Assembly (NCBI GenBank): GCA_003577165.1
Contig: QEUM01000013.1
Coordinates: 62,001 to 126,000, forward strand
Direction of reading: 5' to 3'
Length of the DNA stretch: 64,000 bases
Source of the DNA: Armatimonadota bacterium
GTDB lineage: Bacteria; Armatimonadota; Fimbriimonadia; Fimbriimonadales; ATM1
The position numbers and the translations under genes are program-made. Each line of letters opens with the position of its first letter. Position 1 is the stretch's first letter. Positions 1 to 64,000 of this stretch are shown piece by piece. Under the pieces are notes generated by a model that made no database searches, was not told the DNA's origin, and saw only the letters and a list, made by a program, of their open reading frames with translations.

Positions 1-252
1 CCGTTCGAGACGCTCGACACGGAGGGAGTTGGCAAACTCATGCAGACTTGCGTGACAGAAGCTCGCAAGACAAATCCAGTGATCAAACTCGGCATCTGCG
101 GCGAGCATGGCGGCGATCCATCCTCGATCGCCTTCTGCGAGGAATTGGGGTTGGACTACGTGAGTTGTTCGCCGTTCCGCGTTCCGATCGCGAGGCTGGC
201 CGCCGCGCAAGCGGCCATCGGCGGCCGATCCTCCGCGGTCGTGGACAAATAA
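1..252 (+). CDS. ppdK: Pyruvate, phosphate dikinase, C-terminal end (partial)
   Basis: This is the last 83 codons of a gene that begins before the window. It reads in frame from base 1. The segment [15 protein letters not shown] followed by [20 protein letters not shown] is the conserved end of the PEP-utilising enzyme TIM barrel. The CGEHGGDP loop holds the catalytic cysteine region of pyruvate phosphate dikinase. In this family, that domain interconverts pyruvate and PEP using a phosphohistidine carried on the central domain. The N-terminal ATP-grasp and phosphohistidine domains are outside the window, so PPDK rather than PEP synthase is inferred from the C-terminal match alone. The following gene starts 93 bases later on the same strand. 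Confidence 0.9.
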
Positions 253-345
253 CCCGCGCCAGAACCGTCTGTTCCGAAGGGCTCGCCCGCGCCCGAGGGG
301 TTGGCGCGTGCGTTCAGCGGCCTCCTCTATGTCGCGGGTAGGGAG

Positions 346-1629
346 ATGAGCAACCAGGAACTCACGATCCACTTCTTTCTCCAGTTCACGGTGATCGTCA
401 TCGTCTGTCGGCTCGTCGGGTGGGCTGCCAGGAGAATGGGGCAGGCGCAGGTTGTGGGAGAGATGATCGCCGGCGTCCTGCTCGGGCCTTCCCTTTTCGG
501 CGCGGTTCTGCCCGAGTGGTCGGAGTACCTGTTCCCACGAAACCTGCCTGCGAGCGCGGGTTCCGAAGGTTGGGTAGCTCACCCAAGCATGTCCATCCTG
601 TTCGTCGTGAGCCAACTTGGTCTCGCGCTGTACATGTTTGTCGTTGGCCTCGAATTCAATGTATCGCTTCTGCTCGAACGTGGAAAGGCGGCTTTGTGGG
701 TGTCATCGGCGGGCATTCTGTTTCCCTTCGTCCTGGGAGTTGCCGTGACGCCTGTTCTGCTCGGAACTCCTGGGGTGTTCTTCCCCAAGGACATCTCCTT
801 CGGTACCGGGGCGCTGTACGTTGGTGCGGCGATGTCCATTACGGCGTTCCCGATGCTCGCGCGAATTCTCTACGAGCATAAGATCGCGGCGACGCGAACG
901 GGAACGCTAACCCTCGCTGCCGGGGCGATGAACGACGCACTCGCTTGGGGGCTGCTGGCAGTCGTTCTCGCTGCCTCGCAGAACGACTACCGCGTTGCGG
1001 TAATCGCGCTCGTCGGGGGGGCGGTTTTCGTAGCAGGTTCTTTCGGGTTGGCGCGGCCGATTCTGGCGCTGCTCGAAGAACGGACTCGGAGACTCAACGA
1101 ACTTCGGCACTCGACGCTCGCGGCTGCGCTCGCCTACATGCTTCTCGCGTGTTGGATCACGGAACTTATCGGGCTTTACGCCGTCTTCGGCGCGTTCCTC
1201 GCGGGGGCCTGCATGCCTCGCGGCCGCGTAGCGAATGAACTAAAGGCGAGGATCGAAACCCTTTGCAGCGTGATGCTGCTCCCCCTGTTCTTCACATTCA
1301 GCGGTCTCAACACGCAGATCGGCCTGCTGAACACGCCTTATCTGGCGTTGATCGCCGTCCTGCTCTGCGCGCTCGCCATACTTGGGAAGGGACTCGGGTG
1401 CGCTCTCGCCGCTCGGATGTCGGGAGAGAGTTGGCAGAGTTCGGCCACCATCGGCACCCTCATGAACGCGCGTGGGCTGATGGAACTCATCATCCTCAAC
1501 ATCGGACTACAGCAAGGGATCATCACGGGAGAGCTCTTCACGACGCTCGTTCTGATGGCGCTCTTTACGACGCTGATGACTTCACCTCTGTTTCGAGCGT
1601 TCAACCGATCGGGCCAGGAAGTCGCTTAG
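346..1629 (+). CDS. CPA2-type cation/proton antiporter (Kef-like membrane domain)
   Basis: A 427-residue polytopic membrane protein with about 12 hydrophobic segments. It shows family features such as VVGEMIAGVLLGPSLFG early on and GAAMSITAFPMLARIL in the middle. It has only the Na+/H+ exchanger membrane domain, with no TrkA-N or USP tail, so it resembles stand-alone CPA2 antiporters that exchange K+ or Na+ for protons. The start was set at the ATG at 346 because a GGGTAGGGAG-like ribosome site lies just before it. An upstream TTG at 301 would add 15 non-hydrophobic residues. The stop overlaps the stop of the convergent flavoenzyme gene by a few bases. The transported ion cannot be told from sequence. 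Confidence 0.85.
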   Translation: MSNQELTIHFFLQFTVIVIVCRLVGWAARRMGQAQVVGEMIAGVLLGPSLFGAVLPEWSEYLFPRNLPASAGSEGWVAHPSMSILFVVSQLGLALYMFVVGLEFNVSLLLERGKAALWVSSAGILFPFVLGVAVTPVLLGTPGVFFPKDISFGTGALYVGAAMSITAFPMLARILYEHKIAATRTGTLTLAAGAMNDALAWGLLAVVLAASQNDYRVAVIALVGGAVFVAGSFGLARPILALLEERTRRLNELRHSTLAAALAYMLLACWITELIGLYAVFGAFLAGACMPRGRVANELKARIETLCSVMLLPLFFTFSGLNTQIGLLNTPYLALIAVLLCALAILGKGLGCALAARMSGESWQSSATIGTLMNARGLMELIILNIGLQQGIITGELFTTLVLMALFTTLMTSPLFRAFNRSGQEVA

Positions 1630-3386
1630 TCCGATGCGCCGCTCGTACTCGCAATCAGGCTCTCGATGCGCGCATTCAGATCGACGTTGAGGTGGATCTG
1701 TTCGCCCTCGCGAGGCGAGCCGATCTGCAGCCGCGGCTTATTGGGATCGAGTTTGCCGCGAATCCAACCTTCCCCAAGCATCACCTCCAGCACTTGCACG
1801 GCCTGCTTCACGGTGAACGACTCGGCTCCTATGTTCTGCCGGCCCGTCAGGGCGCGGGAAGCTTCTTTGAGGATGTCTACAATGTTCTTGTGCTTCTCGA
1901 CGCAGCTGAGCATGACGGCAAAGAGGCCCGTGACCGGGAGCCGCTTTCCTTGGCGAACCCAGCACGGGACGACCTCGATCCGTCCGTCTCGAAACACTGG
2001 AATGTCGGTGCGCTCTGCGCCGTCGACGTTCAGGCGCAGTTCGTTGACTTCGTCGAGCTTCCATTGGAAGTCGGCGGCGAAGAAGATTTGTGATACTTGT
2101 CGTGCGCCCGCTAGGTCGAGTCCTCCGATGCCGACTTGACCGAGAACGTCGTCGGTAAAGCCGCCCGTCCCAAGCCACTGAAACGCTTTCTGCGGCGTGA
2201 GTGTGAGTCCCGCGTCCTTTGCGATCTCCGTCGTGTATTCCTGCAAGTCCGTGAAGATGCCGTTCGCTGAGTACCAGAAGTCGGCAAACCGAATATGCTG
2301 CCCAATCCGCCGCACCTGAATCTCATGGTACTGATCGCGGAGCCAATCCGCATCGAGGTCTCCTCTCTCCAACTCGAGAATTGTGTAGGCGGCTTCGCGC
2401 GCGCTTGTGTGTGTGAGCGTGAGCCCCGCTGCGAGGATGGGATCCGCGAATCCGGCAGCCTCGCCGATCAGGAACCAGTTCGGTCCGCACATTCTCTGCG
2501 CGATGAACGACCAGTCTTTCGTGGCGCGCACGACCCCTTCCCTTTGTGCATTCTTGGTGAGATCGCGCACCAGCGGTTCTTGCGAGAGGGCCCATGCGTA
2601 GATCTCCTCTGGAGATCTCTTTGAGTCCTTATAGTAGTCTGCCGGGCAAATGAACCCGATGCTCGTTCGCGTGGGACTCAGTGGGATGTACCAAATCCAA
2701 CCGGCGCCGATGCTCAGCACCAGCACGCGCGTTGCGCTTTGTGGAAAGCGAACCGCCCACTCCGCGTTCTCCCAGTAGTCCCAGAAGGCGACGTTGCGGA
2801 GTTTCGTCGGAGCGTCGATTTCGACGCCGAGCGCACGTCGCATGATGCCTGCGTTTCCTGATCCGTCGAGGTAATACCGCGCGCGAACCTCTGTGCCGTC
2901 CTCGAGGACAAGGCACTCCACACGATCACCGTTTACCTTGACGGAGGCGACCTTCGTCCCTTCATGCACTTCGCAGCCGCATGACTGAGCGTGCTGCAGG
3001 AGAATGTGATCGTAGATTGCGCGATCGACTTGAAAGGCGAGTTGTGTCCTCTGGCCTTCATAGCGGCCTGGACGTGGCTCGTCGCGGTAGTCCTTGACCG
3101 GCATGAATTCGAAGTCCCACAGTTTGTCGCTGTTTCCCCACCGGTAGGTCGCGCCGATCTTGATCGGGAAGCCCGCTCGTTCGACGGCGTCCCAGGCGCC
3201 CATTTCATCGAGCACCTTGCTGATCGGCGGGAGTTGGCTCTCGCCCACGTGCTCGCGGGGGAACCTCTCCCTCTCGAAGATCGTGACGCGCAGGTTCGGG
3301 GCGTACTTCCGCAGGAGGCAGCCCGCGGTGGAGCCCGCCGGTCCCCCACCAATGATCGCGACATCGCAGTCCACGGGCGCCTTCAC
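1626..3386 (-). CDS. FAD-dependent oxidoreductase, halogenase-like
   Basis: A 586-residue flavoprotein. Residues 9-19 (VAIIGGGPAGS) form the Rossmann dinucleotide fold. The VGESQLPP segment near 48, GWIWYIPL at 229-236 (matching the GWxWxIP signature of flavin-dependent halogenases) and a later FLIGEAAGFADPILAAG FAD-binding segment place it in the halogenase/geranylgeranyl-reductase branch. An FPIKIGAT segment at 73-80 puts a lysine where halogenases need one. About 200 residues follow the FAD fold, longer than simple reductases, and may form a substrate-binding cap. No flavin reductase or biosynthetic cluster lies nearby, so the substrate is unknown. The gene is a single unit, convergent with the antiporter and divergent from the small lipoprotein. 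Confidence 0.75.
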   Translation of the reverse strand: MKAPVDCDVAIIGGGPAGSTAGCLLRKYAPNLRVTIFERERFPREHVGESQLPPISKVLDEMGAWDAVERAGFPIKIGATYRWGNSDKLWDFEFMPVKDYRDEPRPGRYEGQRTQLAFQVDRAIYDHILLQHAQSCGCEVHEGTKVASVKVNGDRVECLVLEDGTEVRARYYLDGSGNAGIMRRALGVEIDAPTKLRNVAFWDYWENAEWAVRFPQSATRVLVLSIGAGWIWYIPLSPTRTSIGFICPADYYKDSKRSPEEIYAWALSQEPLVRDLTKNAQREGVVRATKDWSFIAQRMCGPNWFLIGEAAGFADPILAAGLTLTHTSAREAAYTILELERGDLDADWLRDQYHEIQVRRIGQHIRFADFWYSANGIFTDLQEYTTEIAKDAGLTLTPQKAFQWLGTGGFTDDVLGQVGIGGLDLAGARQVSQIFFAADFQWKLDEVNELRLNVDGAERTDIPVFRDGRIEVVPCWVRQGKRLPVTGLFAVMLSCVEKHKNIVDILKEASRALTGRQNIGAESFTVKQAVQVLEVMLGEGWIRGKLDPNKPRLQIGSPREGEQIHLNVDLNARIESLIASTSGASD

Positions 3387-3458
3387 GCAAGCAATGTACC
3401 AAACACGGGGGCCGGCGGCGGGCCGGTCGTGGCAGAATTGCGGGGCAGGAGGTCCAGG

Positions 3459-3764
3459 ATGAAGTCAGCCGCTTTGGCTCTGTGCGTTCTGCTGGTGTCC
3501 GTTTCGGGCTTCGCGCCGATCTCTGGATGTCGAGAGTCGTCTGTATGCTCGCTCTGCAACGGGACCGGGATGCGAGACTGTGAGAAGTGCAAGGGCGGAG
3601 AGGCGGAGTGCGTCTTCTGCCACGGCTCGGGAAAGATGGGCAGCGAGAAGTGCGGCAATTGCGAGGGTGATGGCCAAGCGATGTGCCTTAAGTGCAAGGG
3701 GTCAGGAGAAGTCCCGTGCGATCATAAGACGCTTCCCTCGTCGGAATCCGCCGGATCTTCGTAG
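3459..3764 (+). CDS. Small lipoprotein with DnaJ-type CxxCxGxG cysteine repeats
   Basis: A 101-residue protein starting at an ATG with a strong AGGAGGT ribosome site 6 bases upstream. Residues 1-23 are a hydrophobic signal that ends in the lipobox ISGC, so C24 is probably lipidated. Residues 29-91 hold successive CxxC pairs with glycines (CSLCNGTG, CEKCKGG, CVFCHGSG, CGNCEGDG, CLKCKGSG), the pattern of the DnaJ/HSP40 cysteine-rich zinc domain. There is no J domain. An exported, membrane-anchored cysteine-rich domain suggests a thiol or metal-binding role outside the cytoplasm, but that is inference. It diverges from the halogenase-like gene across 72 bases. Confidence 0.75.
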   Translation: MKSAALALCVLLVSVSGFAPISGCRESSVCSLCNGTGMRDCEKCKGGEAECVFCHGSGKMGSEKCGNCEGDGQAMCLKCKGSGEVPCDHKTLPSSESAGSS

Positions 3765-3785
3765 GGCCGACGCGTCGGAAGCCGT

Positions 3786-3822
3786 TAAGAAGAAAGCGAG
3801 CATCGGGTTTCGATGCTCGCTT
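3786..3822 (-). terminator. Intrinsic terminator of the 23S-5S unit
   Basis: A 12-bp perfect stem (3794-3805 with 3811-3822, core GCGAGCATCG) with a 5-base loop. On the minus strand it is followed by a T-rich TTTCTTCTT tract. It lies 15 bases after the 3' end of the 5S gene. It may also stop transcripts of the small plus-strand lipoprotein gene, although its plus-side T tract is weaker. Confidence 0.85.
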
Positions 3823-3836
3823 GAAATTTTATCTAT

Positions 3837-3952
3837 CCGGGCAGCGTGCTAACCTTGCAGGCCGTTGCCAGCCAACTACTTTCGCCGCTGAGGGGCTTAA
3901 CTGCCGTGTTCGGGATGGGAACGGGTGTTTCCCCCTCGCCATGGCCACCCGA
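3837..3952 (-). rRNA. rrf: 5S ribosomal RNA
   Basis: About 115 bases. The minus strand contains the conserved core CCCATCCCGAACACGG followed by AGTTAAGCCC, then GAAAGTAGTTGGC. The two ends (GGGTGGCCATGGCG and the CGCTGCCCGG region) form the terminal helix region. It lies about 80 bases downstream of the 23S gene and upstream of a terminator, so the two are probably co-transcribed. The ends are accurate to a few bases. Confidence 0.95.
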
Positions 3953-3982
3953 ATAGAAATCTATTTTCAGGGAGCGTCGCCC

Positions 3983-4027
3983 AGCGCTTTGACAGTTGCA
4001 CAGCGTTGCAGAATCACGATTCGTGAG
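3983..4027 (-). repeat. 3' arm of the pre-23S processing stem (inverted repeat)
   Basis: This flank pairs with 6904-6950. On the plus strand it reads CTTTGACAGTTGCA, CAGCGTTG and TTCGTGAG in order. The complement of the other flank carries the same blocks with a 2-base insertion and a few mismatches. In the transcript the two flanks would form a stem of roughly 44 bp that loops out the 23S rRNA. This is the usual substrate for RNase III-type maturation. Confidence 0.85.
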
Positions 4028-4032
4028 GCTAG

Positions 4033-6889
<2,857 letters not shown>

Positions 6890-6903
6890 ATGAACTGCAA
6901 AAA

Positions 6904-6950
6904 CTCACGAAGCGTGGTTCCACAACGCTATATGCAACTGTCAAAGAGCT
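6904..6950 (-). repeat. 5' arm of the pre-23S processing stem (inverted repeat)
   Basis: This is the partner of 3983-4027. On the minus strand it reads CTTTGACAGTTGCA, TATAGCGTTG and CTTCGTGAG. It ends about 15 bases before the 23S 5' end. It contains a TTGACA-like string, but that belongs to the stem and not to a promoter, because the same string recurs in the 3' arm. Confidence 0.85.
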
Positions 6951-6995
6951 CGGCTGACGGCCGCGAGCCCGTTCCGGGTTCAGCGGCAAGGACGG

Positions 6996-7024
6996 ATTGT
7001 ACCAGAACGGCAATCCCCTGTCAA
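6996..7024 (-). promoter_or_regulatory. Sigma-70 promoter of the 23S-5S unit
   Basis: On the minus strand there is a perfect -35 TTGACA (7024-7019), a 17-base spacer and a -10 TACAAT (7001-6996, 5 of 6 matches). Transcription would start near 6989, giving a leader of about 100 bases before the 23S, with the processing stem inside it. It lies right behind the histidine-kinase gene. This is the best promoter match in the window. Confidence 0.85.
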
Positions 7025-7039
7025 GAGAAATCGGCTAAT

Positions 7040-8779
7040 TCAGGCTAATTCGGCAGACTCGATCGGAAAGCGCAACTCCGCCACCACGCCCGAAGGCCCG
7101 TTCGCGAGCGTGAAAGTGCCGCCGATCGCCCGCGAAAGAGTCGAGACGATCTTTAGGCCGAGATGGCTGTGGGTGTCGATCGAGAACCCGTCTGCCAGTT
7201 TCTGCCCGCTGTTCACCACCGTCAAGTAGACCTCGTCCCCGTCGGAGCCGATCGAGATGGCCACCTTCCCCGAGCCACCCGACTGAAATCCGTGCTCGAT
7301 CGCGTTCTGCATCAGTTCGTTGAGGATGAGGGCTACCTGGGTGGCCTGAGCCGTTCCGAGCGGGATGTCTCCGCCCTGGACGTCGAACTCGACGCGCTGG
7401 CCCGGCGCGATCAGCGCCTGCTGTTGGCCCTGACTCAGGGCTTCGGCAAGGGTCCTGAGCCCGACGCGGTCGAGGTCCTCGCGCGAGAGCAGGTCGTGAA
7501 CCCGGGCGATCGTGGTGATCCGGTTCATCGTGTCACCGAGCATCTCCTCGACCGGCTTTCCCGACGGCTCGGCCAACTGCAACCGCAGTAGGCTCGCAAC
7601 CTGCTGGAGATTGTTCTTGACCCTGTGGTGGAGTTCTTGCATCAGGGTGGTTCGCACGGTCAGCTTGGCGTGCTCGATCGCGATGGCCGCCTGTTTGGCG
7701 AGAGCGGCAAGGGTCTTGAGTTCCGACCTCGAGAAGTTGCGGATGCGCTCGGTGTAACAAGTCATCACACCGATCGCCCGGTCGCGAACGATGAGGGGAA
7801 CGCAGACCATTGACTTGAGGCCCTGCTCCTCGGCGAGGTCCGCCCCGATGTATTCGGCGTCCCTCGTAACGTCTTCCGAAGTGACGATCTGCATCGTCGC
7901 GAGAGCCCGCCCTGCGAAACTCTCTCCCACGCGGATGCTCCGCTTCCTCTGGTAGGCGTAGTTCATCGACTGGGTCGCGCGGAGGACCAACTCGTCTCTC
8001 GCCTCATCCAGCATGCGGACCGTGACGACCTTATAATTCAGGCGCTCCGCGGTGAAAGTGACGAGCAGTTGGAGGATCTCCTCCAAGTAGGGGCTTCCGC
8101 TGATTAGGCCGGCGACCTCGCTGACGGTTTCATAGTGCTCGGCCGTCTGCTGTAGGCTCGCGACTTTCGACTGCTGGCGAATGGCTCGGGCGACCTGCCC
8201 TGCGATTCGGGACAGCACGTTCGCTTCGCGCGCCGTGTATCCGTAGCGTCTCAGGGTGCGGACGTTGACCGTCCCAATCAGTTCGCCGCCCGCGATGAGC
8301 GGCACGCAGAGCAGGCTCTGAAATCGCCTCTCGTCGAGACCGGGATAGTCAAGAAAGCGTGGGTCCCTCCAGGGATCGCGGCTGAGGGCGACCGACCGGC
8401 GATGGAGGGCTGCCCAACCCGTGATTCCTTGGCCGAGGCGGATGGTGACCCTCCCGACCTTTTCGGGCTCGTACGTGTCCGCGGCGAGTGAGAGGGTGTT
8501 GGCATCTGGGTCGCGAAGGAAAATCTGCGCGGCGTCGGTCTTCGTTGCGCACTTGGCGATTTCCGCGATCTCTTGAAGGCCTGCCGTGCCGGGGCCCAAC
8601 TCATCGAGCACGGCTGTGATTCGGTCGATCGTGTCGGCGACCGCCTGGTGCTCGACCGCTGCCTCGATCGTTTCCCGCAGCCGGTCTTGGAGTTGGTCCG
8701 GGCGGGCGTGTCCGGTCGCCTTGAGGCGGCTGGGCCAGGGCCTGCGATACCGGCGCGAGCCAGCCTTCTGGAACTTCAT
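7040..8779 (-). CDS. Sensor histidine kinase with two GAF domains (HisKA_2 type)
   Basis: A soluble 579-residue kinase with no membrane segment. It has a basic N-terminus, a first GAF domain (about residues 70-210, containing GITGWAA and SLLCVPLIAGGELIGTVNV), a second GAF domain (about 215-370, containing SMVCVPLIVRDRAIGVM), then a HisKA_2 dimerisation domain with the phosphate-accepting histidine near 385 in ELHHRVKNNLQQVASLL. A HATPase domain follows with the N-box LNELMQNAIEHGF. The layout resembles cytosolic PdtaS-like kinases that sense small ligands or redox through GAF domains. The start chosen is the ATG at 8779, preceded by GGGGGA. An ATG at 8827 has no ribosome site. No response regulator is adjacent. 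Confidence 0.85.
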   Translation of the reverse strand: MKFQKAGSRRYRRPWPSRLKATGHARPDQLQDRLRETIEAAVEHQAVADTIDRITAVLDELGPGTAGLQEIAEIAKCATKTDAAQIFLRDPDANTLSLAADTYEPEKVGRVTIRLGQGITGWAALHRRSVALSRDPWRDPRFLDYPGLDERRFQSLLCVPLIAGGELIGTVNVRTLRRYGYTAREANVLSRIAGQVARAIRQQSKVASLQQTAEHYETVSEVAGLISGSPYLEEILQLLVTFTAERLNYKVVTVRMLDEARDELVLRATQSMNYAYQRKRSIRVGESFAGRALATMQIVTSEDVTRDAEYIGADLAEEQGLKSMVCVPLIVRDRAIGVMTCYTERIRNFSRSELKTLAALAKQAAIAIEHAKLTVRTTLMQELHHRVKNNLQQVASLLRLQLAEPSGKPVEEMLGDTMNRITTIARVHDLLSREDLDRVGLRTLAEALSQGQQQALIAPGQRVEFDVQGGDIPLGTAQATQVALILNELMQNAIEHGFQSGGSGKVAISIGSDGDEVYLTVVNSGQKLADGFSIDTHSHLGLKIVSTLSRAIGGTFTLANGPSGVVAELRFPIESAELA

Positions 8780-8889
8780 TCCCCCATAGTTTGCTCGGAA
8801 CGCGCTCCGGATGAGAATCCGAGCCATCAAAAAGAGAGTTTTGATTCGTCTAAACTCTGACCGGAGTATCTGGTAGAGTCGCTAAGGAA

Positions 8890-9132
8890 ATGATCGCGTC
8901 GGAGGCTAAGTGGCAGGACTTGAAAGTCGGCAGCCGTGCCCGGGTGACCGGCTTCCGGAAGATCGGGAAGCTCTCCAAGAGGTTGATGGAGATGGGGCTG
9001 ACCGTGGGCGCTGAGTTCACGGTTCAGAAGGTGGCCCCGCTCGGCGATCCTATCGAAATTGTGCTACGAGGATACAGGCTGTGCCTTCGCAAGCGAGAGA
9101 GCGACGACGTAAGAATCGAGATTCTTCCCTAA
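8890..9132 (+). CDS. feoA: Ferrous iron transport protein A
   Basis: An 80-residue SH3-like FeoA protein. LKVGSRARVTGF near the start and RLMEMGLTVGAEFTV in the middle match the family, which binds the cytoplasmic part of FeoB and supports Fe(II) uptake. The ATG follows AAGGA. It is the first gene of a feoAB pair and diverges from the histidine kinase across about 110 bases. No clear Fur box was seen in that interval. Confidence 0.92.
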   Translation: MIASEAKWQDLKVGSRARVTGFRKIGKLSKRLMEMGLTVGAEFTVQKVAPLGDPIEIVLRGYRLCLRKRESDDVRIEILP

Positions 9133-11276
9133 CGGACCAGCAGCGATCCCTGCCTCTCCCGACCGTCGCGCTCGTCGGAAATCCGAATTCTGGGAAGACC
9201 ACGCTATTTAATGCGCTCACCGGAACGCATCAGAAAGTCGCGAACTACCCCGGTGTGACGGTCGAGGAAGTCTCGGCCGAAGTCGAGATCGGCGAGACGA
9301 CGCTGAAGTTCACCGACCTGCCGGGTCTCTACAGCCTCGATCCTGCGACAGAAGATGAGGCGGTCGCGGTGGGCGTTCTGCGCGGCGATTTCGGTTCGCG
9401 ACCCGATCTTCTGGTTTGCGTCGTCGACGCGAACAACCTCGAACGAAACCTCTATCTGGTGGGAGAGCTGTTAGAACAGGGCGCGCCGCTCATCGTGGCG
9501 CTCACCATGACAGACGTGGCCGCGCGCGAGGGAGTGCAGGTCGATCCCCATGCCCTCGCTTCGGAGTTGGGAGTGGACGTGATTCCCGTGACGGCACACC
9601 GCAAGGGGGGGGCGCGGCCGATCCTCGAAGCGATCGAGCGATGGCTGGAGACAAGAGCCGATCACATGGTCGTCTCGACTTGCGACACGCAGGAGATGCA
9701 GCACTACACGGAGGCGATCTCCCAAGCGCTTGCAAGAATCGGCATCGATGCGCTTCGGAGTGAGATTCGTGCAGCGGTCCTCGATCCAGGCACGAGCCTG
9801 AGAGGCGCGGAGGAGTTTCCGGAGGTGGACGCTCTGCTCCAGCAGGCGCGCGAGGCTGCCGCGCGGGAGGAGTTCCACGAAACCGCAGCGGCGACGCGTT
9901 ACGAGTGGGCGAACAGAATCGCGACGAACGTGACGCGGCGCGAAGCGAAGCGGACTCTTTCAATCACCGACCGAATCGATCGCATCCTAGTGCACCGAGT
10001 GGGGGGGCTGCTCGTCTTCCTCGCCGTCATGTATTTCGTGTTCCAATCGATCTACACGCTCGCCGCGCCATTGATGACCCTCATCGAGGACGGGTTTGCG
10101 TGGGTCGGATCGGCGGTCAGTGGATGGCTGGAGCCGTGGCCGCTCGCACAGTCGGCCATCGTAGACGGCCTCATCGCGGGTCTCGCCGCGATGTTCGTGT
10201 TCCTTCCTCAGATTCTCATTCTCTTCTTCTTCATCGCGTTTTTGGAAGGCACGGGATACCTTGCGAGGGCGGCGTTCCTCATGGACCGATTGCTCGGGTG
10301 GTGCGGCCTGAACGGACGCGCGTTCATCCCCCTGTTGAGCAGTTTCGCGTGCGCGGTGCCGGGCATCATGGCCGCGCGAGTCATGCCCGACGCGCGGAGT
10401 CGGCTAGCAACCATCCTCGTCGCGCCTCTCATGAGTTGCAGCGCGCGCCTTCCCGTCTACGTGCTGCTCATCGGAGCGTTCATCGAGCCGCAGTTCGGTC
10501 CGACCGTCGCCGGCATCACGCTGTTTGGGATGCACCTTCTCGGGTTGGTCGTCGCGATTCCGGTCGTCCTAGTGCTCAACCGCGCCATCTTCAAGGCGCA
10601 CCGCCTTCCTTTCTTGCTCGAACTTCCCGCCTATCAGTGGCCGAAGTGGCGGGATGTTCTTCTCACCATGTACATGAGGGGCAAGGTCTTCGTTAGCGTC
10701 GCAGGGCGCATCATCGTCACCATGTCGATCCTCGTTTGGGCGCTGCTTTACTTCCCCAGATCCGATGAAGATTTCGCGCGGTTTCGCTCGGAGTACGAAC
10801 AGCTGCCTGCGCGCACTCAGGCCCTGATCTCAGAAGACGCCTATCTGGAGCAGAGGCAAGCCGAGAACTCTTTGCTCGGACGGTTCGGCAAAGCCATCGA
10901 GCCGATTTTCATCCCTGCCGGCTTCGATTGGCGAATCACGATGGGCATCCTTGCGGCCTTTCCGGCGCGCGAAGTCATTGTGCCGACGCTCGGCATCATC
11001 TTCAATCTGGGCTCGGATGTCGACGAGGGTTCGCGCGACCTTCGCTCATCGCTTCAGGCGGCCACTTGGCCCGACGGCAGTCGGTTGATCACGCCGTGGA
11101 CCGCAGTCGGTCTGATGGTGTTCTTCGCCCTCTGCTGTCAATGTATGGCGACGCTCGCGACGGTGCGTCGAGAGACGAACGGTTGGAAGTGGCCTGTGTT
11201 CATGTTCACTTACATGTCGGTTCTGGCCTATCTCGGCGCGGTGGCCGTGCACCAACTGGAACTCGCTTTCTCCTAA
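9081..11276 (+). CDS. feoB: Ferrous iron transporter B
   Basis: A 731-residue Fe(II) transporter. The N-terminal G domain has G1 GNPNSGKTT (33-41), G3 DLPG (79-82) and G4 TMTD (142-145). The usual asparagine of the G4 NxxD motif is a threonine here. A helical domain and two gate regions follow, the second with the segment FALCCQCMATLATVRRET. Translation starts at a GTG inside feoA (52-base overlap), with AGGA about 9 bases upstream and no other in-frame start before the G domain. This implies translational coupling with feoA. The threonine in G4 may lower guanine specificity. Confidence 0.92.
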   Translation: MPSQARERRRKNRDSSLTDQQRSLPLPTVALVGNPNSGKTTLFNALTGTHQKVANYPGVTVEEVSAEVEIGETTLKFTDLPGLYSLDPATEDEAVAVGVLRGDFGSRPDLLVCVVDANNLERNLYLVGELLEQGAPLIVALTMTDVAAREGVQVDPHALASELGVDVIPVTAHRKGGARPILEAIERWLETRADHMVVSTCDTQEMQHYTEAISQALARIGIDALRSEIRAAVLDPGTSLRGAEEFPEVDALLQQAREAAAREEFHETAAATRYEWANRIATNVTRREAKRTLSITDRIDRILVHRVGGLLVFLAVMYFVFQSIYTLAAPLMTLIEDGFAWVGSAVSGWLEPWPLAQSAIVDGLIAGLAAMFVFLPQILILFFFIAFLEGTGYLARAAFLMDRLLGWCGLNGRAFIPLLSSFACAVPGIMAARVMPDARSRLATILVAPLMSCSARLPVYVLLIGAFIEPQFGPTVAGITLFGMHLLGLVVAIPVVLVLNRAIFKAHRLPFLLELPAYQWPKWRDVLLTMYMRGKVFVSVAGRIIVTMSILVWALLYFPRSDEDFARFRSEYEQLPARTQALISEDAYLEQRQAENSLLGRFGKAIEPIFIPAGFDWRITMGILAAFPAREVIVPTLGIIFNLGSDVDEGSRDLRSSLQAATWPDGSRLITPWTAVGLMVFFALCCQCMATLATVRRETNGWKWPVFMFTYMSVLAYLGAVAVHQLELAFS

Positions 11277-11302
11277 GTAATCGGCCGCCAACACAAAATG
11301 AG

Positions 11303-11340
11303 CGGCATGCCGGCCACTCTCGACCGGCATGCCGATTTGT
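11303..11340. terminator. Bidirectional intrinsic terminator between feoB and the DUF1326 gene
   Basis: A perfect 11-bp stem (11303-11313 with 11324-11334, CGGCATGCCGG) and a 10-base loop. It is followed by ATTTGTT on the plus strand and by TCATTTTGT on the minus strand. It sits between two convergent stops and can serve both genes. Confidence 0.75.
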
Positions 11341-11355
11341 TGCGATGCTGTGCGC

Positions 11356-11991
11356 CTATTCGGCCGCCGACAGCGAGCCGCTCACTTTAATCGTCGGATT
11401 GTAGTAAGCGTTGCTGCCCTTGATCTCGAATTGGTGACCACCGTCGTTGAAGGTGCAAGTTTCGACGGTCGCCTGCCAGACTTCAGGATGCAGCACGGAG
11501 TTGATGTTGCTGATCTTGATGGGGTTCTTCTTGTCCATGCCGAGGAAGGGCTTGGCGGTCAGCGTGCAGATAGCCCCCCCGTTGATTTTCATCGACAGGT
11601 TCCCGTTTGCCGCGGACACCTGAATCGAAGTGGCCTTGACCGCTTCCATCTTTCCCCATGCCGCGAACGCAGTCCTCGCGAGCGATGCTACGGCGGCGCG
11701 CTTCGCCTCAGTCGGCGCATCCACGTAGCAGATCACCCAGGAGCCTGGCGCAACGGCGTACGCCATCCGAGTTCCGGAGATGTCCTGACCTTCGAACGTA
11801 CCGCGCCGGAAGTAGAAGCCGCCGACGCCTTCGCAGCCCATCGCTACGCCGGTGAGTTCACACGGGCAAGGCGCCGAACAACTGCATCCTTCGACGTAGT
11901 ACCCCTCGTACTGAAGTTGGCCCTTGAGGGCCGGGACGGTGGCCGTTACCGTCGTGACTTGGACGGCCGCTGTGATTAACCCTAACATCAT
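11356..11991 (-). CDS. DUF1326 protein with N-terminal signal sequence
   Basis: A 211-residue protein. Residues 1-20 are hydrophobic with small residues and look like a signal or anchor. YVEGCSCSAPCPCEL at about 32-46 carries the clustered cysteines that mark DUF1326, a family of unknown function. The rest looks like a beta-rich domain, and the family cysteines suggest metal or thiol chemistry. The ATG follows AAAGGAGG by 6 bases, a strong ribosome site. It diverges from an HxlR regulator, and HxlR proteins often control the neighbouring gene and respond to reactive species, so this pair may be a small stress-responsive module. That link is inference. Confidence 0.75.
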   Translation of the reverse strand: MMLGLITAAVQVTTVTATVPALKGQLQYEGYYVEGCSCSAPCPCELTGVAMGCEGVGGFYFRRGTFEGQDISGTRMAYAVAPGSWVICYVDAPTEAKRAAVASLARTAFAAWGKMEAVKATSIQVSAANGNLSMKINGGAICTLTAKPFLGMDKKNPIKISNINSVLHPEVWQATVETCTFNDGGHQFEIKGSNAYYNPTIKVSGSLSAAE

Positions 11992-12122
11992 TCTGTGCCT
12001 CCTTTTTAGCCAGAATGGGCGTACTCGCGCCCACGCACCAGGGTGCCAGGGTCAATCACCTCAAGTCAAGTACGGTTCGAAAAGTCAGTAGCGGACTTCT
12101 GTGTCAGGTTCGGTAGTTAGGC

Positions 12123-12128
12123 TACAAT
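12123..12128 (+). promoter_or_regulatory. -10 box close to the HxlR start
   Basis: TACAAT ends 7 bases before the GTG start of the HxlR gene. A transcript would begin at or next to the start codon, so the mRNA is probably leaderless. No convincing -35 was found. TGTCAG at 12102 is too close for the usual spacing. Confidence 0.5.
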
Positions 12129-12135
12129 TCGCCTA

Positions 12136-12474
12136 GTGGAGTCGGGGACGCTCTCAAAACAGGAAGCCTATGAACGGATCGCTCAGATCATGGGCTGCAA
12201 GTGGTCCGTGCGGATTCTGGACGCACTGGCCAACGGCTCAGCCCGGCCGAGCGAACTGCTCCGGGAGTGCGGCGGACTCGCCGAGCGCGTATTGCATCGC
12301 TGCCTGAATCGGCTTCAGCGTGACGGGCTCATTTCCAAGCGCTGCTACGCCGAGATCCCTCCCCACACCGAGTACGAACTCACCCCGATGGGGAAAGAGG
12401 TGCTCCGTCTGCTCGAATCTGCCTGGTCGCTTGCCGACAGATGGGAAGGCAGTCAGAGAGCGATCGGCAAGTAG
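12136..12474 (+). CDS. HxlR-family transcriptional regulator
   Basis: A 112-residue winged-helix regulator. IMGCKWSVRILDALANG matches the HxlR N-terminal signature, and RVLHRCLNRLQRDGLI followed by YELTPMGKEVLRLL gives the recognition helix and wing. There are several cysteines (in MGCKW, LRECGG, LHRCL and KRCYAE). In some HxlR proteins such cysteines sense aldehydes, quinones or disulfide stress. The GTG start has no ribosome site, but a -10 box ends 7 bases upstream. It is divergent from the DUF1326 gene across 144 bases, the likely place for an operator. Confidence 0.85.
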   Translation: MESGTLSKQEAYERIAQIMGCKWSVRILDALANGSARPSELLRECGGLAERVLHRCLNRLQRDGLISKRCYAEIPPHTEYELTPMGKEVLRLLESAWSLADRWEGSQRAIGK

Positions 12475-12487
12475 GGGTCGAGTTTCT

Positions 12488-12955
12488 TCAGCGTCCGGGC
12501 AGTTCCGCGACCACCTTGCCCTTCGGTGTTTTCGTGATGCTAACTCCTTCTTCGCGAAGTAGGCGAGCCTGATTCTTAGTGCCGCCGGGCGCCTTCTCAC
12601 GCATCGAACCATCGTCGTTCACCAGGCGCCACCACGGAGTCACGTTCGATGCGCCTTCGCTCCTTGCCACTTCGGCGGCTTCTGCGCAGATGCGCCAAAA
12701 GATGCCCGCCGTGAGAGGACACGTGTGATCTGCGCCATGTCTTTCGGCGAGCCGCTCGCGGATTGTGCGCATCGTGACCACATGACCTTTGCGCACCTTG
12801 CGCAACTCCGCCGCCATCGCTTGTGGAGTCGAGATCACCATCGTGCCGGATCCGTATTGTTTCCGCCACTTCTCCGGCACAGGAACGATGCGCGGTTCCA
12901 GCGGCTTGAGCATCTTCTCCTTCCACTTCGTTCGCGTAGCGAAAGATTGTTTCAT
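12488..12955 (-). CDS. Alkyltransferase-like (MGMT-fold) protein lacking the catalytic cysteine
   Basis: A 155-residue protein. Its C-terminal part (about 55-150) follows the DNA-binding domain of O6-methylguanine-DNA methyltransferase: VVTMRTIRERLA corresponds to the helix-turn-helix entry, and TPWWRLVNDDG (106-116) aligns with the active-site stretch PCHRVV. The cysteine is replaced by tryptophan (W108), as in ATL proteins (PWHR), which bind alkylated bases without repairing them. The N-terminal 50 residues, with KWRKQYGSGTMVI, are shared with a less-studied MGMT-like family. The start at 12955 follows GGAAG. An upstream start at 12991 would add 12 residues. The role in damage recognition is inferred from the fold. 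Confidence 0.75.
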   Translation of the reverse strand: MKQSFATRTKWKEKMLKPLEPRIVPVPEKWRKQYGSGTMVISTPQAMAAELRKVRKGHVVTMRTIRERLAERHGADHTCPLTAGIFWRICAEAAEVARSEGASNVTPWWRLVNDDGSMREKAPGGTKNQARLLREEGVSITKTPKGKVVAELPGR

Positions 12956-13055
12956 CTCTCTTCCATTATGACGGCCGTCATCGCCGCACAATGGGCTTGG
13001 AATCGCAAAATACAGAGTCGGGTCGAAGACCTGATAGCGGCAATGGAGCAGCGTG

Positions 13056-13397
13056 ATGCGAGTTACTTTTCAACGACTCGGTGAACCCAGCGAACCGGGT
13101 TGGTATGACATCGCGGGAATCGGCATGGTTCAAGTGAACCAAGAGGACATTGACGAAGCGGGCGAACTCGACGGGCGCGCAGCATGGAACCTCGTGGATG
13201 TCGCGGAATGGGAGCACGGCGATCCGGACTTCGGACCCGCGCCCGCGTTTCAACTCGGTGGAATCATTCCATTGACGACGCCTGAGATGGAGGAGGACGA
13301 AGAAGTTCTCACCGGTGACGAGGACTTGATCGAGGACGAAGACGCGACCGAACTTCCCCTCGAAATCGAGGCGATCCGCTTCCGACCACAAGACTGA
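13056..13397 (+). CDS. Hypothetical acidic protein
   Basis: 113 residues, not recognised. The N-terminal half (VTFQRLGEPSEPGWYDIAGIG) suggests a short beta domain. The C-terminal third is strongly acidic (runs such as EMEEDEEVLTGDEDLIEDED). There is no signal sequence or membrane segment. Two adjacent starts exist (GTG 13053, ATG 13056), and GGAG 7 bases upstream favours the ATG. It diverges from the alkyltransferase-like gene across about 100 bases and converges with the HDOD gene. It could be a nucleic-acid mimic or a chaperone-like acidic protein, but there is no evidence for either. Confidence 0.6.
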   Translation: MRVTFQRLGEPSEPGWYDIAGIGMVQVNQEDIDEAGELDGRAAWNLVDVAEWEHGDPDFGPAPAFQLGGIIPLTTPEMEEDEEVLTGDEDLIEDEDATELPLEIEAIRFRPQD

Positions 13398-13508
13398 TCG
13401 TCAATCGAATCGGTCTGCGATCCGCAATCCACAGCTGCTCAGAGGGGGGCGGTCGAGGCTTCCCGACCCCGGCCCCATCCATCCGATCTGCGGAGGAGAC
13501 GTGTCAGG

Positions 13509-14411
13509 CTATGCGGCCTTGGTTTCGGGACGCGAAGGGACGTTCCATGAGTCCATCGCGCGCTCGATGTGCGTTTCAAGCAGTTGAAGCAGCGCCGTCT
13601 GCTCTTCGTCCGACATTGAGAACTCGAGGCTGAGCAGACCGCCTGGGCGCTTCTCCACCGGCCATGTTTCCATGCCATATCCGCCCTCTTCCGCGAGTTT
13701 GTGCGCGAATGCGATCGAGCATGCGGCCAAGTAGTGCGAACTCCCCGGATCGACACGATCGAAAGGCGTTAGCGCTTCGCAGTAATCGTGTGGGAGTTTC
13801 CACGACGAGATCGCGCTCGTCGCGAGTTGCTGGGGCATGGCCCCGTACGCCTTCTCGAACGCCGTCGAAAGGCTTTCGCGATTTCGCGACGCGATGCGCG
13901 CAAGACGCGTGAAACTGGACGGAGCGAAGAGCGGCATCAAGCCGAGACCGAGGCAGCTGATTTCAGACGCCGAGATCAACTCTCCCGAGGGCCATGCGGA
14001 GTTCGCAGCATCCGGGTGTCTCCGGTAGACGAACGCGGCAAGAATGCCGACTGCCAGCACCCACCTGCCGTACCGCTCAAGGTTGAATCCGAGGTCCGGA
14101 TCAATTTCCGAGAGCGTCGAGCGCAAATGGAGCGCGACCGTCAAGTTTCGCACTGCGCGAACGCCCATCTTCACGATCGCCGATCGAATCAGGTTCGACG
14201 ATGAGGAAGAGACTTCTGGCAGTTGGTGCCCAATGACCTTGAGAAACTCAGCAGCAAGACCCGGGTCTCGCATGATCAGAAGTTCCAACTCGCGCGCAGC
14301 CGGTTCCCCGTTGTCGATGAGATCGATGATTTGGCGCGCTGCGCGAGACGATGCCAGTTTCAGCACGCCACGCTGGTAGAGCAACTCTAGTCTTTCGAAT
14401 TCCGTCTCCAT
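13509..14411 (-). CDS. HDOD-domain protein
   Basis: A 300-residue single-domain protein. ELELLIMRDPGLAAEFLKVI near residue 40 and SNLIRSAIVKMGVRAVRNLTVAL near 72-94 match the HDOD fold, a degenerate HD phosphohydrolase domain used in bacterial signalling and lacking metal-binding His/Asp pairs. No REC, GGDEF or EAL domain is attached. The ATG is preceded by GGGAGG with 7 bases between. The gene is followed by a 111-base gap to the convergent acidic-protein gene. Its partner is unknown. Confidence 0.7.
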   Translation of the reverse strand: METEFERLELLYQRGVLKLASSRAARQIIDLIDNGEPAARELELLIMRDPGLAAEFLKVIGHQLPEVSSSSSNLIRSAIVKMGVRAVRNLTVALHLRSTLSEIDPDLGFNLERYGRWVLAVGILAAFVYRRHPDAANSAWPSGELISASEISCLGLGLMPLFAPSSFTRLARIASRNRESLSTAFEKAYGAMPQQLATSAISSWKLPHDYCEALTPFDRVDPGSSHYLAACSIAFAHKLAEEGGYGMETWPVEKRPGGLLSLEFSMSDEEQTALLQLLETHIERAMDSWNVPSRPETKAA

Positions 14412-14570
14412 TTAGACCCTCCCGCCTTGCGGTCGGCTCGTCCTGGAGCCGCGAACTCACTGCCTCAGTCGCGTAAGTTCTACACCCTCGATTATCGGGC
14501 GCCATTCGCCAAATTTCTGCGCTCGTGAGCGAAACTGGCAGGAATAACGGCCCGACACCACACTTCCCTA

Positions 14571-14606
14571 CAAAAAACGGAGGCCGGCCCGTAATTGAGC
14601 CGGCCT
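14571..14606 (-). terminator. Intrinsic terminator after the nucleotidyltransferase-like gene
   Basis: Stem AGGCCGGC (14581-14588) with GCCGGCCT (14599-14606) and a 10-base loop. On the minus strand the stem is followed by CCGTTTTTTGT, giving six consecutive Ts. It begins about 22 bases after the stop of the upstream minus-strand gene. Confidence 0.85.
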
Positions 14607-14628
14607 GTGACTAACCCATGACTGGACA

Positions 14629-15513
14629 CTAAAGTCCGGAGAAAATCGCTCCCTGCGCGGCGCGCGCGAACTCGTTCACGCGCTGCCAGCGCCACGGTTT
14701 GTCAGATCGAAACAGGTGCCCCATCCCGTGCACCTCGACCCAGTCCTCACACAGTTCGTAGCGCCGCGTCGCCTCGACAATGGCCTCAAGAACTGTGTTC
14801 AGGCACGCGATGTCGGTGCGGCCCTCGTACGCTCGGGACGGCACGTTGTAGCAAAGACACTCGATGAGATAGCCGGTGATGTTCTCCATGCGCACGCCGG
14901 CGGCCTCCATTCGATTCCGGAGGCTCTTGAGCGCGCAGACCGCGCGCCGAAATTCGCCGCCCGTCGAAATGTCCTTCCGCAGGCCGTTGGCGTACTGCTG
15001 ATCCGGCCAGTTGACGATCTGCGACTCCGTCGCCTTCGTCCAAAGGACGACTCCGTCCTGCGGCGCGCCCGATTCGGAGATCCGGCGATACGTGAAGAAC
15101 GGCGCGACGCGGATCGGCCCTCCCAGAACGCACGGCGAGAGTTCGAAGCACTTGTCCCCTGAGCGAACCTCCGTCTCAGGAAACCGAGCGCGCAGCGCGA
15201 GGCCGACCTCGGCCCGGTACTTGGCGAAACTCCCGTGGGTGGTGCTGCTGCCGCCCCCGCGCACGACGTACCCGGCGGGCACGTCACGGATTTGCGAATC
15301 CGTGCAGATGACGGCGATGTCAACGGCAGAGCCCTCGACGTTCGTCAGGTTGCGGTGCGATCCACTTACGGCGACTTCGATCGCTCGCCCGTGGAAGTAC
15401 ACGCTCTCCCGAATCGCCCGCGAAACGGCATGCGCCGCCTCATCGGAGTGCGATGTCGAATTGCCATTGGCCTGCCAGCCTAAGTTCCCGATCTCTTGTG
15501 GCCAGTCACTCAC
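14629..15513 (-). CDS. CD-NTase/OAS-fold nucleotidyltransferase-like protein with eroded active site
   Basis: A 294-residue protein. Residues 48-70 (AVSGSHRNLTNVEGSAVDIAV...) follow the nucleotidyltransferase pattern GSYRNNTNVRxDSDVDI, with G51-S52 kept. The first aspartate of the DxD pair is alanine (A63), one residue before it is missing, and only D65 remains. The third acidic position, normally in a DVVPxFEYR-like segment, is R135 in IRVAPFFTYRR. The C-terminal part (SLRNRMEAAGV, YLIECLCYNVP, WVEVHGMGHLF) matches the helical half of the same family. Two of three metal ligands are therefore lost and catalysis is unlikely. It has its own terminator and no effector gene nearby. The start is a GTG. 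Confidence 0.65.
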   Translation of the reverse strand: MSDWPQEIGNLGWQANGNSTSHSDEAAHAVSRAIRESVYFHGRAIEVAVSGSHRNLTNVEGSAVDIAVICTDSQIRDVPAGYVVRGGGSSTTHGSFAKYRAEVGLALRARFPETEVRSGDKCFELSPCVLGGPIRVAPFFTYRRISESGAPQDGVVLWTKATESQIVNWPDQQYANGLRKDISTGGEFRRAVCALKSLRNRMEAAGVRMENITGYLIECLCYNVPSRAYEGRTDIACLNTVLEAIVEATRRYELCEDWVEVHGMGHLFRSDKPWRWQRVNEFARAAQGAIFSGL

Positions 15514-15627
15514 AGCAGGGCTTCCACCCGCTCCTATAAGTCCTCGGCATCCTGACCGATTCTCTGCTCCGATTCTCGGCGCGAATCCCGCCCGCTCCTC
15601 AGGCCTGTTTCAGGGCATTTCATTATC

Positions 15628-16140
15628 GTGGCTAAAAAAGTCCGACTCAGACGGTCGAACCGACTCCTCGGCTCGGGTAGCCTGGAAGCCGAAGTCAGCC
15701 CCGCGATGGGCCGAGGCGCGCCGGCCTGCCGATCGCCACTCGGAACCGACCCACACTGGGCTGGGCTCATAGGCGAAGGATGGACCGTTAGGATGACCGC
15801 GCTTGGCTTCGTGAGCATTTACTGGACCGATCCCGCGACGGGCGAGATCGAGGCCGCTGAATCCCTCGAGTGCGTGGTCCGCCTCGATGCCGAGGGGCCA
15901 CAAGGCTTCTACATCGAGCGCTCTCACGCGGAGGCTCGCGGCGCGGCCGAGGCCATGAGCCGCTGGCTCGACCGAAAGGTGCTCTGGAAGTTCTCGCGCA
16001 GCCAGATCCACTACCCCGATCGCACTTGCCACGGCGAGGCGGTTCTGCGCTCAGATGCTGCCCAGTTCTCCCTGTCCGAGGTGGTCGAACTCTCGGACTC
16101 CTGCGGAGGCAGGCTCTATCTCGCGGACGAGGCGCAGTAA
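15628..16140 (+). CDS. Hypothetical protein
   Basis: Up to 170 residues, not recognised. The first 55 residues are basic and low in structure. The better-looking domain begins near M56 (MTALGFVSIYWTDPATGEIE), so an ATG at 15793 is an equally possible start. The GTG at 15628 has no ribosome site. The domain has an alternating beta pattern and ends in SLSEVVELSDSCGGRLYL. There is no signal peptide or membrane segment. It sits alone between the divergent nucleotidyltransferase-like gene and the convergent GT26 gene. Confidence 0.5.
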   Translation: MAKKVRLRRSNRLLGSGSLEAEVSPAMGRGAPACRSPLGTDPHWAGLIGEGWTVRMTALGFVSIYWTDPATGEIEAAESLECVVRLDAEGPQGFYIERSHAEARGAAEAMSRWLDRKVLWKFSRSQIHYPDRTCHGEAVLRSDAAQFSLSEVVELSDSCGGRLYLADEAQ

Positions 16141-16197
16141 CCCGGCAGTTTCGGCGGTGGAAGTGGCCCATGAACGGACCGCTCGTTCGAATCTCCG

Positions 16198-16950
16198 TTA
16201 CCGCTTGGTTCGAGAAACTAACCACACAAACTTCGGCAAAGTCATGACCTTGCGCCATTTGCGCGGGTTGAGGATGAGGCGCCAGAGCCATTCGAGTTTC
16301 ATCTTGCGGATGAGCATCGGCGCGCGTTTGACCGTGCCGCTCAGCACGTCGAACGAGCCCCCCACCCCCATCGAAACCTTTGCCGCCATCTCATAGAGGT
16401 TGCGCGCGATGAACTTCTCCTGTTTCGGGATGCCCATCGCGACGAACAGCACGTCCACCTTCACGTCGCGAATCTCCTGCGCGACCTTCGCTTCGTCCGC
16501 GGGGGGGAAGAATCCGTCCCTCGCGCCGACGATCGTGCATCCGGGGTACTTCTCCCTCATCTTGTCGGCAGCGGCCTGCGCGATGCCCGGCGCCGCGCCG
16601 AGAAAGTAGAGCCGATAGCCCTTCTCCGCGCTCTTTTTGCAGAGCGCCTCGACGAGGTCCACGCCGCTGACGCGCTCGGGGAGGGGGCTTCCGACGCGCT
16701 TGCACGCCCACAGCACGCCGACGCTGTCGGGGGTCACGAGGTCCGCGTTCAGCATGATGTCGCGCCACTGCGTGTCCGACTGCGCCTCGACGATTCCGCT
16801 TGAATCGGCCGTGACGACGATTCGAGGCCGACCGTCTTCGATGAACTCCTCGATGCGGCGCAGCGCGCTCTCCATGTCCACCGGGTCGATGCCGATGCCA
16901 AGAACCTCGACGCGCGGAAGTCTGTTCACTCTGCTCTCGACGGCGATCAC
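16198..16950 (-). CDS. WecG/TagA/CpsF family glycosyltransferase (GT26)
   Basis: 250 residues. The family blocks are clear: VTADSSGIVEAQ near 46, LVTPDSVGVLWAC near 71-83, GVDLVEALC near 96, YFLGAAPGIAQAAA near 114 and DVLFVAMGIPKQEKFI near 165. A C-terminal LEWLWRLILNPRKWRK segment suits membrane association. Members transfer N-acetylmannosamine-type sugars to lipid-linked carriers in cell-envelope polymer synthesis. The GTG start directly follows the lon stop (TAA then GTG), so it is probably translated from the lon transcript. No polysaccharide cluster surrounds it, so the polymer is unknown. Confidence 0.88.
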   Translation of the reverse strand: MIAVESRVNRLPRVEVLGIGIDPVDMESALRRIEEFIEDGRPRIVVTADSSGIVEAQSDTQWRDIMLNADLVTPDSVGVLWACKRVGSPLPERVSGVDLVEALCKKSAEKGYRLYFLGAAPGIAQAAADKMREKYPGCTIVGARDGFFPPADEAKVAQEIRDVKVDVLFVAMGIPKQEKFIARNLYEMAAKVSMGVGGSFDVLSGTVKRAPMLIRKMKLEWLWRLILNPRKWRKVMTLPKFVWLVSRTKR

Positions 16951-19410
16951 TTATCTCGCTCGCTGCGTTCGCTTTCGCTTCTTCTTCACGACTTTCGACT
17001 TGTGCTTTCCGTTTCGCGCGGGCTTCTCGAACGCGGCGGCGAGCACCTCGTCGGCCGTGCGCACGAAGCGGGTGTCAAGTTTCTCGCGAATGTCGGCGGG
17101 AATCTCCTCAAGGTAGTCCTTGCGGTTCTGCTCAGGCAGCACGACGGTTCGTATTCCGGCGCGGTGCGCCGCGAGCACCTTCTCTTTGATGCCCCCCACC
17201 GGAAGCACGTCCCCGGACAGCGTCACCTCCCCTGTCATGGCGAGGCGATCGTTGATCTTCTTCCCCGTCATGAGGCTTGTCAAAGCGGTGAGGAGCGTGA
17301 CGCCGGCGCTCGGGCCGTCCTTCGGAATCGCTCCCGCGGGAACGTGAACGTGAATGTCGCTCTTGACGAACGCCTCGGGGTCAACTTCGTATTCGCGAGC
17401 GTGAGTTCGAAGATAACTGAGCGCGGCGCGCGCAGATTCCTTCATCACGTCGCCAAGTTGGCCCGTAAGCACCAGCGAGCCGCTGCCGGGCATCGCGGCC
17501 GACTCTACGAAGACGATCTCCCCCCCCACCGGAGTCCAGACGATGCCAACGGCCACGCCGGGTTTGAGCGTTCTTTCCGCGATTTCATCGCGGAGGAACC
17601 GGGGACTTCCGAGCAACTGCTCGACGCACTCCGGCGTCGTGCTCACGCCTTCCGTTCGGCCCTCTGCGAACATGCGCGTGACCTTTCGGCACACGGCTGC
17701 GATCTCGCGTTCGAGATTGCGCACGCCGGCTTCGCGCGTATAGAACCGCACGAGGTGGCGGAGCGCGGCTCTGCTCCACTGCATCTGCTTGCGATCCAAT
17801 CCGTGCTCGCGCATCTGCTTTGGAACGAGATGGCGACGCGCGATCTCGACCTTCTCCTCCTCGGTGTAGCCGCCGAGTTCGATGACTTCCATCCTGTCTC
17901 TCAGCGGTGGGGGCACTGTGTCGAGCACGTTGGCCGTCGTGATGAAGAAAACGCGGCTGAGATCGAAGGGAGCGTCAATGTAGTGATCGCGGAACGAGTT
18001 GTTCTGCTCCGGGTCCAAGACTTCGAGGAGCGCGGAACTCGGATCGCCGCGAAAGTCGGTGCCGAGTTTGTCCACCTCGTCGAGCATGAACACCGGGTTG
18101 TTGCTCGAGACGCGGCGGAGTCCCTGTACGACCTGCCCGGGCATCGCGCCGATGTAGGTGCGCCTGTGCCCGCGGATTTCCGCTTCGTCCCTCATTCCTC
18201 CGAGCGCGATCCGCAGGAACTTCCTGCCCATCGCGTGCGCGATTGACCTGCCAAGCGAGGTCTTCCCTACGCCCGGCGGGCCGACGAAGCAGAGGATCGG
18301 TTGGCGGATCGTGCCCTCCTTTTTGAATTTGCGAACCGCCAGGAACTCCAGAATGCGCTCCTTGACCTTTTCGAGGCCGTAGTGATCTGCGTCGAGCACT
18401 TTTCGGACGCGGGGCAGGTCGAGGATGTCTTCCGTGCTGATCGCCCAGGGCAGGGAGACCATCCAGTCAATGTAAGTGCGCGCGACGGTGTACTCGGGCG
18501 CGCCCGGCGACATACGGCGGAGGCGGTCTAACTCGCGATTGACTTCCTTGAGGGCGTCTTCGGGCATCTGCGCCGCGTCGATGCGCGCGCGCAACTCTTC
18601 GAGTTCCTCTTCCCTGTCATCTCCGTCCCCCAATTCGCGCTGGATTGCTCGCAGTTGTTCCCGAAGGTAGTAGTCGCGCTGGGATTTGCTGAGTTCGGTG
18701 TTCACCTCGCTCTGCACTTTCGAACTGAGTTCGAGCACGCGAGCCTCACGACCGAGGAGTTCGACGAGCATTCGAAGCCTGTCGCGAATGTCTATGGTTT
18801 CGAGGATTTGTTGCTTGTCCTCGACTGCGAACGGCATGTGCGCCGTGATGAGATCGCCCATCACGTTCGGCTCATGGACCGCTTGCGTCAGGGAGCGGAG
18901 TTCGTCGGGCAACTGCGGGGAGAGGGAGATGCAGCGTTCGAAGAGTTCGCTGACCGTTCGGCGCAGCGCCTCGACTTCGTCGGTCTGCTTGGGATCGATC
19001 GGCTGTTCTTCGACCAGTTCGATCCGCGCGCGGAGGTAAGGCTCCTCTTGTACCGCCTCGACGATTCGAAATCGGACGACGCCTTGGACGATGAGCCGCA
19101 CTGCGTCGGGCAACTTCACCAGCGTGCGGATGATGACGGCGCAGCCGAATCCGTAGACGTCGGAGAACTTTGGGAAGTCGACTGTCGGATCCTTCTGCGC
19201 GATGACGCCGATGATCCGGTTGTTGCTGCTCACCGTGTCGTCAATCAGCTGCACGCTCGGCGGCCGCCCGACCGACAGCGGTGCGATCAGCATCGGATAG
19301 ATAACGGAATCGCGGAGCGGAAGTATCGAGAGAACTTCCGGTATTTCAGGTCTGCGTTCGGTTTCGTCCGTGACGCCTTCGTCTTGGACTTTAAGGTCTA
19401 TCTCCGCCAT
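16951..19410 (-). CDS. lon: ATP-dependent Lon protease
   Basis: An 819-residue bacterial Lon (LonA). The N-terminal substrate-binding domain has LPLRDSVIYPMLIAPLSVGR near 30. The AAA+ module has Walker A GPPGVGKTS and Walker B VFMLDEVDK. The protease domain has the catalytic serine S701 in PKDGPSAG and lysine K744 in GGIKEK. A short Lys/Arg-rich tail (KVVKKKRKRTQRAR) extends the C-terminus. It degrades misfolded and regulatory proteins in the cytoplasm. Its start lies 20 bases inside the upstream small heat-shock gene, implying co-expression under stress. Confidence 0.97.
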   Translation of the reverse strand: MAEIDLKVQDEGVTDETERRPEIPEVLSILPLRDSVIYPMLIAPLSVGRPPSVQLIDDTVSSNNRIIGVIAQKDPTVDFPKFSDVYGFGCAVIIRTLVKLPDAVRLIVQGVVRFRIVEAVQEEPYLRARIELVEEQPIDPKQTDEVEALRRTVSELFERCISLSPQLPDELRSLTQAVHEPNVMGDLITAHMPFAVEDKQQILETIDIRDRLRMLVELLGREARVLELSSKVQSEVNTELSKSQRDYYLREQLRAIQRELGDGDDREEELEELRARIDAAQMPEDALKEVNRELDRLRRMSPGAPEYTVARTYIDWMVSLPWAISTEDILDLPRVRKVLDADHYGLEKVKERILEFLAVRKFKKEGTIRQPILCFVGPPGVGKTSLGRSIAHAMGRKFLRIALGGMRDEAEIRGHRRTYIGAMPGQVVQGLRRVSSNNPVFMLDEVDKLGTDFRGDPSSALLEVLDPEQNNSFRDHYIDAPFDLSRVFFITTANVLDTVPPPLRDRMEVIELGGYTEEEKVEIARRHLVPKQMREHGLDRKQMQWSRAALRHLVRFYTREAGVRNLEREIAAVCRKVTRMFAEGRTEGVSTTPECVEQLLGSPRFLRDEIAERTLKPGVAVGIVWTPVGGEIVFVESAAMPGSGSLVLTGQLGDVMKESARAALSYLRTHAREYEVDPEAFVKSDIHVHVPAGAIPKDGPSAGVTLLTALTSLMTGKKINDRLAMTGEVTLSGDVLPVGGIKEKVLAAHRAGIRTVVLPEQNRKDYLEEIPADIREKLDTRFVRTADEVLAAAFEKPARNGKHKSKVVKKKRKRTQRAR

Positions 19411-19915
19411 TCTCCGTAACAGGTATGGTTCGCCGCGTAACTTCTTCCACCTTCTTCGGAATGCTGACGGTCAGCATCCCGTGGCTCGAACTCCCGCGAA
19501 TCCCCTCCCTGTCTACGCTGACGTCTGGCAGGGCGATCTCCCTTTCGAACTCTCCGAACAGCACTTCCAGTTGATGGCAGCGACACGAACTGGCGCCGCC
19601 GGCCGGCATCCGGTTCCCTCGGATGACGATGGAGTGGCGGTCGGGGACGTAGTGCAGTACCACGCTCTCCGGGTCCACGCCGGCCAACTCAGCCGTGAGG
19701 ACCAGGGCGTCTTCCGTCTCCACCAGATCGACGTTCGGGCACCAGGACCTGCGAGAGATTCCGGTTGCCCCAAAGCCGAGCCTTACCTGGGCGCTCAGTC
19801 TCTGAAACTCGGTTCCCAACTGGTAGAACCATTCTTCGTCGCGACGTCGCCTTGCCAACTCGGTCGAATTATACTTTCGGCCAGGCCGCCGGTATAATCC
19901 GCCCCCGGAGTTCAC
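19391..19915 (-). CDS. Small heat-shock protein (Hsp20/alpha-crystallin)
   Basis: Up to 174 residues. The alpha-crystallin domain runs from about 60 (PNVDLVETEDALVLTAELAGV) to the closing GMLTVSIPKK. It holds unfolding proteins for refolding or for delivery to proteases, which suits the overlap with lon. The start is uncertain. The GTG at 19915 gives the full length, but a TATAAT on the same strand at 19873-19868 lies inside the first 16 codons, so a shorter form beginning at a TTG near 19858 is possible. A CRCHQLEVLFGEF insert in the middle of the domain carries two cysteines, which is uncommon for Hsp20. Confidence 0.88.
   Translation of the reverse strand: MNSGGGLYRRPGRKYNSTELARRRRDEEWFYQLGTEFQRLSAQVRLGFGATGISRRSWCPNVDLVETEDALVLTAELAGVDPESVVLHYVPDRHSIVIRGNRMPAGGASSCRCHQLEVLFGEFEREIALPDVSVDREGIRGSSSHGMLTVSIPKKVEEVTRRTIPVTENGGDRP
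19868..19898. promoter_or_regulatory. Pair of opposed TATAAT boxes between hsp20-lon and secG
   Basis: One TATAAT lies on the minus strand at 19873-19868 and another on the plus strand at 19893-19898. They face away from each other toward hsp20-lon and secG. Both match the -10 consensus exactly, which is striking in GC-rich DNA. The -35 regions are weak (TTATAC with 18 bases of spacing on the minus strand, TATACT with 17 on the plus strand). Confidence 0.55.
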
Positions 19916-19917
19916 CC

Positions 19918-20166
19918 TTGCATACCGTTGGCGTTGTTCTACTTTGGCTGTTGGTCGTCGTTGCGCTCCTGTTTATCGTCATCACGACCGTTTTTGGAAG
20001 CAAGAGCGACGCGATGTCCGGCGGGAGCAGCCAAATCCGCACGACGTATCGAGGCAAACCCGGATTCGACGACTTCATGTCCCGGATCACCCTCTATCTC
20101 GGGATCGGCTTCATGGTTCTCTGCCTGATCGTGAACGTCATCTTCTCGCGCTGGCCGCGGCCGTGA
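19918..20166 (+). CDS. secG: Preprotein translocase subunit SecG
   Basis: An 82-residue protein with two membrane helices (about 4-24 and 60-77) separated by a short loop with GSKSDAMSGG. That is the SecG topology. It assists SecYEG-mediated export in the inner membrane. The start is a TTG with GGAG 8 bases upstream. No other start precedes the first helix. It leads a run of four plus-strand genes and its stop overlaps the GTG of the next gene. Confidence 0.85.
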   Translation: MHTVGVVLLWLLVVVALLFIVITTVFGSKSDAMSGGSSQIRTTYRGKPGFDDFMSRITLYLGIGFMVLCLIVNVIFSRWPRP

Positions 20167-21434
20167 ATCGAAGGGCCCTCCGCTGGTTCGTCCTCGGGGG
20201 TCTCGCCGCTCTGGCCGTATTCTCGAGCCTCCTCTCCGCTGCCCACACCGCGCGCCTCGCAAGCCGCTTGACTTCCCAAGGGGGGCCGGACGATGCGGCG
20301 CTCCGCGAGTTTCTCAACCGCCAGGACGCCAGCCGGATTCTCGCCGACTTGCCTGAGTCCGGGCAGGTCCGGGTGCTTGAGGCTCTCTCCCGGTCACCCT
20401 CGCCCGAATCCGTAAGGCTGCTTTTCGATGCCTCTCGTGCCGACTCGGAGCGAGTCCAAGTGGCGGCCGTTCAGTCACTCGCGCAGGTGGTCGTGCGGCG
20501 CCCGGCCCTCCTCGAGCCGGAACTCGCAGCGGCGAGCCCGGACCGCATCGCGATTCTCGCTGAGGCCGCAGCCGCGGCGGGAGCGGCTGGCCTGGAGTTG
20601 GCCCGGAAGTCCGCCTCGGACCCCGCCCGGGCGCTGTTCAGCGCATCCACGCTCGCCCGTATGCCGCCGGCCGACGTGCTGCCGATCTTGGAGTCCATGC
20701 TGGCCGGGACGGACGCCGTGGAAGTCGAGTTGGCTGCGCGGGTCACGACGATGGTGGGGGCGAGCGGCGGGAAGATCTCCGCAGGTTTGCTCAGACAAGC
20801 AGGGGCGCACCGTGGAACCACGGCTTATCGCGCCTGCGTGTCCGCGCTCGCGGCGGCGCAGGATGAGTCCGCCGTCGAGGAGTTCCGGCGGGTGCTGGCC
20901 GATCCCCTGGCGCCACCCGGTCTGCGGAACGAATGCCAGGAGGCCCTCAACGCGATTCGGGAACGGCGCACAAATCCGGACGCGCTGATGAACGCCTGGC
21001 TCGCAGGGTCGTCTTCGGCCAGGGAGACCTTCCTCCGGACGGGACGCCTCACCGAGCGCTCGCTCCTCGGACTCGGCAGAATCCTCAACGGCACCGACAA
21101 GGCGATCCGCTTCGAGGATCGCCTGGCGGCGGCAACTCTGCTCGCACGTCGCGGCACGGGCGGTATCCGACTGCTCCTCAGGAGCCTCTCCAATCCGAGA
21201 TGTGCGTGGCCCGTCGTTCTGGCCCTGGCGAATTCAGATGCGGATCTGACCGGGCCTCCCCCTTCGAAATCGACCGCCCGCTGGTGGGCGGCTGCTGAGG
21301 CGATTCAGTCTGGACGCGGTGGATCGGTTCGCCGGATGGCAGCAAGGAGTTGTCGCACCGGTTCGAGCAAGTCCTGTCGCGAATCCGAATTGCCTGCGAG
21401 CAGGCCGGGCGACGGGAGACCGACGTCACCTTGA
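20163..21434 (+). CDS. HEAT-repeat-like protein with N-terminal membrane anchor
   Basis: 423 residues. Residues 1-25 form a membrane anchor (WFVLGGLAALAVFSSLLSAA). The rest is Ala/Leu/Arg-rich helical repeats of about 30 residues (for example SPESVRLLFDASRADSERVQ, ALFSASTLARMPPADVLPIL), as in HEAT-like scaffolds. No catalytic motif is seen. The GTG start overlaps the secG stop by 3 bases. The last 28 codons run into yggS in another frame (85-base overlap) and have a low-complexity, basic composition unlike the rest, so the natural C-terminus may be shorter or the sequence may contain a frameshift near 21,300. Confidence 0.6.
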   Translation: MNRRALRWFVLGGLAALAVFSSLLSAAHTARLASRLTSQGGPDDAALREFLNRQDASRILADLPESGQVRVLEALSRSPSPESVRLLFDASRADSERVQVAAVQSLAQVVVRRPALLEPELAAASPDRIAILAEAAAAAGAAGLELARKSASDPARALFSASTLARMPPADVLPILESMLAGTDAVEVELAARVTTMVGASGGKISAGLLRQAGAHRGTTAYRACVSALAAAQDESAVEEFRRVLADPLAPPGLRNECQEALNAIRERRTNPDALMNAWLAGSSSARETFLRTGRLTERSLLGLGRILNGTDKAIRFEDRLAAATLLARRGTGGIRLLLRSLSNPRCAWPVVLALANSDADLTGPPPSKSTARWWAAAEAIQSGRGGSVRRMAARSCRTGSSKSCRESELPASRPGDGRPTSP

Positions 21435-22012
21435 TCGCTGCCTCGAAGGGACAACCCCCTTCCGCCCTGTTGGACTTATGGTCTCTGGGCCACCGCGATT
21501 TCGGCGAGAACTACTTGCAAGAGGCGCTGCCGAAGGTCGAAGCTCTTCCAGACGCCTGCTGGCACTACCTCGGTCGGCTCCAATCAAACAAGGTGGCAAA
21601 GATCGCAGCCTCGTTCCAGTGGATTCACACAATCTCCACGAAGCGGCAGGCGGACCTCTTGGCAACGCGGTGCGTGAGCCATGTACGGGAGGCCGAGGCC
21701 CTCATCGAGGTGAACATCGCCCGCGAGCCACAGAAGTCGGGCTGTCTCCCGGAGGAGGTGGCCGACCTCGCGGCGTTCGTGTACAATGTGCCTGGACTGA
21801 GGTTTCGCGGGCTCATGACGATGGGGCCTGTGAATCCAAATGCCGAGGAAGCACGTCCGTACTTCCGAGCGATGCGAGGGCTGTTGGATGGCCTGAACAT
21901 CTCGGGGGCGGATTGTCTCAGCATGGGCATGTCCAATGACTTCGACGTGGCGATCCAGGAGGGAGCAACCCACGTGAGAGTCGGTAGTGCCCTATTCGGC
22001 ATGAGGTCCTAA
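21350..22012 (+). CDS. yggS: YggS/PROSC family PLP homeostasis protein
   Basis: A 220-residue single-domain fold-type III PLP-binding protein. The PLP lysine lies in TLIAASKGQ near residue 33. FGENYLQEALPK (about 52-63), WHYLGRLQSNK (about 74-84), GLMTMGP (about 150) and SMGMSNDFDVAIQEGATHVRVGSALFG (near the C-terminus) are all family blocks. It buffers pyridoxal phosphate rather than catalysing a metabolic step. The only in-frame start is a TTG that directly follows AAGGAG. The neighbour is sepF, the order also seen in Firmicutes and cyanobacteria. Confidence 0.92.
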   Translation: MSHRFEQVLSRIRIACEQAGRRETDVTLIAASKGQPPSALLDLWSLGHRDFGENYLQEALPKVEALPDACWHYLGRLQSNKVAKIAASFQWIHTISTKRQADLLATRCVSHVREAEALIEVNIAREPQKSGCLPEEVADLAAFVYNVPGLRFRGLMTMGPVNPNAEEARPYFRAMRGLLDGLNISGADCLSMGMSNDFDVAIQEGATHVRVGSALFGMRS

Positions 22013-22032
22013 CCATGGAAGGAGGAAGACTC

Positions 22033-22449
22033 ATGGAAGAGTTGGTACAAGAACGCGACAGGCGTCAAGGATTCCTGGCGCGCCTATTCGGAAGGCCCGT
22101 ACTCGACGAGATCGAGGAAGAGGACTACGACGAGCGGAGACCCACGCTGAAGCACCCACAGATGGTTGCATCTGCCCGCTACCACATCACGGTCAGAAGG
22201 CAGGTCGTCACGTTTGAGGACGCCGTGGCGGCAGCGAACGGTTTGAAGCGAGGTGAGCAGCAGATACTGAATCTCTGCTCTGCCGAGCCGAAACTTCGAG
22301 AGAAGATCAAGGACTTTCTCGCGGGCGTTAACTTCGCCCAAGAGGGGACTTGGGAAGAACTCGGCGAGCATGTGTACCTGTTGGCGCCGGCGAACGCTAT
22401 CGTCGACACTGCCCCGGCAACGCCGAGAGTAGCAGCCGCACACAACTAA
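22033..22449 (+). CDS. sepF: Cell division protein SepF
   Basis: 138 residues. A short N-terminal helix that could bind membrane (RQGFLARLFGR) is followed by an acidic linker and the SepF domain from about 50 (VTFEDAVAAANGLKRGEQQILNL to YLLAPANA). SepF polymers anchor FtsZ to the membrane at mid-cell. The ATG at 22033 follows GGAGGA by 7 bases. An ATG at 22015 would add six residues containing that ribosome site. It follows yggS by 20 bases and ends the secG operon. Confidence 0.9.
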   Translation: MEELVQERDRRQGFLARLFGRPVLDEIEEEDYDERRPTLKHPQMVASARYHITVRRQVVTFEDAVAAANGLKRGEQQILNLCSAEPKLREKIKDFLAGVNFAQEGTWEELGEHVYLLAPANAIVDTAPATPRVAAAHN

Positions 22450-22600
22450 AAAACGGCTTAACCGATCCCTCCTGCATCTGGTGGGTCGGGCCGGAGCGGC
22501 GCACTCTCCCCGTTAGACCGAGGCAACCAAGTACACAGCCAATGAAAACATAGCCTCTGCCGATTTCGGCCCACCCACTTCCTTTTAGGAAGCAATCGAA

Positions 22601-22636
22601 GAACTTGCCGATCGTCGCGGTCGGCAAGTTCCCTTT
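22601..22636. terminator. Hairpin between sepF and moeA
   Basis: An 11-bp perfect stem, GAACTTGCCGA (22601-22611) with TCGGCAAGTTC (22621-22631), and a 9-base loop between two convergent genes. The T content after the stem is low on both sides (CCTTTG on the plus strand), so it is a weak or Rho-assisted terminator. Confidence 0.5.
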
Positions 22637-22639
22637 GCG

Positions 22640-23845
22640 TTACTGATCGAGAATCAGGATCGGAACTTCGTCCCCCACCCGAACGGCCTGCTCGGCGGGT
22701 ACCCACGCCAGGGCGTCGGCTTGCGCGAGTGAACGCAAACCGAACGATCCCTGCACGGACGGCATTTCTGCGATAGGCAGCTTCGCTCCCGGCGTCAACT
22801 TCACTCGGACGAAGTCGTCGCGCCACTCCGCCTTGTGCTCGAATCCCGACTCTGCGCGCATCCAGACGTCGTGTTCCTCTAGACACCCAGCGATGAGTCG
22901 AATCGCCGGTTTCACGAACAGCGCGAATCCCACGAAGACGCTCGCGGGGTTTCCTGGCAGGCCGAAAACCAGGCACTCGCCGATTTCGCCGAACAGAATC
23001 GGTTTGCCCGGTCGCATCTTCACTCCGTGAAACCGGATCGTGCCCAAGTCCGAGATGACGCGGGCCACGTAATCGTAGTCTCCGACGCTCGCCCCCCCGC
23101 TCACGACCACGATATCCGATTGCGATGCCGCGCGCTGGATGGCTTCGCGTGTGGAGCGCTCATCATCTTGAACGATGACGGCATCCGACACCACCGCTCC
23201 GGCGCGCCTGCTAAGCGCAGCCAGCATCGCTCCGTTCGTCTCTCGAATCTGACCTCCCTCGGGCCTTGCGTCCGGAGGAACGAGTTCGCTTCCAGTGACA
23301 ACGATGGATACCTTTGGCTGATCGCGCACGAGCAACTTGACGATGCCTTGTGATAGGAGAAGCGCGATGCACCCGGAGTTGACGACCGTCCCTTCCTCGA
23401 GCAGGACGTCTCCAGACGAAACGTCAGTCGCGGCGCGGCGGATGTGATCTCCAGGATGCGCGTCTGCGCGAAGAAGGATGAACTCTCCGTCAAGCCCGAC
23501 GTCCTCCTGCATCGCAACTGCCGAGGAGCCGACTGGAACGGGCGCGCCCGTGAAGATCCGGATCGCCGTTCCCGGTGATAGCGGCTTACTGTATTCGCCA
23601 CCTGCCGCGATTTCGCCGATGAGTTTGAGACGGCTCCCCGCCGACAGGTCGGAGCCGTCGCCGAGGGCGTAACCGTCCACAGCCGAGTTGTCGAACAGGG
23701 GATAAGGCTCGACGGCAGCGACCGAGGTCGCGACGACATATCCGTGCGCTTCCTCCGTCCGCATTGTCGTCGTTCGCGCGATGACACGAGTTCGCGCGGA
23801 CGTCGCTGCGATATCGCTTGCTTCACGATACGAAATCAGGTTCAA
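22640..23845 (-). CDS. moeA: Molybdopterin molybdotransferase MoeA
   Basis: A 401-residue protein that inserts molybdate into adenylylated molybdopterin. PLFDNSAVDGYAL (about 48-60), RIFTGAPVP near 95, and SGGASVGDYDYV followed by MRPGKPILFG and GLPGNPASVFVGF are diagnostic of MoeA domains I-III. The C-terminal domain IV has the FGLRSLAQADALAWVP end. Its ATG overlaps the stop of the upstream CBM-like gene by 4 bases, so they are co-transcribed. No other molybdenum cofactor gene lies in the window. Confidence 0.95.
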   Translation of the reverse strand: MNLISYREASDIAATSARTRVIARTTTMRTEEAHGYVVATSVAAVEPYPLFDNSAVDGYALGDGSDLSAGSRLKLIGEIAAGGEYSKPLSPGTAIRIFTGAPVPVGSSAVAMQEDVGLDGEFILLRADAHPGDHIRRAATDVSSGDVLLEEGTVVNSGCIALLLSQGIVKLLVRDQPKVSIVVTGSELVPPDARPEGGQIRETNGAMLAALSRRAGAVVSDAVIVQDDERSTREAIQRAASQSDIVVVSGGASVGDYDYVARVISDLGTIRFHGVKMRPGKPILFGEIGECLVFGLPGNPASVFVGFALFVKPAIRLIAGCLEEHDVWMRAESGFEHKAEWRDDFVRVKLTPGAKLPIAEMPSVQGSFGLRSLAQADALAWVPAEQAVRVGDEVPILILDQ

Positions 23846-25122
23846 GACTTTGCAAGCTCCTTTCTCGCGCGAGCAAGCGTGGCAAGAATGCGAACGGTCG
23901 TTCCGGGCATGAGCGTGCGGGGCTTCGTGGAGATGCTGCGCGAGGTGGGAGGGACGAACTCGGCTATCCCGTCGTCCATTTGCCAGTCAAGTTCCGGTTC
24001 CTCGTGACGAGGGCGTCTGATTGGTTTCGCTTCGGACCCGAGCGCGCCGGGCGCAAACCGCAGCGGGCCCAACACGACGCTCGCGGAATCGAGGCGTCTT
24101 CGTGGCTGAAGTTTAAGTTCGAAGTCGATGCCGTGGTCGCGATGGTTTGGACGCAGGCCGATGGTCCAACGAGCGAAGTCGTTCGCGCCACGCAGTTCGA
24201 CTTGTCCCGGCCCCCCCCTCGCCAACTTCGACCAGAGAGGGATTAGGTCGAGACCTGCGACGCTCAACTGGGCGATGTGATCCAGCACTCCGAAGGTCGT
24301 GCGCCCCATGTCGTCGCCCACGTGGACGGGCGAGTAGTCCATGTCGGTTTCATGTCCCGTGAGGCGGAGTCCTCGGGTCCCAACGGAGTACCAGCCCCTC
24401 GCCTGAACGACGCTCTTGATCGAATCGGCCGCCGGCGGGCGGGGGATGTGCTTGACGCTCGTGCTCGCGATCGATATCTTTGCCGGGCCTGCTTCGAGCG
24501 CAATTTCGAACCGCGCAAGGGCTCGCCTCTGTCTTCCGATGAGCCAGCCCACGCGCGCGACTTCGCCGATTGCGAGCGCCTCGATCGCCTGCTCGGCCTT
24601 GTGTTCCTCCAAAAGGTCCAAGTGCTCCGCCCGCAGATGGGCGAAGCCCGAAGGGGTGGGGGCAGATCCCACATTCGTGAACGCGCAGGTGATCTCAAAC
24701 GGCGCGCCGGGAGCCGTGAACGGGTAACTCGATGAAACCTCCAACACCTTGAAGCGCGGCCCCACAGGCTCCATCCTCACGAAACTGATGCCTGCGTTGG
24801 CCCCTGCTCGCGCCGTGACCTGAACGCGTACCGGAGATTCGTTTGCGACGACTTCGCCGTCCTGAGCCGGCGCGACCATTCCGCTCTGTCCGAGGACGGC
24901 GATCTCACACTTGATCGGGAGCCGGTATCCCACTTCGAGCACGTACCTGGCGCCTGGCAGGACTTCGATCGGGTCACTGCAGATGGCTGCGACCCCCTTG
25001 CCGGGTCGGAGCAAGACGGTGCGCCCGCTCGGCGCGTCGACGAGCGAGACGTTGCCGGGGGTGGCCTCCCATCCGAGCAGGCCTTGTTCGAAGTCGGGAT
25101 TGGGAATCAGGTTCTCGCGCAT
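23842..25122 (-). CDS. Hypothetical protein with CBM-like N-terminus
   Basis: About 426 residues from the ATG at 25122. The start NLIPNPDFEQGLLGWEATPG is the opening typical of galactose-binding-like carbohydrate-binding modules. A CARDB-like beta domain follows (PFTAPGAPFEITCAFTNVG), then a C-terminal beta-rich region with GWYSVGTRGLRLTGHETDMD. There is no signal peptide, which is odd for a sugar-binding layout. A start at 25170 would add 16 residues but cross into the divergent kinase gene. The function is not recognised. It is co-transcribed with moeA, with no obvious link. Confidence 0.65.
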   Translation of the reverse strand: MRENLIPNPDFEQGLLGWEATPGNVSLVDAPSGRTVLLRPGKGVAAICSDPIEVLPGARYVLEVGYRLPIKCEIAVLGQSGMVAPAQDGEVVANESPVRVQVTARAGANAGISFVRMEPVGPRFKVLEVSSSYPFTAPGAPFEITCAFTNVGSAPTPSGFAHLRAEHLDLLEEHKAEQAIEALAIGEVARVGWLIGRQRRALARFEIALEAGPAKISIASTSVKHIPRPPAADSIKSVVQARGWYSVGTRGLRLTGHETDMDYSPVHVGDDMGRTTFGVLDHIAQLSVAGLDLIPLWSKLARGGPGQVELRGANDFARWTIGLRPNHRDHGIDFELKLQPRRRLDSASVVLGPLRFAPGALGSEAKPIRRPRHEEPELDWQMDDGIAEFVPPTSRSISTKPRTLMPGTTVRILATLARARKELAKS

Positions 25123-25129
25123 TCCGTCT

Positions 25130-27367
25130 ATGCTTATTGTGGCGTCACGCACGGCATTGGAATCGGACACGCTCGTCGCGGACCGCTATCGCGTGCTATG
25201 GGAGTTGGGCAGAGGCGGGTTCGCCATCACCTATTGTGCTGAGGACTCCGTCGCCGGTTGCGAAGTAGCGCTCAAAGAACTTCTGCCTCCCGGAACTACC
25301 CGGCTGGCGGACGGCAGCCTGCAGTATCCGGACTCCATCACGCACTCCGCAGTCACCGACTTCCTGGAGGAAGCCCGGTTGCTCGCGAAGTTGAACTGCC
25401 CCCGCGTCGTGTGCGTCCTCGACGCGTTCCGCTGGCAGGGGGCTGCCTTTGTGGTGATGGAGTTGGTTTCGGGCGCGAAGCCGCTCAGCGACCTCATCAA
25501 GGAGCGGACCCGCCTCGATGAAGCTACAGCCCGGAGGATCTTCGAGGGACTTGCGGAAGGGCTCGAGGCCATCCATGATCGCGGATATCTGCACCGCGAC
25601 GTCAAGCCGAGCAACGTGCTCATCACCTCTTCCGGCGATCCAGTCCTGATCGATTTTGGATCTGCGAGGGAGTGGTCGCAGGACAAAACGATGCGGCACA
25701 CGACCTTCTTCACGCCAGGATATGCGCCAATCGAACAACTAAGTGAGCGCGGCAGGCGCGGCCCTGCGTCCGACATCTACTCTTTGTGCGCCACGACGTA
25801 TGAGATGCTCACCGGAATCACGCCGCCCTCCGCGACGGATCGCGTCACAGGCGTGCCTTTGCAGAGCGTTCTCGTCGTCGCGCCGCAGGTTTCAGATTCG
25901 TTTGCCAGGGCGATTCACTCCGGCCTCGAATTGGAGGCATCCAAGCGACCGCAGTCCATTCGCGAATTGTTGGCGATTCTGGAGCCGGTCACCGACTCTG
26001 CATCCGTCCCAACGCTTCCTTCGGAACTGCTTGAAGAGGACGCGACGATTTCCGCGATAGAGGAGTTGCGTTACGACTCGAACGAATGTCCTGCGTGTGG
26101 CGACCTGCTCGATACTCCCCGGCTGCCGGCATCTCACACTTGTCTTGCGTGCGGAATCGCCAAGGTCCGCGTCAAGGCGCTCGACGAACGGCTCTGTCCC
26201 GTTTGCAGACATGGGTTCTTGCGAGAAGTGGACAACATGCGCAAGCCGAACTACTGCCCCATCTGCAAGGTCGGAAAACTCGACAAGCGCGGCATCGGGA
26301 TCCGCACGCGATACGCGTGCAAGGGCTGCGGCGCGGCGTTCACTTATCGAAGGGGCTCAATGGCGGTCGAGTCTTTTGGTTCTGTGGATTCTGAGTTGGT
26401 CTCGGAGGGCGTCTACCACGACTACGTGGACTACTGGCTTCCGATCAGCGGTCGGTCCGACATAGTCCTGGAGTGTCGAGAGTGCTTGGCGCAGTTCGAC
26501 GAAAGCGGGGACGGAAGAACGCTTACACTTCGTGCCTTCACCGACGATCCCTACGGCGTTGCGTCAACTCATCGGACTCTAACTCGAGAAGAGTGGTCGC
26601 GCGTCGCGGCCGGCGTGGCCGTCGAAGGGGGCAACGCAGTGTGCCCGTCGTGCGGCGCGGAGTACTTCGTGGGCGAGGCCACGATGACGCTCATCGAATC
26701 TACGACCGAGGACGTGTTCGTTCAGTGGGTCATCGGCCGACGCTTCGACTTCGAGTCAGCGCGATGGGTCGCCGCTCGCAAGTCGTCCGGCCGTCCGGGA
26801 CCGGTTTGTAGAGGCTGCGGCCTCGAGTTCGACGAGGACGGGGACTTTCTTCGGCTCGTCGCCGCAGACTCTGAGCCCTTGACTTTCTGGATCGGAAAGG
26901 CGTTCCCCGCGGACGATTGGCACAGAATTGCGAGGAACCTGCCGATTCGAGCCGATGAGGACCGCTACCGAAGTCAGTTCGAGGAGCACTTACGGAAGGC
27001 GGTCGTAGAGGGAGACATCGAGGTGGCCACGGGCCGCGATCCGGATGTCGTGTGGAGATGTTCCGCAACGCTCGAATCCGACAGCGGGGAGGCAGCCGGC
27101 GAACTCGAACTCAACGACGGCGTTCTAAAGTTCCATTCTCGGAAGCACAGGTTCGCGATTCCGATTGACACCATTACAAACGTAACCGTCGAAGGCGACC
27201 ACCTGGTCTTCACATCGCCTGCGAACCCGGCGCCTGTCCGCCTCACCGTGCCGGCGACGATGCTCGAAGTTCAGATCGGCACACGCCCTCGTTCGGTGCG
27301 CTTCACGGCCCGGGACGTTGCGCAAATGATGGCGGCTCGCGGCGCTGAATTGCCGCTCGACGCGTAG
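25130..27367 (+). CDS. Hanks-type Ser/Thr protein kinase fused to multiple zinc ribbons and a PH-like domain
   Basis: A 745-residue soluble protein. The kinase domain has a glycine loop GRGGFA near 28, catalytic lysine K49 (VALKE), HRDVKPSN at 155-162 and DFGSAR at 175-180. GYAPIEQ replaces the usual APE. From about 325 there are at least six CxxC knuckles (CPACG, CLACG, CPVCR, CPICK, CKGCG, CRECL) and later CPSCG and CRGCG, forming several zinc ribbons. The last 100 residues (LELNDGVLKFHSRKHRFAIP) resemble a PH-like fold. No membrane segment is present. The start is the ATG at 25130, with GTG 25139 or TTG 25157 possible. The substrate is unknown. The opposite-strand neighbour starts only 7 bases away. 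Confidence 0.82.
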   Translation: MLIVASRTALESDTLVADRYRVLWELGRGGFAITYCAEDSVAGCEVALKELLPPGTTRLADGSLQYPDSITHSAVTDFLEEARLLAKLNCPRVVCVLDAFRWQGAAFVVMELVSGAKPLSDLIKERTRLDEATARRIFEGLAEGLEAIHDRGYLHRDVKPSNVLITSSGDPVLIDFGSAREWSQDKTMRHTTFFTPGYAPIEQLSERGRRGPASDIYSLCATTYEMLTGITPPSATDRVTGVPLQSVLVVAPQVSDSFARAIHSGLELEASKRPQSIRELLAILEPVTDSASVPTLPSELLEEDATISAIEELRYDSNECPACGDLLDTPRLPASHTCLACGIAKVRVKALDERLCPVCRHGFLREVDNMRKPNYCPICKVGKLDKRGIGIRTRYACKGCGAAFTYRRGSMAVESFGSVDSELVSEGVYHDYVDYWLPISGRSDIVLECRECLAQFDESGDGRTLTLRAFTDDPYGVASTHRTLTREEWSRVAAGVAVEGGNAVCPSCGAEYFVGEATMTLIESTTEDVFVQWVIGRRFDFESARWVAARKSSGRPGPVCRGCGLEFDEDGDFLRLVAADSEPLTFWIGKAFPADDWHRIARNLPIRADEDRYRSQFEEHLRKAVVEGDIEVATGRDPDVVWRCSATLESDSGEAAGELELNDGVLKFHSRKHRFAIPIDTITNVTVEGDHLVFTSPANPAPVRLTVPATMLEVQIGTRPRSVRFTARDVAQMMAARGAELPLDA

Positions 27368-27538
27368 GCGTCGGATCGGCCGGCCGACCCTCAGAAAAAA
27401 GTGTTTCGCTCCGCGAAGGAGTGGCCCGAGCGCACGCCGTATGTTTTCGTCTGACTGCCCTGGAGCGGGCAACTGAGAGCTCGTCCGGGGAGGAAAGTAA
27501 CAGAAAACCAATCGATTGAAAAGGGAGGTAAACGAGCA

Positions 27539-28474
27539 ATGAAACACTCGATCCGAGCCTTCACGCTCATTGAACTTCTCGTCGTCATTGCGATCATCGC
27601 GATCCTCGCGGCGATCCTGTTCCCTGTCTTTGCCGCCGCGCGCGAAAAGGCCAAGCAGACCGTGGCAATCAGCGGCATCAAGCAGTTCGGCGTTGCGATG
27701 CTGCTCTACGCGGCGGACTACGATCAGAAGTATCCGAGGGCCGACTCCTGCGAGTCCGGCGGATCACTCAACCCCGCTCTCAACGACCCGGGGTCAGTTC
27801 CCGGCGACGGGTGCACGAGTTACCCATTCGCGTACCGCATCAACCACTACAAGTGGCAGCGATGGATATGGCCGTACGTGAACAACCTGCCGGTGTTCTT
27901 CCATCCCGTGCTCCAGAAGGACGACACGATGTGGAACACGCAGGGCGAGATCATGAACGGGTACGCCGTCAATCTGGCCCTCACCGGCGCGCTGAACACT
28001 TACGGCAATCCGAACCGCTTGGGCGCCTATCGGAACAGTTTCCTCGGCGGGACCCCCGACAACGTCCCGGACCCGAGCACGGCGTTCCTCTTCATGGAGC
28101 TTGCCAGCACGGAGATTAACTTCGTCCCCGTGTTCGCGACGCCGAGCGCGGCGCATCAAACGGCGTATCCGACCGCGCTTCGGCACCTGTGGGCGCCGAT
28201 GTTCATGAAGTGGGTCGGAGCATCGGACTGCACGCCAACGAATCAGGTCGACGATCAGGCGGTTGTGCACGCAGGCGGCCTCATCATTGGCCGCGTGGAC
28301 ACGAGCACGAAGTGGATCGCCGCGAAGGAGTTCCTCGCCCAGACACCGTCCGCCGCGGACTACGTCGTGCCGGCCTACGGGTCCGGGTGGGAGTGCGGCC
28401 CCACAAGTGGATCAAGGACGATCTCGTCGGCTCCTGTTTGGTCGAAGGAGTGGCCGCTGTGGGCTCTGCATTAG
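27539..28474 (+). CDS. Type IV pilin-like protein (prepilin N-terminal methylation site, DUF1559-like)
   Basis: 311 residues. The short leader MKHSIRA is followed by FTLIELLVVIAIIAILAAIL, the class III prepilin signal with the conserved glutamate at +5. Cleavage would occur after alanine where glycine is usual. The FPVFAAAREKAKQT continuation is a hallmark of the expanded pilin-like families of Armatimonadota and some planctomycetes. The C-terminal body is a beta-rich domain with AYGSGWECG near the end. A GGGAGG ribosome site lies 10 bases before the ATG. The body is exported and anchored by the pilin helix. No pilus assembly gene is nearby, so this is one of a dispersed set. Confidence 0.85.
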   Translation: MKHSIRAFTLIELLVVIAIIAILAAILFPVFAAAREKAKQTVAISGIKQFGVAMLLYAADYDQKYPRADSCESGGSLNPALNDPGSVPGDGCTSYPFAYRINHYKWQRWIWPYVNNLPVFFHPVLQKDDTMWNTQGEIMNGYAVNLALTGALNTYGNPNRLGAYRNSFLGGTPDNVPDPSTAFLFMELASTEINFVPVFATPSAAHQTAYPTALRHLWAPMFMKWVGASDCTPTNQVDDQAVVHAGGLIIGRVDTSTKWIAAKEFLAQTPSAADYVVPAYGSGWECGPTSGSRTISSAPVWSKEWPLWALH

Positions 28475-28635
28475 CGACGGCCGCCACCCAGGCTCTTGGA
28501 CTCCTGGCTCTTTTGGTCCTCGCGGGCTGCGGGACCGTGTCTGCGGATCAGATACGCGCGAAGGACGAGCTGAGGAAGGAGACCGCCAAGAAGATGCCGG
28601 GGGAGAAGGTGCCGCTGGATCCGGCCGACGAGTAG
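28459..28635 (+). CDS. Small lipoprotein
   Basis: 58 residues starting at a GTG that follows AAGGAG by 8 bases and overlaps the end of the pilin-like gene by 16 bases. Residues 1-22 are a signal (QALGLLALLVLAGC) with the lipobox LAGC. The mature peptide is a short charged tail (DELRKETAKKMPGEKVPL). The overlap indicates co-translation with the pilin-like gene, so it may be a partner or processing aid for that protein, but this is inference. Confidence 0.6.
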   Translation: MGSALATAATQALGLLALLVLAGCGTVSADQIRAKDELRKETAKKMPGEKVPLDPADE

Positions 28636-28645
28636 GCCGCTGTCG

Positions 28646-28690
28646 AACCGGGGTCTCGGGGGTCATCTCCCCCGGTCCCCGGTTTCTTTG
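28646..28690 (+). terminator. Intrinsic terminator of the pilin-lipoprotein operon
   Basis: A long GC-rich stem made of AACCGGGG and TCTCGGGGG paired with CTCCCCCGG and TCCCCGGTT around a TCAT loop, followed by TTTCTTTG. It starts 11 bases after the lipoprotein stop. Confidence 0.85.
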
Positions 28691-28717
28691 ACAGGCTAAC
28701 AACGTCTCTCCTATAGC
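28688..28717 (+). promoter_or_regulatory. Sigma-70 promoter for the membrane protein gene at 28748
   Basis: A perfect -35 TTGACA (28688-28693), 18-base spacer and -10 TATAGC (28712-28717, 4 of 6). The -35 overlaps the T tail of the preceding terminator, so the two operons are tightly packed. The start codon is about 30 bases past the -10. Confidence 0.7.
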
Positions 28718-28747
28718 AGGCGAGAGCCTAGCTACGGAGGTTGGAGA

Positions 28748-29290
28748 ATGGAGTTCTTGGCAGAGCAGTGGCTGCCGATCCTCGCATCCGCGGTAATCGT
28801 TTGGATAGCGAGTTTCCTCATGCACATGGTGCTTCCCCTCCACAAGGGCGAGTGGCGGGGGCTCCCCGATGAGGCGAGCGCGCTCGAGACGATACGAAAG
28901 GCGCCGCCGGGGAGTTACATGTTCCCCTGGTGCTCGATGGCGGAGATGAAGGACCCAGCGGTTCAGGAGAAGATCAAGCGGGGACCGAACGGAATCATGG
29001 TCGTGTGGAGCGGCCCGACGAACTTTGGCGCGAGCTTGGTCAGCACCCTGGTCTTCTATATCGTCGTGGGGATTTTCGTCGCGTACCTTGCGGATCACAC
29101 GCTCCCGCCGGCCTCGGAGTACCTGGCTCGGTTCCGCATCTGCGGATGTGCGGCCTTCCTTGCACATGGACTCGGTTGGATTCCGACCGTGATCTGGTTC
29201 CGCATGCCGGGTTTCTGGACTTACCTGTTCGACGGCCTGGTGTATGCACTCCTGACCGCGGGCACATTCGGCTGGCTCTGGCAGCAGTAG
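28748..29290 (+). CDS. Hypothetical membrane protein
   Basis: 180 residues. Four hydrophobic segments: about 8-28 (PILASAVIVWIASFLMHMVL), 96-118 (ASLVSTLVFYIVVGIFVAYL), 132-150 and 160-178. A loop of about 65 residues after the first helix has PPGSYMFPWC. The family is not recognised with certainty. GGTTGGAG lies just before the ATG. It has its own promoter and a terminator, so it is a single-gene unit. Confidence 0.7.
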   Translation: MEFLAEQWLPILASAVIVWIASFLMHMVLPLHKGEWRGLPDEASALETIRKAPPGSYMFPWCSMAEMKDPAVQEKIKRGPNGIMVVWSGPTNFGASLVSTLVFYIVVGIFVAYLADHTLPPASEYLARFRICGCAAFLAHGLGWIPTVIWFRMPGFWTYLFDGLVYALLTAGTFGWLWQQ

Positions 29291-29311
29291 ATCGAGCAGC
29301 CTTCGATAAGG

Positions 29312-29345
29312 ACGGGGTCCGCTTTCGCAGACCCCGTTCGTTCTC
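29312..29345 (+). terminator. Probable intrinsic terminator
   Basis: Stem ACGGGGTC (29312-29319) with GACCCCGT (29330-29337) around a 10-base loop, followed by TCGTTCTCC. The T tract is broken. It lies 21 bases after the membrane-protein stop. Confidence 0.6.
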
Positions 29346-29387
29346 CTCACCCACCATCCACTTCGAGAATGGTGTAAATTTTTCGTC

Positions 29388-30149
29388 ATGACGGTCTCCG
29401 AGATGCCAGCGCCACGATTCACCTCAGAAGTCATCGACGCCTATCGGCGAGACGGATGGATGAAGGTCGGCAAAATCCTCACTGACGAAGAACTTGGAGA
29501 GGTGCGTGATCATGTGGACGACTTGGTGGCTCGTCTGAAGCCGGGGGAGCGACCCGAGAACTTCGACATGCTGCATCTCAAGGATCCCTACATGATGGAC
29601 CTTTGCAGGCATCCGCGAATCCTCGATCTCATCGAGCAGTTCATTGGCCCGAACATCGTTCTTTTCGCGTCGCACCTCATTTGCAAGCCGGGCGGAGACG
29701 GGAAAGCGGCGCCGTGGCACCAGGATTCGACCTATTGGCCGCTCGAACCGATGGAGATCATGACGCTCTGGCTGGCCATAGACGAGTCAACGCCGGAAAA
29801 CGGATGCATGCGCGTGATTCCCGGAACCCACACGTTGGGCGAACTCGACCACGTGCAGCAGGATACGGACGCCAACATCCTGCACCTCGGTCTTGACATC
29901 AGCCGGTTTTCCGACAGGCCGATCATCGATTGCGTGCTTGCGCCGGGAGAGTGCACTCTGCACGAGGCTCGACTCGTTCACGGAAGCGCGCCGAATACGT
30001 CCACGAAGCGAAGGGCCGGATACACGATGCGCTTCATGCCGGCCTCCACCAAACTCATTCGAGACCGCGAGAGGTTTTACGAGAACCATCCGATCTTCTT
30101 GCTTCGCGGCTCGGATCCCGAAGGCAACAACCAGTACGCGAACGCTTGA
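29388..30149 (+). CDS. Phytanoyl-CoA dioxygenase (PhyH) family protein
   Basis: A 253-residue Fe(II)/2-oxoglutarate-dependent oxygenase. The metal ligands are H111 and D113 (WHQDSTYW) and H198 (LVHGSAPN), with a basic group just after (TSTKRRAGYTMRF) for 2-oxoglutarate. A conserved ENGCMRVIPGTH block sits near 137-148. Bacterial members hydroxylate diverse small molecules, so the substrate is open. No Shine-Dalgarno sequence is evident at the ATG. Its stop overlaps the TTG of the arsC-like gene by 3 bases. Confidence 0.88.
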   Translation: MTVSEMPAPRFTSEVIDAYRRDGWMKVGKILTDEELGEVRDHVDDLVARLKPGERPENFDMLHLKDPYMMDLCRHPRILDLIEQFIGPNIVLFASHLICKPGGDGKAAPWHQDSTYWPLEPMEIMTLWLAIDESTPENGCMRVIPGTHTLGELDHVQQDTDANILHLGLDISRFSDRPIIDCVLAPGECTLHEARLVHGSAPNTSTKRRAGYTMRFMPASTKLIRDRERFYENHPIFLLRGSDPEGNNQYANA

Positions 30150-30577
30150 AGCTGTCGGTCCTTGTCGTTTGTCGGCACAACAGCGCCCGCAGTCAAATGG
30201 CTGAAGCCTTCCTGAAGCGGGAATGCCCTGATTTTGAAGTGGAGAGCGCAGGCCTCGAGGCAGGCGCCCTGAATCCCTATGCCGTAGCCGCAATGGCCGA
30301 GGTCGGCATCGACATATCGGGACGAACGCCTCGGTCGCTTCCGGCGGTGCATGGCAGGCGATTCGATGTGGTCATCGCGGTGTGCGACGCGGAGGCAAGC
30401 CGAAAGTGTCCGGTGTTCCCGGGTGAGGTGGAGCGACTGCATTGGCCGTTTCCTGATCCGGCCTCATTCGACGGGTCTCATGTCGAAAAGATGCAGCGCA
30501 CTCGCGAGGTTCGGGATGCGATCCTCCGGGCGGTCAAGCAATTCTGTGTTCAGAGATGTGGCAGTTCCGCGGTATAG
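30146..30577 (+). CDS. arsC: Arsenate reductase, low-molecular-weight phosphatase type
   Basis: 143 residues from a TTG. The P-loop CRHNSARSQMAEAF (C9 nucleophile, R15) begins right after the first strand. VCDAEASRKCPVFPG supplies the further cysteines of the thioredoxin-coupled ArsC relay, and WPFPDPA is the late aspartate motif. The SQMAEAF ending and the extra cysteines favour arsenate reductase over protein-tyrosine phosphatase. No arsenite pump or ArsR regulator is adjacent, so a role outside arsenic resistance is possible. The TTG overlaps the PhyH stop. The 3' end overlaps rdgB by 28 bases on the other strand. Confidence 0.85.
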   Translation: MKLSVLVVCRHNSARSQMAEAFLKRECPDFEVESAGLEAGALNPYAVAAMAEVGIDISGRTPRSLPAVHGRRFDVVIAVCDAEASRKCPVFPGEVERLHWPFPDPASFDGSHVEKMQRTREVRDAILRAVKQFCVQRCGSSAV

Positions 30578-31170
30578 CGACTTCGTAGCCACTCGGCGAA
30601 ATCCGCCAGCACCTTTCCTCTGTGACTGACGGAGTCCTTTTCCTCGGGGCTCATCTCGGCGAAGGTCTTGCCCTTCTCAGGAATCAAGAAGATCGGATCG
30701 TAGCCGAATCCGCCCGATCCTCTCGGCTTCGCGGCGATCTGCCCCTCGCACGTGGATTCGAAGACGCGAGTCTCGGAGTTCGGCTCAGAAAACGCAACCG
30801 CGCATCGAAATCGCGCTCCCCGCTCCGCGGCAGGCATCCCGTTCATTCTCTCCAGGATGAGGCGCATCTTGTCTGAAAAAGGAAGGTCCTCCCCCCCGAA
30901 ACGCTTGCTCTTGACACCTGGTGCGCCGCCGAGGGCGTCGACCTCCAGCCCGGCGTCATCGGAAATGCATGCCACGCTGAGGGCTTCGCATGCAGCTCTT
31001 GCCTTGATGGCGGCGTTTTCCGCGTAAGTATCTGCTGACTCTTCCGGTTCCGGAAACTGCGGGTAATCGCTAAGGTCCGGTAATTGAAACCGCTCGCCGA
31101 GGATGCGTTCCAACACGCGCCTCATCTCGGCCGCTTTTCGCGAGTTTCTTGTGGCAATGACGATCCGCAT
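30550..31170 (-). CDS. rdgB: Non-canonical purine NTP pyrophosphatase (RdgB/HAM1)
   Basis: A 206-residue ITPase. IATRNSRKAAEMRRVL at the start, SDDAGLEVDALGGAPGVKSKRFGG in the middle, GGFGYDPIFLIPE and SHRGKVLADF near the end are the family motifs. It hydrolyses dITP and XTP to keep them out of nucleic acids. The ATG at 31170 overlaps the rph stop (TGATG). A GTG three bases earlier is an alternative start. It is the last gene of the rpoZ-dnaJ-prmA-rph-rdgB run. The rph-rdgB pairing is common in bacteria. Confidence 0.95.
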   Translation of the reverse strand: MRIVIATRNSRKAAEMRRVLERILGERFQLPDLSDYPQFPEPEESADTYAENAAIKARAACEALSVACISDDAGLEVDALGGAPGVKSKRFGGEDLPFSDKMRLILERMNGMPAAERGARFRCAVAFSEPNSETRVFESTCEGQIAAKPRGSGGFGYDPIFLIPEKGKTFAEMSPEEKDSVSHRGKVLADFAEWLRSRYTAELPHL

Positions 31171-31889
31171 CACGTCGAGAGGCAGCTGTTTTGCTCCGCG
31201 AGCAGATGTCGGATTCCCTTCTTCCCGAGCCCGATCAGCCTGGCAAAAGACTCTTCCTCGAACGGTTCGCCTTCGGCCGTGCCTTGAACCTCTACGTACC
31301 GCATCTTGTCCGTCATCACGAGGTTCATGTCTACCGACGCCTGGCTGTCCTCATCGTAATTCAAATCGAGCAGAGGAGTGTTGCGAACGATTCCCACGCT
31401 TACTGCCGCGATCGCCTCCAGGAGCGGGTCTCGGTCGATCATTCTCTGCTGCATCATCCACGCGAACGCATCGTTCAATGCGACGTAGGCGGCGGTAATT
31501 GAAGCGGTGCGCGTGCCTCCGTCCGCCTGAATCGCGTCACAATCGAGCGTAATCGTCCGCTCTCCGAGGCGCGACATGTCCACGACGGACCTCATACACC
31601 TGCCGATGAGCCTTTGGATTTCGAGCGAGCGTCCGTTCGGCCGCATGGTGTCCCGTTGGTTTCGGTCCCGACCCGATCTCGGCAGCATGCCGTACTCGGC
31701 CGTCACCCATCCTTCGCCCTTGCCCTTGCGCCACATGGGCACGCGGTCCTCCACCGTGGCGGTCACGAGAACGATCGTGTCGCCCATCGTAATCCTGCAA
31801 GAACCCTCTGCAAACTTCGCGACCCCGCGCTCAAGAGTGACCGGCCTCAGTTCGTCGTACGCTCGGCCGTCCGGCCTTTCAAAGTTCAT
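31170..31889 (-). CDS. rph: Ribonuclease PH
   Basis: 239 residues, the normal length. RPDGRAYDELRPVTLERG at the start, GWVTAEYGMLPRSGRDRNQR with the phosphate-binding residues, LDCDAIQADGGTRTASITAA and SVGIVRNTPLLDLNYDEDSQA are diagnostic. It trims tRNA 3' ends by phosphorolysis. It starts 12 bases after the prmA stop. Confidence 0.97.
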   Translation of the reverse strand: MNFERPDGRAYDELRPVTLERGVAKFAEGSCRITMGDTIVLVTATVEDRVPMWRKGKGEGWVTAEYGMLPRSGRDRNQRDTMRPNGRSLEIQRLIGRCMRSVVDMSRLGERTITLDCDAIQADGGTRTASITAAYVALNDAFAWMMQQRMIDRDPLLEAIAAVSVGIVRNTPLLDLNYDEDSQASVDMNLVMTDKMRYVEVQGTAEGEPFEEESFARLIGLGKKGIRHLLAEQNSCLST

Positions 31890-31901
31890 TCGGAAGGCAT
31901 T

Positions 31902-32747
31902 CTACCGGGAGAAGAGGCACGAGACCCATCCATCCTCCTCCACAGTTTTACTCGTTCTGAACCCGCACGCCTCCGCCGCAACCTGCACATCCTGCCAATT
32001 GTCGCGAATGATCCCGGACACGATCCAGAGACCTCCTGGCCGCAGGACTGAATGCACATCGTGCGCAATTCTCATGAGGACTGCTGAGATGATGTTGGAA
32101 ACCACGACATCAAACGGCTCGCTCACCGAGAGAGTGTCCTCTGCGCGGCGGCATTCGACTTCACACTCGTTTCGCGCGGCATTTGCGACGGAAGCGTCAA
32201 CGGCTGCTTGATCCGTGTCCAACGCGAGAACGCGCGCCGCGCCAAGTTTCTTCGCCGCGATCGAGAGAATGCCGCTCCCAGATCCGATGTCGAGCACCGA
32301 TACTCCCGGCGTCATCACGTCCTCCAGCAGAGAAAGGCACATGCGCGTTGTCGGATGGTCACCAGTGCCAAACGCCTGTCCAGGATCGAGCAGGATGACG
32401 ACATCCTCTTCGGTTGCTGTTAGACGATCCACTTCCCACGTCGGACAGATCAGGATTCGGCGTCCGACTCGGCGGATGTGAAAGAACTGCTTCCAGGACT
32501 CTTCCCAGTTCTCCTCCGGTACCTTTTCCGTCGTGACTTCGTGCGCGCCATACGCCCTGAGTTCCCTTTCGAGGCATCGAATTAGAACGTCTGAGTCTGC
32601 GGAGTGATACACATACGCGGACATCTGGGGAGGGGCGTCCTGCTCGACGGTTGCAGGGCATCCGTGCTCGGCGAACACTTCGTGGACCGGTGACCAGTCG
32701 GGCGGCAACTCCCGAAAGCGCGCCGTGACGCAGATCCAGTCACTCAC
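31902..32747 (-). CDS. prmA: Ribosomal protein L11 methyltransferase
   Basis: 281 residues. The C-terminal SAM-binding domain has FGTGDHPTTRMCL, SVLDIGSGSGILSIAA (motif I), LALDTD (motif II) and VVSNIISAVL (the VxNI motif). The N-terminal 100 residues form the divergent L11-recognition domain, ending in ENWEESWKQFFHIRRVG. It trimethylates L11. It lies 2 bases downstream of dnaJ, a common pairing in bacteria. Confidence 0.95.
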   Translation of the reverse strand: MSDWICVTARFRELPPDWSPVHEVFAEHGCPATVEQDAPPQMSAYVYHSADSDVLIRCLERELRAYGAHEVTTEKVPEENWEESWKQFFHIRRVGRRILICPTWEVDRLTATEEDVVILLDPGQAFGTGDHPTTRMCLSLLEDVMTPGVSVLDIGSGSGILSIAAKKLGAARVLALDTDQAAVDASVANAARNECEVECRRAEDTLSVSEPFDVVVSNIISAVLMRIAHDVHSVLRPGGLWIVSGIIRDNWQDVQVAAEACGFRTSKTVEEDGWVSCLFSR

Positions 32748-32749
32748 AA

Positions 32750-33862
32750 CTACTTCTCGGTCCGAACGGACTTCCGGAACTGCTCGAAGAAACCGCCGGT
32801 TTTCGAGTCTGTGTTCTGTCCAGTGAAAGACTTTTGGAGTTGCTCAAGAAGGTGTCGCTGGTAGTCCGTCAGTTCACGCGGAACGCGCACGACAAGTCGA
32901 ACGCGGAGATCGCCCCTCTTCGTGGACCCCATCGCCGGTATTCCCTGCTCGCGAACGCTGATCTCTTGGCCAGGTTGGGAACCGGGGGGGATGACTAAAT
33001 CGAACTCACCGTCAACGCCCTGCAAACGAACCGTGGCTCCGAGCGCCGCTTGAGGATACGTGATCTCGACTTGAGTGAGCAGGCCCTTCGAGTCGCGAAT
33101 GAAGCGCGCGTCCTCTTGGACGTTCACGACGACGTACAAGTCCCCTGGGCGACCACCGTTTACTCCGTCGTCCCCTTGGTACGGGAGGTGAAGTATTGTG
33201 CCGCTCTCGACGCCGCTCGGAATTGCGACATCCACGTCGACGTCCTTCTCTTCGAGCATCTTTCCTTTGCAGGCCTTGCATGGCTTGCGGTTGACTCGTC
33301 CCTCCCCCCCGCATCGGCGGCAGGTGGCGGTGCGACGGATGTGCCCGAGCAGAGTCTGCGTCACTTCCATGACGACTCCCGCCCCCCCGCAATCCTCGCA
33401 CGTCTCCGGCTGATAACCCGGGATCGTGCCCGAGCCGTTGCATTCGGAGCATGTCTCCATTCGACGGAAGGAGAGTTTCTTGTGTGTGCCTGTCACCACT
33501 TCCTGCAGGGTGACGGCGACTTGCGCCTTCAGGTCTCGGCCGTCGACGATCCTCGGTCCGCTGCGCCTCGCGGATCCAACGCCGAAGAACATCTCGAAGA
33601 TGTCGGCGATCCCGCCCGTGAAGTCTGCAGCGGGACCTCCGTCTGAGACTCGCCCAAACCTGTCGTATTCCGCGCGCTTCTTGGGGTCGCTGAGAACGGC
33701 GTAGGCTTCGCCGATCCGTTTGAACTTCTCCTCCGCATCGGGATCGTCCCGGTTCACATCGGGGTGAAGTTTGCGTGCCTTCCGGCGGAAGGCTGCCTTG
33801 ATTTGGTCGGCGTCGGCGTCGCGGGGAACGCCGAGCAGGGCGTAATAGTCCTGCTCAGGCAT
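32750..33862 (-). CDS. dnaJ: Chaperone DnaJ
   Basis: A 370-residue type I Hsp40. It has a J domain with HPD (residues 36-40, LHPDV), a short Gly-rich region, four zinc motifs ([24 protein letters not shown] and CKACKGK) and C-terminal substrate domains. The last zinc motif has lysine instead of the final glycine. It activates DnaK. No dnaK or grpE is adjacent. It starts 6 bases after the rpoZ stop. Confidence 0.96.
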
Positions 33863-33868
33863 CGGAGG

Positions 33869-34339
33869 CTACTCTTCGAATTCCTGGACGCTCATTCCGG
33901 AGGCGTCCTCGTCGGTCGCCATCGTCCCACCGAAGTCCTCCAAGTTGAACTCCTCCTCGATCTCTTCGAGCTCCGACGTCGACTCGTCGACGAGGGAATC
34001 GAGGGCGACGAGGTCCGCCAGAGCGCTTTCGCTGACGACCGAACCCCGCTCCGTTCCAGCGAACAGGTCGTGGATGGAGGCCTTCTCGGCTGCGCCGAGT
34101 TGGAGGTTGTCGAGCGCGTCCCTTCCCTCGCCCAACTCGCTGGGCACCTCGAAGACTGGAACGACCGCGCCCACGGCGATCTCTTCGAGCGCAATCGTGA
34201 GAGGGTGCTGTGATCGGGTTTCGACGAGCATGGGAGCCTTGTCACGCGACAACTGGGTGGCGCGCCTCGCCGCCAGGTTCACCAGAGTGAACTTGCTCGT
34301 GAATTCGTCGAGTTTTTCGCCGTGCGGATAGAGAGCCAT
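33869..34339 (-). CDS. rpoZ: RNA polymerase omega subunit with long acidic tail
   Basis: 156 residues. Residues 8-52 (LDEFTSKFTLVNLAARRATQL then the QHPLTIALEEIAVG block) are the omega fold, which wraps the beta-prime C-terminus and aids assembly. The remaining 100 residues are acidic (SELEEIEEEFNLEDF and similar), roughly doubling the usual length. The ATG has only a weak upstream GAGGATC. A TATACT on the minus strand at 34386-34381 is a likely -10 about 40 bases upstream. It leads the dnaJ-prmA-rph-rdgB run. Confidence 0.85.
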   Translation of the reverse strand: MALYPHGEKLDEFTSKFTLVNLAARRATQLSRDKAPMLVETRSQHPLTIALEEIAVGAVVPVFEVPSELGEGRDALDNLQLGAAEKASIHDLFAGTERGSVVSESALADLVALDSLVDESTSELEEIEEEFNLEDFGGTMATDEDASGMSVQEFEE

Positions 34340-34380
34340 ATGTGGGTGAGATCCTCGGGCAGACAGCCCGCGGACCCCAG

Positions 34381-34386
34381 AGTATA
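34381..34386 (-). promoter_or_regulatory. -10 box upstream of rpoZ
   Basis: TATACT on the minus strand in the 69-base ilvE-rpoZ gap, 5 of 6 matches to the -10 consensus. No good -35 was found at 16-18 bases. It would give a leader of about 35 bases. Confidence 0.45.
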
Positions 34387-34408
34387 CACGGTTCGGGCCT
34401 AACTCAGC

Positions 34409-35281
34409 CTAAAACTCCGTACCTTCCGCCGTTTGCTCCCGGAACATGGCGATGATCTCCTGGGTCATCTTGCCCGGCGTCCCGCATCCGATCGGCCTGC
34501 CATCGAGCGCCACCATCGGGATCACCTCGGCGGCGGTTCCGGTCAGGAAGGCCTCGTCTGCCGAGGAGACATCGTAGATGGTCAGGTACTCCTCTCTCAC
34601 CTCGATGCCGTTCTTCCGGGCGAGGTCGATCACGGTCTGGCGGGTGATTCCCCCCAGGATTCCGCAACTCGGATGGGGAGTGTGGAGGACGCCGCGACGA
34701 ACGAGAAACACATTGTCTCCCGTCGCCTCGGCCAAGTAGCCCTCCGTGTTGAGCATCAGCCCTTCACCGGCGCCCTGGCGGTTCGCCTCCGTCTTGGCGT
34801 AGATGTTCGCCACGTATCGGCCGATCGTTTTGAGTCTCGGGTCCAAACATTGAGCCGGAAACACGCGGGTGCTGCATAGGATGGTCGTGAGCCCAGTGTC
34901 GTACGCTTCGGGTGGATACAGGGCGAGTTTGTTGACCATCACCATGATGTTCGGCGTACGACTGATGTTCTTCGGATCGAGGCCGAGCCCCGTTCCCCGG
35001 GTCACGTTGATTCGAATGTATCCGTTGTCCTGCCCAGCCTTGCGGCACGTGTCGAGGACGATGTCTCTCAGTTCGGACTGGGAGACCTTCATCTCAAAGT
35101 GAAGATAGCGGGCGCCGTCGTAGAGTCGGGTGAGGTGCTCGTCTAACTTGAAGACCTTTCGGTTGTAGATGCGGATGCCTTCAAAGAGACCGTCCCCATA
35201 GAGATGCGCATGATCCCCAGCGGGAATGACCGCCTTGTCCAGCTCCTGCAGTTCGCCGTTGAACCAAACAAGAGGAGGCAT
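34409..35281 (-). CDS. ilvE: Branched-chain amino acid aminotransferase
   Basis: A 290-residue fold-type IV PLP enzyme. It opens with VWFNGELQELDKAVI and GDGLFEGIRIYNRKVFKLDEHL. YIRINVTRGTGLGLDP and NTEGYLAEATGDNVFLVRRG are substrate and PLP-phosphate segments. The Schiff-base lysine lies in the NIYAKTEANR block. It transfers amino groups to branched 2-oxo acids. A TAACAT box on the minus strand ends about 6 bases before the ATG, so the transcript may be leaderless. Divergent from the NFACT gene across 51 bases. Confidence 0.92.
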   Translation of the reverse strand: MPPLVWFNGELQELDKAVIPAGDHAHLYGDGLFEGIRIYNRKVFKLDEHLTRLYDGARYLHFEMKVSQSELRDIVLDTCRKAGQDNGYIRINVTRGTGLGLDPKNISRTPNIMVMVNKLALYPPEAYDTGLTTILCSTRVFPAQCLDPRLKTIGRYVANIYAKTEANRQGAGEGLMLNTEGYLAEATGDNVFLVRRGVLHTPHPSCGILGGITRQTVIDLARKNGIEVREEYLTIYDVSSADEAFLTGTAAEVIPMVALDGRPIGCGTPGKMTQEIIAMFREQTAEGTEF

Positions 35282-35332
35282 GGGCGGATGTTACCTTCGG
35301 CCGGAAAGGCAGGGTTCCGGTAGCATCCGGCC

Positions 35333-36880
35333 GTGCCGGGTGTGTCGTTTCCCTTCGACGGACTCGTTCTCTATGCGCTCCTCCCCGAACTGAAGCGTGC
35401 GGAAGGCCTCTTCCTGCGCTCGGTGGCCCAGCCGTCTGAATTTGAGGCCCGCCTGCTCCTCGGCGGCCATGGCCAGAAGTTGACCATCGCCATCAGTTGG
35501 GAGCCCGGCACCCCGGGTGCGTTCGTTTCATCGGTCCAGTTGAAGTCCAAGGTTCCAGAGGAGTCGGCGTTCGTCCGGGCAATGAAGGAGAGGTGCGGTG
35601 GCATGAGGCTCCTCGCGGTTCGCCAACACCGGCTGGATCGCCTCCTGGCGTTCGACTTCGTTGGAGAGCGCCACACGTATCGGCTCCAGGTCGAGATGTT
35701 CGGCACCCATTCGAATGCGTTTCTCATCGACGAACGAGGCGTGACCGTCGCTCGCGCGCGCCGTGCTCGCAGACCGCCGACACAGCCGATGGAGGACTTT
35801 GAGCGTGACAGGATCCGAGTTCTCGAGGAGATGAACAGCCAGGAGTCTCTCTCGAAAGTCGCCAAGCGGGAGGTTGCGTTGAGAGGCGCGGAGGATGTGC
35901 TCGAAAGAATTTCCGCACCGACACCCGTCGTGATCCTCGGCGCAGGCGCTTATCCGTTCCTGCCATCCGACCTGGCGGAGGCCGACGCAATCTCTGTCGG
36001 CTCCATGAGCGCAGCGGTGGAGCAGTTCTGCTTGAGCAGGGCGAGGCAACAGGAGCAAGAGGCTCGTCGCCATCGCATCGAACAAGAACTCAAGAGGAGA
36101 ACTTCAAACGCGAGACAGGCGCTCGACCGCATGCAGAGAGCCATGGACGAGGCGGCGGTGGCGGACCAACTTCAGTCCGAGGGCGATCTGCTCCTTGCGC
36201 GCGCGCATCAAATCGCAGACGGGGTCTCGCGCGCAGAGATCGAGGACTTCGAGGGCCGCGGGGTCGTACTTGATCTCGACCCGCAAAAGTCGCCGATCGA
36301 GAACGCAGAAGCAAGATACGCGAGGGCGCGCAAAGCACGCCGAGCCGCGGCGATTCTCGGCCCGCGCTTTGACGAGATGAAGGAGCATCTCCAGGAACTC
36401 GAATGCATGTCCGCCGAGTTCGAGACCGCGGGCGCAGACGTCTCCGCGATCGAGTCGCGGCTCTCACAGCGAGATGCGTCTTCCGCCGCCCTGTCACTGA
36501 GAACTCTGCGAACTCCGAGTCCGAGACCTCACCCGCGCGTATCGTGTACACACTTAGCTGGGTTCGAGGTTTGGTGGGGGGAGAGCGCGGAGGCTAACGA
36601 CTTCGTGACCACGAAGATCGCGAAGGGCAACGACATCTGGCTGCACGTCCGAGGGCACACGGGAAGCCACGTTGTCATCGCGACTGCGAACCGGCCGGAG
36701 CGCGTGCAACCACACACCATCCTCGAGGCTGCCAAGATCGCAGCACGCCACAGCACGCAGAAGCACGCGCGGCACGTGCCCGTGGACTACACGCTTGCAA
36801 AGTACGTGCGCAAGCCTCGCAAGAGTGCGCCAGGTCAAGTCACCTACTCACGCGAAAAGACCCTCTTCGTAGACCCATAG
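35333..36880 (+). CDS. NFACT-family protein (RqcH/fibronectin-binding-like)
   Basis: 515 residues starting at GTG. It has an N-terminal NFACT-N domain (FPFDGLVLYALLPELKRAEG and RLDRLLAFDF), a helical middle with a coiled coil (about 245-300) and a C-terminal NFACT-R domain (NDIWLHVRGHTGSHVVIAT, then EAAKIAARHST and VDYTLAKYVRKPR). Bacterial RqcH recognises stalled 50S-peptidyl-tRNA complexes and adds alanine tails for degradation. A ribosome-rescue role is plausible here. A TAGCAT box 6 bases before the GTG suggests a leaderless transcript. It is followed after 10 bases by the CapK-like gene. Confidence 0.88.
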   Translation: MPGVSFPFDGLVLYALLPELKRAEGLFLRSVAQPSEFEARLLLGGHGQKLTIAISWEPGTPGAFVSSVQLKSKVPEESAFVRAMKERCGGMRLLAVRQHRLDRLLAFDFVGERHTYRLQVEMFGTHSNAFLIDERGVTVARARRARRPPTQPMEDFERDRIRVLEEMNSQESLSKVAKREVALRGAEDVLERISAPTPVVILGAGAYPFLPSDLAEADAISVGSMSAAVEQFCLSRARQQEQEARRHRIEQELKRRTSNARQALDRMQRAMDEAAVADQLQSEGDLLLARAHQIADGVSRAEIEDFEGRGVVLDLDPQKSPIENAEARYARARKARRAAAILGPRFDEMKEHLQELECMSAEFETAGADVSAIESRLSQRDASSAALSLRTLRTPSPRPHPRVSCTHLAGFEVWWGESAEANDFVTTKIAKGNDIWLHVRGHTGSHVVIATANRPERVQPHTILEAAKIAARHSTQKHARHVPVDYTLAKYVRKPRKSAPGQVTYSREKTLFVDP

Positions 36881-36890
36881 TTGAACCTCG

Positions 36891-38246
36891 ATGAATTCTT
36901 CTTGGATCTCCCAGTATGACCTCGGCGTCTCAACGCCCGAGCTGGATCGAATTCGTCGCCACTTCACCCTGCTGGAGGAGAGTCAGACTTGGGAGCGTGA
37001 GCGCTTGGACGAGTACCGGCTCGGCAAACTCCGGACCGTGTACTCATTCGCGCGACGGCACGTGCCCTTCTATGTCGAGAAGTTCGCCGACTGTCCCGAA
37101 GAAATCACCTCGTGGGAGGAGTTTAGTGGCCTGCCGACCACGCTGCGCGAAGAGGCTGCCGACCATCCCGAGAGCCGCCGAGCCAACGTCTTACCGATGG
37201 GCACGCGGGCGCTTCGCGCACTGCACACTTCTGGAAGCAGCGGGCTCGTCGTGGAGTCCGTTCCCACCGATGCCGCTGAGAGCTTTCGAGTTGCATTAAG
37301 TCTCAGAGAACTGATGTGGCACGGCATCGACTTGCGCGCAAGCGCAGCCGTCATTCGGGCGCTTGTCAAAGACCCGATACAGGACGGCGCCCTGCTCGAG
37401 GGCGTCGCAGTGCCACACTGGAGTACCGGCGTGCTGTCTCACCTAGTCGAAACGGGGCCTGGCTACTTCATCGACGTGTCTGCGCCAGTTGACAGGCAGG
37501 TGGAGTTTCTCAAACGTCATCGACCCACTTACCTCCTCGTCAATCCATCGAATCTCGACTTGCTTTCGCAGGCATTCGCTGACGATCCCCCCTCCGAGAA
37601 GTCTATCGTCCTCATCCGCACCCTCGGCGAGACATTGCACGATGACGTCCGCTCAAGAGCAGAATCGGCATTCGAGTGTCCCGTCGTGGACGCGTACTCG
37701 TGTCAGGAGTGTGGCCATCTCGCGGCGCAATGCGGGCCGGAGGGTCGGTACCATGTGCAGGAGGAGTCCGTCATTTTAGAGGTGATCGACGACGAAGGTC
37801 GTCCGTGCGAACCCGGCCAGCCAGGGCACGTTCTCGTCACCTCACTGCTGCCGTACGCGACACCGTTCATTCGGTACAAGCTTGGCGACATTGCCGAGTT
37901 CGGCTCTGCCTGTGAGTGCGGCAAGACGCTACGCTCCTTGTCCAGAATCGTCGGCAGAGAGATGTCCCTCATTCGCAAGCCGGACGGTGCGAAGGTGATC
38001 AACTCAACGCTGATGAACTCGCTCAGCGCCGTGGACGGTGTCCGCCGCTACCAGGTGACTCAACTCTCCCCCGACACCTTCGACATCCAGGTCGTTTGCT
38101 CCCGACAGGATTGCGAGAACGACGTGAAGGAGGTCTTTGCGAGAACGCTCGATTGGCCTCATACGGTCACCGTGCGCGTCGTCGAGGCTATCCCCCCCGG
38201 CCCTTCGGGAAAGATGGAGCGTTTTCGGTGGGTGGGGGGTTCATGA
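36891..38246 (+). CDS. Phenylacetate-CoA ligase/CapK-like adenylate-forming enzyme
   Basis: 451 residues of the PaaK/CapK family. The ATP-binding P-loop is LHTSGSSGLV near 106-115. DAYSCQECGHLA near 265 and FIRYKLGDIAEFGSACECGKTL near 330 are the A4 and A5-like motifs, with four cysteines that may bind zinc. PPGPSGKMERFRW at the end carries the terminal catalytic lysine. Members activate carboxylic acids as acyl-adenylates. Some sit in polysaccharide clusters. There is no neighbouring clue to the substrate. The stop overlaps the next ATG by 4 bases. Confidence 0.8.
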   Translation: MNSSWISQYDLGVSTPELDRIRRHFTLLEESQTWERERLDEYRLGKLRTVYSFARRHVPFYVEKFADCPEEITSWEEFSGLPTTLREEAADHPESRRANVLPMGTRALRALHTSGSSGLVVESVPTDAAESFRVALSLRELMWHGIDLRASAAVIRALVKDPIQDGALLEGVAVPHWSTGVLSHLVETGPGYFIDVSAPVDRQVEFLKRHRPTYLLVNPSNLDLLSQAFADDPPSEKSIVLIRTLGETLHDDVRSRAESAFECPVVDAYSCQECGHLAAQCGPEGRYHVQEESVILEVIDDEGRPCEPGQPGHVLVTSLLPYATPFIRYKLGDIAEFGSACECGKTLRSLSRIVGREMSLIRKPDGAKVINSTLMNSLSAVDGVRRYQVTQLSPDTFDIQVVCSRQDCENDVKEVFARTLDWPHTVTVRVVEAIPPGPSGKMERFRWVGGS

Positions 38247-39751
38247 ATCGAGTCTCAGCTCTCGTCGTTTGCGCCGCATCGCTCGGCGGGATCGCGATCT
38301 CCGACGGCTGCGTGCCCCAGCGTTCCGCCCCGAGCGCACGCACCGCGACGGCTCCTCGACCGTCGCCGGTACCCGATCGGCCGAAAACCGGTTTCGCCGA
38401 GCCGATCAACACTTCCTTCGAGGGTGTGACCTGCTTCCGTGGAAACGTCAAGCGCAACTACTCGGGTGAGGGACCTGTGCCCACGGGTCATGTGCAAATC
38501 CTCTGGCGCGCTGAGATCGGCGGCAATCCGGGTGGGGGAGGATGGAGCGGAGTTGGATGGACAGGTCAGCCTCTCATCGTGAATTGGCCCGAAGAAGTGC
38601 GGCGGCACATGAACTTCTACGACCCTCCGGGGCCGAGCCTCGAAATCATCGTCGGTGCGCTCGACGGGCAGGTGCACTTTTTCGATGCAGAGACCGGTTC
38701 GAGATCTCGCCCCCCCCTTGCGATGCCCGCGCGCAATCCGATCAAGGGTACGGTGACAATCGACCCCCGGGGATATCCGATCCTTTATGTCGGGTGTGGC
38801 CTCAACCGCGCAAAGGCCGCCTACCGCGCCTTCTCCCTGACGGACTTCAAGGAACTTCTCGCTCTGCCGGGCATAGATCCGTCTGCCCCGCGCCGCTGGC
38901 CAGCATTCGACTCGAACGGAATTGTCATCGACGACACGCTCTACCTCGTCGGGGAGAACGGGCTCCTCTATAAAGTTCGTTTAAACGCCGCATGGAAACC
39001 GGACGTCGGACGAGTTGGACTCGATCCCGAAGTTCAAAAGGTCCGCTTCAGCAAAGACGGCGCAGAAAGTTCCATTGCTGTCTATCAAGGAAACGCCTAC
39101 TGGGGTGACACCGGCGGCAACCTCTGGAGAGCATCGCTCGAGAACCCAACCGACGTTCAAGCGATTCGCGCACTCGGTGACGACAGCGATTCGAGCGTGA
39201 CATTCGACGACGACGGCGCCTTCTACGTTGGAATCGAGTTAGACCACCGCCGAAAGCGCCCTGGCACAGGAGTCCTCTACAAATTGAGCGCGCCAGACGC
39301 ACGGCTCGTTTGGCGTTACGAGTTCCCCGCAGAAACATACTACGGCGAGAGCCGGCTGCACGCAATCAACGGAGGAGTTGTCTCATCCGCGGCCGTTTGG
39401 CCGGAAGGCAACCTGGTTTTCATCACGACTGCTCACAGCCCGACGCTTTATCGGGGCGATCTTGTCGCACTCGATCGCAAGACTGGCAAGCCCAAATGGA
39501 AAAAGGCTCTCAAGGGCTTCACGTGGAGTTCGCCGGTCTGCATGGGAGGAACGGTCGTGGCATGCGACACGACGGGTGCGGTCACCGTGCTCGACGCGAA
39601 GACGGGCAAGTCGCTCCTCACCGACTCGCGGGGCGAATCCGTGGAGAGCCTGGATTGCGGCGCCGCCATCGAGAGTTCGCCAATCGTCTGGAAGGGCCGC
39701 ATCTACGTCGGCATCCGCGGAGGCGGCCTCCTCTGCCTCGGAACCCGTTGA
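38243..39751 (+). CDS. Secreted PQQ-like beta-propeller protein
   Basis: 502 residues. Residues 1-25 are a signal sequence ending near a cysteine (AISDGC), possibly a lipoprotein site although the lipobox is imperfect. The mature part repeats blade motifs such as GALDGQVHFFDAETGSRSR, YVGCGLNRAKAAYRAFSL, LVALDRKTGKPKWKKAL and VTVLDAKTGKSLL, as in PQQ/YVTN propellers. No PQQ ligands can be assigned and no enzyme is fused. Role unknown. ATGA coupling to the ligase gene suggests that both belong to one operon with the NFACT gene. Confidence 0.75.
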   Translation: MNRVSALVVCAASLGGIAISDGCVPQRSAPSARTATAPRPSPVPDRPKTGFAEPINTSFEGVTCFRGNVKRNYSGEGPVPTGHVQILWRAEIGGNPGGGGWSGVGWTGQPLIVNWPEEVRRHMNFYDPPGPSLEIIVGALDGQVHFFDAETGSRSRPPLAMPARNPIKGTVTIDPRGYPILYVGCGLNRAKAAYRAFSLTDFKELLALPGIDPSAPRRWPAFDSNGIVIDDTLYLVGENGLLYKVRLNAAWKPDVGRVGLDPEVQKVRFSKDGAESSIAVYQGNAYWGDTGGNLWRASLENPTDVQAIRALGDDSDSSVTFDDDGAFYVGIELDHRRKRPGTGVLYKLSAPDARLVWRYEFPAETYYGESRLHAINGGVVSSAAVWPEGNLVFITTAHSPTLYRGDLVALDRKTGKPKWKKALKGFTWSSPVCMGGTVVACDTTGAVTVLDAKTGKSLLTDSRGESVESLDCGAAIESSPIVWKGRIYVGIRGGGLLCLGTR

Positions 39752-39854
39752 GGAACAACAAGGGCCGATGAGCAGTCAGAAAAGAGTAGCGGAGTGAATC
39801 CGCTGTTCCATTCGATTGCAATGCCCCGAAGGCAACTGTCCTCGGGGCAAACCT

Positions 39855-40163
39855 TTACCGGCTCGGAGGCTGATTCTCGATCTTCACCGAGAACGGCCGA
39901 TCCACGAACGCCTGGCCGACCTTGACGTTGGCCTCCTCCACTCTGACCTTGAGGCCAGAGGAGTTGATCCTATCCAGCGTTCGGTTCATGCTTTCGAGCG
40001 TACGGTTCACGTCTCGAAGAGCGTTCGACACTTCGTCGGCCAGCGACTCCTCGCCCGACAGCGCTCGGGCCGCAAGGGGTGTCAGGGCAGGTCGAGCAGC
40101 CATCGCGGTCAGCGAAGCGGCGATCAGGGTGAGCATCAGTTTCGAGTACCAATCGAGTTTCAT
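39855..40163 (-). CDS. Small membrane-anchored protein
   Basis: 102 residues from an ATG 6 bases after GGAGGA. Residues 8-30 form one membrane segment (LMLTLIAASLTAMAARPAL). A short helical stretch follows (LRDVNRTLESMNRTLDRIN), likely a small coiled coil, then a beta tail (VDRPFSVKIENQ). Not recognised. It is divergent from the dinB-like gene with 43 bases between. Confidence 0.65.
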   Translation of the reverse strand: MKLDWYSKLMLTLIAASLTAMAARPALTPLAARALSGEESLADEVSNALRDVNRTLESMNRTLDRINSSGLKVRVEEANVKVGQAFVDRPFSVKIENQPPSR

Positions 40164-40206
40164 CAGGTTCCTCCGTCCCGAGTTGGGTACAAGGTAAGAC
40201 GATCTC

Positions 40207-40701
40207 ATGGACCTCCTTCGCATTGCCTCCCACTCAAATCGCGCGCGCGAGGCCCTGCGCGAGTTCCTTGCTGGACGAGAGACTCTCGTGACCCGCCCCT
40301 TCGAAACGACGTCGAGCTTCAACACGATCGCCTCGCTTCTGGCCCACTCGGCAGGAGCCGAGGAGCGCTGGCTCGCCAGGGCGCGGGGCGTCGATGCCGG
40401 AGAGAGGCTCGAGGCCAGGATCGCGTCCTCTCCCCTGTCCGTGTGGACGGAATGGGATCGGATCCGTGCCGTAACCATGGAGTTCCTCGGATGCTCCGAT
40501 GACGCGCGCCTCGACTCCGAGGTGGAGTTCGAACTCGCTCAATGGCAGACCAAGGGGAGGCTTACGACGCGTGAAGTCCTCTTCCACGTGTTCAACCACG
40601 AGAACTATCACCGAGGCCAAATCTCGATGGTCCTGCAGCAATTCGGAGAGGATCCACCGAATTTCGACTATCCTCTTCTCATGTCCGGCTCGGCCCGCTA
40701 A
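40207..40701 (+). CDS. DinB-family protein
   Basis: A 164-residue four-helix protein. The metal-binding histidines are in SLLAHSAGAEERWL (helix 2) and VFNHENYHRGQISMVLQQ (the conserved HxxxHRGQ end). Members include bacillithiol S-transferases and detoxifying or unassigned enzymes. FDYPLLM near the C-terminus is typical. It precedes alaS by 33 bases and may share its transcript. Confidence 0.85.
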   Translation: MDLLRIASHSNRAREALREFLAGRETLVTRPFETTSSFNTIASLLAHSAGAEERWLARARGVDAGERLEARIASSPLSVWTEWDRIRAVTMEFLGCSDDARLDSEVEFELAQWQTKGRLTTREVLFHVFNHENYHRGQISMVLQQFGEDPPNFDYPLLMSGSAR

Positions 40702-40734
40702 GAGCATCGGCCAAAATACGACCCCTCATCGCCC

Positions 40735-43530
40735 ATGAACGCCCGCGAACTACGGCATCGTTTCCTTGAGTTCTTCAAATCGAAGGACCACCGCGTCCAT
40801 CCGTCGGCGCCGCTGATCCCAATTGATGTCACCGGCAAGATGGACGAGACTTTGCTCTTTACGGGAGCGGGGATGGTCCAGTTCAAGCCGTACTTCAGAG
40901 GCTTGGCGACGCCCCCCCACACGCGGCTTGTCGACAGTCAAAAATGCGTTCGGGCGGTCGACATCGAGGAGGTCGGAAATCCGTCGCACCTCACATTTTT
41001 CGAGATGCTGGGCAACTTCTCGTTCGGCGATTACTTCAAACGTGAGGCGATCGAATGGGCGTGGGAGTTCCTGACTTCTTCTGAATGGTTGGGAATTGAT
41101 CCGAAGAAGCTCTGCGTGACCGTCTTCGAAGCGGACGACGAGGCCTTCGACCTGTGGGCTGAGATTTGGCGGGCAGGGGGCTACGAACCGAGTGAGAAGA
41201 TTCATCGCCTCGGTGAGGACAAGAACTACTGGCCGGCCTCGGCGTTTTCCCACGGCCCCCCCGGGCCGTGTGGACCTTGCAGCGAGATCTTTTTTCAGGT
41301 CGCGCCCGACTCTGAGATGGCGAACGACTATGTGGTCGACGAGGCGGCAGGGCGGTGGCTTGAAATTTGGAACCTCGTGTTCATGCAATACGAGTGGAAA
41401 GGCCATCTCAAAGACGCCGACAAACCGCATTTGGGTTACGTCAAGGAGGGGCTCGATCCACTTCCGGCGCCCTGCATCGACACAGGGAGCGGGCTCGAAC
41501 GAACGTCTGCCGTCCTGGCGGGCTTCGGCGATGTGTACCTCACCGACGTTTTCTCACCGATTGTAAGACTCCTCGAAACATTCACACGAGAACGCAATTC
41601 AAACGCCGCTTCCTACCGATATGGCAGCAATGAAGCGCTGGACCGACCGATCAGGGTAATCGCGGATCACATCCGCACTGCTTCGTTCTGCATCGCCGAC
41701 GGTGTGCTTCCGTCCAATCAAGGACGAGGATACGTGCTGAGGCGACTGATTCGTCGTGCGATCTTAAAGGGGCATCGTGATCTCGGCTTCGCGGAACTTT
41801 TTCTCGCGGATGTGTTCCCTTCTGTCATCGAAGCCCTCGGTGACCCATACGTCGAACTATCCGAACGCCGGGAACTCATCACGCGAACGCTCGAAGGCGA
41901 AGAGAGCCTCTTCCGGGCGACCCTGAGTGAAGGAATGCGACGCTTCGCCACCTTGGCCTCGGAGTGCAGGGACGTGTTCCCCGGCGAATCTGCGTTCTTC
42001 TTGTACGACACGCTCGGATTCCCAATCGAAGTCACGCAAGAACTCGCCGCCGAGAGAGGTTTGGCCGTCGACTTCGACGGCTATCACAAATGCATGCGCG
42101 AAGCGCAGGAACGATCGCGCGCGGCGCAGGGGGCCGCAGACGTGTTCGGAGGATCCGAGCCGCTGATGCTAACGGTCGCGGATGGCTCTTCTGCTGACCA
42201 AGACTTCGTCGGCTATGAGCTGCTTGAAACGGAGACCCGGATCGCGCAGATCAGCCCTCGCTTCGGCCCCGATCAGAAAACGACCGGCGACTTTCAAGTG
42301 TTTCTCAACCGGACTCCGTTCTACGCGGAGTCCGGCGGTCAGGTTGGAGACACGGGCTGGATCGAGGCGGATCAATTCTCATTTCGGGTTACCAACACTT
42401 GGAAGGAAGCCGGCATGAGTTGGTGCGACGCGAAGTTGGTCCGCTTCGAAGGAAGTGGAGCGGCCAGCGCGCATGCCAACCTCGTGGGCCTCGACCGAGA
42501 TCAGATCGCTTCGGTCCTCAAGGGCGGCGTGTTCTTCAGGCCCGTGCGAGCGAAGGTGGACGCAGAGAGGAGACGCGACATCGTTCGCAATCACACGGCG
42601 ACGCACTTGCTGCACGCCGTTCTCCGAGAAACACTCGGCACCCACGTGACTCAGGCAGGATCGCTTGTTGCGCCCGACCGACTCCGATTCGATTTCACTC
42701 ATCCAGCGGCCCTCTCGCAAGAGCAGTTGGACGAAATCGAACGAAAGGTAAACGAATCCATCTCCGCAGGCACCAACGTCGAAATTCGCACGAACGTGCC
42801 CATCTCCGTCGCGCGTGAACAGGGAGCGATGATGCTATTCGGGGAGAAGTACGGCGATCTCGTCCGAACCGTTCGGGTCGGTGACATCAGCCTGGAACTG
42901 TGCGGCGGCTGCCATGTGTCGAACACAGCCGAAATCGGCCTCTTCAAGATCACGGCGGAAGGGTCCAGCGCGTCAGGAGTGAGGCGCATCGACGCGGTGA
43001 CAGGCCTCGGCGCCTACGAATGGGTTCAGCACAGGGAGGTAATGCTTCGAACGCTTTCGACAAAACTGAAGGTCCCCCCCGCGGAACTCCCGCGCGCCGT
43101 TGATAGGCTCCAAGAGGCTCTGCGCGACCTTAAGAGAGAGAAGGAGCAGCTGCTCGCCGCCTCGGATACGGCCGCAGACTACTCGGAGGTGCATGTGGGC
43201 CCGCTCCTTCTGAGAAGCCGAATCGTGCGCGTCGGAGGCATCGAGGCAGCCAAGTTAGCGGTCGACAAACTGGTCGAGAACCTGCCCAACTCTGTCGGTC
43301 TCGTCGCGTATCAAGAGGGTGACAAGGTCATCTTCTTCGCGAAGGTCTCCAAGATCGCCTTGGCCGAGGGCGCCCACGCAGGGAACTTCGTCCGCGAAGT
43401 CGCCGCAATCACCGGGGGGGGAGGGGGCGGCTCGCCCGCATTTGCGCAGGCGGGCGGGAAAGACGCCGGCAAAGTCGAAGAGGCCTTTCGCGCCGCTCCG
43501 GAACTGCTGAAGAAGCAACTCGGTGCCTGA
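40735..43530 (+). CDS. alaS: Alanyl-tRNA synthetase
   Basis: 931 residues. The class II catalytic core begins with ARELRHRFLEFFKSKDHRVH and has the motif 3 region IADGVLPSNQGRGYVLRRLIRRA. The editing domain has HTATHLLHA (HxxxH) and later CGGCHVSN, the zinc site for clearing Ser/Gly-tRNA(Ala). A C-Ala oligomerisation domain with a Gly-rich stretch (GGGGGGSPAFAQAGGKDAG) closes the protein. Its stop overlaps the GTG of the next gene by 8 bases. Confidence 0.97.
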   Translation: MNARELRHRFLEFFKSKDHRVHPSAPLIPIDVTGKMDETLLFTGAGMVQFKPYFRGLATPPHTRLVDSQKCVRAVDIEEVGNPSHLTFFEMLGNFSFGDYFKREAIEWAWEFLTSSEWLGIDPKKLCVTVFEADDEAFDLWAEIWRAGGYEPSEKIHRLGEDKNYWPASAFSHGPPGPCGPCSEIFFQVAPDSEMANDYVVDEAAGRWLEIWNLVFMQYEWKGHLKDADKPHLGYVKEGLDPLPAPCIDTGSGLERTSAVLAGFGDVYLTDVFSPIVRLLETFTRERNSNAASYRYGSNEALDRPIRVIADHIRTASFCIADGVLPSNQGRGYVLRRLIRRAILKGHRDLGFAELFLADVFPSVIEALGDPYVELSERRELITRTLEGEESLFRATLSEGMRRFATLASECRDVFPGESAFFLYDTLGFPIEVTQELAAERGLAVDFDGYHKCMREAQERSRAAQGAADVFGGSEPLMLTVADGSSADQDFVGYELLETETRIAQISPRFGPDQKTTGDFQVFLNRTPFYAESGGQVGDTGWIEADQFSFRVTNTWKEAGMSWCDAKLVRFEGSGAASAHANLVGLDRDQIASVLKGGVFFRPVRAKVDAERRRDIVRNHTATHLLHAVLRETLGTHVTQAGSLVAPDRLRFDFTHPAALSQEQLDEIERKVNESISAGTNVEIRTNVPISVAREQGAMMLFGEKYGDLVRTVRVGDISLELCGGCHVSNTAEIGLFKITAEGSSASGVRRIDAVTGLGAYEWVQHREVMLRTLSTKLKVPPAELPRAVDRLQEALRDLKREKEQLLAASDTAADYSEVHVGPLLLRSRIVRVGGIEAAKLAVDKLVENLPNSVGLVAYQEGDKVIFFAKVSKIALAEGAHAGNFVREVAAITGGGGGGSPAFAQAGGKDAGKVEEAFRAAPELLKKQLGA

Positions 43531-44488
43531 CTCCACGCCGGTCGTCAGCGTCGTCATCGTCTCCTACAACTGCAGGGAGGACCTTCGCACTTGCCTTCGA
43601 TCGCTTCCCTCTGACGTCGAAGTGATCGTCGTCGACAACGCGTCTTCCGACGGCTCAGTCGAGATGGTCCGTGCTGAATTCCCTACCTGCACGATCATTC
43701 GGAATGAGTCGAATCTCGGCTTCGGAGTTGCCAACAACATCGGCCTCCGACACGCGCGTGGGAAGTACGCCCTTCTGCTCAATCCCGACGCGCATGTGTG
43801 CGACGACGCTGTCGAAGTCCTCACGGCCTTCATGGAAACCACAAGCGACGCAGTCGCGTGCGGTGGGTCGCTTTGGTTTCCCAACGGCGGGCTTCAGCAA
43901 TCGGCCTGCAATTCCCTCTCACTATGGGCGGTGTTTTGCGAGCAAACGCTTCTTGAGAAGTTGTTTCCCGGAAGCTGTGTTTTGAGTCCGTACTGGCTCT
44001 CCAAGCGCCACGTCGGCGAGCGCGGCACCGATACCTCTCTTCAAGTTTTGCAGGTCATGGGCGCCTGCCTGATGATGCGAAGGATCGAAGGCAGGTTCTT
44101 GGAGTTCGATGAGCGATTCTTCCTGTACTGCGAGGACACGGAACTGTGCAAGCGCCTCTCGCGACACGGGAGCATCTGGTACGTTCCCGCCGCTCGCTTC
44201 CTCCATCGTCTCGGCACATCCTCGATCAGCAGTCGCCACCGCAGCATCGCCTACTACAACCGAGGCAAGGAACTCTACTTCCGCATTCACCACGGACGAC
44301 TCGCGGCCATCGGCTGCTTCCTTCTTGATCGCCTCGGCGCCCTGATTCGCGCGCTTGCTTGGGGAGCGACAGCGACTCTGACCCTCTTCTCCGTGCGCCG
44401 CTTTCGAACCCAGGCGTGGCTGTTCCTTCGCGTCCTTGCTGCGCCCATCGATCCCTACCCTCCGAGGGCAGACTCGCTCCGGTCATAA
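43523..44488 (+). CDS. Family 2 glycosyltransferase
   Basis: 321 residues starting at a GTG inside alaS. The GT2 fold shows VVSVVIVSYNCREDL, EVIVVDNASSDGS, LGFGVANNIGLRHARGKYAL, then NPDAHV (the DxD-like site) and a FFLYCEDTELCKRL acceptor segment. A C-terminal hydrophobic helix (ATATLTLFSV) suggests membrane contact. It belongs to the rhamnosyltransferase-like WbbL group by pattern. The sugar and acceptor are unknown. Its position between alaS and ffh, with an overlap on one side and a 9-base gap on the other, suggests co-transcription. Confidence 0.88.
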   Translation: MPDSTPVVSVVIVSYNCREDLRTCLRSLPSDVEVIVVDNASSDGSVEMVRAEFPTCTIIRNESNLGFGVANNIGLRHARGKYALLLNPDAHVCDDAVEVLTAFMETTSDAVACGGSLWFPNGGLQQSACNSLSLWAVFCEQTLLEKLFPGSCVLSPYWLSKRHVGERGTDTSLQVLQVMGACLMMRRIEGRFLEFDERFFLYCEDTELCKRLSRHGSIWYVPAARFLHRLGTSSISSRHRSIAYYNRGKELYFRIHHGRLAAIGCFLLDRLGALIRALAWGATATLTLFSVRRFRTQAWLFLRVLAAPIDPYPPRADSLRS

Positions 44489-44497
44489 TCGCGGCCC

Positions 44498-45832
44498 GTG
44501 TTCGAGGCCCTCACAGAGAAACTGACCGGCATCTTCGGTCGGCTCCGCCGCAAAGGCCGACTCACAGAAGCGGATGTCGACGAGGCGCTTCGAGAAGTCC
44601 GCATCGCCCTTCTGGAGGCGGACGTCAACCTGCAAGTCGCTCGGGAGTTCGTGCGCCTCGTTCGCGAGCAAGCCGTCGGACAGGAGGTGTGGCAGAGCCT
44701 TACGCCCGACCAGATGATCATCAAGATCGTCCACGAGGAAGCGGTTCGACTGCTCGGCGACGAGCCTCCGAAACTCAACTGGTCTCCGTCGCCTCCGACC
44801 GTCGTCCTGATGTGCGGTCTCCAGGGGTCGGGCAAAACAACGACGGCGGCGAAGTTGGCCGCCTGGCTCCAGAAGCAGGGCAAGAAGACGATGCTCGCCG
44901 CGTGCGACCTTCAGAGGCCCGCGGCGATCCATCAACTCCAAGTGCTCGGCGAGCAGATCGGGGCGCCCGTCCACGCGGAACTGGACTCCAAGGACCCCGT
45001 GAAGGTGGCAAAGGACGCCCTCGCCCAGGCGAAGCACCACTTCTCAGACGTTCTCATCATTGACACGGCTGGTCGGCTACAGATCGACGAGGAGTTGATG
45101 GAGCAGATTCGCAGGATCCGCTCCGCTCTCGACCCCACGGAAGTTCTGTTCGTCGCCGACGCGACAACGGGTCAGGAGGCGGTGAACGTCGCCATGGCGT
45201 TCGACGAAGCCCTCGGGATCACCGGCCTCGTGTTCACCAAGCTCGACGGCGACACCCGCGGAGGCGCGGTCCTCAGCGTCAAAGCGGTCACAGGCAGGCC
45301 GATTCGGTTCGTGGGCATTGGCGAGAAGATCGACGCCCTCGAGCCGTTCCACGGCGATCGCATGGCCCAGCGGATCCTCGGCTTCGGCGACGTCATGAGC
45401 CTGATCGAGAAGGCCACGGAGGCGGTCGAACCGGACGAAGCCCGGTCACTGGCCGAGAAACTCAAGAGCGGGGCCTTCACCTTCGAGGACATGCTCCACC
45501 AGTTCAAACTCGTCCGCCGCATGGGCTCACTGAAGAGCGTCTTGAAGTTGATTCCCGGCATCGGAAGGCTTCCGAAGGAGCTCCTGGACCAGGTCGGCGA
45601 CGCCTCCATCAACCGTGTTGAGGCGATGATCCTCTCCATGACCCCCCTGGAGCGCCGGAATCCTGATATACTTAGCGCCTCCCGAAAGCGGCGCGTGGCG
45701 GCCGGCTCCGGTACCTCGGTACAGGAAGTCAACCGCCTAATCCGGCAACTCGGTGAAATGCGCAAGCAGATGAAGTCCTTCACCAGGCTCGCTGCAAGCG
45801 GGAGGCTCAAACGGGCATCGCGCCGCCGATAA
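44498..45832 (+). CDS. ffh: Signal recognition particle GTPase Ffh
   Basis: 444 residues from a GTG. The N domain (LTEKLTGIFGRLRRKGRLTEADV) is followed by the G domain with GLQGSGKTTTAAKLA (G1), DTAGRLQID (G3), TKLDGDTRGGAVLS (G4) and VGIGEKIDALEPF. The M domain binds SRP RNA and signal peptides. Its SRP-RNA site lies around the SMTPLERRNPDILSASRKRR block. It targets membrane and secreted proteins to the Sec system. It starts a translation gene set continuing with rpsP. Confidence 0.97.
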   Translation: MFEALTEKLTGIFGRLRRKGRLTEADVDEALREVRIALLEADVNLQVAREFVRLVREQAVGQEVWQSLTPDQMIIKIVHEEAVRLLGDEPPKLNWSPSPPTVVLMCGLQGSGKTTTAAKLAAWLQKQGKKTMLAACDLQRPAAIHQLQVLGEQIGAPVHAELDSKDPVKVAKDALAQAKHHFSDVLIIDTAGRLQIDEELMEQIRRIRSALDPTEVLFVADATTGQEAVNVAMAFDEALGITGLVFTKLDGDTRGGAVLSVKAVTGRPIRFVGIGEKIDALEPFHGDRMAQRILGFGDVMSLIEKATEAVEPDEARSLAEKLKSGAFTFEDMLHQFKLVRRMGSLKSVLKLIPGIGRLPKELLDQVGDASINRVEAMILSMTPLERRNPDILSASRKRRVAAGSGTSVQEVNRLIRQLGEMRKQMKSFTRLAASGRLKRASRRR

Positions 45833-45858
45833 GGCGCACTGAGGAGAATTCTGCAAGA

Positions 45859-46263
45859 GTGAACAAGATTCGTCTGAAGCGAATGGGCGCAAAGAAGCGG
45901 CCCTACTACCGGATCGTAGTCGCGCCGAGCCTAAGCTCTCGCGACGGTTCGGTGGTCGAAGAAGTCGGCCGGTATGACCCGCTCCAAAACCCGTCGAAGG
46001 TGACTTTGGATCGGGAGCGCGCACTTCACTGGCTCAAGGTCGGGGCGAATCCAACGGAGACCGTCCGCCGGCTGCTCGAAAAGGACGGCGTGTGGGCCGA
46101 ATACGAATCCACTCTTCCGGCGAAGAAGCCGCGACGAAAACCGGTCAAGCCGAGGGTCAAGACGCCGAAGCCCGTGAAAGAAAAGAAGCGAAAGGCTCCC
46201 CCGCCACCGGTCGAAGCGGAAGCGGGTGAGACGACAGAGGCGGCCGCGACCGTCGAGGAGTAA
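45859..46263 (+). CDS. rpsP: Ribosomal protein S16 with C-terminal extension
   Basis: 134 residues from a GTG. Residues 1-80 (NKIRLKRMGAKKRPYYRIVV to LLEKDGVWAEY) are S16. The remaining 50 residues are a Lys/Pro-rich then Glu/Ala-rich tail (KKPRRKPVKPRVKTPKPVKE), about 50 residues longer than the usual protein. Similar tails occur in other phyla. It is followed 3 bases later by khpA. Confidence 0.95.
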   Translation: MNKIRLKRMGAKKRPYYRIVVAPSLSSRDGSVVEEVGRYDPLQNPSKVTLDRERALHWLKVGANPTETVRRLLEKDGVWAEYESTLPAKKPRRKPVKPRVKTPKPVKEKKRKAPPPPVEAEAGETTEAAATVEE

Positions 46264-46266
46264 GCA

Positions 46267-46506
46267 ATGGATGTTTCCAAGGTCGTCGAGTACTGCGTAG
46301 CCCGCCTGGTGGACGATCCGGAAAGCGTCGTCGTGGACGCCAAGAAAGACCGCGGAGTGATCCACGTGCAAGTCTCTGTTGCGCCGAACGACGTCGGTAA
46401 AGTCATCGGCCGAAATGGGCGCGTCATCAACGCGCTAAGACATGTCGTATCGTCGGTCGCAGCGAAAACCAACCATCGAGCCTACGTCAAGATCCTCACA
46501 CCTTAG
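46267..46506 (+). CDS. khpA: KH-domain RNA-binding protein KhpA
   Basis: 79 residues, a single KH domain with the GxxG loop in GKVIGRNGRVINALR (about 46-60). It is the YlqC/KhpA type normally found between rpsP and rimM, as here. KhpA pairs with KhpB in other bacteria and binds many RNAs. No khpB is in the window. Confidence 0.95.
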   Translation: MDVSKVVEYCVARLVDDPESVVVDAKKDRGVIHVQVSVAPNDVGKVIGRNGRVINALRHVVSSVAAKTNHRAYVKILTP

Positions 46507-46519
46507 CGACGACCCGCTC

Positions 46520-46999
46520 GTGCCGATCGGCAAGATCGTCGGCACGTTCGGTCTCAAGGGCGCGCTTAAAGTCTGGCCCGAGACGAGTTTCCCGGAGCGC
46601 TTCGACGCAGGCAAGACCATCGTCATAGACGAAGTCGCTTACGTCATCCGAGAGTCTGCCTGGCACAAGAGACAGGTGCGCATTCGACTCGAAGGCATCA
46701 CGCGAATTGAAGAAGCCGAGAAGTTCGTCGGCAAGCAGCTCGCCGCGCTATCTTCGGAAGCCCCCGATCTCGAAGAAGACGAGTACGCCGTCGAAGACCT
46801 TCTCGGCATGACCGTGATTGCGGATGACGGGCGGGTCATCGGGCAGATCGACGAGGTCATGCACGCTCCGGCGCACGACGTTTACCGCGTCGGCCAAATC
46901 CTGATTCCCGCGGTCAAGGCTTTTATCATCCGAGTGGACGTCGCGTCGCGAAGCATGACGGTGCACCTGATACCGGGAATGGAGCCGACGGACGGATGA
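46520..46999 (+). CDS. rimM: Ribosome maturation factor RimM
   Basis: 159 residues from a GTG at 46520. It opens with PIGKIVGTFGLKGALKVWPET (RimM N domain), has the VGKQLAALSSEAP linker and the PRC-barrel part EYAVEDLLGMTVIADDG to IPGMEPTDG. It helps 30S assembly around S19. An ATG at 46442 would add 26 residues and overlap khpA by 65 bases. Neither start has a good ribosome site, so the choice rests on family length. Its end overlaps trmD by 4 bases. Confidence 0.92.
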   Translation: MPIGKIVGTFGLKGALKVWPETSFPERFDAGKTIVIDEVAYVIRESAWHKRQVRIRLEGITRIEEAEKFVGKQLAALSSEAPDLEEDEYAVEDLLGMTVIADDGRVIGQIDEVMHAPAHDVYRVGQILIPAVKAFIIRVDVASRSMTVHLIPGMEPTDG

Positions 47000-47703
47000 G
47001 GATCGACTTCGTCACCTTGTTCCCTGAGACCGTGCTGACAGCGGTCCGCGCGAGCATCCTCGGACGGGCCGAAGCGCGAGGAATCGTCGCGTTCGGCGCG
47101 ATCAACCCTCGAGACTTCGCAACCGACGCTCATAAGACTGTCGACGACGCGCCGTACGGAGGCGGGCCGGGAATGGTGATGAAGCCGGATGTGGTGGCCG
47201 AGGCCATCCGAGCCGTCCAGTCACCGGGAGCGACCTTCGTGTATCCCGATCCTGCGGGCCGCAAGTTCGAGCATGCCGCTGCAGCCCAACTCTCTTCCGC
47301 GTCTCACCTGGTCTTTGTTTGCGGTCACTACGAGGGCATCGACGAGCGCGTCATGGAGGCGTTTCCGGGCGAAAGGCTCAGCGTCGGCGACTTCGTCGTA
47401 ACGGGCGGCGAGTGGCCCGCTGTCCTGATGGCGGATGCTGTCGTTCGGCTCCTGCCGGACGTGCTCGGGTGCCAGGACTCGCTTGCAGAGGACGCCTTCT
47501 CCGATGGCCTGCTGACTTACCCACAGTACACGCGCCCGGAGGTCTGGGAGGACCGCGCCGTCCCGGAGGTTCTCTTGAGCGGCGACCACGGCCGGATCCG
47601 GGCCTGGCGGAGGTTGATGAGGCTCAGCGCGACCCGCGAGAGGAGGCCTGACCTGTTCGCACGCGCCCCCCTTTCCAAATCCGACCTCAAACTGCTAGAA
47701 TAG
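46996..47703 (+). CDS. trmD: tRNA (guanine-37-N1)-methyltransferase
   Basis: 235 residues of the SPOUT family. MRIDFVTLFPE at the start, DDAPYGGGPGMVMKPD (the knot loop), FVCGHYEGIDERV and GDFVVTGGEWPAVLMADAVVRLLP are all diagnostic. It methylates G37 in tRNAs to prevent frameshifting. ATGA coupling with rimM and rplS 30 bases further on keep the classical order. Confidence 0.97.
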   Translation: MRIDFVTLFPETVLTAVRASILGRAEARGIVAFGAINPRDFATDAHKTVDDAPYGGGPGMVMKPDVVAEAIRAVQSPGATFVYPDPAGRKFEHAAAAQLSSASHLVFVCGHYEGIDERVMEAFPGERLSVGDFVVTGGEWPAVLMADAVVRLLPDVLGCQDSLAEDAFSDGLLTYPQYTRPEVWEDRAVPEVLLSGDHGRIRAWRRLMRLSATRERRPDLFARAPLSKSDLKLLE

Positions 47704-47733
47704 TCGCCCGGCCGCCTGGCCTGGAGTCTTCCC

Positions 47734-48084
47734 ATGTCGAAGAGTGCAATTCTCGATAGCGTCTCGAGCGTCAACCTGCGTACCGACCTCCCGGAAATCC
47801 GCCCGGGAGATACCGTGAAGGTGCATGTGAAGGTGCGCGAAGGCGGCAAGGAGAGGCTGCAGGTATTCGAAGGAACGGTGCTCGCTCACAAGCACGGCGG
47901 TGCGGCTACGACCATCACGGTCCGCAAGATCAGCCACGGTGTCGGAGTCGAAAGAACGTTCCCGATTCACTCGCCGATGGTCGCTAAGATCGACGTGGTC
48001 CGCAGGGGTCGAGTCCGACGAGCCAAGTTGTATTACCTGCGAAGCAAGGTCGGCAAGGCCGCCAGGATCAAAGAGGCCAAGTAA
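47734..48084 (+). CDS. rplS: Ribosomal protein L19
   Basis: 116 residues. [28 protein letters not shown] is followed by [22 protein letters not shown] and [16 protein letters not shown], the complete L19 fold at normal length. It lies at the 30S-50S interface. Its TAA is directly followed by the GTG of lepB. Confidence 0.97.
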
Positions 48085-48975
48085 GTGTTCCCTGCTCTGC
48101 TCGCGCAGGCGCAGCAGTCCGGGTTCTCAGAACTGATTGAGCGCCTCGCGCGCACCTCGATCCCGTCCATTCTGCTCTTCTCTCTCGCGTGCACCGTCAT
48201 CCGCGGCGGCATCTATGCCTATCTCGCGGCAAACCCCCATGCTCGCCACGGCTTCGGACGGATTCTCGTCCTGATTCAGGAACTTGCTGACGCCTGCATC
48301 TACGCGAGCATCCTCGTCTTCCTCATCGTTCGCCCGTTCTTCGTCCAGACGTTTCAGATCCCGACACCATCAATGGTGGACACCTTGAAAGTCGGCGATG
48401 TGCTTCTCGTTGATAAATTCACCTACCGGTTTCGGCGCGAGCCGCAGAGAGGCGACATCGTCGTATTCAAACCCTCGGACTTCGTGCTGCACGAGAACGG
48501 AAACCCGCCGGGCACGGATTACGTGAAGCGACTCGTCGGCCAACCGGGCGACATCGTCACGATCGAAAGCGGAGTGCTAAAGATCAACGGTGAGGTTCAG
48601 CCCGAACCCTACGTCCGACTGTACTCGCCCAACGGAAACTTCTTCCCGACGGAGCGGGATCGAGTCGACTTCAGCATCGTCACCGACTTCAAGTTGGTGC
48701 AGCGTGGCGAACAGGTGATTCCGCTCGTTATGGACCCAAGCGGACAGATCAACCTCCACAGCGCGCAACCCTTCCAACTGCCAGCCGACGAACTTTCCGA
48801 ACTCTGGACTCACAAGCCCGCGGCGATCCCCCCCGGGCAGTACCTCATGGTGGGGGACAACCGGAACAACTCGAACGACGGTCGCTTCTGGGGCTTGATC
48901 TCGCGTGATCAGGTCGTCGGGCGCGTGTGGTTCCGCGTCTTGCCGGTGGGCCGATTCGGCAGGGCCGATCGCTAA
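48085..48975 (+). CDS. lepB: Signal peptidase I
   Basis: 296 residues. Two hydrophobic segments (about 27-49 and 62-84) precede the catalytic domain. The catalytic serine is S96 in IPTPSMVDTLKVGD and the lysine is K149 in DYVKRLVGQPGD. GDNRNNSNDGRFWGLI is box E. It cuts signal peptides on the outer face of the membrane. The start GTG abuts the rplS stop. The gene ends 4 bases inside the recG stop on the other strand. Confidence 0.95.
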   Translation: MFPALLAQAQQSGFSELIERLARTSIPSILLFSLACTVIRGGIYAYLAANPHARHGFGRILVLIQELADACIYASILVFLIVRPFFVQTFQIPTPSMVDTLKVGDVLLVDKFTYRFRREPQRGDIVVFKPSDFVLHENGNPPGTDYVKRLVGQPGDIVTIESGVLKINGEVQPEPYVRLYSPNGNFFPTERDRVDFSIVTDFKLVQRGEQVIPLVMDPSGQINLHSAQPFQLPADELSELWTHKPAAIPPGQYLMVGDNRNNSNDGRFWGLISRDQVVGRVWFRVLPVGRFGRADR

Positions 48976-51023
48976 GTAATATCCGTTCTCACAAGTCGCG
49001 CGGAATCCGTCTCCACTCTCGCCTTCAGCCCTGCGTGCTCCGGCTTCTCCAATTTCGGATCTGCCGCGACGAGATCAAGCGCCGCTTGCCTCGCCTCCTC
49101 GAGAATCCGGCCGTGCCTTAGCACGTCGGCAACTCGGAACTCGAACGCGCCATGCTGGCGAGTTCCGAACATCTCCCCCGGTCCACGAATCTCCAAGTCC
49201 TTCTCTGCAATCTTGAATCCGTCGGTCGTCTCGACCATCACGCGCAGCCGCTCCTCCGTTTCAGGGTTCGTCGCCGCGCCGATCAGCACGCAGTAGCTCT
49301 GCGCTCCGCCTCGACCCACGCGACCTCGCAACTGATGCAGCTGCGCCAACCCGTACCGATTCGCATCCTCGATGATCATCACTTTCGCGTTCGGCACGTC
49401 CACGCCAACTTCGATGACAGTCGTCGAAACCAACACGTCCAACTCCTTGTTGCGAAACGCAAGCATCGTCGCCTCCTTCTCAGCGGCCTTCTGCTGTCCG
49501 TGAAGGAGCCCGACTCGGAACCCTTCGAGCGCGCCATGTTTGAGACGATCGTACAACTCCGTCGCAGCCTGCGCGAGCACCTTTTCGCTCTCAGATACCA
49601 GCGGGCAAACGACGTAGGCTTGCGCTCCTTCGGAGAGCAGTTTGCGAACACCCTCGTAGACGCTGTCCCTCTCCGACGGAAGTTTCCAGTGCGTTCGGAT
49701 CGGCCTGCGCCCTGGCGGCATCTCGTCGATCACGCTGAGGTCGAGATCGCCGTAGACGGTGAGCGTCAGGCTTCGGGGAATGGGAGTCGCAGTCATGACG
49801 AGAACGTCGGGGTTCCCGAATCCCTTCCTCCGCAGCGCGGCTCGCTGAAGCACGCCGAACTTGTGCTGCTCGTCTACGACGACGAGACCGAGTTTGTGAA
49901 ACGTCACGGCTTCCTGCACGAGAGCATGCGTTCCGACCGCGACGTGCGCCTCTCCCGTCGCCACGGCCTTGTTAGCGTTATCTCGTTCTCGCTTTCCCTG
50001 CTTTCCGACGAGCAGCGCGACCTTGAGACCCAGCGCTTCGAAAAGCCGATGCAGGTTGACATAGTGCTGCTCTGCAAGTATCTCGGTCGGCGCCATCAAC
50101 GCAGCCTGATATCCGCTCCGCGCGGCAGCAAGAATGGCCGCAGCAGCCACAAGCGTCTTCCCGCTTCCGACGTCGCCCTGCAGAAGTCGGTTCATCGGAT
50201 GCGGACGACCCATGTCCCGGTAGATCTCCTCGATGACTCGGCGCTGTGCTCCCGTCAGCACCACACTCGCCGCGGCCTCGACTTCCGACGCCAGTTCCGG
50301 ACCGACTCGAAACGCGATTCCCGATCGAGTTCCCTCTTCGGCATGGCGCATTCCGAGAGCCAACTGGAGGCTGAAGAACTCCTCGAATACGAGCCGTCGC
50401 TTTGCTGTCTCTGCTTCTTCGAGAGATGTGGGCCTGTGCACGTGCTGCAGCGACCAGGCGAGCGGCCTCAGACCGCTCTTTCGCGCTATGCCGGGCGGAA
50501 TGACATCTTCAATCTTGTCGACGTACGCCAAGCCTCTCTCGACAAAGCGCCGTATCGTCTTTTGAGGGACGCCCTCAACGAGTGGATACACAGGAACGAT
50601 GCGCGCGAACTCTTCGCCGTCGGCCTCGGGCGCAAGAGGCTCCCACTCCGGAGAGTTGATTTCATAGCCCCATTGCCCTTCTTTCACCTGCCCATAGACG
50701 ATGATTTCGCCGGTAATCTTCGAAAGCCGAGGCCGAATCCACCTCTGGTTGAACCAGACGAGGCCGATCGTGCCGCTGCCGTCAGAGATTCCCGCCCGGG
50801 TGATCGTGAAGTTTCCGCGCGGCGCCTTCGATTCGACCGCGACGAGTCGTCCCTTGAGCGTCACGAATTCGCCCGCCCTCACGGACGCGATGGTTCGGAA
50901 GTTCGAACGGTCTTCGTAACGCCTTGGCAAGTACAGGAGCAGATCCTCGAGCGACGCGATGCCGAGCTTGGCGAGCACCTTCGCTCCCGGCGGCCCGATC
51001 CCCTTGACGTACTGAACCTCCAT
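48972..51023 (-). CDS. recG: ATP-dependent DNA helicase RecG
   Basis: A 683-residue superfamily 2 helicase. An N-terminal wedge/OB domain (VKGIGPPGAKVLAKLGI, then the LPRRYEDRS block) recognises forks. The motor has Walker A LLQGDVGSGKTLVA, VVDEQHKFG (motif II, DEQH), VMTATPIPRSL (motif III), TTVIEVGVDVPNA (motif V) and QLRGRVGRG (motif VI). It regresses stalled replication forks. Convergent with lepB. Confidence 0.97.
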   Translation of the reverse strand: MEVQYVKGIGPPGAKVLAKLGIASLEDLLLYLPRRYEDRSNFRTIASVRAGEFVTLKGRLVAVESKAPRGNFTITRAGISDGSGTIGLVWFNQRWIRPRLSKITGEIIVYGQVKEGQWGYEINSPEWEPLAPEADGEEFARIVPVYPLVEGVPQKTIRRFVERGLAYVDKIEDVIPPGIARKSGLRPLAWSLQHVHRPTSLEEAETAKRRLVFEEFFSLQLALGMRHAEEGTRSGIAFRVGPELASEVEAAASVVLTGAQRRVIEEIYRDMGRPHPMNRLLQGDVGSGKTLVAAAAILAAARSGYQAALMAPTEILAEQHYVNLHRLFEALGLKVALLVGKQGKRERDNANKAVATGEAHVAVGTHALVQEAVTFHKLGLVVVDEQHKFGVLQRAALRRKGFGNPDVLVMTATPIPRSLTLTVYGDLDLSVIDEMPPGRRPIRTHWKLPSERDSVYEGVRKLLSEGAQAYVVCPLVSESEKVLAQAATELYDRLKHGALEGFRVGLLHGQQKAAEKEATMLAFRNKELDVLVSTTVIEVGVDVPNAKVMIIEDANRYGLAQLHQLRGRVGRGGAQSYCVLIGAATNPETEERLRVMVETTDGFKIAEKDLEIRGPGEMFGTRQHGAFEFRVADVLRHGRILEEARQAALDLVAADPKLEKPEHAGLKARVETDSARLVRTDIT

Positions 51024-51109
51024 TCAATCCACACTAATGGACGGAGCACATGCGCGGCTTTCGTCGCGCTTGGCCGAAGCACCGTGAGTCGCTCGAAACT
51101 CCGATCTCG

Positions 51110-52639
51110 CTACGGATCAATTCGAATCGCCCGCACGGCGGTGTAGGAGTGTCCGAACATGTCGACGCTTTTCACTTCCACACGATGAACCCCCGGCTTC
51201 CAGCCCGTCGGAAGCGTCGCCTTCCACAAGTGGGGAGAGTTGATCGCTGCCGGCAGAGGCCGATAAGGAAGCGTCAGGCTCTTGTCCCGCTCGACCATCT
51301 TTACGTACTCCGGGTCCGGTACTGGCGACTTTTCCATCGGCTGCCACGGACCGGCGTCAAAACGGATCTGAGTGAGCGACAACTCACTGCCTCCAAACAC
51401 GTTTGCGTGAACCGGCGTGCCGGCCACGTCCGCCGCCTTTATCGAATCCGGCAGGATGAGGTTCATCTGATAGTCGCCGGGGCGCCGCGCAGCCTTGAAC
51501 TCGATTGAATACTGACGTCCGTCGAAAGTGAAGATGGAGTACCCATTCGGCGCGCCGCATCTCATCGTCGTGTGCGGGATGCCCAATTCGTCCGGGCTTC
51601 CCTGCCACCAACTGCCGCACGTCGTCACGTTGACAACGTGGTGATGGGGCTTCGCGCCCTGCCAGCCGTGTTCGGACTTCAGGAAGATATGCTCCTGATA
51701 GTGAGTGTGCGCAGACACTGAAAGCGAGAACGGACGACTCTCCAACAGTCGAAAGAGCGCGGCTCGGTCAACGACGCTTGTGATGGGAATGTGCATCGTG
51801 AGGACGACCAGTTGATCCTGAGGAACATAACGGAGGTCGTTCTCGATGAACTGAAGTTGGGATGGCCCGATGCCGCCTCGGTAGGTGCGTTGCCCAGTTG
51901 CGTTCAAGACCCCCCATTCCACGTCGTCGAGCACGATGAAGTGTGTGGGACCGTAGTCGAACGAATAGTACGACGGACCGAAGATGCTCTCAAACGTTTC
52001 GTCGGAATGCACGTCGTCCGGTGAGTCGTAGTTCTGGTCGTGATTGCCGAGAACGTTGTACCACGGAATGCCGATCAGCGCGACCGTCTGCACGAGCGGC
52101 ATGAACACGGACAAGTCGTCGAACACGATGTCGCCCAGCGTGACGCCAAACGCCGCGCTCGATCCGACGAGTTCGCTCACGATGTCCTTCGCAATGTACT
52201 CGACCTCGCGCAAATCCCGCGGTTGTGTGTCTCCGAAGAAGATCGCCTGGAACTTCTCTGCTTCCGACTGCTTATGGAGCGGAAAATCTATGGAAGCGGG
52301 AAGCGGGCCCGTTGGCGAGACTCCGGGGTACTTCTGCTTTGGCGATCCTTTCGGCTTGTGGATGTAATAGAATCTCGGTAGCTTATTCTCGTCCACTGGC
52401 GTCATCCAATTCCGCGGTTTGATGACGAAGAAGATCGTCTCATCAGTGTACGGCAACCGCCAGATGCCGTCTTCGTCGGTCAAAACGATGTCCCTTTGAT
52501 TCGAGACCCGAACGCTTGGGATGCCGGGTTCGCCGACGTCACGCTTTCCGTTGAGGTTCTGATCGTCGAACACGCAGCCCTGTGCGAGCGGGCCTTGAGC
52601 GGAACTGAATGCGGCAAGAACTAAAGCAGCGGAAACCAT
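51110..52639 (-). CDS. Secreted calcineurin-like metallophosphoesterase
   Basis: 509 residues. A signal peptide (about 1-18) is followed by a short SdrD/CNA-B-like N-terminal domain (GCVFDDQNLNGKRDVGEPGI), the metallophosphatase core with FFGDTQPRD, TLGDIVFDD, NVLGNHDQNYD and VSAHTHYQEH, and a C-terminal beta-rich domain (HRVEVKSVDMFGHSYTAVRA). These match the MetallophosN-core-MetallophosC arrangement of exported phosphoesterases. It binds two metals and cleaves phosphoesters outside the cytoplasm. The ATG at 52639 follows AGGAGT. Confidence 0.85.
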   Translation of the reverse strand: MVSAALVLAAFSSAQGPLAQGCVFDDQNLNGKRDVGEPGIPSVRVSNQRDIVLTDEDGIWRLPYTDETIFFVIKPRNWMTPVDENKLPRFYYIHKPKGSPKQKYPGVSPTGPLPASIDFPLHKQSEAEKFQAIFFGDTQPRDLREVEYIAKDIVSELVGSSAAFGVTLGDIVFDDLSVFMPLVQTVALIGIPWYNVLGNHDQNYDSPDDVHSDETFESIFGPSYYSFDYGPTHFIVLDDVEWGVLNATGQRTYRGGIGPSQLQFIENDLRYVPQDQLVVLTMHIPITSVVDRAALFRLLESRPFSLSVSAHTHYQEHIFLKSEHGWQGAKPHHHVVNVTTCGSWWQGSPDELGIPHTTMRCGAPNGYSIFTFDGRQYSIEFKAARRPGDYQMNLILPDSIKAADVAGTPVHANVFGGSELSLTQIRFDAGPWQPMEKSPVPDPEYVKMVERDKSLTLPYRPLPAAINSPHLWKATLPTGWKPGVHRVEVKSVDMFGHSYTAVRAIRIDP

Positions 52640-52680
52640 CACGACTCCTGTCGCGCAAACTTACCCGCAGACAAGGCGTT

Positions 52681-54621
52681 TCAAACGCCGACGAACGACA
52701 GCACCAGCGATCCAGCCTCTCCAGGCGCACTCACCCATCCCGGCGGAACGAAAGTGGTCGTGTCGTCCTGAAGGATCACCGCGGGCCCGAGCACCGTTTC
52801 TCCGTCCGCCCGCAAACGGGGCAGGCAGGCCGCATCCAGGCCGACTCCCCCCCAGTGAATCCTGACTGTTGGCGAGGATGGCTCGTGAGAGGTCGGCGAC
52901 GGCGACGGAACTTCCGCGGCCGGCACTTCCGCGCGGGCGCGCAGCGTGACCCACTCGACCGGACGATCCGAGTGCTGAATCCCGAACCGCCGTTCGTGGG
53001 CGGCGTGAAACCCCGCCTCGATCTCCGCGATCGAGAGAGGCGCTTCCCCGAAGCCAGCAGAGACGGAGACCGTATGAGACTGACCCCTGTACCTCAGGTC
53101 GGCAGACAATGTGACGGCCGCGCTCTGCGAAGCAACCGCCTCCCGGCATCGGGCGGCGAGCCGCTGCCACAGCACAAACGGATCTTCGATTCCCCGTCCG
53201 AGAATCGTTGCGCTTCGCTCGGCGACCTCTGGAGCCAGAAGCAAACCGTAAGCGGAGAACACGCCGGGAACTGACGGCACGATGACCTCGCGAATCGAAA
53301 CCTCCTCGGCGACCAGACAGCCGACGAGCGGACCCGCTCCGCCGAAAGCAATGAGAGAAAAGGAAGCCGGATCGAATCCCTGTTCCGCCGACACACGGCG
53401 CACCGCCCCAGCCATCTGCGACACCGAGGCGCGAAGAATCGCCTCCGCCGCCGATTCGACCGAGAGTCCGAGCGCCGATGCAATCTGGCTGACGGAGCGA
53501 ACCGACTCTGCTCTGTTCCCCGACGGCCCGCGACCCCCGGCAAGGGGAACGTCCGGCAGAAGACCGAGCACGACGAAGGCGTCTGTGACTGTGACGGGGC
53601 CGCCCCTGCCGTAATAGGCTGGCCCGGGGTCCGCGCCGGCGCTCTTCGGTCCGACGCGAAGCGCTCCCGCGGCATCGAGGCTGGCAATGGACCCGCCGCC
53701 CGTTCCGATCGTGTGGACGTGGATGCGATGCTGCCGCAATTCCAACCCTCCGATCTCGGCGATGTCGGTGAAGGACGAGCGTCCGGCGATCAGCGAAACG
53801 TCCGTGGACGTCCCACCCATGTCGAATGAAATAGCATTCGGCCGCCCGCAGCGGGCCGCAAGCGCGGCGGCCGCCGTGACTCCGGCCGCGGGCCCCGAGG
53901 TCACAGTCGAGATCGGCACGGATAAACACTCCGCGAGCGGTGAGAGACCACCCGCGCTCGACATCACAAGGACCTCGCGGACGGCGGAAGCGGCTCCGAT
54001 CTCGCTGAGATAGGAGGCCATCTTGGGTCCTATGGCGGCGTTCAGGACGGTCGCGACCGCGCGCTCATACTCCCGAAACTCCGGCGACACGCTGTGGGAA
54101 AGCGAAAGATAAGGCCCATGAATGGCCTCCGCGAGAGCCAGCTCATGAGCAGGGTTCGCATAGGCGAACAAGAGGCATACGGCGACGGCGTCATAGCCCG
54201 AGACCTCGCTGGCGACCTTCTCGACTTCTTCTGGCGTCGGCGCGCGCATCGCGTCGCCGGTGTGCAGCATCCGCTCAGGCAAAGTGAAACAGTCCGCCTC
54301 GGAGAGTGGCGGCCTCGGCAATTCGGGTTCGAACTCGTACAGATGGGGCCTCGTCTGCCGCGCGAGAAACAGGATGTCCCGGAATCCCTCCGTCGTCACG
54401 AACGCCGTGCGTGCGACCTTGCCTTCGAGAATCGCGTTCGTGCCGACCGTGGTTCCGTGGAGGAGGCGGACCGACGACAGGGCGCGATCCGAGATGCCGG
54501 ACAGCAGGGCACCGGCCGGTTTCGTGGGGGTGCTGGGCAACTTAAACGATCGGAGACCCGATTCGTCGAGCACGAGGAAGTCGGTGAATGTGCCGCCTGT
54601 GTCCACTCCGACTCGCGTCAT
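52681..54621 (-). CDS. Hydantoinase/oxoprolinase A subunit family
   Basis: 646 residues from the ATG at 54621. TRVGVDTGGTFTDFLVLDE is the N-terminal Hydant_A_N signature and AISFDMGGTSTDVSLI the second ATP-binding lobe. LLHGTTVGTNAILEG and TVTSGPAAGVTAA are family blocks. Members are the ATP-using half of N-methylhydantoinase, 5-oxoprolinase or acetone carboxylase. The normally adjacent B subunit (HyuB) is absent, so the reaction is unclear. No ribosome site was seen. An upstream start at 54813 would overlap trpS. Divergent from trpS. Confidence 0.85.
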   Translation of the reverse strand: MTRVGVDTGGTFTDFLVLDESGLRSFKLPSTPTKPAGALLSGISDRALSSVRLLHGTTVGTNAILEGKVARTAFVTTEGFRDILFLARQTRPHLYEFEPELPRPPLSEADCFTLPERMLHTGDAMRAPTPEEVEKVASEVSGYDAVAVCLLFAYANPAHELALAEAIHGPYLSLSHSVSPEFREYERAVATVLNAAIGPKMASYLSEIGAASAVREVLVMSSAGGLSPLAECLSVPISTVTSGPAAGVTAAAALAARCGRPNAISFDMGGTSTDVSLIAGRSSFTDIAEIGGLELRQHRIHVHTIGTGGGSIASLDAAGALRVGPKSAGADPGPAYYGRGGPVTVTDAFVVLGLLPDVPLAGGRGPSGNRAESVRSVSQIASALGLSVESAAEAILRASVSQMAGAVRRVSAEQGFDPASFSLIAFGGAGPLVGCLVAEEVSIREVIVPSVPGVFSAYGLLLAPEVAERSATILGRGIEDPFVLWQRLAARCREAVASQSAAVTLSADLRYRGQSHTVSVSAGFGEAPLSIAEIEAGFHAAHERRFGIQHSDRPVEWVTLRARAEVPAAEVPSPSPTSHEPSSPTVRIHWGGVGLDAACLPRLRADGETVLGPAVILQDDTTTFVPPGWVSAPGEAGSLVLSFVGV

Positions 54622-54767
54622 CGGACCGCGAGTTTGGCCGCAACAGGCCCGCCGCCGCAGGCCGCACCGCGCTGAGCAGGAGAGAAGCCGGACCTCAGCC
54701 ACGGAGAGCGCACCCCGTCGAATGGCGAGTTCCGTGGAGACGGGCAGCGTGGGGCATAATCCCGCCC

Positions 54768-55754
54768 GTGTCACGGAAGAGACTGCTGAGCGGCATGCAG
54801 CCGACTCAGGCAAAGCTCCACTTAGGGAATTTGGAAGGAGCGCTCCGGAACTGGGTCCGTCTTCAACGAGACTACGAGATGTTCTGCTGCGTGGTGGATT
54901 GGCACGCCCTGACCACCATGGTCGAGAACACGCAGGAGATCTACGAGAACTCGATCGGAATCGCCACCGACTACTTGGCCGCAGGGATCGATCCGGAAAC
55001 CAGCGTCATCTTCCTCCAATCTCAGGTGAAGGAGCATGCCGAGCTGTATCTTCTGTTCAGCATGGTGACTCCATTGGGTTGGCTGGAACGAGTGCCGACG
55101 TACAAGGAGAAGCGGGACAGTTTGGAAGGCTCGGCCGAGGCGAGCCACGGCTTGCTCGGCTATCCGGTCCTCCAGGCTGCGGACATCCTGCTCTATAAGC
55201 CATACGGCGTGCCCGTCGGCAAGGACCAGGTACCTCACTTGGAACTCACAAGGGAGATCGCGCGTCGTTTTAACTACTTGTTTGGAGAAACCTTACCGAT
55301 CATCGAGAACGTGCTCAGCGAGATTCCCGTGATGATGGGAACCGACGGCCGCAAAATGAGCAAGAGTTACGACAACGCCATCTACATCGCGGACTCCGAG
55401 GACGAAACGGCGAAGAAGATTCAAACGGCCTACACCGACCCGCTGAAGATTCGCAAAGACGACCCGGGACATCCAGAGGGCTGCAGCGTGTTTAGCCTTC
55501 ATCGTGTGTACAACGCGCAGCATGCGGCAACGGTGGAAGAGGAATGTCGCGCGGGCGCGAGAGGCTGCGTGCAGTGCAAGAAGGAGTGCATCGAGGCCGT
55601 GAACGGTTCGCTGCGCGCCATGCGCGAACGTCGGGGCGAATTGGAGAGGGATCGAGGATTCGTCTTGAGGGTGCTGGATGAGGGCCGACAGAAGGCGCGC
55701 GCCGTCGCCGCGGAAACCATGAAGGACGTTCGCAGCGCCATGAGACTTCCATGA
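54768..55754 (+). CDS. trpS: Tryptophanyl-tRNA synthetase
   Basis: 328 residues from a GTG. SGMQPTQAKLHLGNLEGALR (9-28) is the HIGH region and GRKMSKSYDN the KMSKS loop. PVLQAADILLYKPYGVPVGKDQ binds the tryptophanyl group. CVQCKKECIEAVN at the C-terminal end is typical. No Shine-Dalgarno is seen. A CATAAT box ends 7 bases before the GTG, so the mRNA may be leaderless. ATGA coupling to the HAD gene. Confidence 0.95.
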   Translation: MSRKRLLSGMQPTQAKLHLGNLEGALRNWVRLQRDYEMFCCVVDWHALTTMVENTQEIYENSIGIATDYLAAGIDPETSVIFLQSQVKEHAELYLLFSMVTPLGWLERVPTYKEKRDSLEGSAEASHGLLGYPVLQAADILLYKPYGVPVGKDQVPHLELTREIARRFNYLFGETLPIIENVLSEIPVMMGTDGRKMSKSYDNAIYIADSEDETAKKIQTAYTDPLKIRKDDPGHPEGCSVFSLHRVYNAQHAATVEEECRAGARGCVQCKKECIEAVNGSLRAMRERRGELERDRGFVLRVLDEGRQKARAVAAETMKDVRSAMRLP

Positions 55755-56527
55755 ATGACATCCGAGCGGTCTATTTCGATCTCGACGATACGCTCTGCGC
55801 CTATTGGGCTGCGTCTCGCCGCGCGTTGAGGCAAGCGATTGAAGAAGCCGGATTGAAGACACCTACCGAAGAGGCGGTGCAAGCGTGGCGCGACGTGTTC
55901 CCCGCGTTCTCGAAGGAGATCAAGACGGACGCGTGGTATGCACACTACTTGGAGAGCGGCGAACCGACGCGCACCGAGCACATCCGACGAACGCTGAACT
56001 CCATCGGTGAATTCGACGAATCTCTCGCTGCGAACATCTCCGCTCGCTACGCGGAACTGCGCAACGAGTATCTGGAACTGTTCGCGGACGCGCTTCCACT
56101 GCTGAGGAAACTCCACGGCCGCTATCGGCTCGGGCTCATCACAAACGGCCCAGCGGACATTCAACGTCAAGAGATCGCGAGGTTGGGGATCGAGGAGTTC
56201 TTCGAGCACATCTTGATCGAAGGCGAGTTCAAGATCGGAAAGCCGAATCGCGCGATCTTTGAGGAAGCGGAAGCGGAGAACGGGCTGAAGCCGGAGCAGA
56301 TGCTGTTCGTCGGCAACGCTTACGAACATGACGTGCAAGGCGCGAAGAACGCGGGCTGGTGGGCACTCTGGCTCAATCGCGGAAACGAATCGCGGAACGA
56401 AGACCCCCCGTACCCGGATGCAGAGATAAAGCACCTCTACGAGGTGTGCGACTGGCTCGGCATCGAGCGCCCCGACGAGACCGCCCCCACCCCCGAGGCC
56501 GAGTTGGTCAAAAACTGGCGAGGCTGA
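55751..56527 (+). CDS. HAD-family hydrolase (subfamily IA)
   Basis: 258 residues. Motif I is YFDLDDTLCAYW (nucleophile D10 and D12), motif II LITNGPADIQRQE, motif III in EGEFKIGKPNRAIFEEA and motif IV near VGNAYEHDVQGAKNAGWW, where the usual aspartate pair is partly replaced (GNAYEHDV). It resembles YjjG-like nucleotidases or phosphatases. The substrate is unknown. Translationally coupled with trpS. Confidence 0.85.
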   Translation: MNDIRAVYFDLDDTLCAYWAASRRALRQAIEEAGLKTPTEEAVQAWRDVFPAFSKEIKTDAWYAHYLESGEPTRTEHIRRTLNSIGEFDESLAANISARYAELRNEYLELFADALPLLRKLHGRYRLGLITNGPADIQRQEIARLGIEEFFEHILIEGEFKIGKPNRAIFEEAEAENGLKPEQMLFVGNAYEHDVQGAKNAGWWALWLNRGNESRNEDPPYPDAEIKHLYEVCDWLGIERPDETAPTPEAELVKNWRG

Positions 56528-56623
56528 AGTGCGTCCTGATTCGAAGGCGACAGGCAACTGGGGCCCATTGAAATCTGGGGCGAGGCGATCTCGCTTCCAA
56601 ACAGCGGTTCGACCGTACTTACG

Positions 56624-56845
56624 GTGCGACTCCGTTTCCTCGTCGACTCCGATCACGCAACCTTCAAACTTCGCATGAGCGACGCTTCGCGCGACCCCAA
56701 ACTCAAAACTGGGAGACGTCCCAAACGGTGGAACTTCCTTCAGTCCGCCTTCGACCACTTCTTGGATGAGTTCGCGGGCCTGGTCGTTGTGGTTGTCGCA
56801 GTCTGTTTAGTCGCTACAATCGTCCTCGTCGCGAAGTGTGCGTAA
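56624..56845 (+). CDS. Possible small membrane protein
   Basis: Up to 73 residues from a GTG. A charged N-terminal half (LKTGRRPKRWNFLQSAFDHF) precedes one clear membrane helix (about 50-72, VVVVVAVCLVATIVLVAKCA). An in-frame open stretch continues upstream to about 56567 with no conventional start, so the real N-terminus is unclear. Not recognised. It begins a series of small membrane proteins on this strand. The whole gap 56528-57112 holds nothing else I can support. Confidence 0.4.
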   Translation: MRLRFLVDSDHATFKLRMSDASRDPKLKTGRRPKRWNFLQSAFDHFLDEFAGLVVVVVAVCLVATIVLVAKCA

Positions 56846-57112
56846 CGTGCCAGGTCAGGACGACGATGCTGCTGACTTCTGAGACCTTCCCTTTCTCTCC
56901 TCCGATCCTGTGCAGCCGGCATCCTCTGCCGCGCTCGGGCTCGGGTAACGGCCGGAGGCGGGTTCGTGTAGAGCTGCGAGGCCGAGCCCTCACCCGAATC
57001 GGGTATCTGTTCCTATCGTTCTTGGAGGACGCATGGGGTGAGCCGAGTCGCACTTTCGTCAGAACAGGCGTAGATCCCACGTTTCGCTTTTATTGGGGAC
57101 AACCGAGTTGCC

Positions 57113-57493
57113 ATGGACAAGTTCACAAGGTATTCCTGGTGGTTCATCCTAATCGGCGCGATACTCGCCATCATATGGGCGTTGGTTCGGCGAGAGATGG
57201 TGGAGGCTCGTGTGGCGTGCTCCCTCTTGTTTATCAATGTTTTTGCAGTCCCCACGACCTTTCACATTCCAGGCTGGCGACGCTTCGCACTCGAGGCGAT
57301 TGGACTGACCGGATTTCTCGTCTTGTTGGCTGGCGAAGTCTCGCACTTTACCGTTGGACTGCCTCTTGCCTTTCTGCTTGCGACCCACGTAGCGGCATTC
57401 GTGCTCGCGATAGCCGCCATGTTATCGGCAATCATCATTGGACTTGCGATAAACGTGGTACGAAGGCTATCGAGCCGCTGGAAGAACTCGTGA
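57113..57493 (+). CDS. Hypothetical membrane protein
   Basis: 126 residues with four hydrophobic segments (about 9-25, 34-50, 60-76 and 83-112) and few loops. It begins MDKFTRYSWWFILIGAILAI. Not recognised. There is no obvious ribosome site at the ATG. It ends 76 bases before the next gene, in the row of membrane proteins at 56.6-60.0 kb. Confidence 0.6.
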   Translation: MDKFTRYSWWFILIGAILAIIWALVRREMVEARVACSLLFINVFAVPTTFHIPGWRRFALEAIGLTGFLVLLAGEVSHFTVGLPLAFLLATHVAAFVLAIAAMLSAIIIGLAINVVRRLSSRWKNS

Positions 57494-57569
57494 GAACCTG
57501 GCCGCGGTCCAGCTGGTCACAATATGGGGTCAGCGGAGGTTATCGTCCTGTGAATGGAGTGAGAGCGAC

Positions 57570-58097
57570 GTGAGTGCGCCTCCCACCTTGACGTTTCTCA
57601 CTGAATCCGTCTTCTTCGTCGGCTGTTTGGCCTTGCTGATAGTTCTGGCAGCCATGAGGCTCCGGCAGCTAAAGGTGAAGAAGGTGACGCCGGCGACAGT
57701 GCGAGCCGCGCTCGCCCACGGACGTGCCCGATCCGCGTTCGCTGAGTTTGTCAGGCAGCTCTATCCGTGGCCGCCGCCCTCGACCCCACTCGCGGTCGAA
57801 GCCTCGTTGGAACGATGCCGGGAAAAGCTCGAGTGTCTTGCCCTCTTCGAGTCCGCGCTCGCAACCGACGAGCAAGCGGCAGCGCAAATCCGGATCCTCA
57901 AGCCAGCGCTTGCGTCACTTCTGACGATGATCGAACAGGACGGAACCGCCCTCGACAAAGCCTCTTGGAGGCGCGCGGAGTTCGACATTGCTGCGTGTCG
58001 GTTTCAGGCCGTGCGAGCAGGCGAGCATGACTGCGTCTCCGGCGATCAACCCGATGTGCGGGCGCCGTCCGACTCAGGCGGTCGGGGCGAGGTATGA
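57570..58097 (+). CDS. Hypothetical membrane-anchored protein
   Basis: 175 residues from a GTG. One membrane helix near the N-terminus (about 11-29, SVFFVGCLALLIVLAAM) is followed by a basic patch (RLRQLKVKKV) and a mostly helical Ala/Leu-rich cytoplasmic part to about 150. The last 25 residues look unstructured. Not recognised. It could act as a scaffold, but nothing shows this. Confidence 0.5.
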   Translation: MSAPPTLTFLTESVFFVGCLALLIVLAAMRLRQLKVKKVTPATVRAALAHGRARSAFAEFVRQLYPWPPPSTPLAVEASLERCREKLECLALFESALATDEQAAAQIRILKPALASLLTMIEQDGTALDKASWRRAEFDIAACRFQAVRAGEHDCVSGDQPDVRAPSDSGGRGEV

Positions 58098-58241
58098 ATG
58101 TCTTGCGGATGGCATGGCGGTGAATGTGTTCGCCGAAGCACCGCCGGTGCGACAGTCATCTAACAGAGAGTGCGGCCGCAGTTGCTTGCCGCTTCTGCAG
58201 TGCGATGTCACGAGTTCGGCGACTGGGACAGAGGACCACGT

Positions 58242-58703
58242 ATGCGCTTTGTAGGAAGTCGAAGGACTTACTGGGCCGCAATGAGCATGATCCTGCTGCT
58301 GACGTCTTTCGCGATCTATGCCGCGCCGACATCTTGGCCCAGACACGTCTACATTCCAATCGAGGTCCGCTACGCGGTCGCCAGCATCGAAATCTACTTC
58401 GTCGCCCGCGCACTGCTGGCATTCGCAAATTCGAGGGGCGCGACCTTTCAACTCGATGAAGCAGACGTGACGATTTCGACGCCCCTTTGGAAGCGAACCT
58501 ACGCGTACGCAGACCTCACAGGGCACCGAGGCAAGGACCCGGTATTCGGTCGGCCTGTTCATTCGCATGATCCGCGAATCATGTTCACCCTCAGGCTCAA
58601 AGACGCAGGGCTGCTCATGGTGAGGGAAAGACACCTGGAGTCCGGCGTGAGGCTGTCGAACGAATTGCAGGCCCGCGGAGTAGTATTCGATGGCGCGGCA
58701 TAA
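58242..58703 (+). CDS. Membrane protein with PH-like domain (putative)
   Basis: 153 residues from the ATG at 58242, preceded by GAGGACC. Two hydrophobic segments (about 10-27 and 40-62) lead into a beta-rich part (ATFQLDEADVTISTPLWKRT, then LTGHRGKDPVFG and LLMVRERHLESGVRLSNELQ) that resembles bacterial PH-like domains. The assignment is a pattern guess. Part of the small membrane-protein row. Confidence 0.55.
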   Translation: MRFVGSRRTYWAAMSMILLLTSFAIYAAPTSWPRHVYIPIEVRYAVASIEIYFVARALLAFANSRGATFQLDEADVTISTPLWKRTYAYADLTGHRGKDPVFGRPVHSHDPRIMFTLRLKDAGLLMVRERHLESGVRLSNELQARGVVFDGAA

Positions 58704-58907
58704 CGCAATGGGAATTGCAGAATGTAAAGACCATTCGGTTCGCGGCGGCATGCAGCCTCAAGTGCTGTCGATCGCTCTGCGCCTGGAGTTTTTGCTTGGA
58801 GATGCGACTTCAAAGCAGGGCCGAGTCAAACAGCGTTGGCTGAGCAAGTCGCAGGCGATTCGAGACTCGTGGGACGATGCGACTGACCGTCTGGCAGGTG
58901 AACTAAC

Positions 58908-59516
58908 ATGTTAGGGTGCTTCTTGCTCCCCGATGCCGTGCTGGTCGCAATCGTCCTCCTCGCTGACTTGCGTGCCGGACGGGGGAATCGCGTTCACTGG
59001 CTGGTCACGCTGTTCGGCGTCGCGATCTTCGTGGTGCCCGATTTGAGCGTACTGGTTTGGGACCTCGACATCTCCACTACGATGGGGATCGCCCTCGATC
59101 TCGCCCTCTTTCTTGCTCTGCTACTCATCAGCCTGGCGCTTTTGTACTTCGAGCCTAAACTCCCATGGCGGTTCGCCCGTCACCTTCACGGCCCGTGGAG
59201 GCTCGCCTTTGGCGGAGGCATCGTGCTGGGTGCGTTGTGGGTGGTACTCGGCACCTTCTTCTTCTTCTCAGTGGTCCCAAAGGATATTCAGGCGACGGTG
59301 CTCGCCCTGACTGCCCTCCACGCGGTCTCCATCTTCCTCGGGTGTCTCTACTTCTTCCGCGCTGCTGGCAGATGGAAGCCAGATCCGGGTGACCCTTCGC
59401 TCAATTCTGTCGCGGCTATCGGCTTACCGTGGCTGAGTGCTGCTCGGCGCCGCCAAAGGTCTCCGCAAAGTCCCACCCGCGGCAACCCTCCAGGAAGCTC
59501 TGGCGGCACCGTTTAG
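58908..59516 (+). CDS. Hypothetical membrane protein
   Basis: 202 residues with five or six hydrophobic segments (about 6-20, 30-50, 60-84, 100-125 and 130-150). The C-terminal 45 residues are basic and Pro/Ser-rich. It starts MLGCFLLPDAVLVAIVLLAD at an ATG. Not recognised. The 204-base gap before it has a weak overlapping ORF that I do not accept. Confidence 0.6.
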   Translation: MLGCFLLPDAVLVAIVLLADLRAGRGNRVHWLVTLFGVAIFVVPDLSVLVWDLDISTTMGIALDLALFLALLLISLALLYFEPKLPWRFARHLHGPWRLAFGGGIVLGALWVVLGTFFFFSVVPKDIQATVLALTALHAVSIFLGCLYFFRAAGRWKPDPGDPSLNSVAAIGLPWLSAARRRQRSPQSPTRGNPPGSSGGTV

Positions 59517-59627
59517 ACTCGATGACGAGAAAGGGATGCGCGCCGAAGGCTCTGCTCGATCGGGAGGTTGCGCAACGAACTCGCTCCTGTTACACTTTTA
59601 CAGAATGGGCGAGGGGGCGGACTGCAT

Positions 59628-59906
59628 ATGAAGGATAGTGGGAATCGTGAGTCACGGACAGTCGCACGGAATCGCGGTAACGAACGACCGGGCGCAAGGG
59701 ACGCGCTGGTCGCGTCTCTATCCGCTTTGATTTCTTGGTTTCTGTCGCTCTTTCTTGGCGCGAACTTGTGGGGTGACGGAGCTCTGCTCGCAGTCGGCGG
59801 ACTCGTCGCTTTGGCAGGCCTGGCGGCTCTGCCTGCAATGAGAACGGGCGCGAGACTCGTTCCCGTCCTGCCATTTGCGCTTGGAGTTTCGCTTTGGTTG
59901 GCCTAG
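59628..59906 (+). CDS. Small hypothetical membrane protein
   Basis: 92 residues from the ATG at 59628, with GAGGGGG upstream. About 28 charged residues precede two hydrophobic segments (about 30-48 and 52-90, ISWFLSLFLGANL, then LLAVGGLVALAGLAAL). A weak promoter (TTGCGC, 17 bases, TACACT) precedes it near 59569. Not recognised. Its stop is 18 bases from the next tiny gene. Confidence 0.5.
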   Translation: MKDSGNRESRTVARNRGNERPGARDALVASLSALISWFLSLFLGANLWGDGALLAVGGLVALAGLAALPAMRTGARLVPVLPFALGVSLWLA

Positions 59907-59924
59907 GAGAGTAAGAGGCCCGTC

Positions 59925-60044
59925 GTGAAGTCTGGGGGGCTTGAGGCCTACTTCGTCGTCGGCTCGTTTCTACTGCTCCTGACGTACTGCGTCGGCATCT
60001 ACATCTGTGCTCGTCACCGCGAAGCGAAGGGCGACGAAGAGTAG
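59925..60044 (+). CDS. Tiny single-span membrane protein
   Basis: 39 residues from a GTG 7 bases after AGAGG, ending in TAG at 60042-60044. Residues 9-29 form one helix (YFVVGSFLLLLTYCVGIYIC) with a charged C-tail (RHREAKGDEE) that would face the cytoplasm by the positive-inside rule. It follows the preceding membrane protein by 18 bases, suggesting co-transcription. This is a small-protein candidate; its reality rests on the ribosome site, hydrophobic pattern and spacing. Confidence 0.5.
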   Translation: MKSGGLEAYFVVGSFLLLLTYCVGIYICARHREAKGDEE

Positions 60045-60116
60045 CGCGATCAGCACCGTTCGTTACGACATGCCGCGGATTGGGGCCGCATGGACTAAGC
60101 GGATAAGTGGACGGCG

Positions 60117-60959
60117 CTACTGGGCAGGGGTGAGAGTGCGGGTGATGTCTTCGTAGAGTTCCGGCTGGCGTTCGCCGAAGGTGTCGAGTTCGTATTCATC
60201 CGGAACGATGACCACCCGCTTCTGCCGCGCGAGCGAGACGTCTACGTCGGCGATGATGACGGTCTCTTCCTGCGAATCCGCCGAAGCGAGCACGTCTCCG
60301 GTCGGAGCGACGACTCGGCTCATGCCGATGAACGAGAAGCCGTTCTCCTCCCCCACCCGGCTGGAGGCTGCGACATAGATACGGTTCTCCATCGCTCGCG
60401 TCGGGCAGACGATCTGTGGAGAGCGCTGCGCCTTGTCGGGCCAGTTCGTGGGAAGCGCGACGATGTCTGCTCCTTTCAGCGCGAGCACGCGCGCCGCTTC
60501 AGGAACGCGGATGTCGTAGCAAATCAGAACGCCGAGCTTGCAGAACGGAAGTTCGAAGACTTCGAGAGCGCTGCCGCGTTTCGCGTGCTTGTCGAAACCG
60601 AGATACGGAAGGTGCGTCTTGCGATACAGGCCGATGGGGCCATCGGGGCCGCAGACCAGAGCGGAGTTGAATAGTTCCGCTCCAGCACGCTCCGCAAAGC
60701 CGACGACCGCGTGCAATCCAGCAGCCCGAACGGCGTCTGCGAATCGCAACATCGGATCGGAATCGGATTCGACGGCGATGTCGCGCGCCTCTTCGTATGA
60801 CCGAGCGCAGTAGCCGGTGATCGCGGCTTCGGGAAAAACGACGAGCGATGCGTCGGCATCTGCTGCGTCCTGGAGCCATTCGGCGCATCGCGCGGAATTC
60901 GCATGCGGTTCGGCGAACGCCGGCGCGAATTGGACACACGCAACGCGAAACGGCGTCAT
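60117..60959 (-). CDS. Carbon-nitrogen hydrolase (nitrilase superfamily)
   Basis: 280 residues. The Glu-Lys-Cys triad is E44 (FPEAAITGY), K114 (YRKTHLPY) and C147 (VLICYDIRVPE). Members hydrolyse amides or carbamoyl groups. The type is undefined here (omega-amidase or N-carbamoylputrescine-like by size). Its ATG overlaps the accB stop by 4 bases, so the two are one operon. Confidence 0.9.
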   Translation of the reverse strand: MTPFRVACVQFAPAFAEPHANSARCAEWLQDAADADASLVVFPEAAITGYCARSYEEARDIAVESDSDPMLRFADAVRAAGLHAVVGFAERAGAELFNSALVCGPDGPIGLYRKTHLPYLGFDKHAKRGSALEVFELPFCKLGVLICYDIRVPEAARVLALKGADIVALPTNWPDKAQRSPQIVCPTRAMENRIYVAASSRVGEENGFSFIGMSRVVAPTGDVLASADSQEETVIIADVDVSLARQKRVVIVPDEYELDTFGERQPELYEDITRTLTPAQ

Positions 60960-61354
60960 GCGAAGTAGAGAATCGGATCGCCTTCGGCGACGAGTTGGCC
61001 GTCGTCGACTGCGAAGCGAGAGACGACGCCGGATTGGGTCGCTTCGATTTCGCTGAAGACTTTCATCGCTTCGATTAGGCCGATGACCTGTCCGATTGCG
61101 ACATGGTCACCCTCGTTGACGAGCGCCGGGTCGCTCGGCGAGCGCCGCCGGTAGAAGGTGCCGGTCATGGGGCTCGGCATGGAGCGCTCTTCGGTGTGGG
61201 CCGCGATTTGGGCTGTGGGCTTGGCGGCTGCTGGCGCGTGCTGTTCGCGCCTCACCTCGACGATCTGCCCGTTTTCCTCGACCCGGATTGCCGTAAGGCC
61301 GTGTTTATCGAGGAGTTCGCCAAGTTCGTTAACTTTTGACACCCAGTCGGCCAC
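60956..61354 (-). CDS. accB: Biotin carboxyl carrier protein
   Basis: 132 residues. The biotinylated lysine is K98 in EAMKVFSEIEA, within the lipoyl-like domain (SPMTGTFYRRRSPSDPALVN to DPILYFA). The N-terminal 55 residues are a helix and Ala/Pro linker as in AccB of acetyl-CoA carboxylase. The usual partner accC is not adjacent, and a nitrilase-like gene follows instead. A tRNA-Arg gene starts 30 bases upstream on the same strand. Confidence 0.92.
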   Translation of the reverse strand: MADWVSKVNELGELLDKHGLTAIRVEENGQIVEVRREQHAPAAAKPTAQIAAHTEERSMPSPMTGTFYRRRSPSDPALVNEGDHVAIGQVIGLIEAMKVFSEIEATQSGVVSRFAVDDGQLVAEGDPILYFA

Positions 61355-61384
61355 GGCGCGATTATGCCCCGGGGTTGGTGGAAA

Positions 61385-61460
61385 TGGCGCGGACGGAGGG
61401 ATTCGAACCCCCGGCCCTCAGTTCCGAAGACTGATGCTCTATCCGCTGAGCTACGTCCGC
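61385..61460 (-). tRNA. tRNA-Arg (anticodon UCG)
   Basis: 76 bases with an encoded CCA end. Acceptor GCGGACG pairs with CGTCCGC. The anticodon loop CTTCGGA gives anticodon TCG, reading CGA. T-loop TTCGAAT is intact. A TACAAT -10 box on the minus strand at 61477-61472 precedes it by about 12 bases. Confidence 0.95.
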
Positions 61461-61525
61461 GCGGGGCCCAGGATTGTACCGCGGGAGGTGGGTCGGGAGG
61501 GGCAAAGGTATACTGCCCGGCGCGT

Positions 61526-61603
61526 CGGGGCGTAGCGCAGTCTGGATAGCGCGCTTCCATGGGGTGGAAGAGGTCGCTGGTTCGAATCCAGTCGCCCCGA
61601 CCA
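61526..61603 (+). tRNA. tRNA-Pro (anticodon GGG)
   Basis: 78 bases with an encoded CCA. Acceptor CGGGGCG pairs with CGCCCCG. The anticodon loop ATGGGGT gives GGG, reading CCC. T arm GCTGG TTCGAAT CCAGT-like is intact. A TATACT box at 61509-61514 lies 12 bases upstream. It diverges from the tRNA-Arg across 65 bases. Confidence 0.95.
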
Positions 61604-61746
61604 TCGAATACTTCCCCATCGTTCCAGCATACAAGTTCGCGTTTGAGACCGCCGAAGTTTCAACTTCTTCTCATTTGGCGGACTTCGGATGCCCGCCGGC
61701 TCGCGCGGGAGGCCATCTCGCACTTGCCAATCAGCTGAGGGCGACA

Positions 61747-61787
61747 GGCAGGCTGAGAGTTACAGCCTGCCGGTCGACGGATACAAT
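61747..61787 (+). promoter_or_regulatory. Promoter with overlapping palindrome
   Basis: GTTACA (61759-61764), a 17-base spacer and TACAAT (61782-61787). A perfect 8-bp inverted repeat, GGCAGGCT (61747-61754) with AGCCTGCC (61764-61771), surrounds the -35. It could be an operator. The start codon ATG at 61793 is 5 bases after the -10, so the transcript is probably leaderless. Confidence 0.55.
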
Positions 61788-61792
61788 TGGGC

Positions 61793-62314
61793 ATGGCCGC
61801 CGAGATCTTCTGCCTAGACGACGAAGATTCGTACACTTTCGGGACGACAGAGACGGAACTGCTGCTAGCTGAGCAAGTTTCCAGAAAGGAAGAAGCTGGA
61901 GGCTATATTTGCTTAGTAAACCGGACAACGCTTTCGTTGAGAGCAAAGAAGAATGCATCCGGCAACTGGCGTCTAGGTTACCGCGGTGCCATCATAAAGC
62001 GTGCTACTGCAATCGCTCCTGGATCTGGCGACTGGGATGCCGACTGCGAGAAGGCATCATCTCTCCATCATCTTGGAGAAATCACCCGAAAGAAACAATC
62101 CTACAGTTGGGAGCAGGACGAAGGAGCCGAAGAACAAGGGCCGACCAAGGTCTTGGACCAGCACATCGATTACGCGGACGGTGCATTTGGTGCAAAAGTC
62201 ACGTGGTCGGATGGGTCTAGATACCAGAGCATACATCAGCCGCTCGACGAGAAGACGATTGGACCGTACCTAGTCCTGGTCCTGCATGAGTTGGCTTCGG
62301 CGCCCTGGACGTGA
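61793..62314 (+). CDS. Hypothetical protein
   Basis: 173 residues, not recognised. Base and codon use differ from the neighbours (more AT at third positions). The sequence is hydrophilic with a beta-rich beginning and GAFGAKVTWSDGSRYQSIHQ in the second half. A long acidic region (SWEQDEGAEEQGPTKVL) lies between. There is no signal or membrane helix. The ATG at 61793 follows a good -10 box. A TTG at 61787 would add two residues. Transferred origin is suspected from composition and place beside tRNAs, but no attachment site is seen. Confidence 0.55.
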   Translation: MAAEIFCLDDEDSYTFGTTETELLLAEQVSRKEEAGGYICLVNRTTLSLRAKKNASGNWRLGYRGAIIKRATAIAPGSGDWDADCEKASSLHHLGEITRKKQSYSWEQDEGAEEQGPTKVLDQHIDYADGAFGAKVTWSDGSRYQSIHQPLDEKTIGPYLVLVLHELASAPWT

Positions 62315-62563
62315 GGGTCAGTCCGTCTGAGCGCTGTGTTGGGTGTGGCAACGGCCCAATGCATCGCTTCAACACTGAATCGCATTTGCGTCCCAGCCCA
62401 GACATCCCCAGTAGGTCGCGAAGGAGCTTCTACTCTTCCTTCGCTGCGGAGGAGACGGCCATAGTCTGCAGGCGGGCCGAACTCAATGCGACACCTAATT
62501 ACCGGCTTCGAGCCCGCAGCCATGCAGGACCTGGCAAGCCTGTTCCCGAAATCGACTCCAACA

Positions 62564-63655
62564 ATGCTCAAGGTTGACCGAGAACACCAGACACTGCAAC
62601 AGATCGAACAATCCGGCATAGTAGATCAAGGCCTGTTGGAGCAAGAGTTGGAGGCGTGGATTGCGAACAGTCCAGAAGCGTTCTTCAGGGAGCTTGGCGA
62701 GAGGCTTTTCCTGATAGGCAAGCAGGTCTACGTCGGCGAACTCGGTTCCGACCGCGTTGACTTGCTTGCTCTCGATCCTGACGGCAGCTTGGTTGTCATC
62801 GAACTCAAGCGTGGGGATCACAAGCTTCAACTGCTCCAGGCTGTGGCTTACGCGGGCATGGTATCCGATTGGGATACTGAACGAATCCTAAGCCAGATCC
62901 GCCAGTTCACAGGCAAGTCAGCCGAAGACGTCCAGGGCGAGATTGAGACTTTTGTTGACTTGGAGTCCATCGAGGAGCTAAACCACAATCAGCGAATTGT
63001 CTTGATTGCTGATGAGTTCGACTACGAAGTCCTCGTGGGTGCAAAGTGGCTCAGGGAGAAGCATGATGTGGAAGTCAGGTGCTTCAAGTCTTCGTTGGCT
63101 CAGGATGGCGAAGGCTTGTATCTCGTCTGCACATGCGTCTACCCGCCTCAAGGGATTACGCTCCACGCAAAACCTCGCTCCCGGCAGGGCAGGTCCGCGC
63201 AATCACGTGCGGCCTCATGGGAACAAGCCTGTGAAGTGATCGCCAACGCGGAAATCCGTGAGGTGTTCATGACGGAGGCCATATCAGGCGTGGAGAAGAG
63301 ATTCGGACGACGGCCCTCGTTGTTCTACAGAATGCGGGGCAAGCGAAGGTATACGATTGGTGGACGTCAAAAGGGCGGCTACATCTGGCAGACGGGTCGC
63401 TTTGAAGGCGACGCGGAGTTCTGGACAGCGAAGATGGGGGCAGAAGCAATGCCTCAGCCTGTGAAGCGAGGGACCTGCCTGCGGATGTTCGTCCGCACAC
63501 GGGCTCAGTTTGATGGATTCCTGTCAGGGATTGAGGAACTTCAGAGGCTAGATCCATTCTGGATTGAGGCTGGAGACGAAGCCGAGCCCGAAGATGACGA
63601 CAGCGATCAAGGTGACGGCCTCGACAGCAGTGAAGAGGGCAGCGACGGCATCTAG
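62564..63655 (+). CDS. NucS/PD-(D/E)xK-like endonuclease family protein
   Basis: 363 residues from the ATG at 62564; an ATG at 62486 would add 26. Residues about 45-110 (FLIGKQVYVGELGSDRVDLL followed by LDPDGSLVVIELKRGDH) match the D-(E)xK nuclease fold, with D in GSDRVDLLAL, E and K in IELKRG. LQLLQAVAYAGMVSDW follows, as in endonuclease NucS-like enzymes. The C-terminal 150 residues have no clear family, and the end is acidic (EAEPEDDDSDQGDGLDSSEE). It may act in DNA repair or defence. Codon use is slightly AT-richer than the core genes. Confidence 0.65.
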   Translation: MLKVDREHQTLQQIEQSGIVDQGLLEQELEAWIANSPEAFFRELGERLFLIGKQVYVGELGSDRVDLLALDPDGSLVVIELKRGDHKLQLLQAVAYAGMVSDWDTERILSQIRQFTGKSAEDVQGEIETFVDLESIEELNHNQRIVLIADEFDYEVLVGAKWLREKHDVEVRCFKSSLAQDGEGLYLVCTCVYPPQGITLHAKPRSRQGRSAQSRAASWEQACEVIANAEIREVFMTEAISGVEKRFGRRPSLFYRMRGKRRYTIGGRQKGGYIWQTGRFEGDAEFWTAKMGAEAMPQPVKRGTCLRMFVRTRAQFDGFLSGIEELQRLDPFWIEAGDEAEPEDDDSDQGDGLDSSEEGSDGI

Positions 63656-64000
63656 GCGAGACGAAAGTCCTACAGCATTCGAAGGATGACGCTAAGCAGC
63701 GTCCGGTCCGAGCGGGGCGCCCGTTTTGGCAACGGGCAAATTGGCGCGGCTGATTTGACGACTGATTCAAGCCTCGCTTTCCACTCGCGAAATTCGGTAT
63801 TGCACCGGTCCGGTGAAGGCGAGAAAACGTGCAACCTGACAGTGACGCGGAGGACTTCCTGTCGGCAAACAAGGTTGTATTTCGAGTGAGCTCCCATCAT
63901 TTCGACAAGCAGAGCTTGTGATCTAGCTGCCTTAGAGCGTCGAAACACACCTGCCATACTGTGATAGTGAACAGGCTCGCGCCGATGATCGCGGCATGGG
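63656..64000. other. Intergenic stretch at the window end, no supportable gene
   Basis: 345 bases. Short open frames exist on both strands (for example minus 63957-63670, Arg-rich), but none has a ribosome site, recognisable domain or regular codon pattern. I see no hairpin terminator right after the NucS-like stop. A gene might begin near 64000 and continue outside. Confidence 0.4.

Follow-up and report, generated by a model that had tools for sequence, protein, structure and literature searches.

A gene in the window (the whole 64,000-nucleotide stretch of DNA analysed) encodes a protein in which a kinase domain is followed by a short linker, four short CxxC hairpins, four long CxxC-Trp repeats and a PH/GRAM domain. 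We propose that this protein is an orphan cytosolic Hanks-type kinase whose placement or gating depends on a zinc-stapled cysteine arm together with a PH dock, a reading that we regard as plausible, if slightly short of evenly balanced. Both end domains, kinase and PH, are of known kinds; by sequence comparison, the arm between them has no described family. The features concerned are:
25130..27367 (+), whole kinase gene: open reading frame of 745 aa
25187..25951 (+), Hanks-type Ser/Thr kinase domain, residues 20-274: PF00069, E 3.4e-37, found in the same place in the whole genome
26075..26311 (+), short-knuckle block s1-s4, residues 316-394: four homologous hairpins of ~20 aa, net basic
26312..26959 (+), long-repeat block u5-u8, residues 395-610: four homologous repeats of ~52 aa, net acidic
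27032..27349 (+), PH/GRAM-like domain, residues 635-740: structure model, structural match, and bPH_6 in relatives
23842..25122 (-), divergent neighbour gene, ~425 aa: not shown to be part of the kinase system

The kinase domain and the PH/GRAM tail

Three candidate start codons are present in the gene (ATG 25130, in-frame GTG 25139 and TTG 25157), and the choice among them leaves every domain of the protein untouched. The Pfam Pkinase model matched residues 20-274 with 128.7 bits, above the curated cut-off of 31.7, and the motifs GRGGF (27-31), K49, HRDVKPSN (D157) and DFG (D175) are intact, which confirms the complete kinase domain (K49, D157, D175) claimed in an earlier, sequence-only reading of this DNA. 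Because the catalytic residues are intact, the kinase is very likely to be active in its own species. The nearest solved sequences are those of PpkA (E 8.7e-35) and StkP (3.5e-24). The source genome contains two further Pkinase genes, both lacking the cysteine arm.

In a hydrophobicity scan of the protein, no segment scored high enough to form a transmembrane helix (the highest mean over 19 residues is 1.27); as predicted, then, the kinase is soluble and cytoplasmic, and the earlier description of it as soluble is borne out. The NCBIfam model of PASTA kinases (PknB_PASTA_kin) matched the kinase part only, with 141.6 bits against a cut-off of 450. PADLOC matches to known anti-phage kinases (MADS6 and PD-T4-6) were confined to residues 11-303, that is, to the kinase domain, and an antiphage role was dropped for this reason.

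Single-sequence AlphaFold runs (residues 305-745 and 312-408) gave a confident model of the PH tail alone and no usable model of the arm, so the structure prediction that had been suggested for the C-terminal region resolved the tail and failed for the rest. The tail model (~635-740) is a PH-type barrel, with beta strands followed by a helix and a pLDDT of ~85-90 in most of the domain. Its alignment with PH/GRAM structures (VIA-align) gave a Z of about 10-11 over 80-91 residues, and 5 of 24 relatives match bPH_6, the best of them with E 6e-4. As modelled, the tail is a member of the PH/GRAM domain superfamily, in keeping with the PH-like tail noted earlier.

The cysteine arm and the proposed pairing of its knuckles

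Eight CxxC motifs (knuckles) start at residues 320, 338, 356, 376, 397, 449, 505 and 560. With 17 cysteines in the last 435 residues, 0.6 such motifs would be expected by chance, and 5000 shuffles yielded at most 5. All eight are conserved in 27-30 of 28-30 aligned relatives, and because of these eight conserved pairs the arm is predicted, with high confidence, to bind zinc. The 16 cysteines can form at most four Zn(Cys)4 sites. Thus, the strings of knuckles described in the sequence-only reading are real (eight CxxC in the 425 residues of arm and tail), while its "at least six ribbons" are too many.

The repeat structure was analyzed by cutting a 49-sequence family alignment into units, which were compared by hhalign. 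The short units carry the CxxC pairs 320/323, 338/341, 356/359 and 376/379, and of these s2, s3 and s4 matched one another with probabilities of 95-97%, and s1 matched them with 78-91%. The long units (397/400, 449/452, 505/508 and 560/563) matched in all pairs with 96-98%; each is composed, in this order, of the CxxC, a strand often containing [E/Q]FD and a Trp-bearing helix. The knuckle is the sole part common to short and long units, and the same unit numbers (four short and four long) occur in both deep lineages. The median net charge is +9 for the short block, which is basic in every family sequence, and -14.5 for the long block, which is acidic in nearly all; the two blocks are therefore complementary, and the arm is acidic overall because the long block outweighs the basic short one.

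No described zinc-ribbon family matched the window kinase above its cut-off (best zinc family 15.1 bits versus 30.8), and across the relatives the best E was 3e-5, and each family was matched in fewer than half of the members. Nothing in Pfam or NCBIfam covers the arm, and a solved-structure profile search with the C-terminal alignment gave weak, assorted zinc-finger matches only (best E 0.003). The s4-u5 stretch is weakly similar to ribosomal L37ae, below the cut-off. No paper was found on an architecture of kinase, cysteine arm and PH/GRAM domain, which agrees with the earlier remark that no characterised bacterial kinase has this order.

The knuckles must pair, as two cysteines alone cannot hold a structural zinc, and their losses among relatives suggest how. 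Knuckles 1 and 8 have been lost together in genus g22 (L028, L024, L099), and L094, separate from g22 on the tree, lacks one cysteine of each; knuckles 4 and 5 have been lost in L030 and L098, and knuckles 2 and 7 in L100. All four co-loss events obey i+j=9, with a chance of 1/7 each and ~4e-4 jointly before allowing for the post-hoc choice of pattern. Three pairs (1-8, 2-7 and 4-5) being given by co-loss, knuckle 3 would pair with 6 by exclusion. These losses point, somewhat more strongly than not, to a nested, antiparallel ladder with rungs 1-8 (320/323 with 560/563), 2-7 (338/341 with 505/508), 3-6 (356/359 with 449/452) and 4-5 (376/379 with 397/400). The equal number of units and the opposite charges of the blocks are in agreement with such a pairing. 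However, a single alignment both suggested this pairing and supplied the evidence for it, and one of the four events is a single long-branched sequence (L100). Two unpaired lesions speak against the ladder: a half-lost knuckle 8 with knuckle 1 intact in the g27 clade, and a half-lost knuckle 2 with knuckle 7 intact in L087. Knuckle 5 is shortened in two g22 sequences (L024 and L099). Mutual information between alignment columns was noise at this alignment depth.

Distribution, gene neighbourhood and loss of catalysis

A search with the arm profile identified the family in 49 of the 113 genomes of the window's order (one further match, a transposase, is not counted) and, elsewhere in the phylum, in three genomes (G113, G115 and G138); this second count is a lower bound, since the phylum-wide search scored six candidates per genome. 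The three outliers have the same order of kinase, four short units, four long units and PH domain, and the eight CxxC are kept in nearly all relatives, G115, G138 and G113 included. Two of the outlier kinases (L086 and L087) carry an extra N-terminal CxxC zinc ribbon. In the kinase of G115 (L085), an extra CPVC...CPEH insertion was observed within the kinase domain, along with additional CxxC pairs between kinase and arm. A scan of genome contigs with the window protein alone gave one match in Verrucomicrobia, limited to the kinase, and the arm was not found in viral contigs, in plasmids or in a sample of 145 Verrucomicrobia genomes.

The divergent neighbour adjoins the kinase gene in 5 of 5 checked loci of the window's own family. 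It has no Pfam match, and the N-terminus of one homologue weakly matches CBM_4_9. Judging by the MxNLIPN motif at which its homologues likewise begin, its start is probably within ~10 bases of the kinase ATG; this leaves next to no room for a shared promoter, unless the kinase uses a later start. In a sister family (L039, L041, L042, L046, L048, L050, L051 and L052) a different neighbour, secreted-looking and with the conserved motif G(F/Y)(I/L)P(I/V)(L/M)GG, lies upstream; it is divergent and not homologous to that of the window. The outlier neighbourhoods have nothing obvious in common. As no neighbour gene is conserved family-wide, the context names no substrate or input.

Several other genes were observed in the vicinity. 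A MoeA-like molybdopterin gene (22640-23845, -) adjoins the divergent neighbour, and this pair recurs in three other genomes of the family. A gene 3 kb away from the kinase gene, at 29930-30577 (+), resembles those for low-molecular-weight phosphatases or arsenate reductases (VVCRHNSARSQMAEA); it was not seen beside the kinase in relatives. Chaperone or protease genes lie at 16951-19410, 19391-19915 and 32750-34339 (Lon and Hsp20-like; DnaJ and GrpE-like or a similar small gene).

Catalytic residues have been lost in six lineages. These are: (i) g22 (D157 to G or N), (ii) L098 (D157 to N), (iii) L101 (K49 to N), (iv, v) g27 and L100 (all catalytic residues) and (vi) L019/L033 (K49 and the DFG Asp). 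Lesions of the ladder occur in 4 of the 6 pseudokinase lineages versus 3 of 34 others (Fisher p = 0.005, treating lineages as independent). This joint decay, a tendency expected if the ladder serves the kinase, hints at a coupling of ladder and catalysis, and relaxed constraint would explain it too. The coupling is not strict, because there are exceptions both ways: L019/L033 and L101 have lost catalytic residues and kept all knuckles, and L094 and L030 have a complete kinase and a damaged ladder. The pseudokinase domains are under purifying selection, with kinase-region dN/dS of 0.035 and 0.10 in two close pairs; that of a third pair (L031/L033) is 0.35, on very few changes. In most regions, dN/dS is ~0.03-0.13, in active and pseudokinase pairs alike. 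To judge by these residues, in some relatives the kinase is dead and the arm is retained.

Proposed mechanism, alternatives and known systems

In the mechanism that we propose, the short and long blocks would run antiparallel, and their knuckles, as inferred from co-loss, would share four zincs as the rungs of a ladder. Rung 1-8 would pin the exit of the kinase (knuckle 1) beside the entry of the PH domain (knuckle 8), and if this tie is real, the PH domain would lie beside the kinase, with the ladder projecting outward. Ladder and PH tail might then position the kinase and gate it; that the arm regulates catalysis at all is an evenly balanced proposition. The ladder could be altered by a partner protein, by membrane lipid contacting the PH domain, or by a change in zinc or redox state; each is a candidate signal. 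Where the kinase is dead, arm and pseudokinase may persist as a binding scaffold. Taken to its full extent, the proposal is of a new regulatory fold, in which two unlike tandem arrays join antiparallel as a ladder of four zincs; this ladder would hold the kinase next to its PH domain, switch it in response to zinc/redox state or partner binding, and have outlived catalysis in several lineages. In this complete form the proposal is tentative and rather unlikely.

Instead of folding back, the arm could be a row of at least two conventional double zinc ribbons, made by pairs such as 1-2 or 2-3, 4-5 and 6-7, that bind protein partners or substrates. The resemblance of s4-u5 (376/379 with 397/400) to a classic ribbon, the weak matches of single members to zinc-ribbon models and the spacings of 14-20 between the first knuckles, typical of ribbons, all fit such an arrangement. 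It would not, however, predict the co-loss of 1 and 8 in two separate lineages, or that of 2 and 7 in one, and no loss confined to pair 1-2, 2-3, 5-6, 6-7 or 7-8 was seen, so that we hold it to be a doubtful alternative. Another possibility, a little less likely again, is a narrower form of our preferred explanation, namely that the kinase senses zinc or redox state, with zinc loss or thiol oxidation opening the ladder and switching the enzyme, a logic likened to that of the rubredoxin module of PknG. Sixteen conserved cysteines and the enrichment of ladder lesions in dead-kinase lineages are in its favour, but a Zn(Cys)4 site often has a structural role alone, and no redox or metal gene consistently adjoins the kinase gene.

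The suggestion, already made in the sequence-only reading, that the kinase senses nucleic acids or ribosomes would have the zinc arm bind RNA or DNA and turn the kinase on, by analogy with the effect of DNA on YabT. Zinc ribbons are often nucleic-acid binders, every member has a basic short block, and there is the weak L37ae similarity of s4-u5; yet the acidic long block makes the arm net negative, and no nucleic-acid-binding family was matched at a meaningful score, all such zinc-ribbon similarities being below cut-off. The suggestion thus fared poorly, and we consider it improbable. It is more improbable by far that the gene is a degenerating, lineage-specific one whose arm is functionally unconstrained: its scattered occurrence within the order (49 of 113 genomes) and the repeated loss of catalysis would suit such a history, but the eight knuckles are preserved over deep divergence and the low dN/dS in most regions argues against it.

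Most characterised bacterial Hanks kinases signal via an extracellular or a small intracellular module. The present family would give such kinases a cysteine-rich arm and a PH/GRAM dock, a combination of domains better known in eukaryotic signalling. Nested zinc sharing, if true, would be a new way of building a large zinc-stapled domain, and the repeated conversion to pseudokinases, with the arm under selection, provides a series of natural variants in which the role of the arm by itself can be studied.

The zinc sharing proposed for the arm has a parallel in the cysteine-rich domain of DnaJ, whose four CxxCxGxG motifs share zincs 1-4 and 2-3, nested along a hairpin. The window arm differs from it in having twice the knuckles, CxxCxxG/CxxCxxEFD instead of CxxCxGxG, two unlike repeat types and no J domain; in a test for the DnaJ domain, none of the eight CxxC was a CxxCxGxG and no Pfam match was obtained in the window kinase. 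The fold of the tail is that of the PH-GRAM domains of myotubularin, LRBA and neurofibromin (PDB 2yf0, 1t77, 7r03; Z 10-11), with 7-18% sequence identity, from which no ligand can be inferred.

With Hanks kinases of the PpkA/StkP/PknB type (PDB 5hnv, 9ruj), the window kinase has the kinase domain in common. The remaining parts differ: StkP and PknB have membrane segments with PASTA repeats, the window kinase a PH domain and a soluble arm of cysteine knuckles. The bacterial N-terminal zinc-ribbon kinases (Zn_Ribbon_1/DZR plus Pkinase) possess a ribbon like that of the outliers L086 and L087; the window kinase lacks it, and its C-terminal arm is the distinguishing part. PknG of mycobacteria has the order rubredoxin, kinase, TPR. 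It resembles the window kinase in being a bacterial Ser/Thr kinase that is soluble and has a Cys4 metal module next to its catalytic domain. In PknG, however, the module is a single rubredoxin at the N-terminus, and TPRs form the C-terminal part, where the window kinase has its eight knuckles and PH domain; neither rubredoxin nor TPR was significantly matched in the window kinase (one chance-level RUBY_RBDX match, 6.6 bits). YabT of Bacillus subtilis is a Hanks kinase regulated by an intracellular ligand, DNA, and, like the window kinase, has no extracellular sensor; unlike it, YabT is membrane-anchored, with a basic juxtamembrane motif and no cysteine arm (PMC6333020, PMC3708118). PknG, for the metal module, and YabT, for the response to DNA (PMC6333020), are thus precedents for the window kinase, neither of them with this design.
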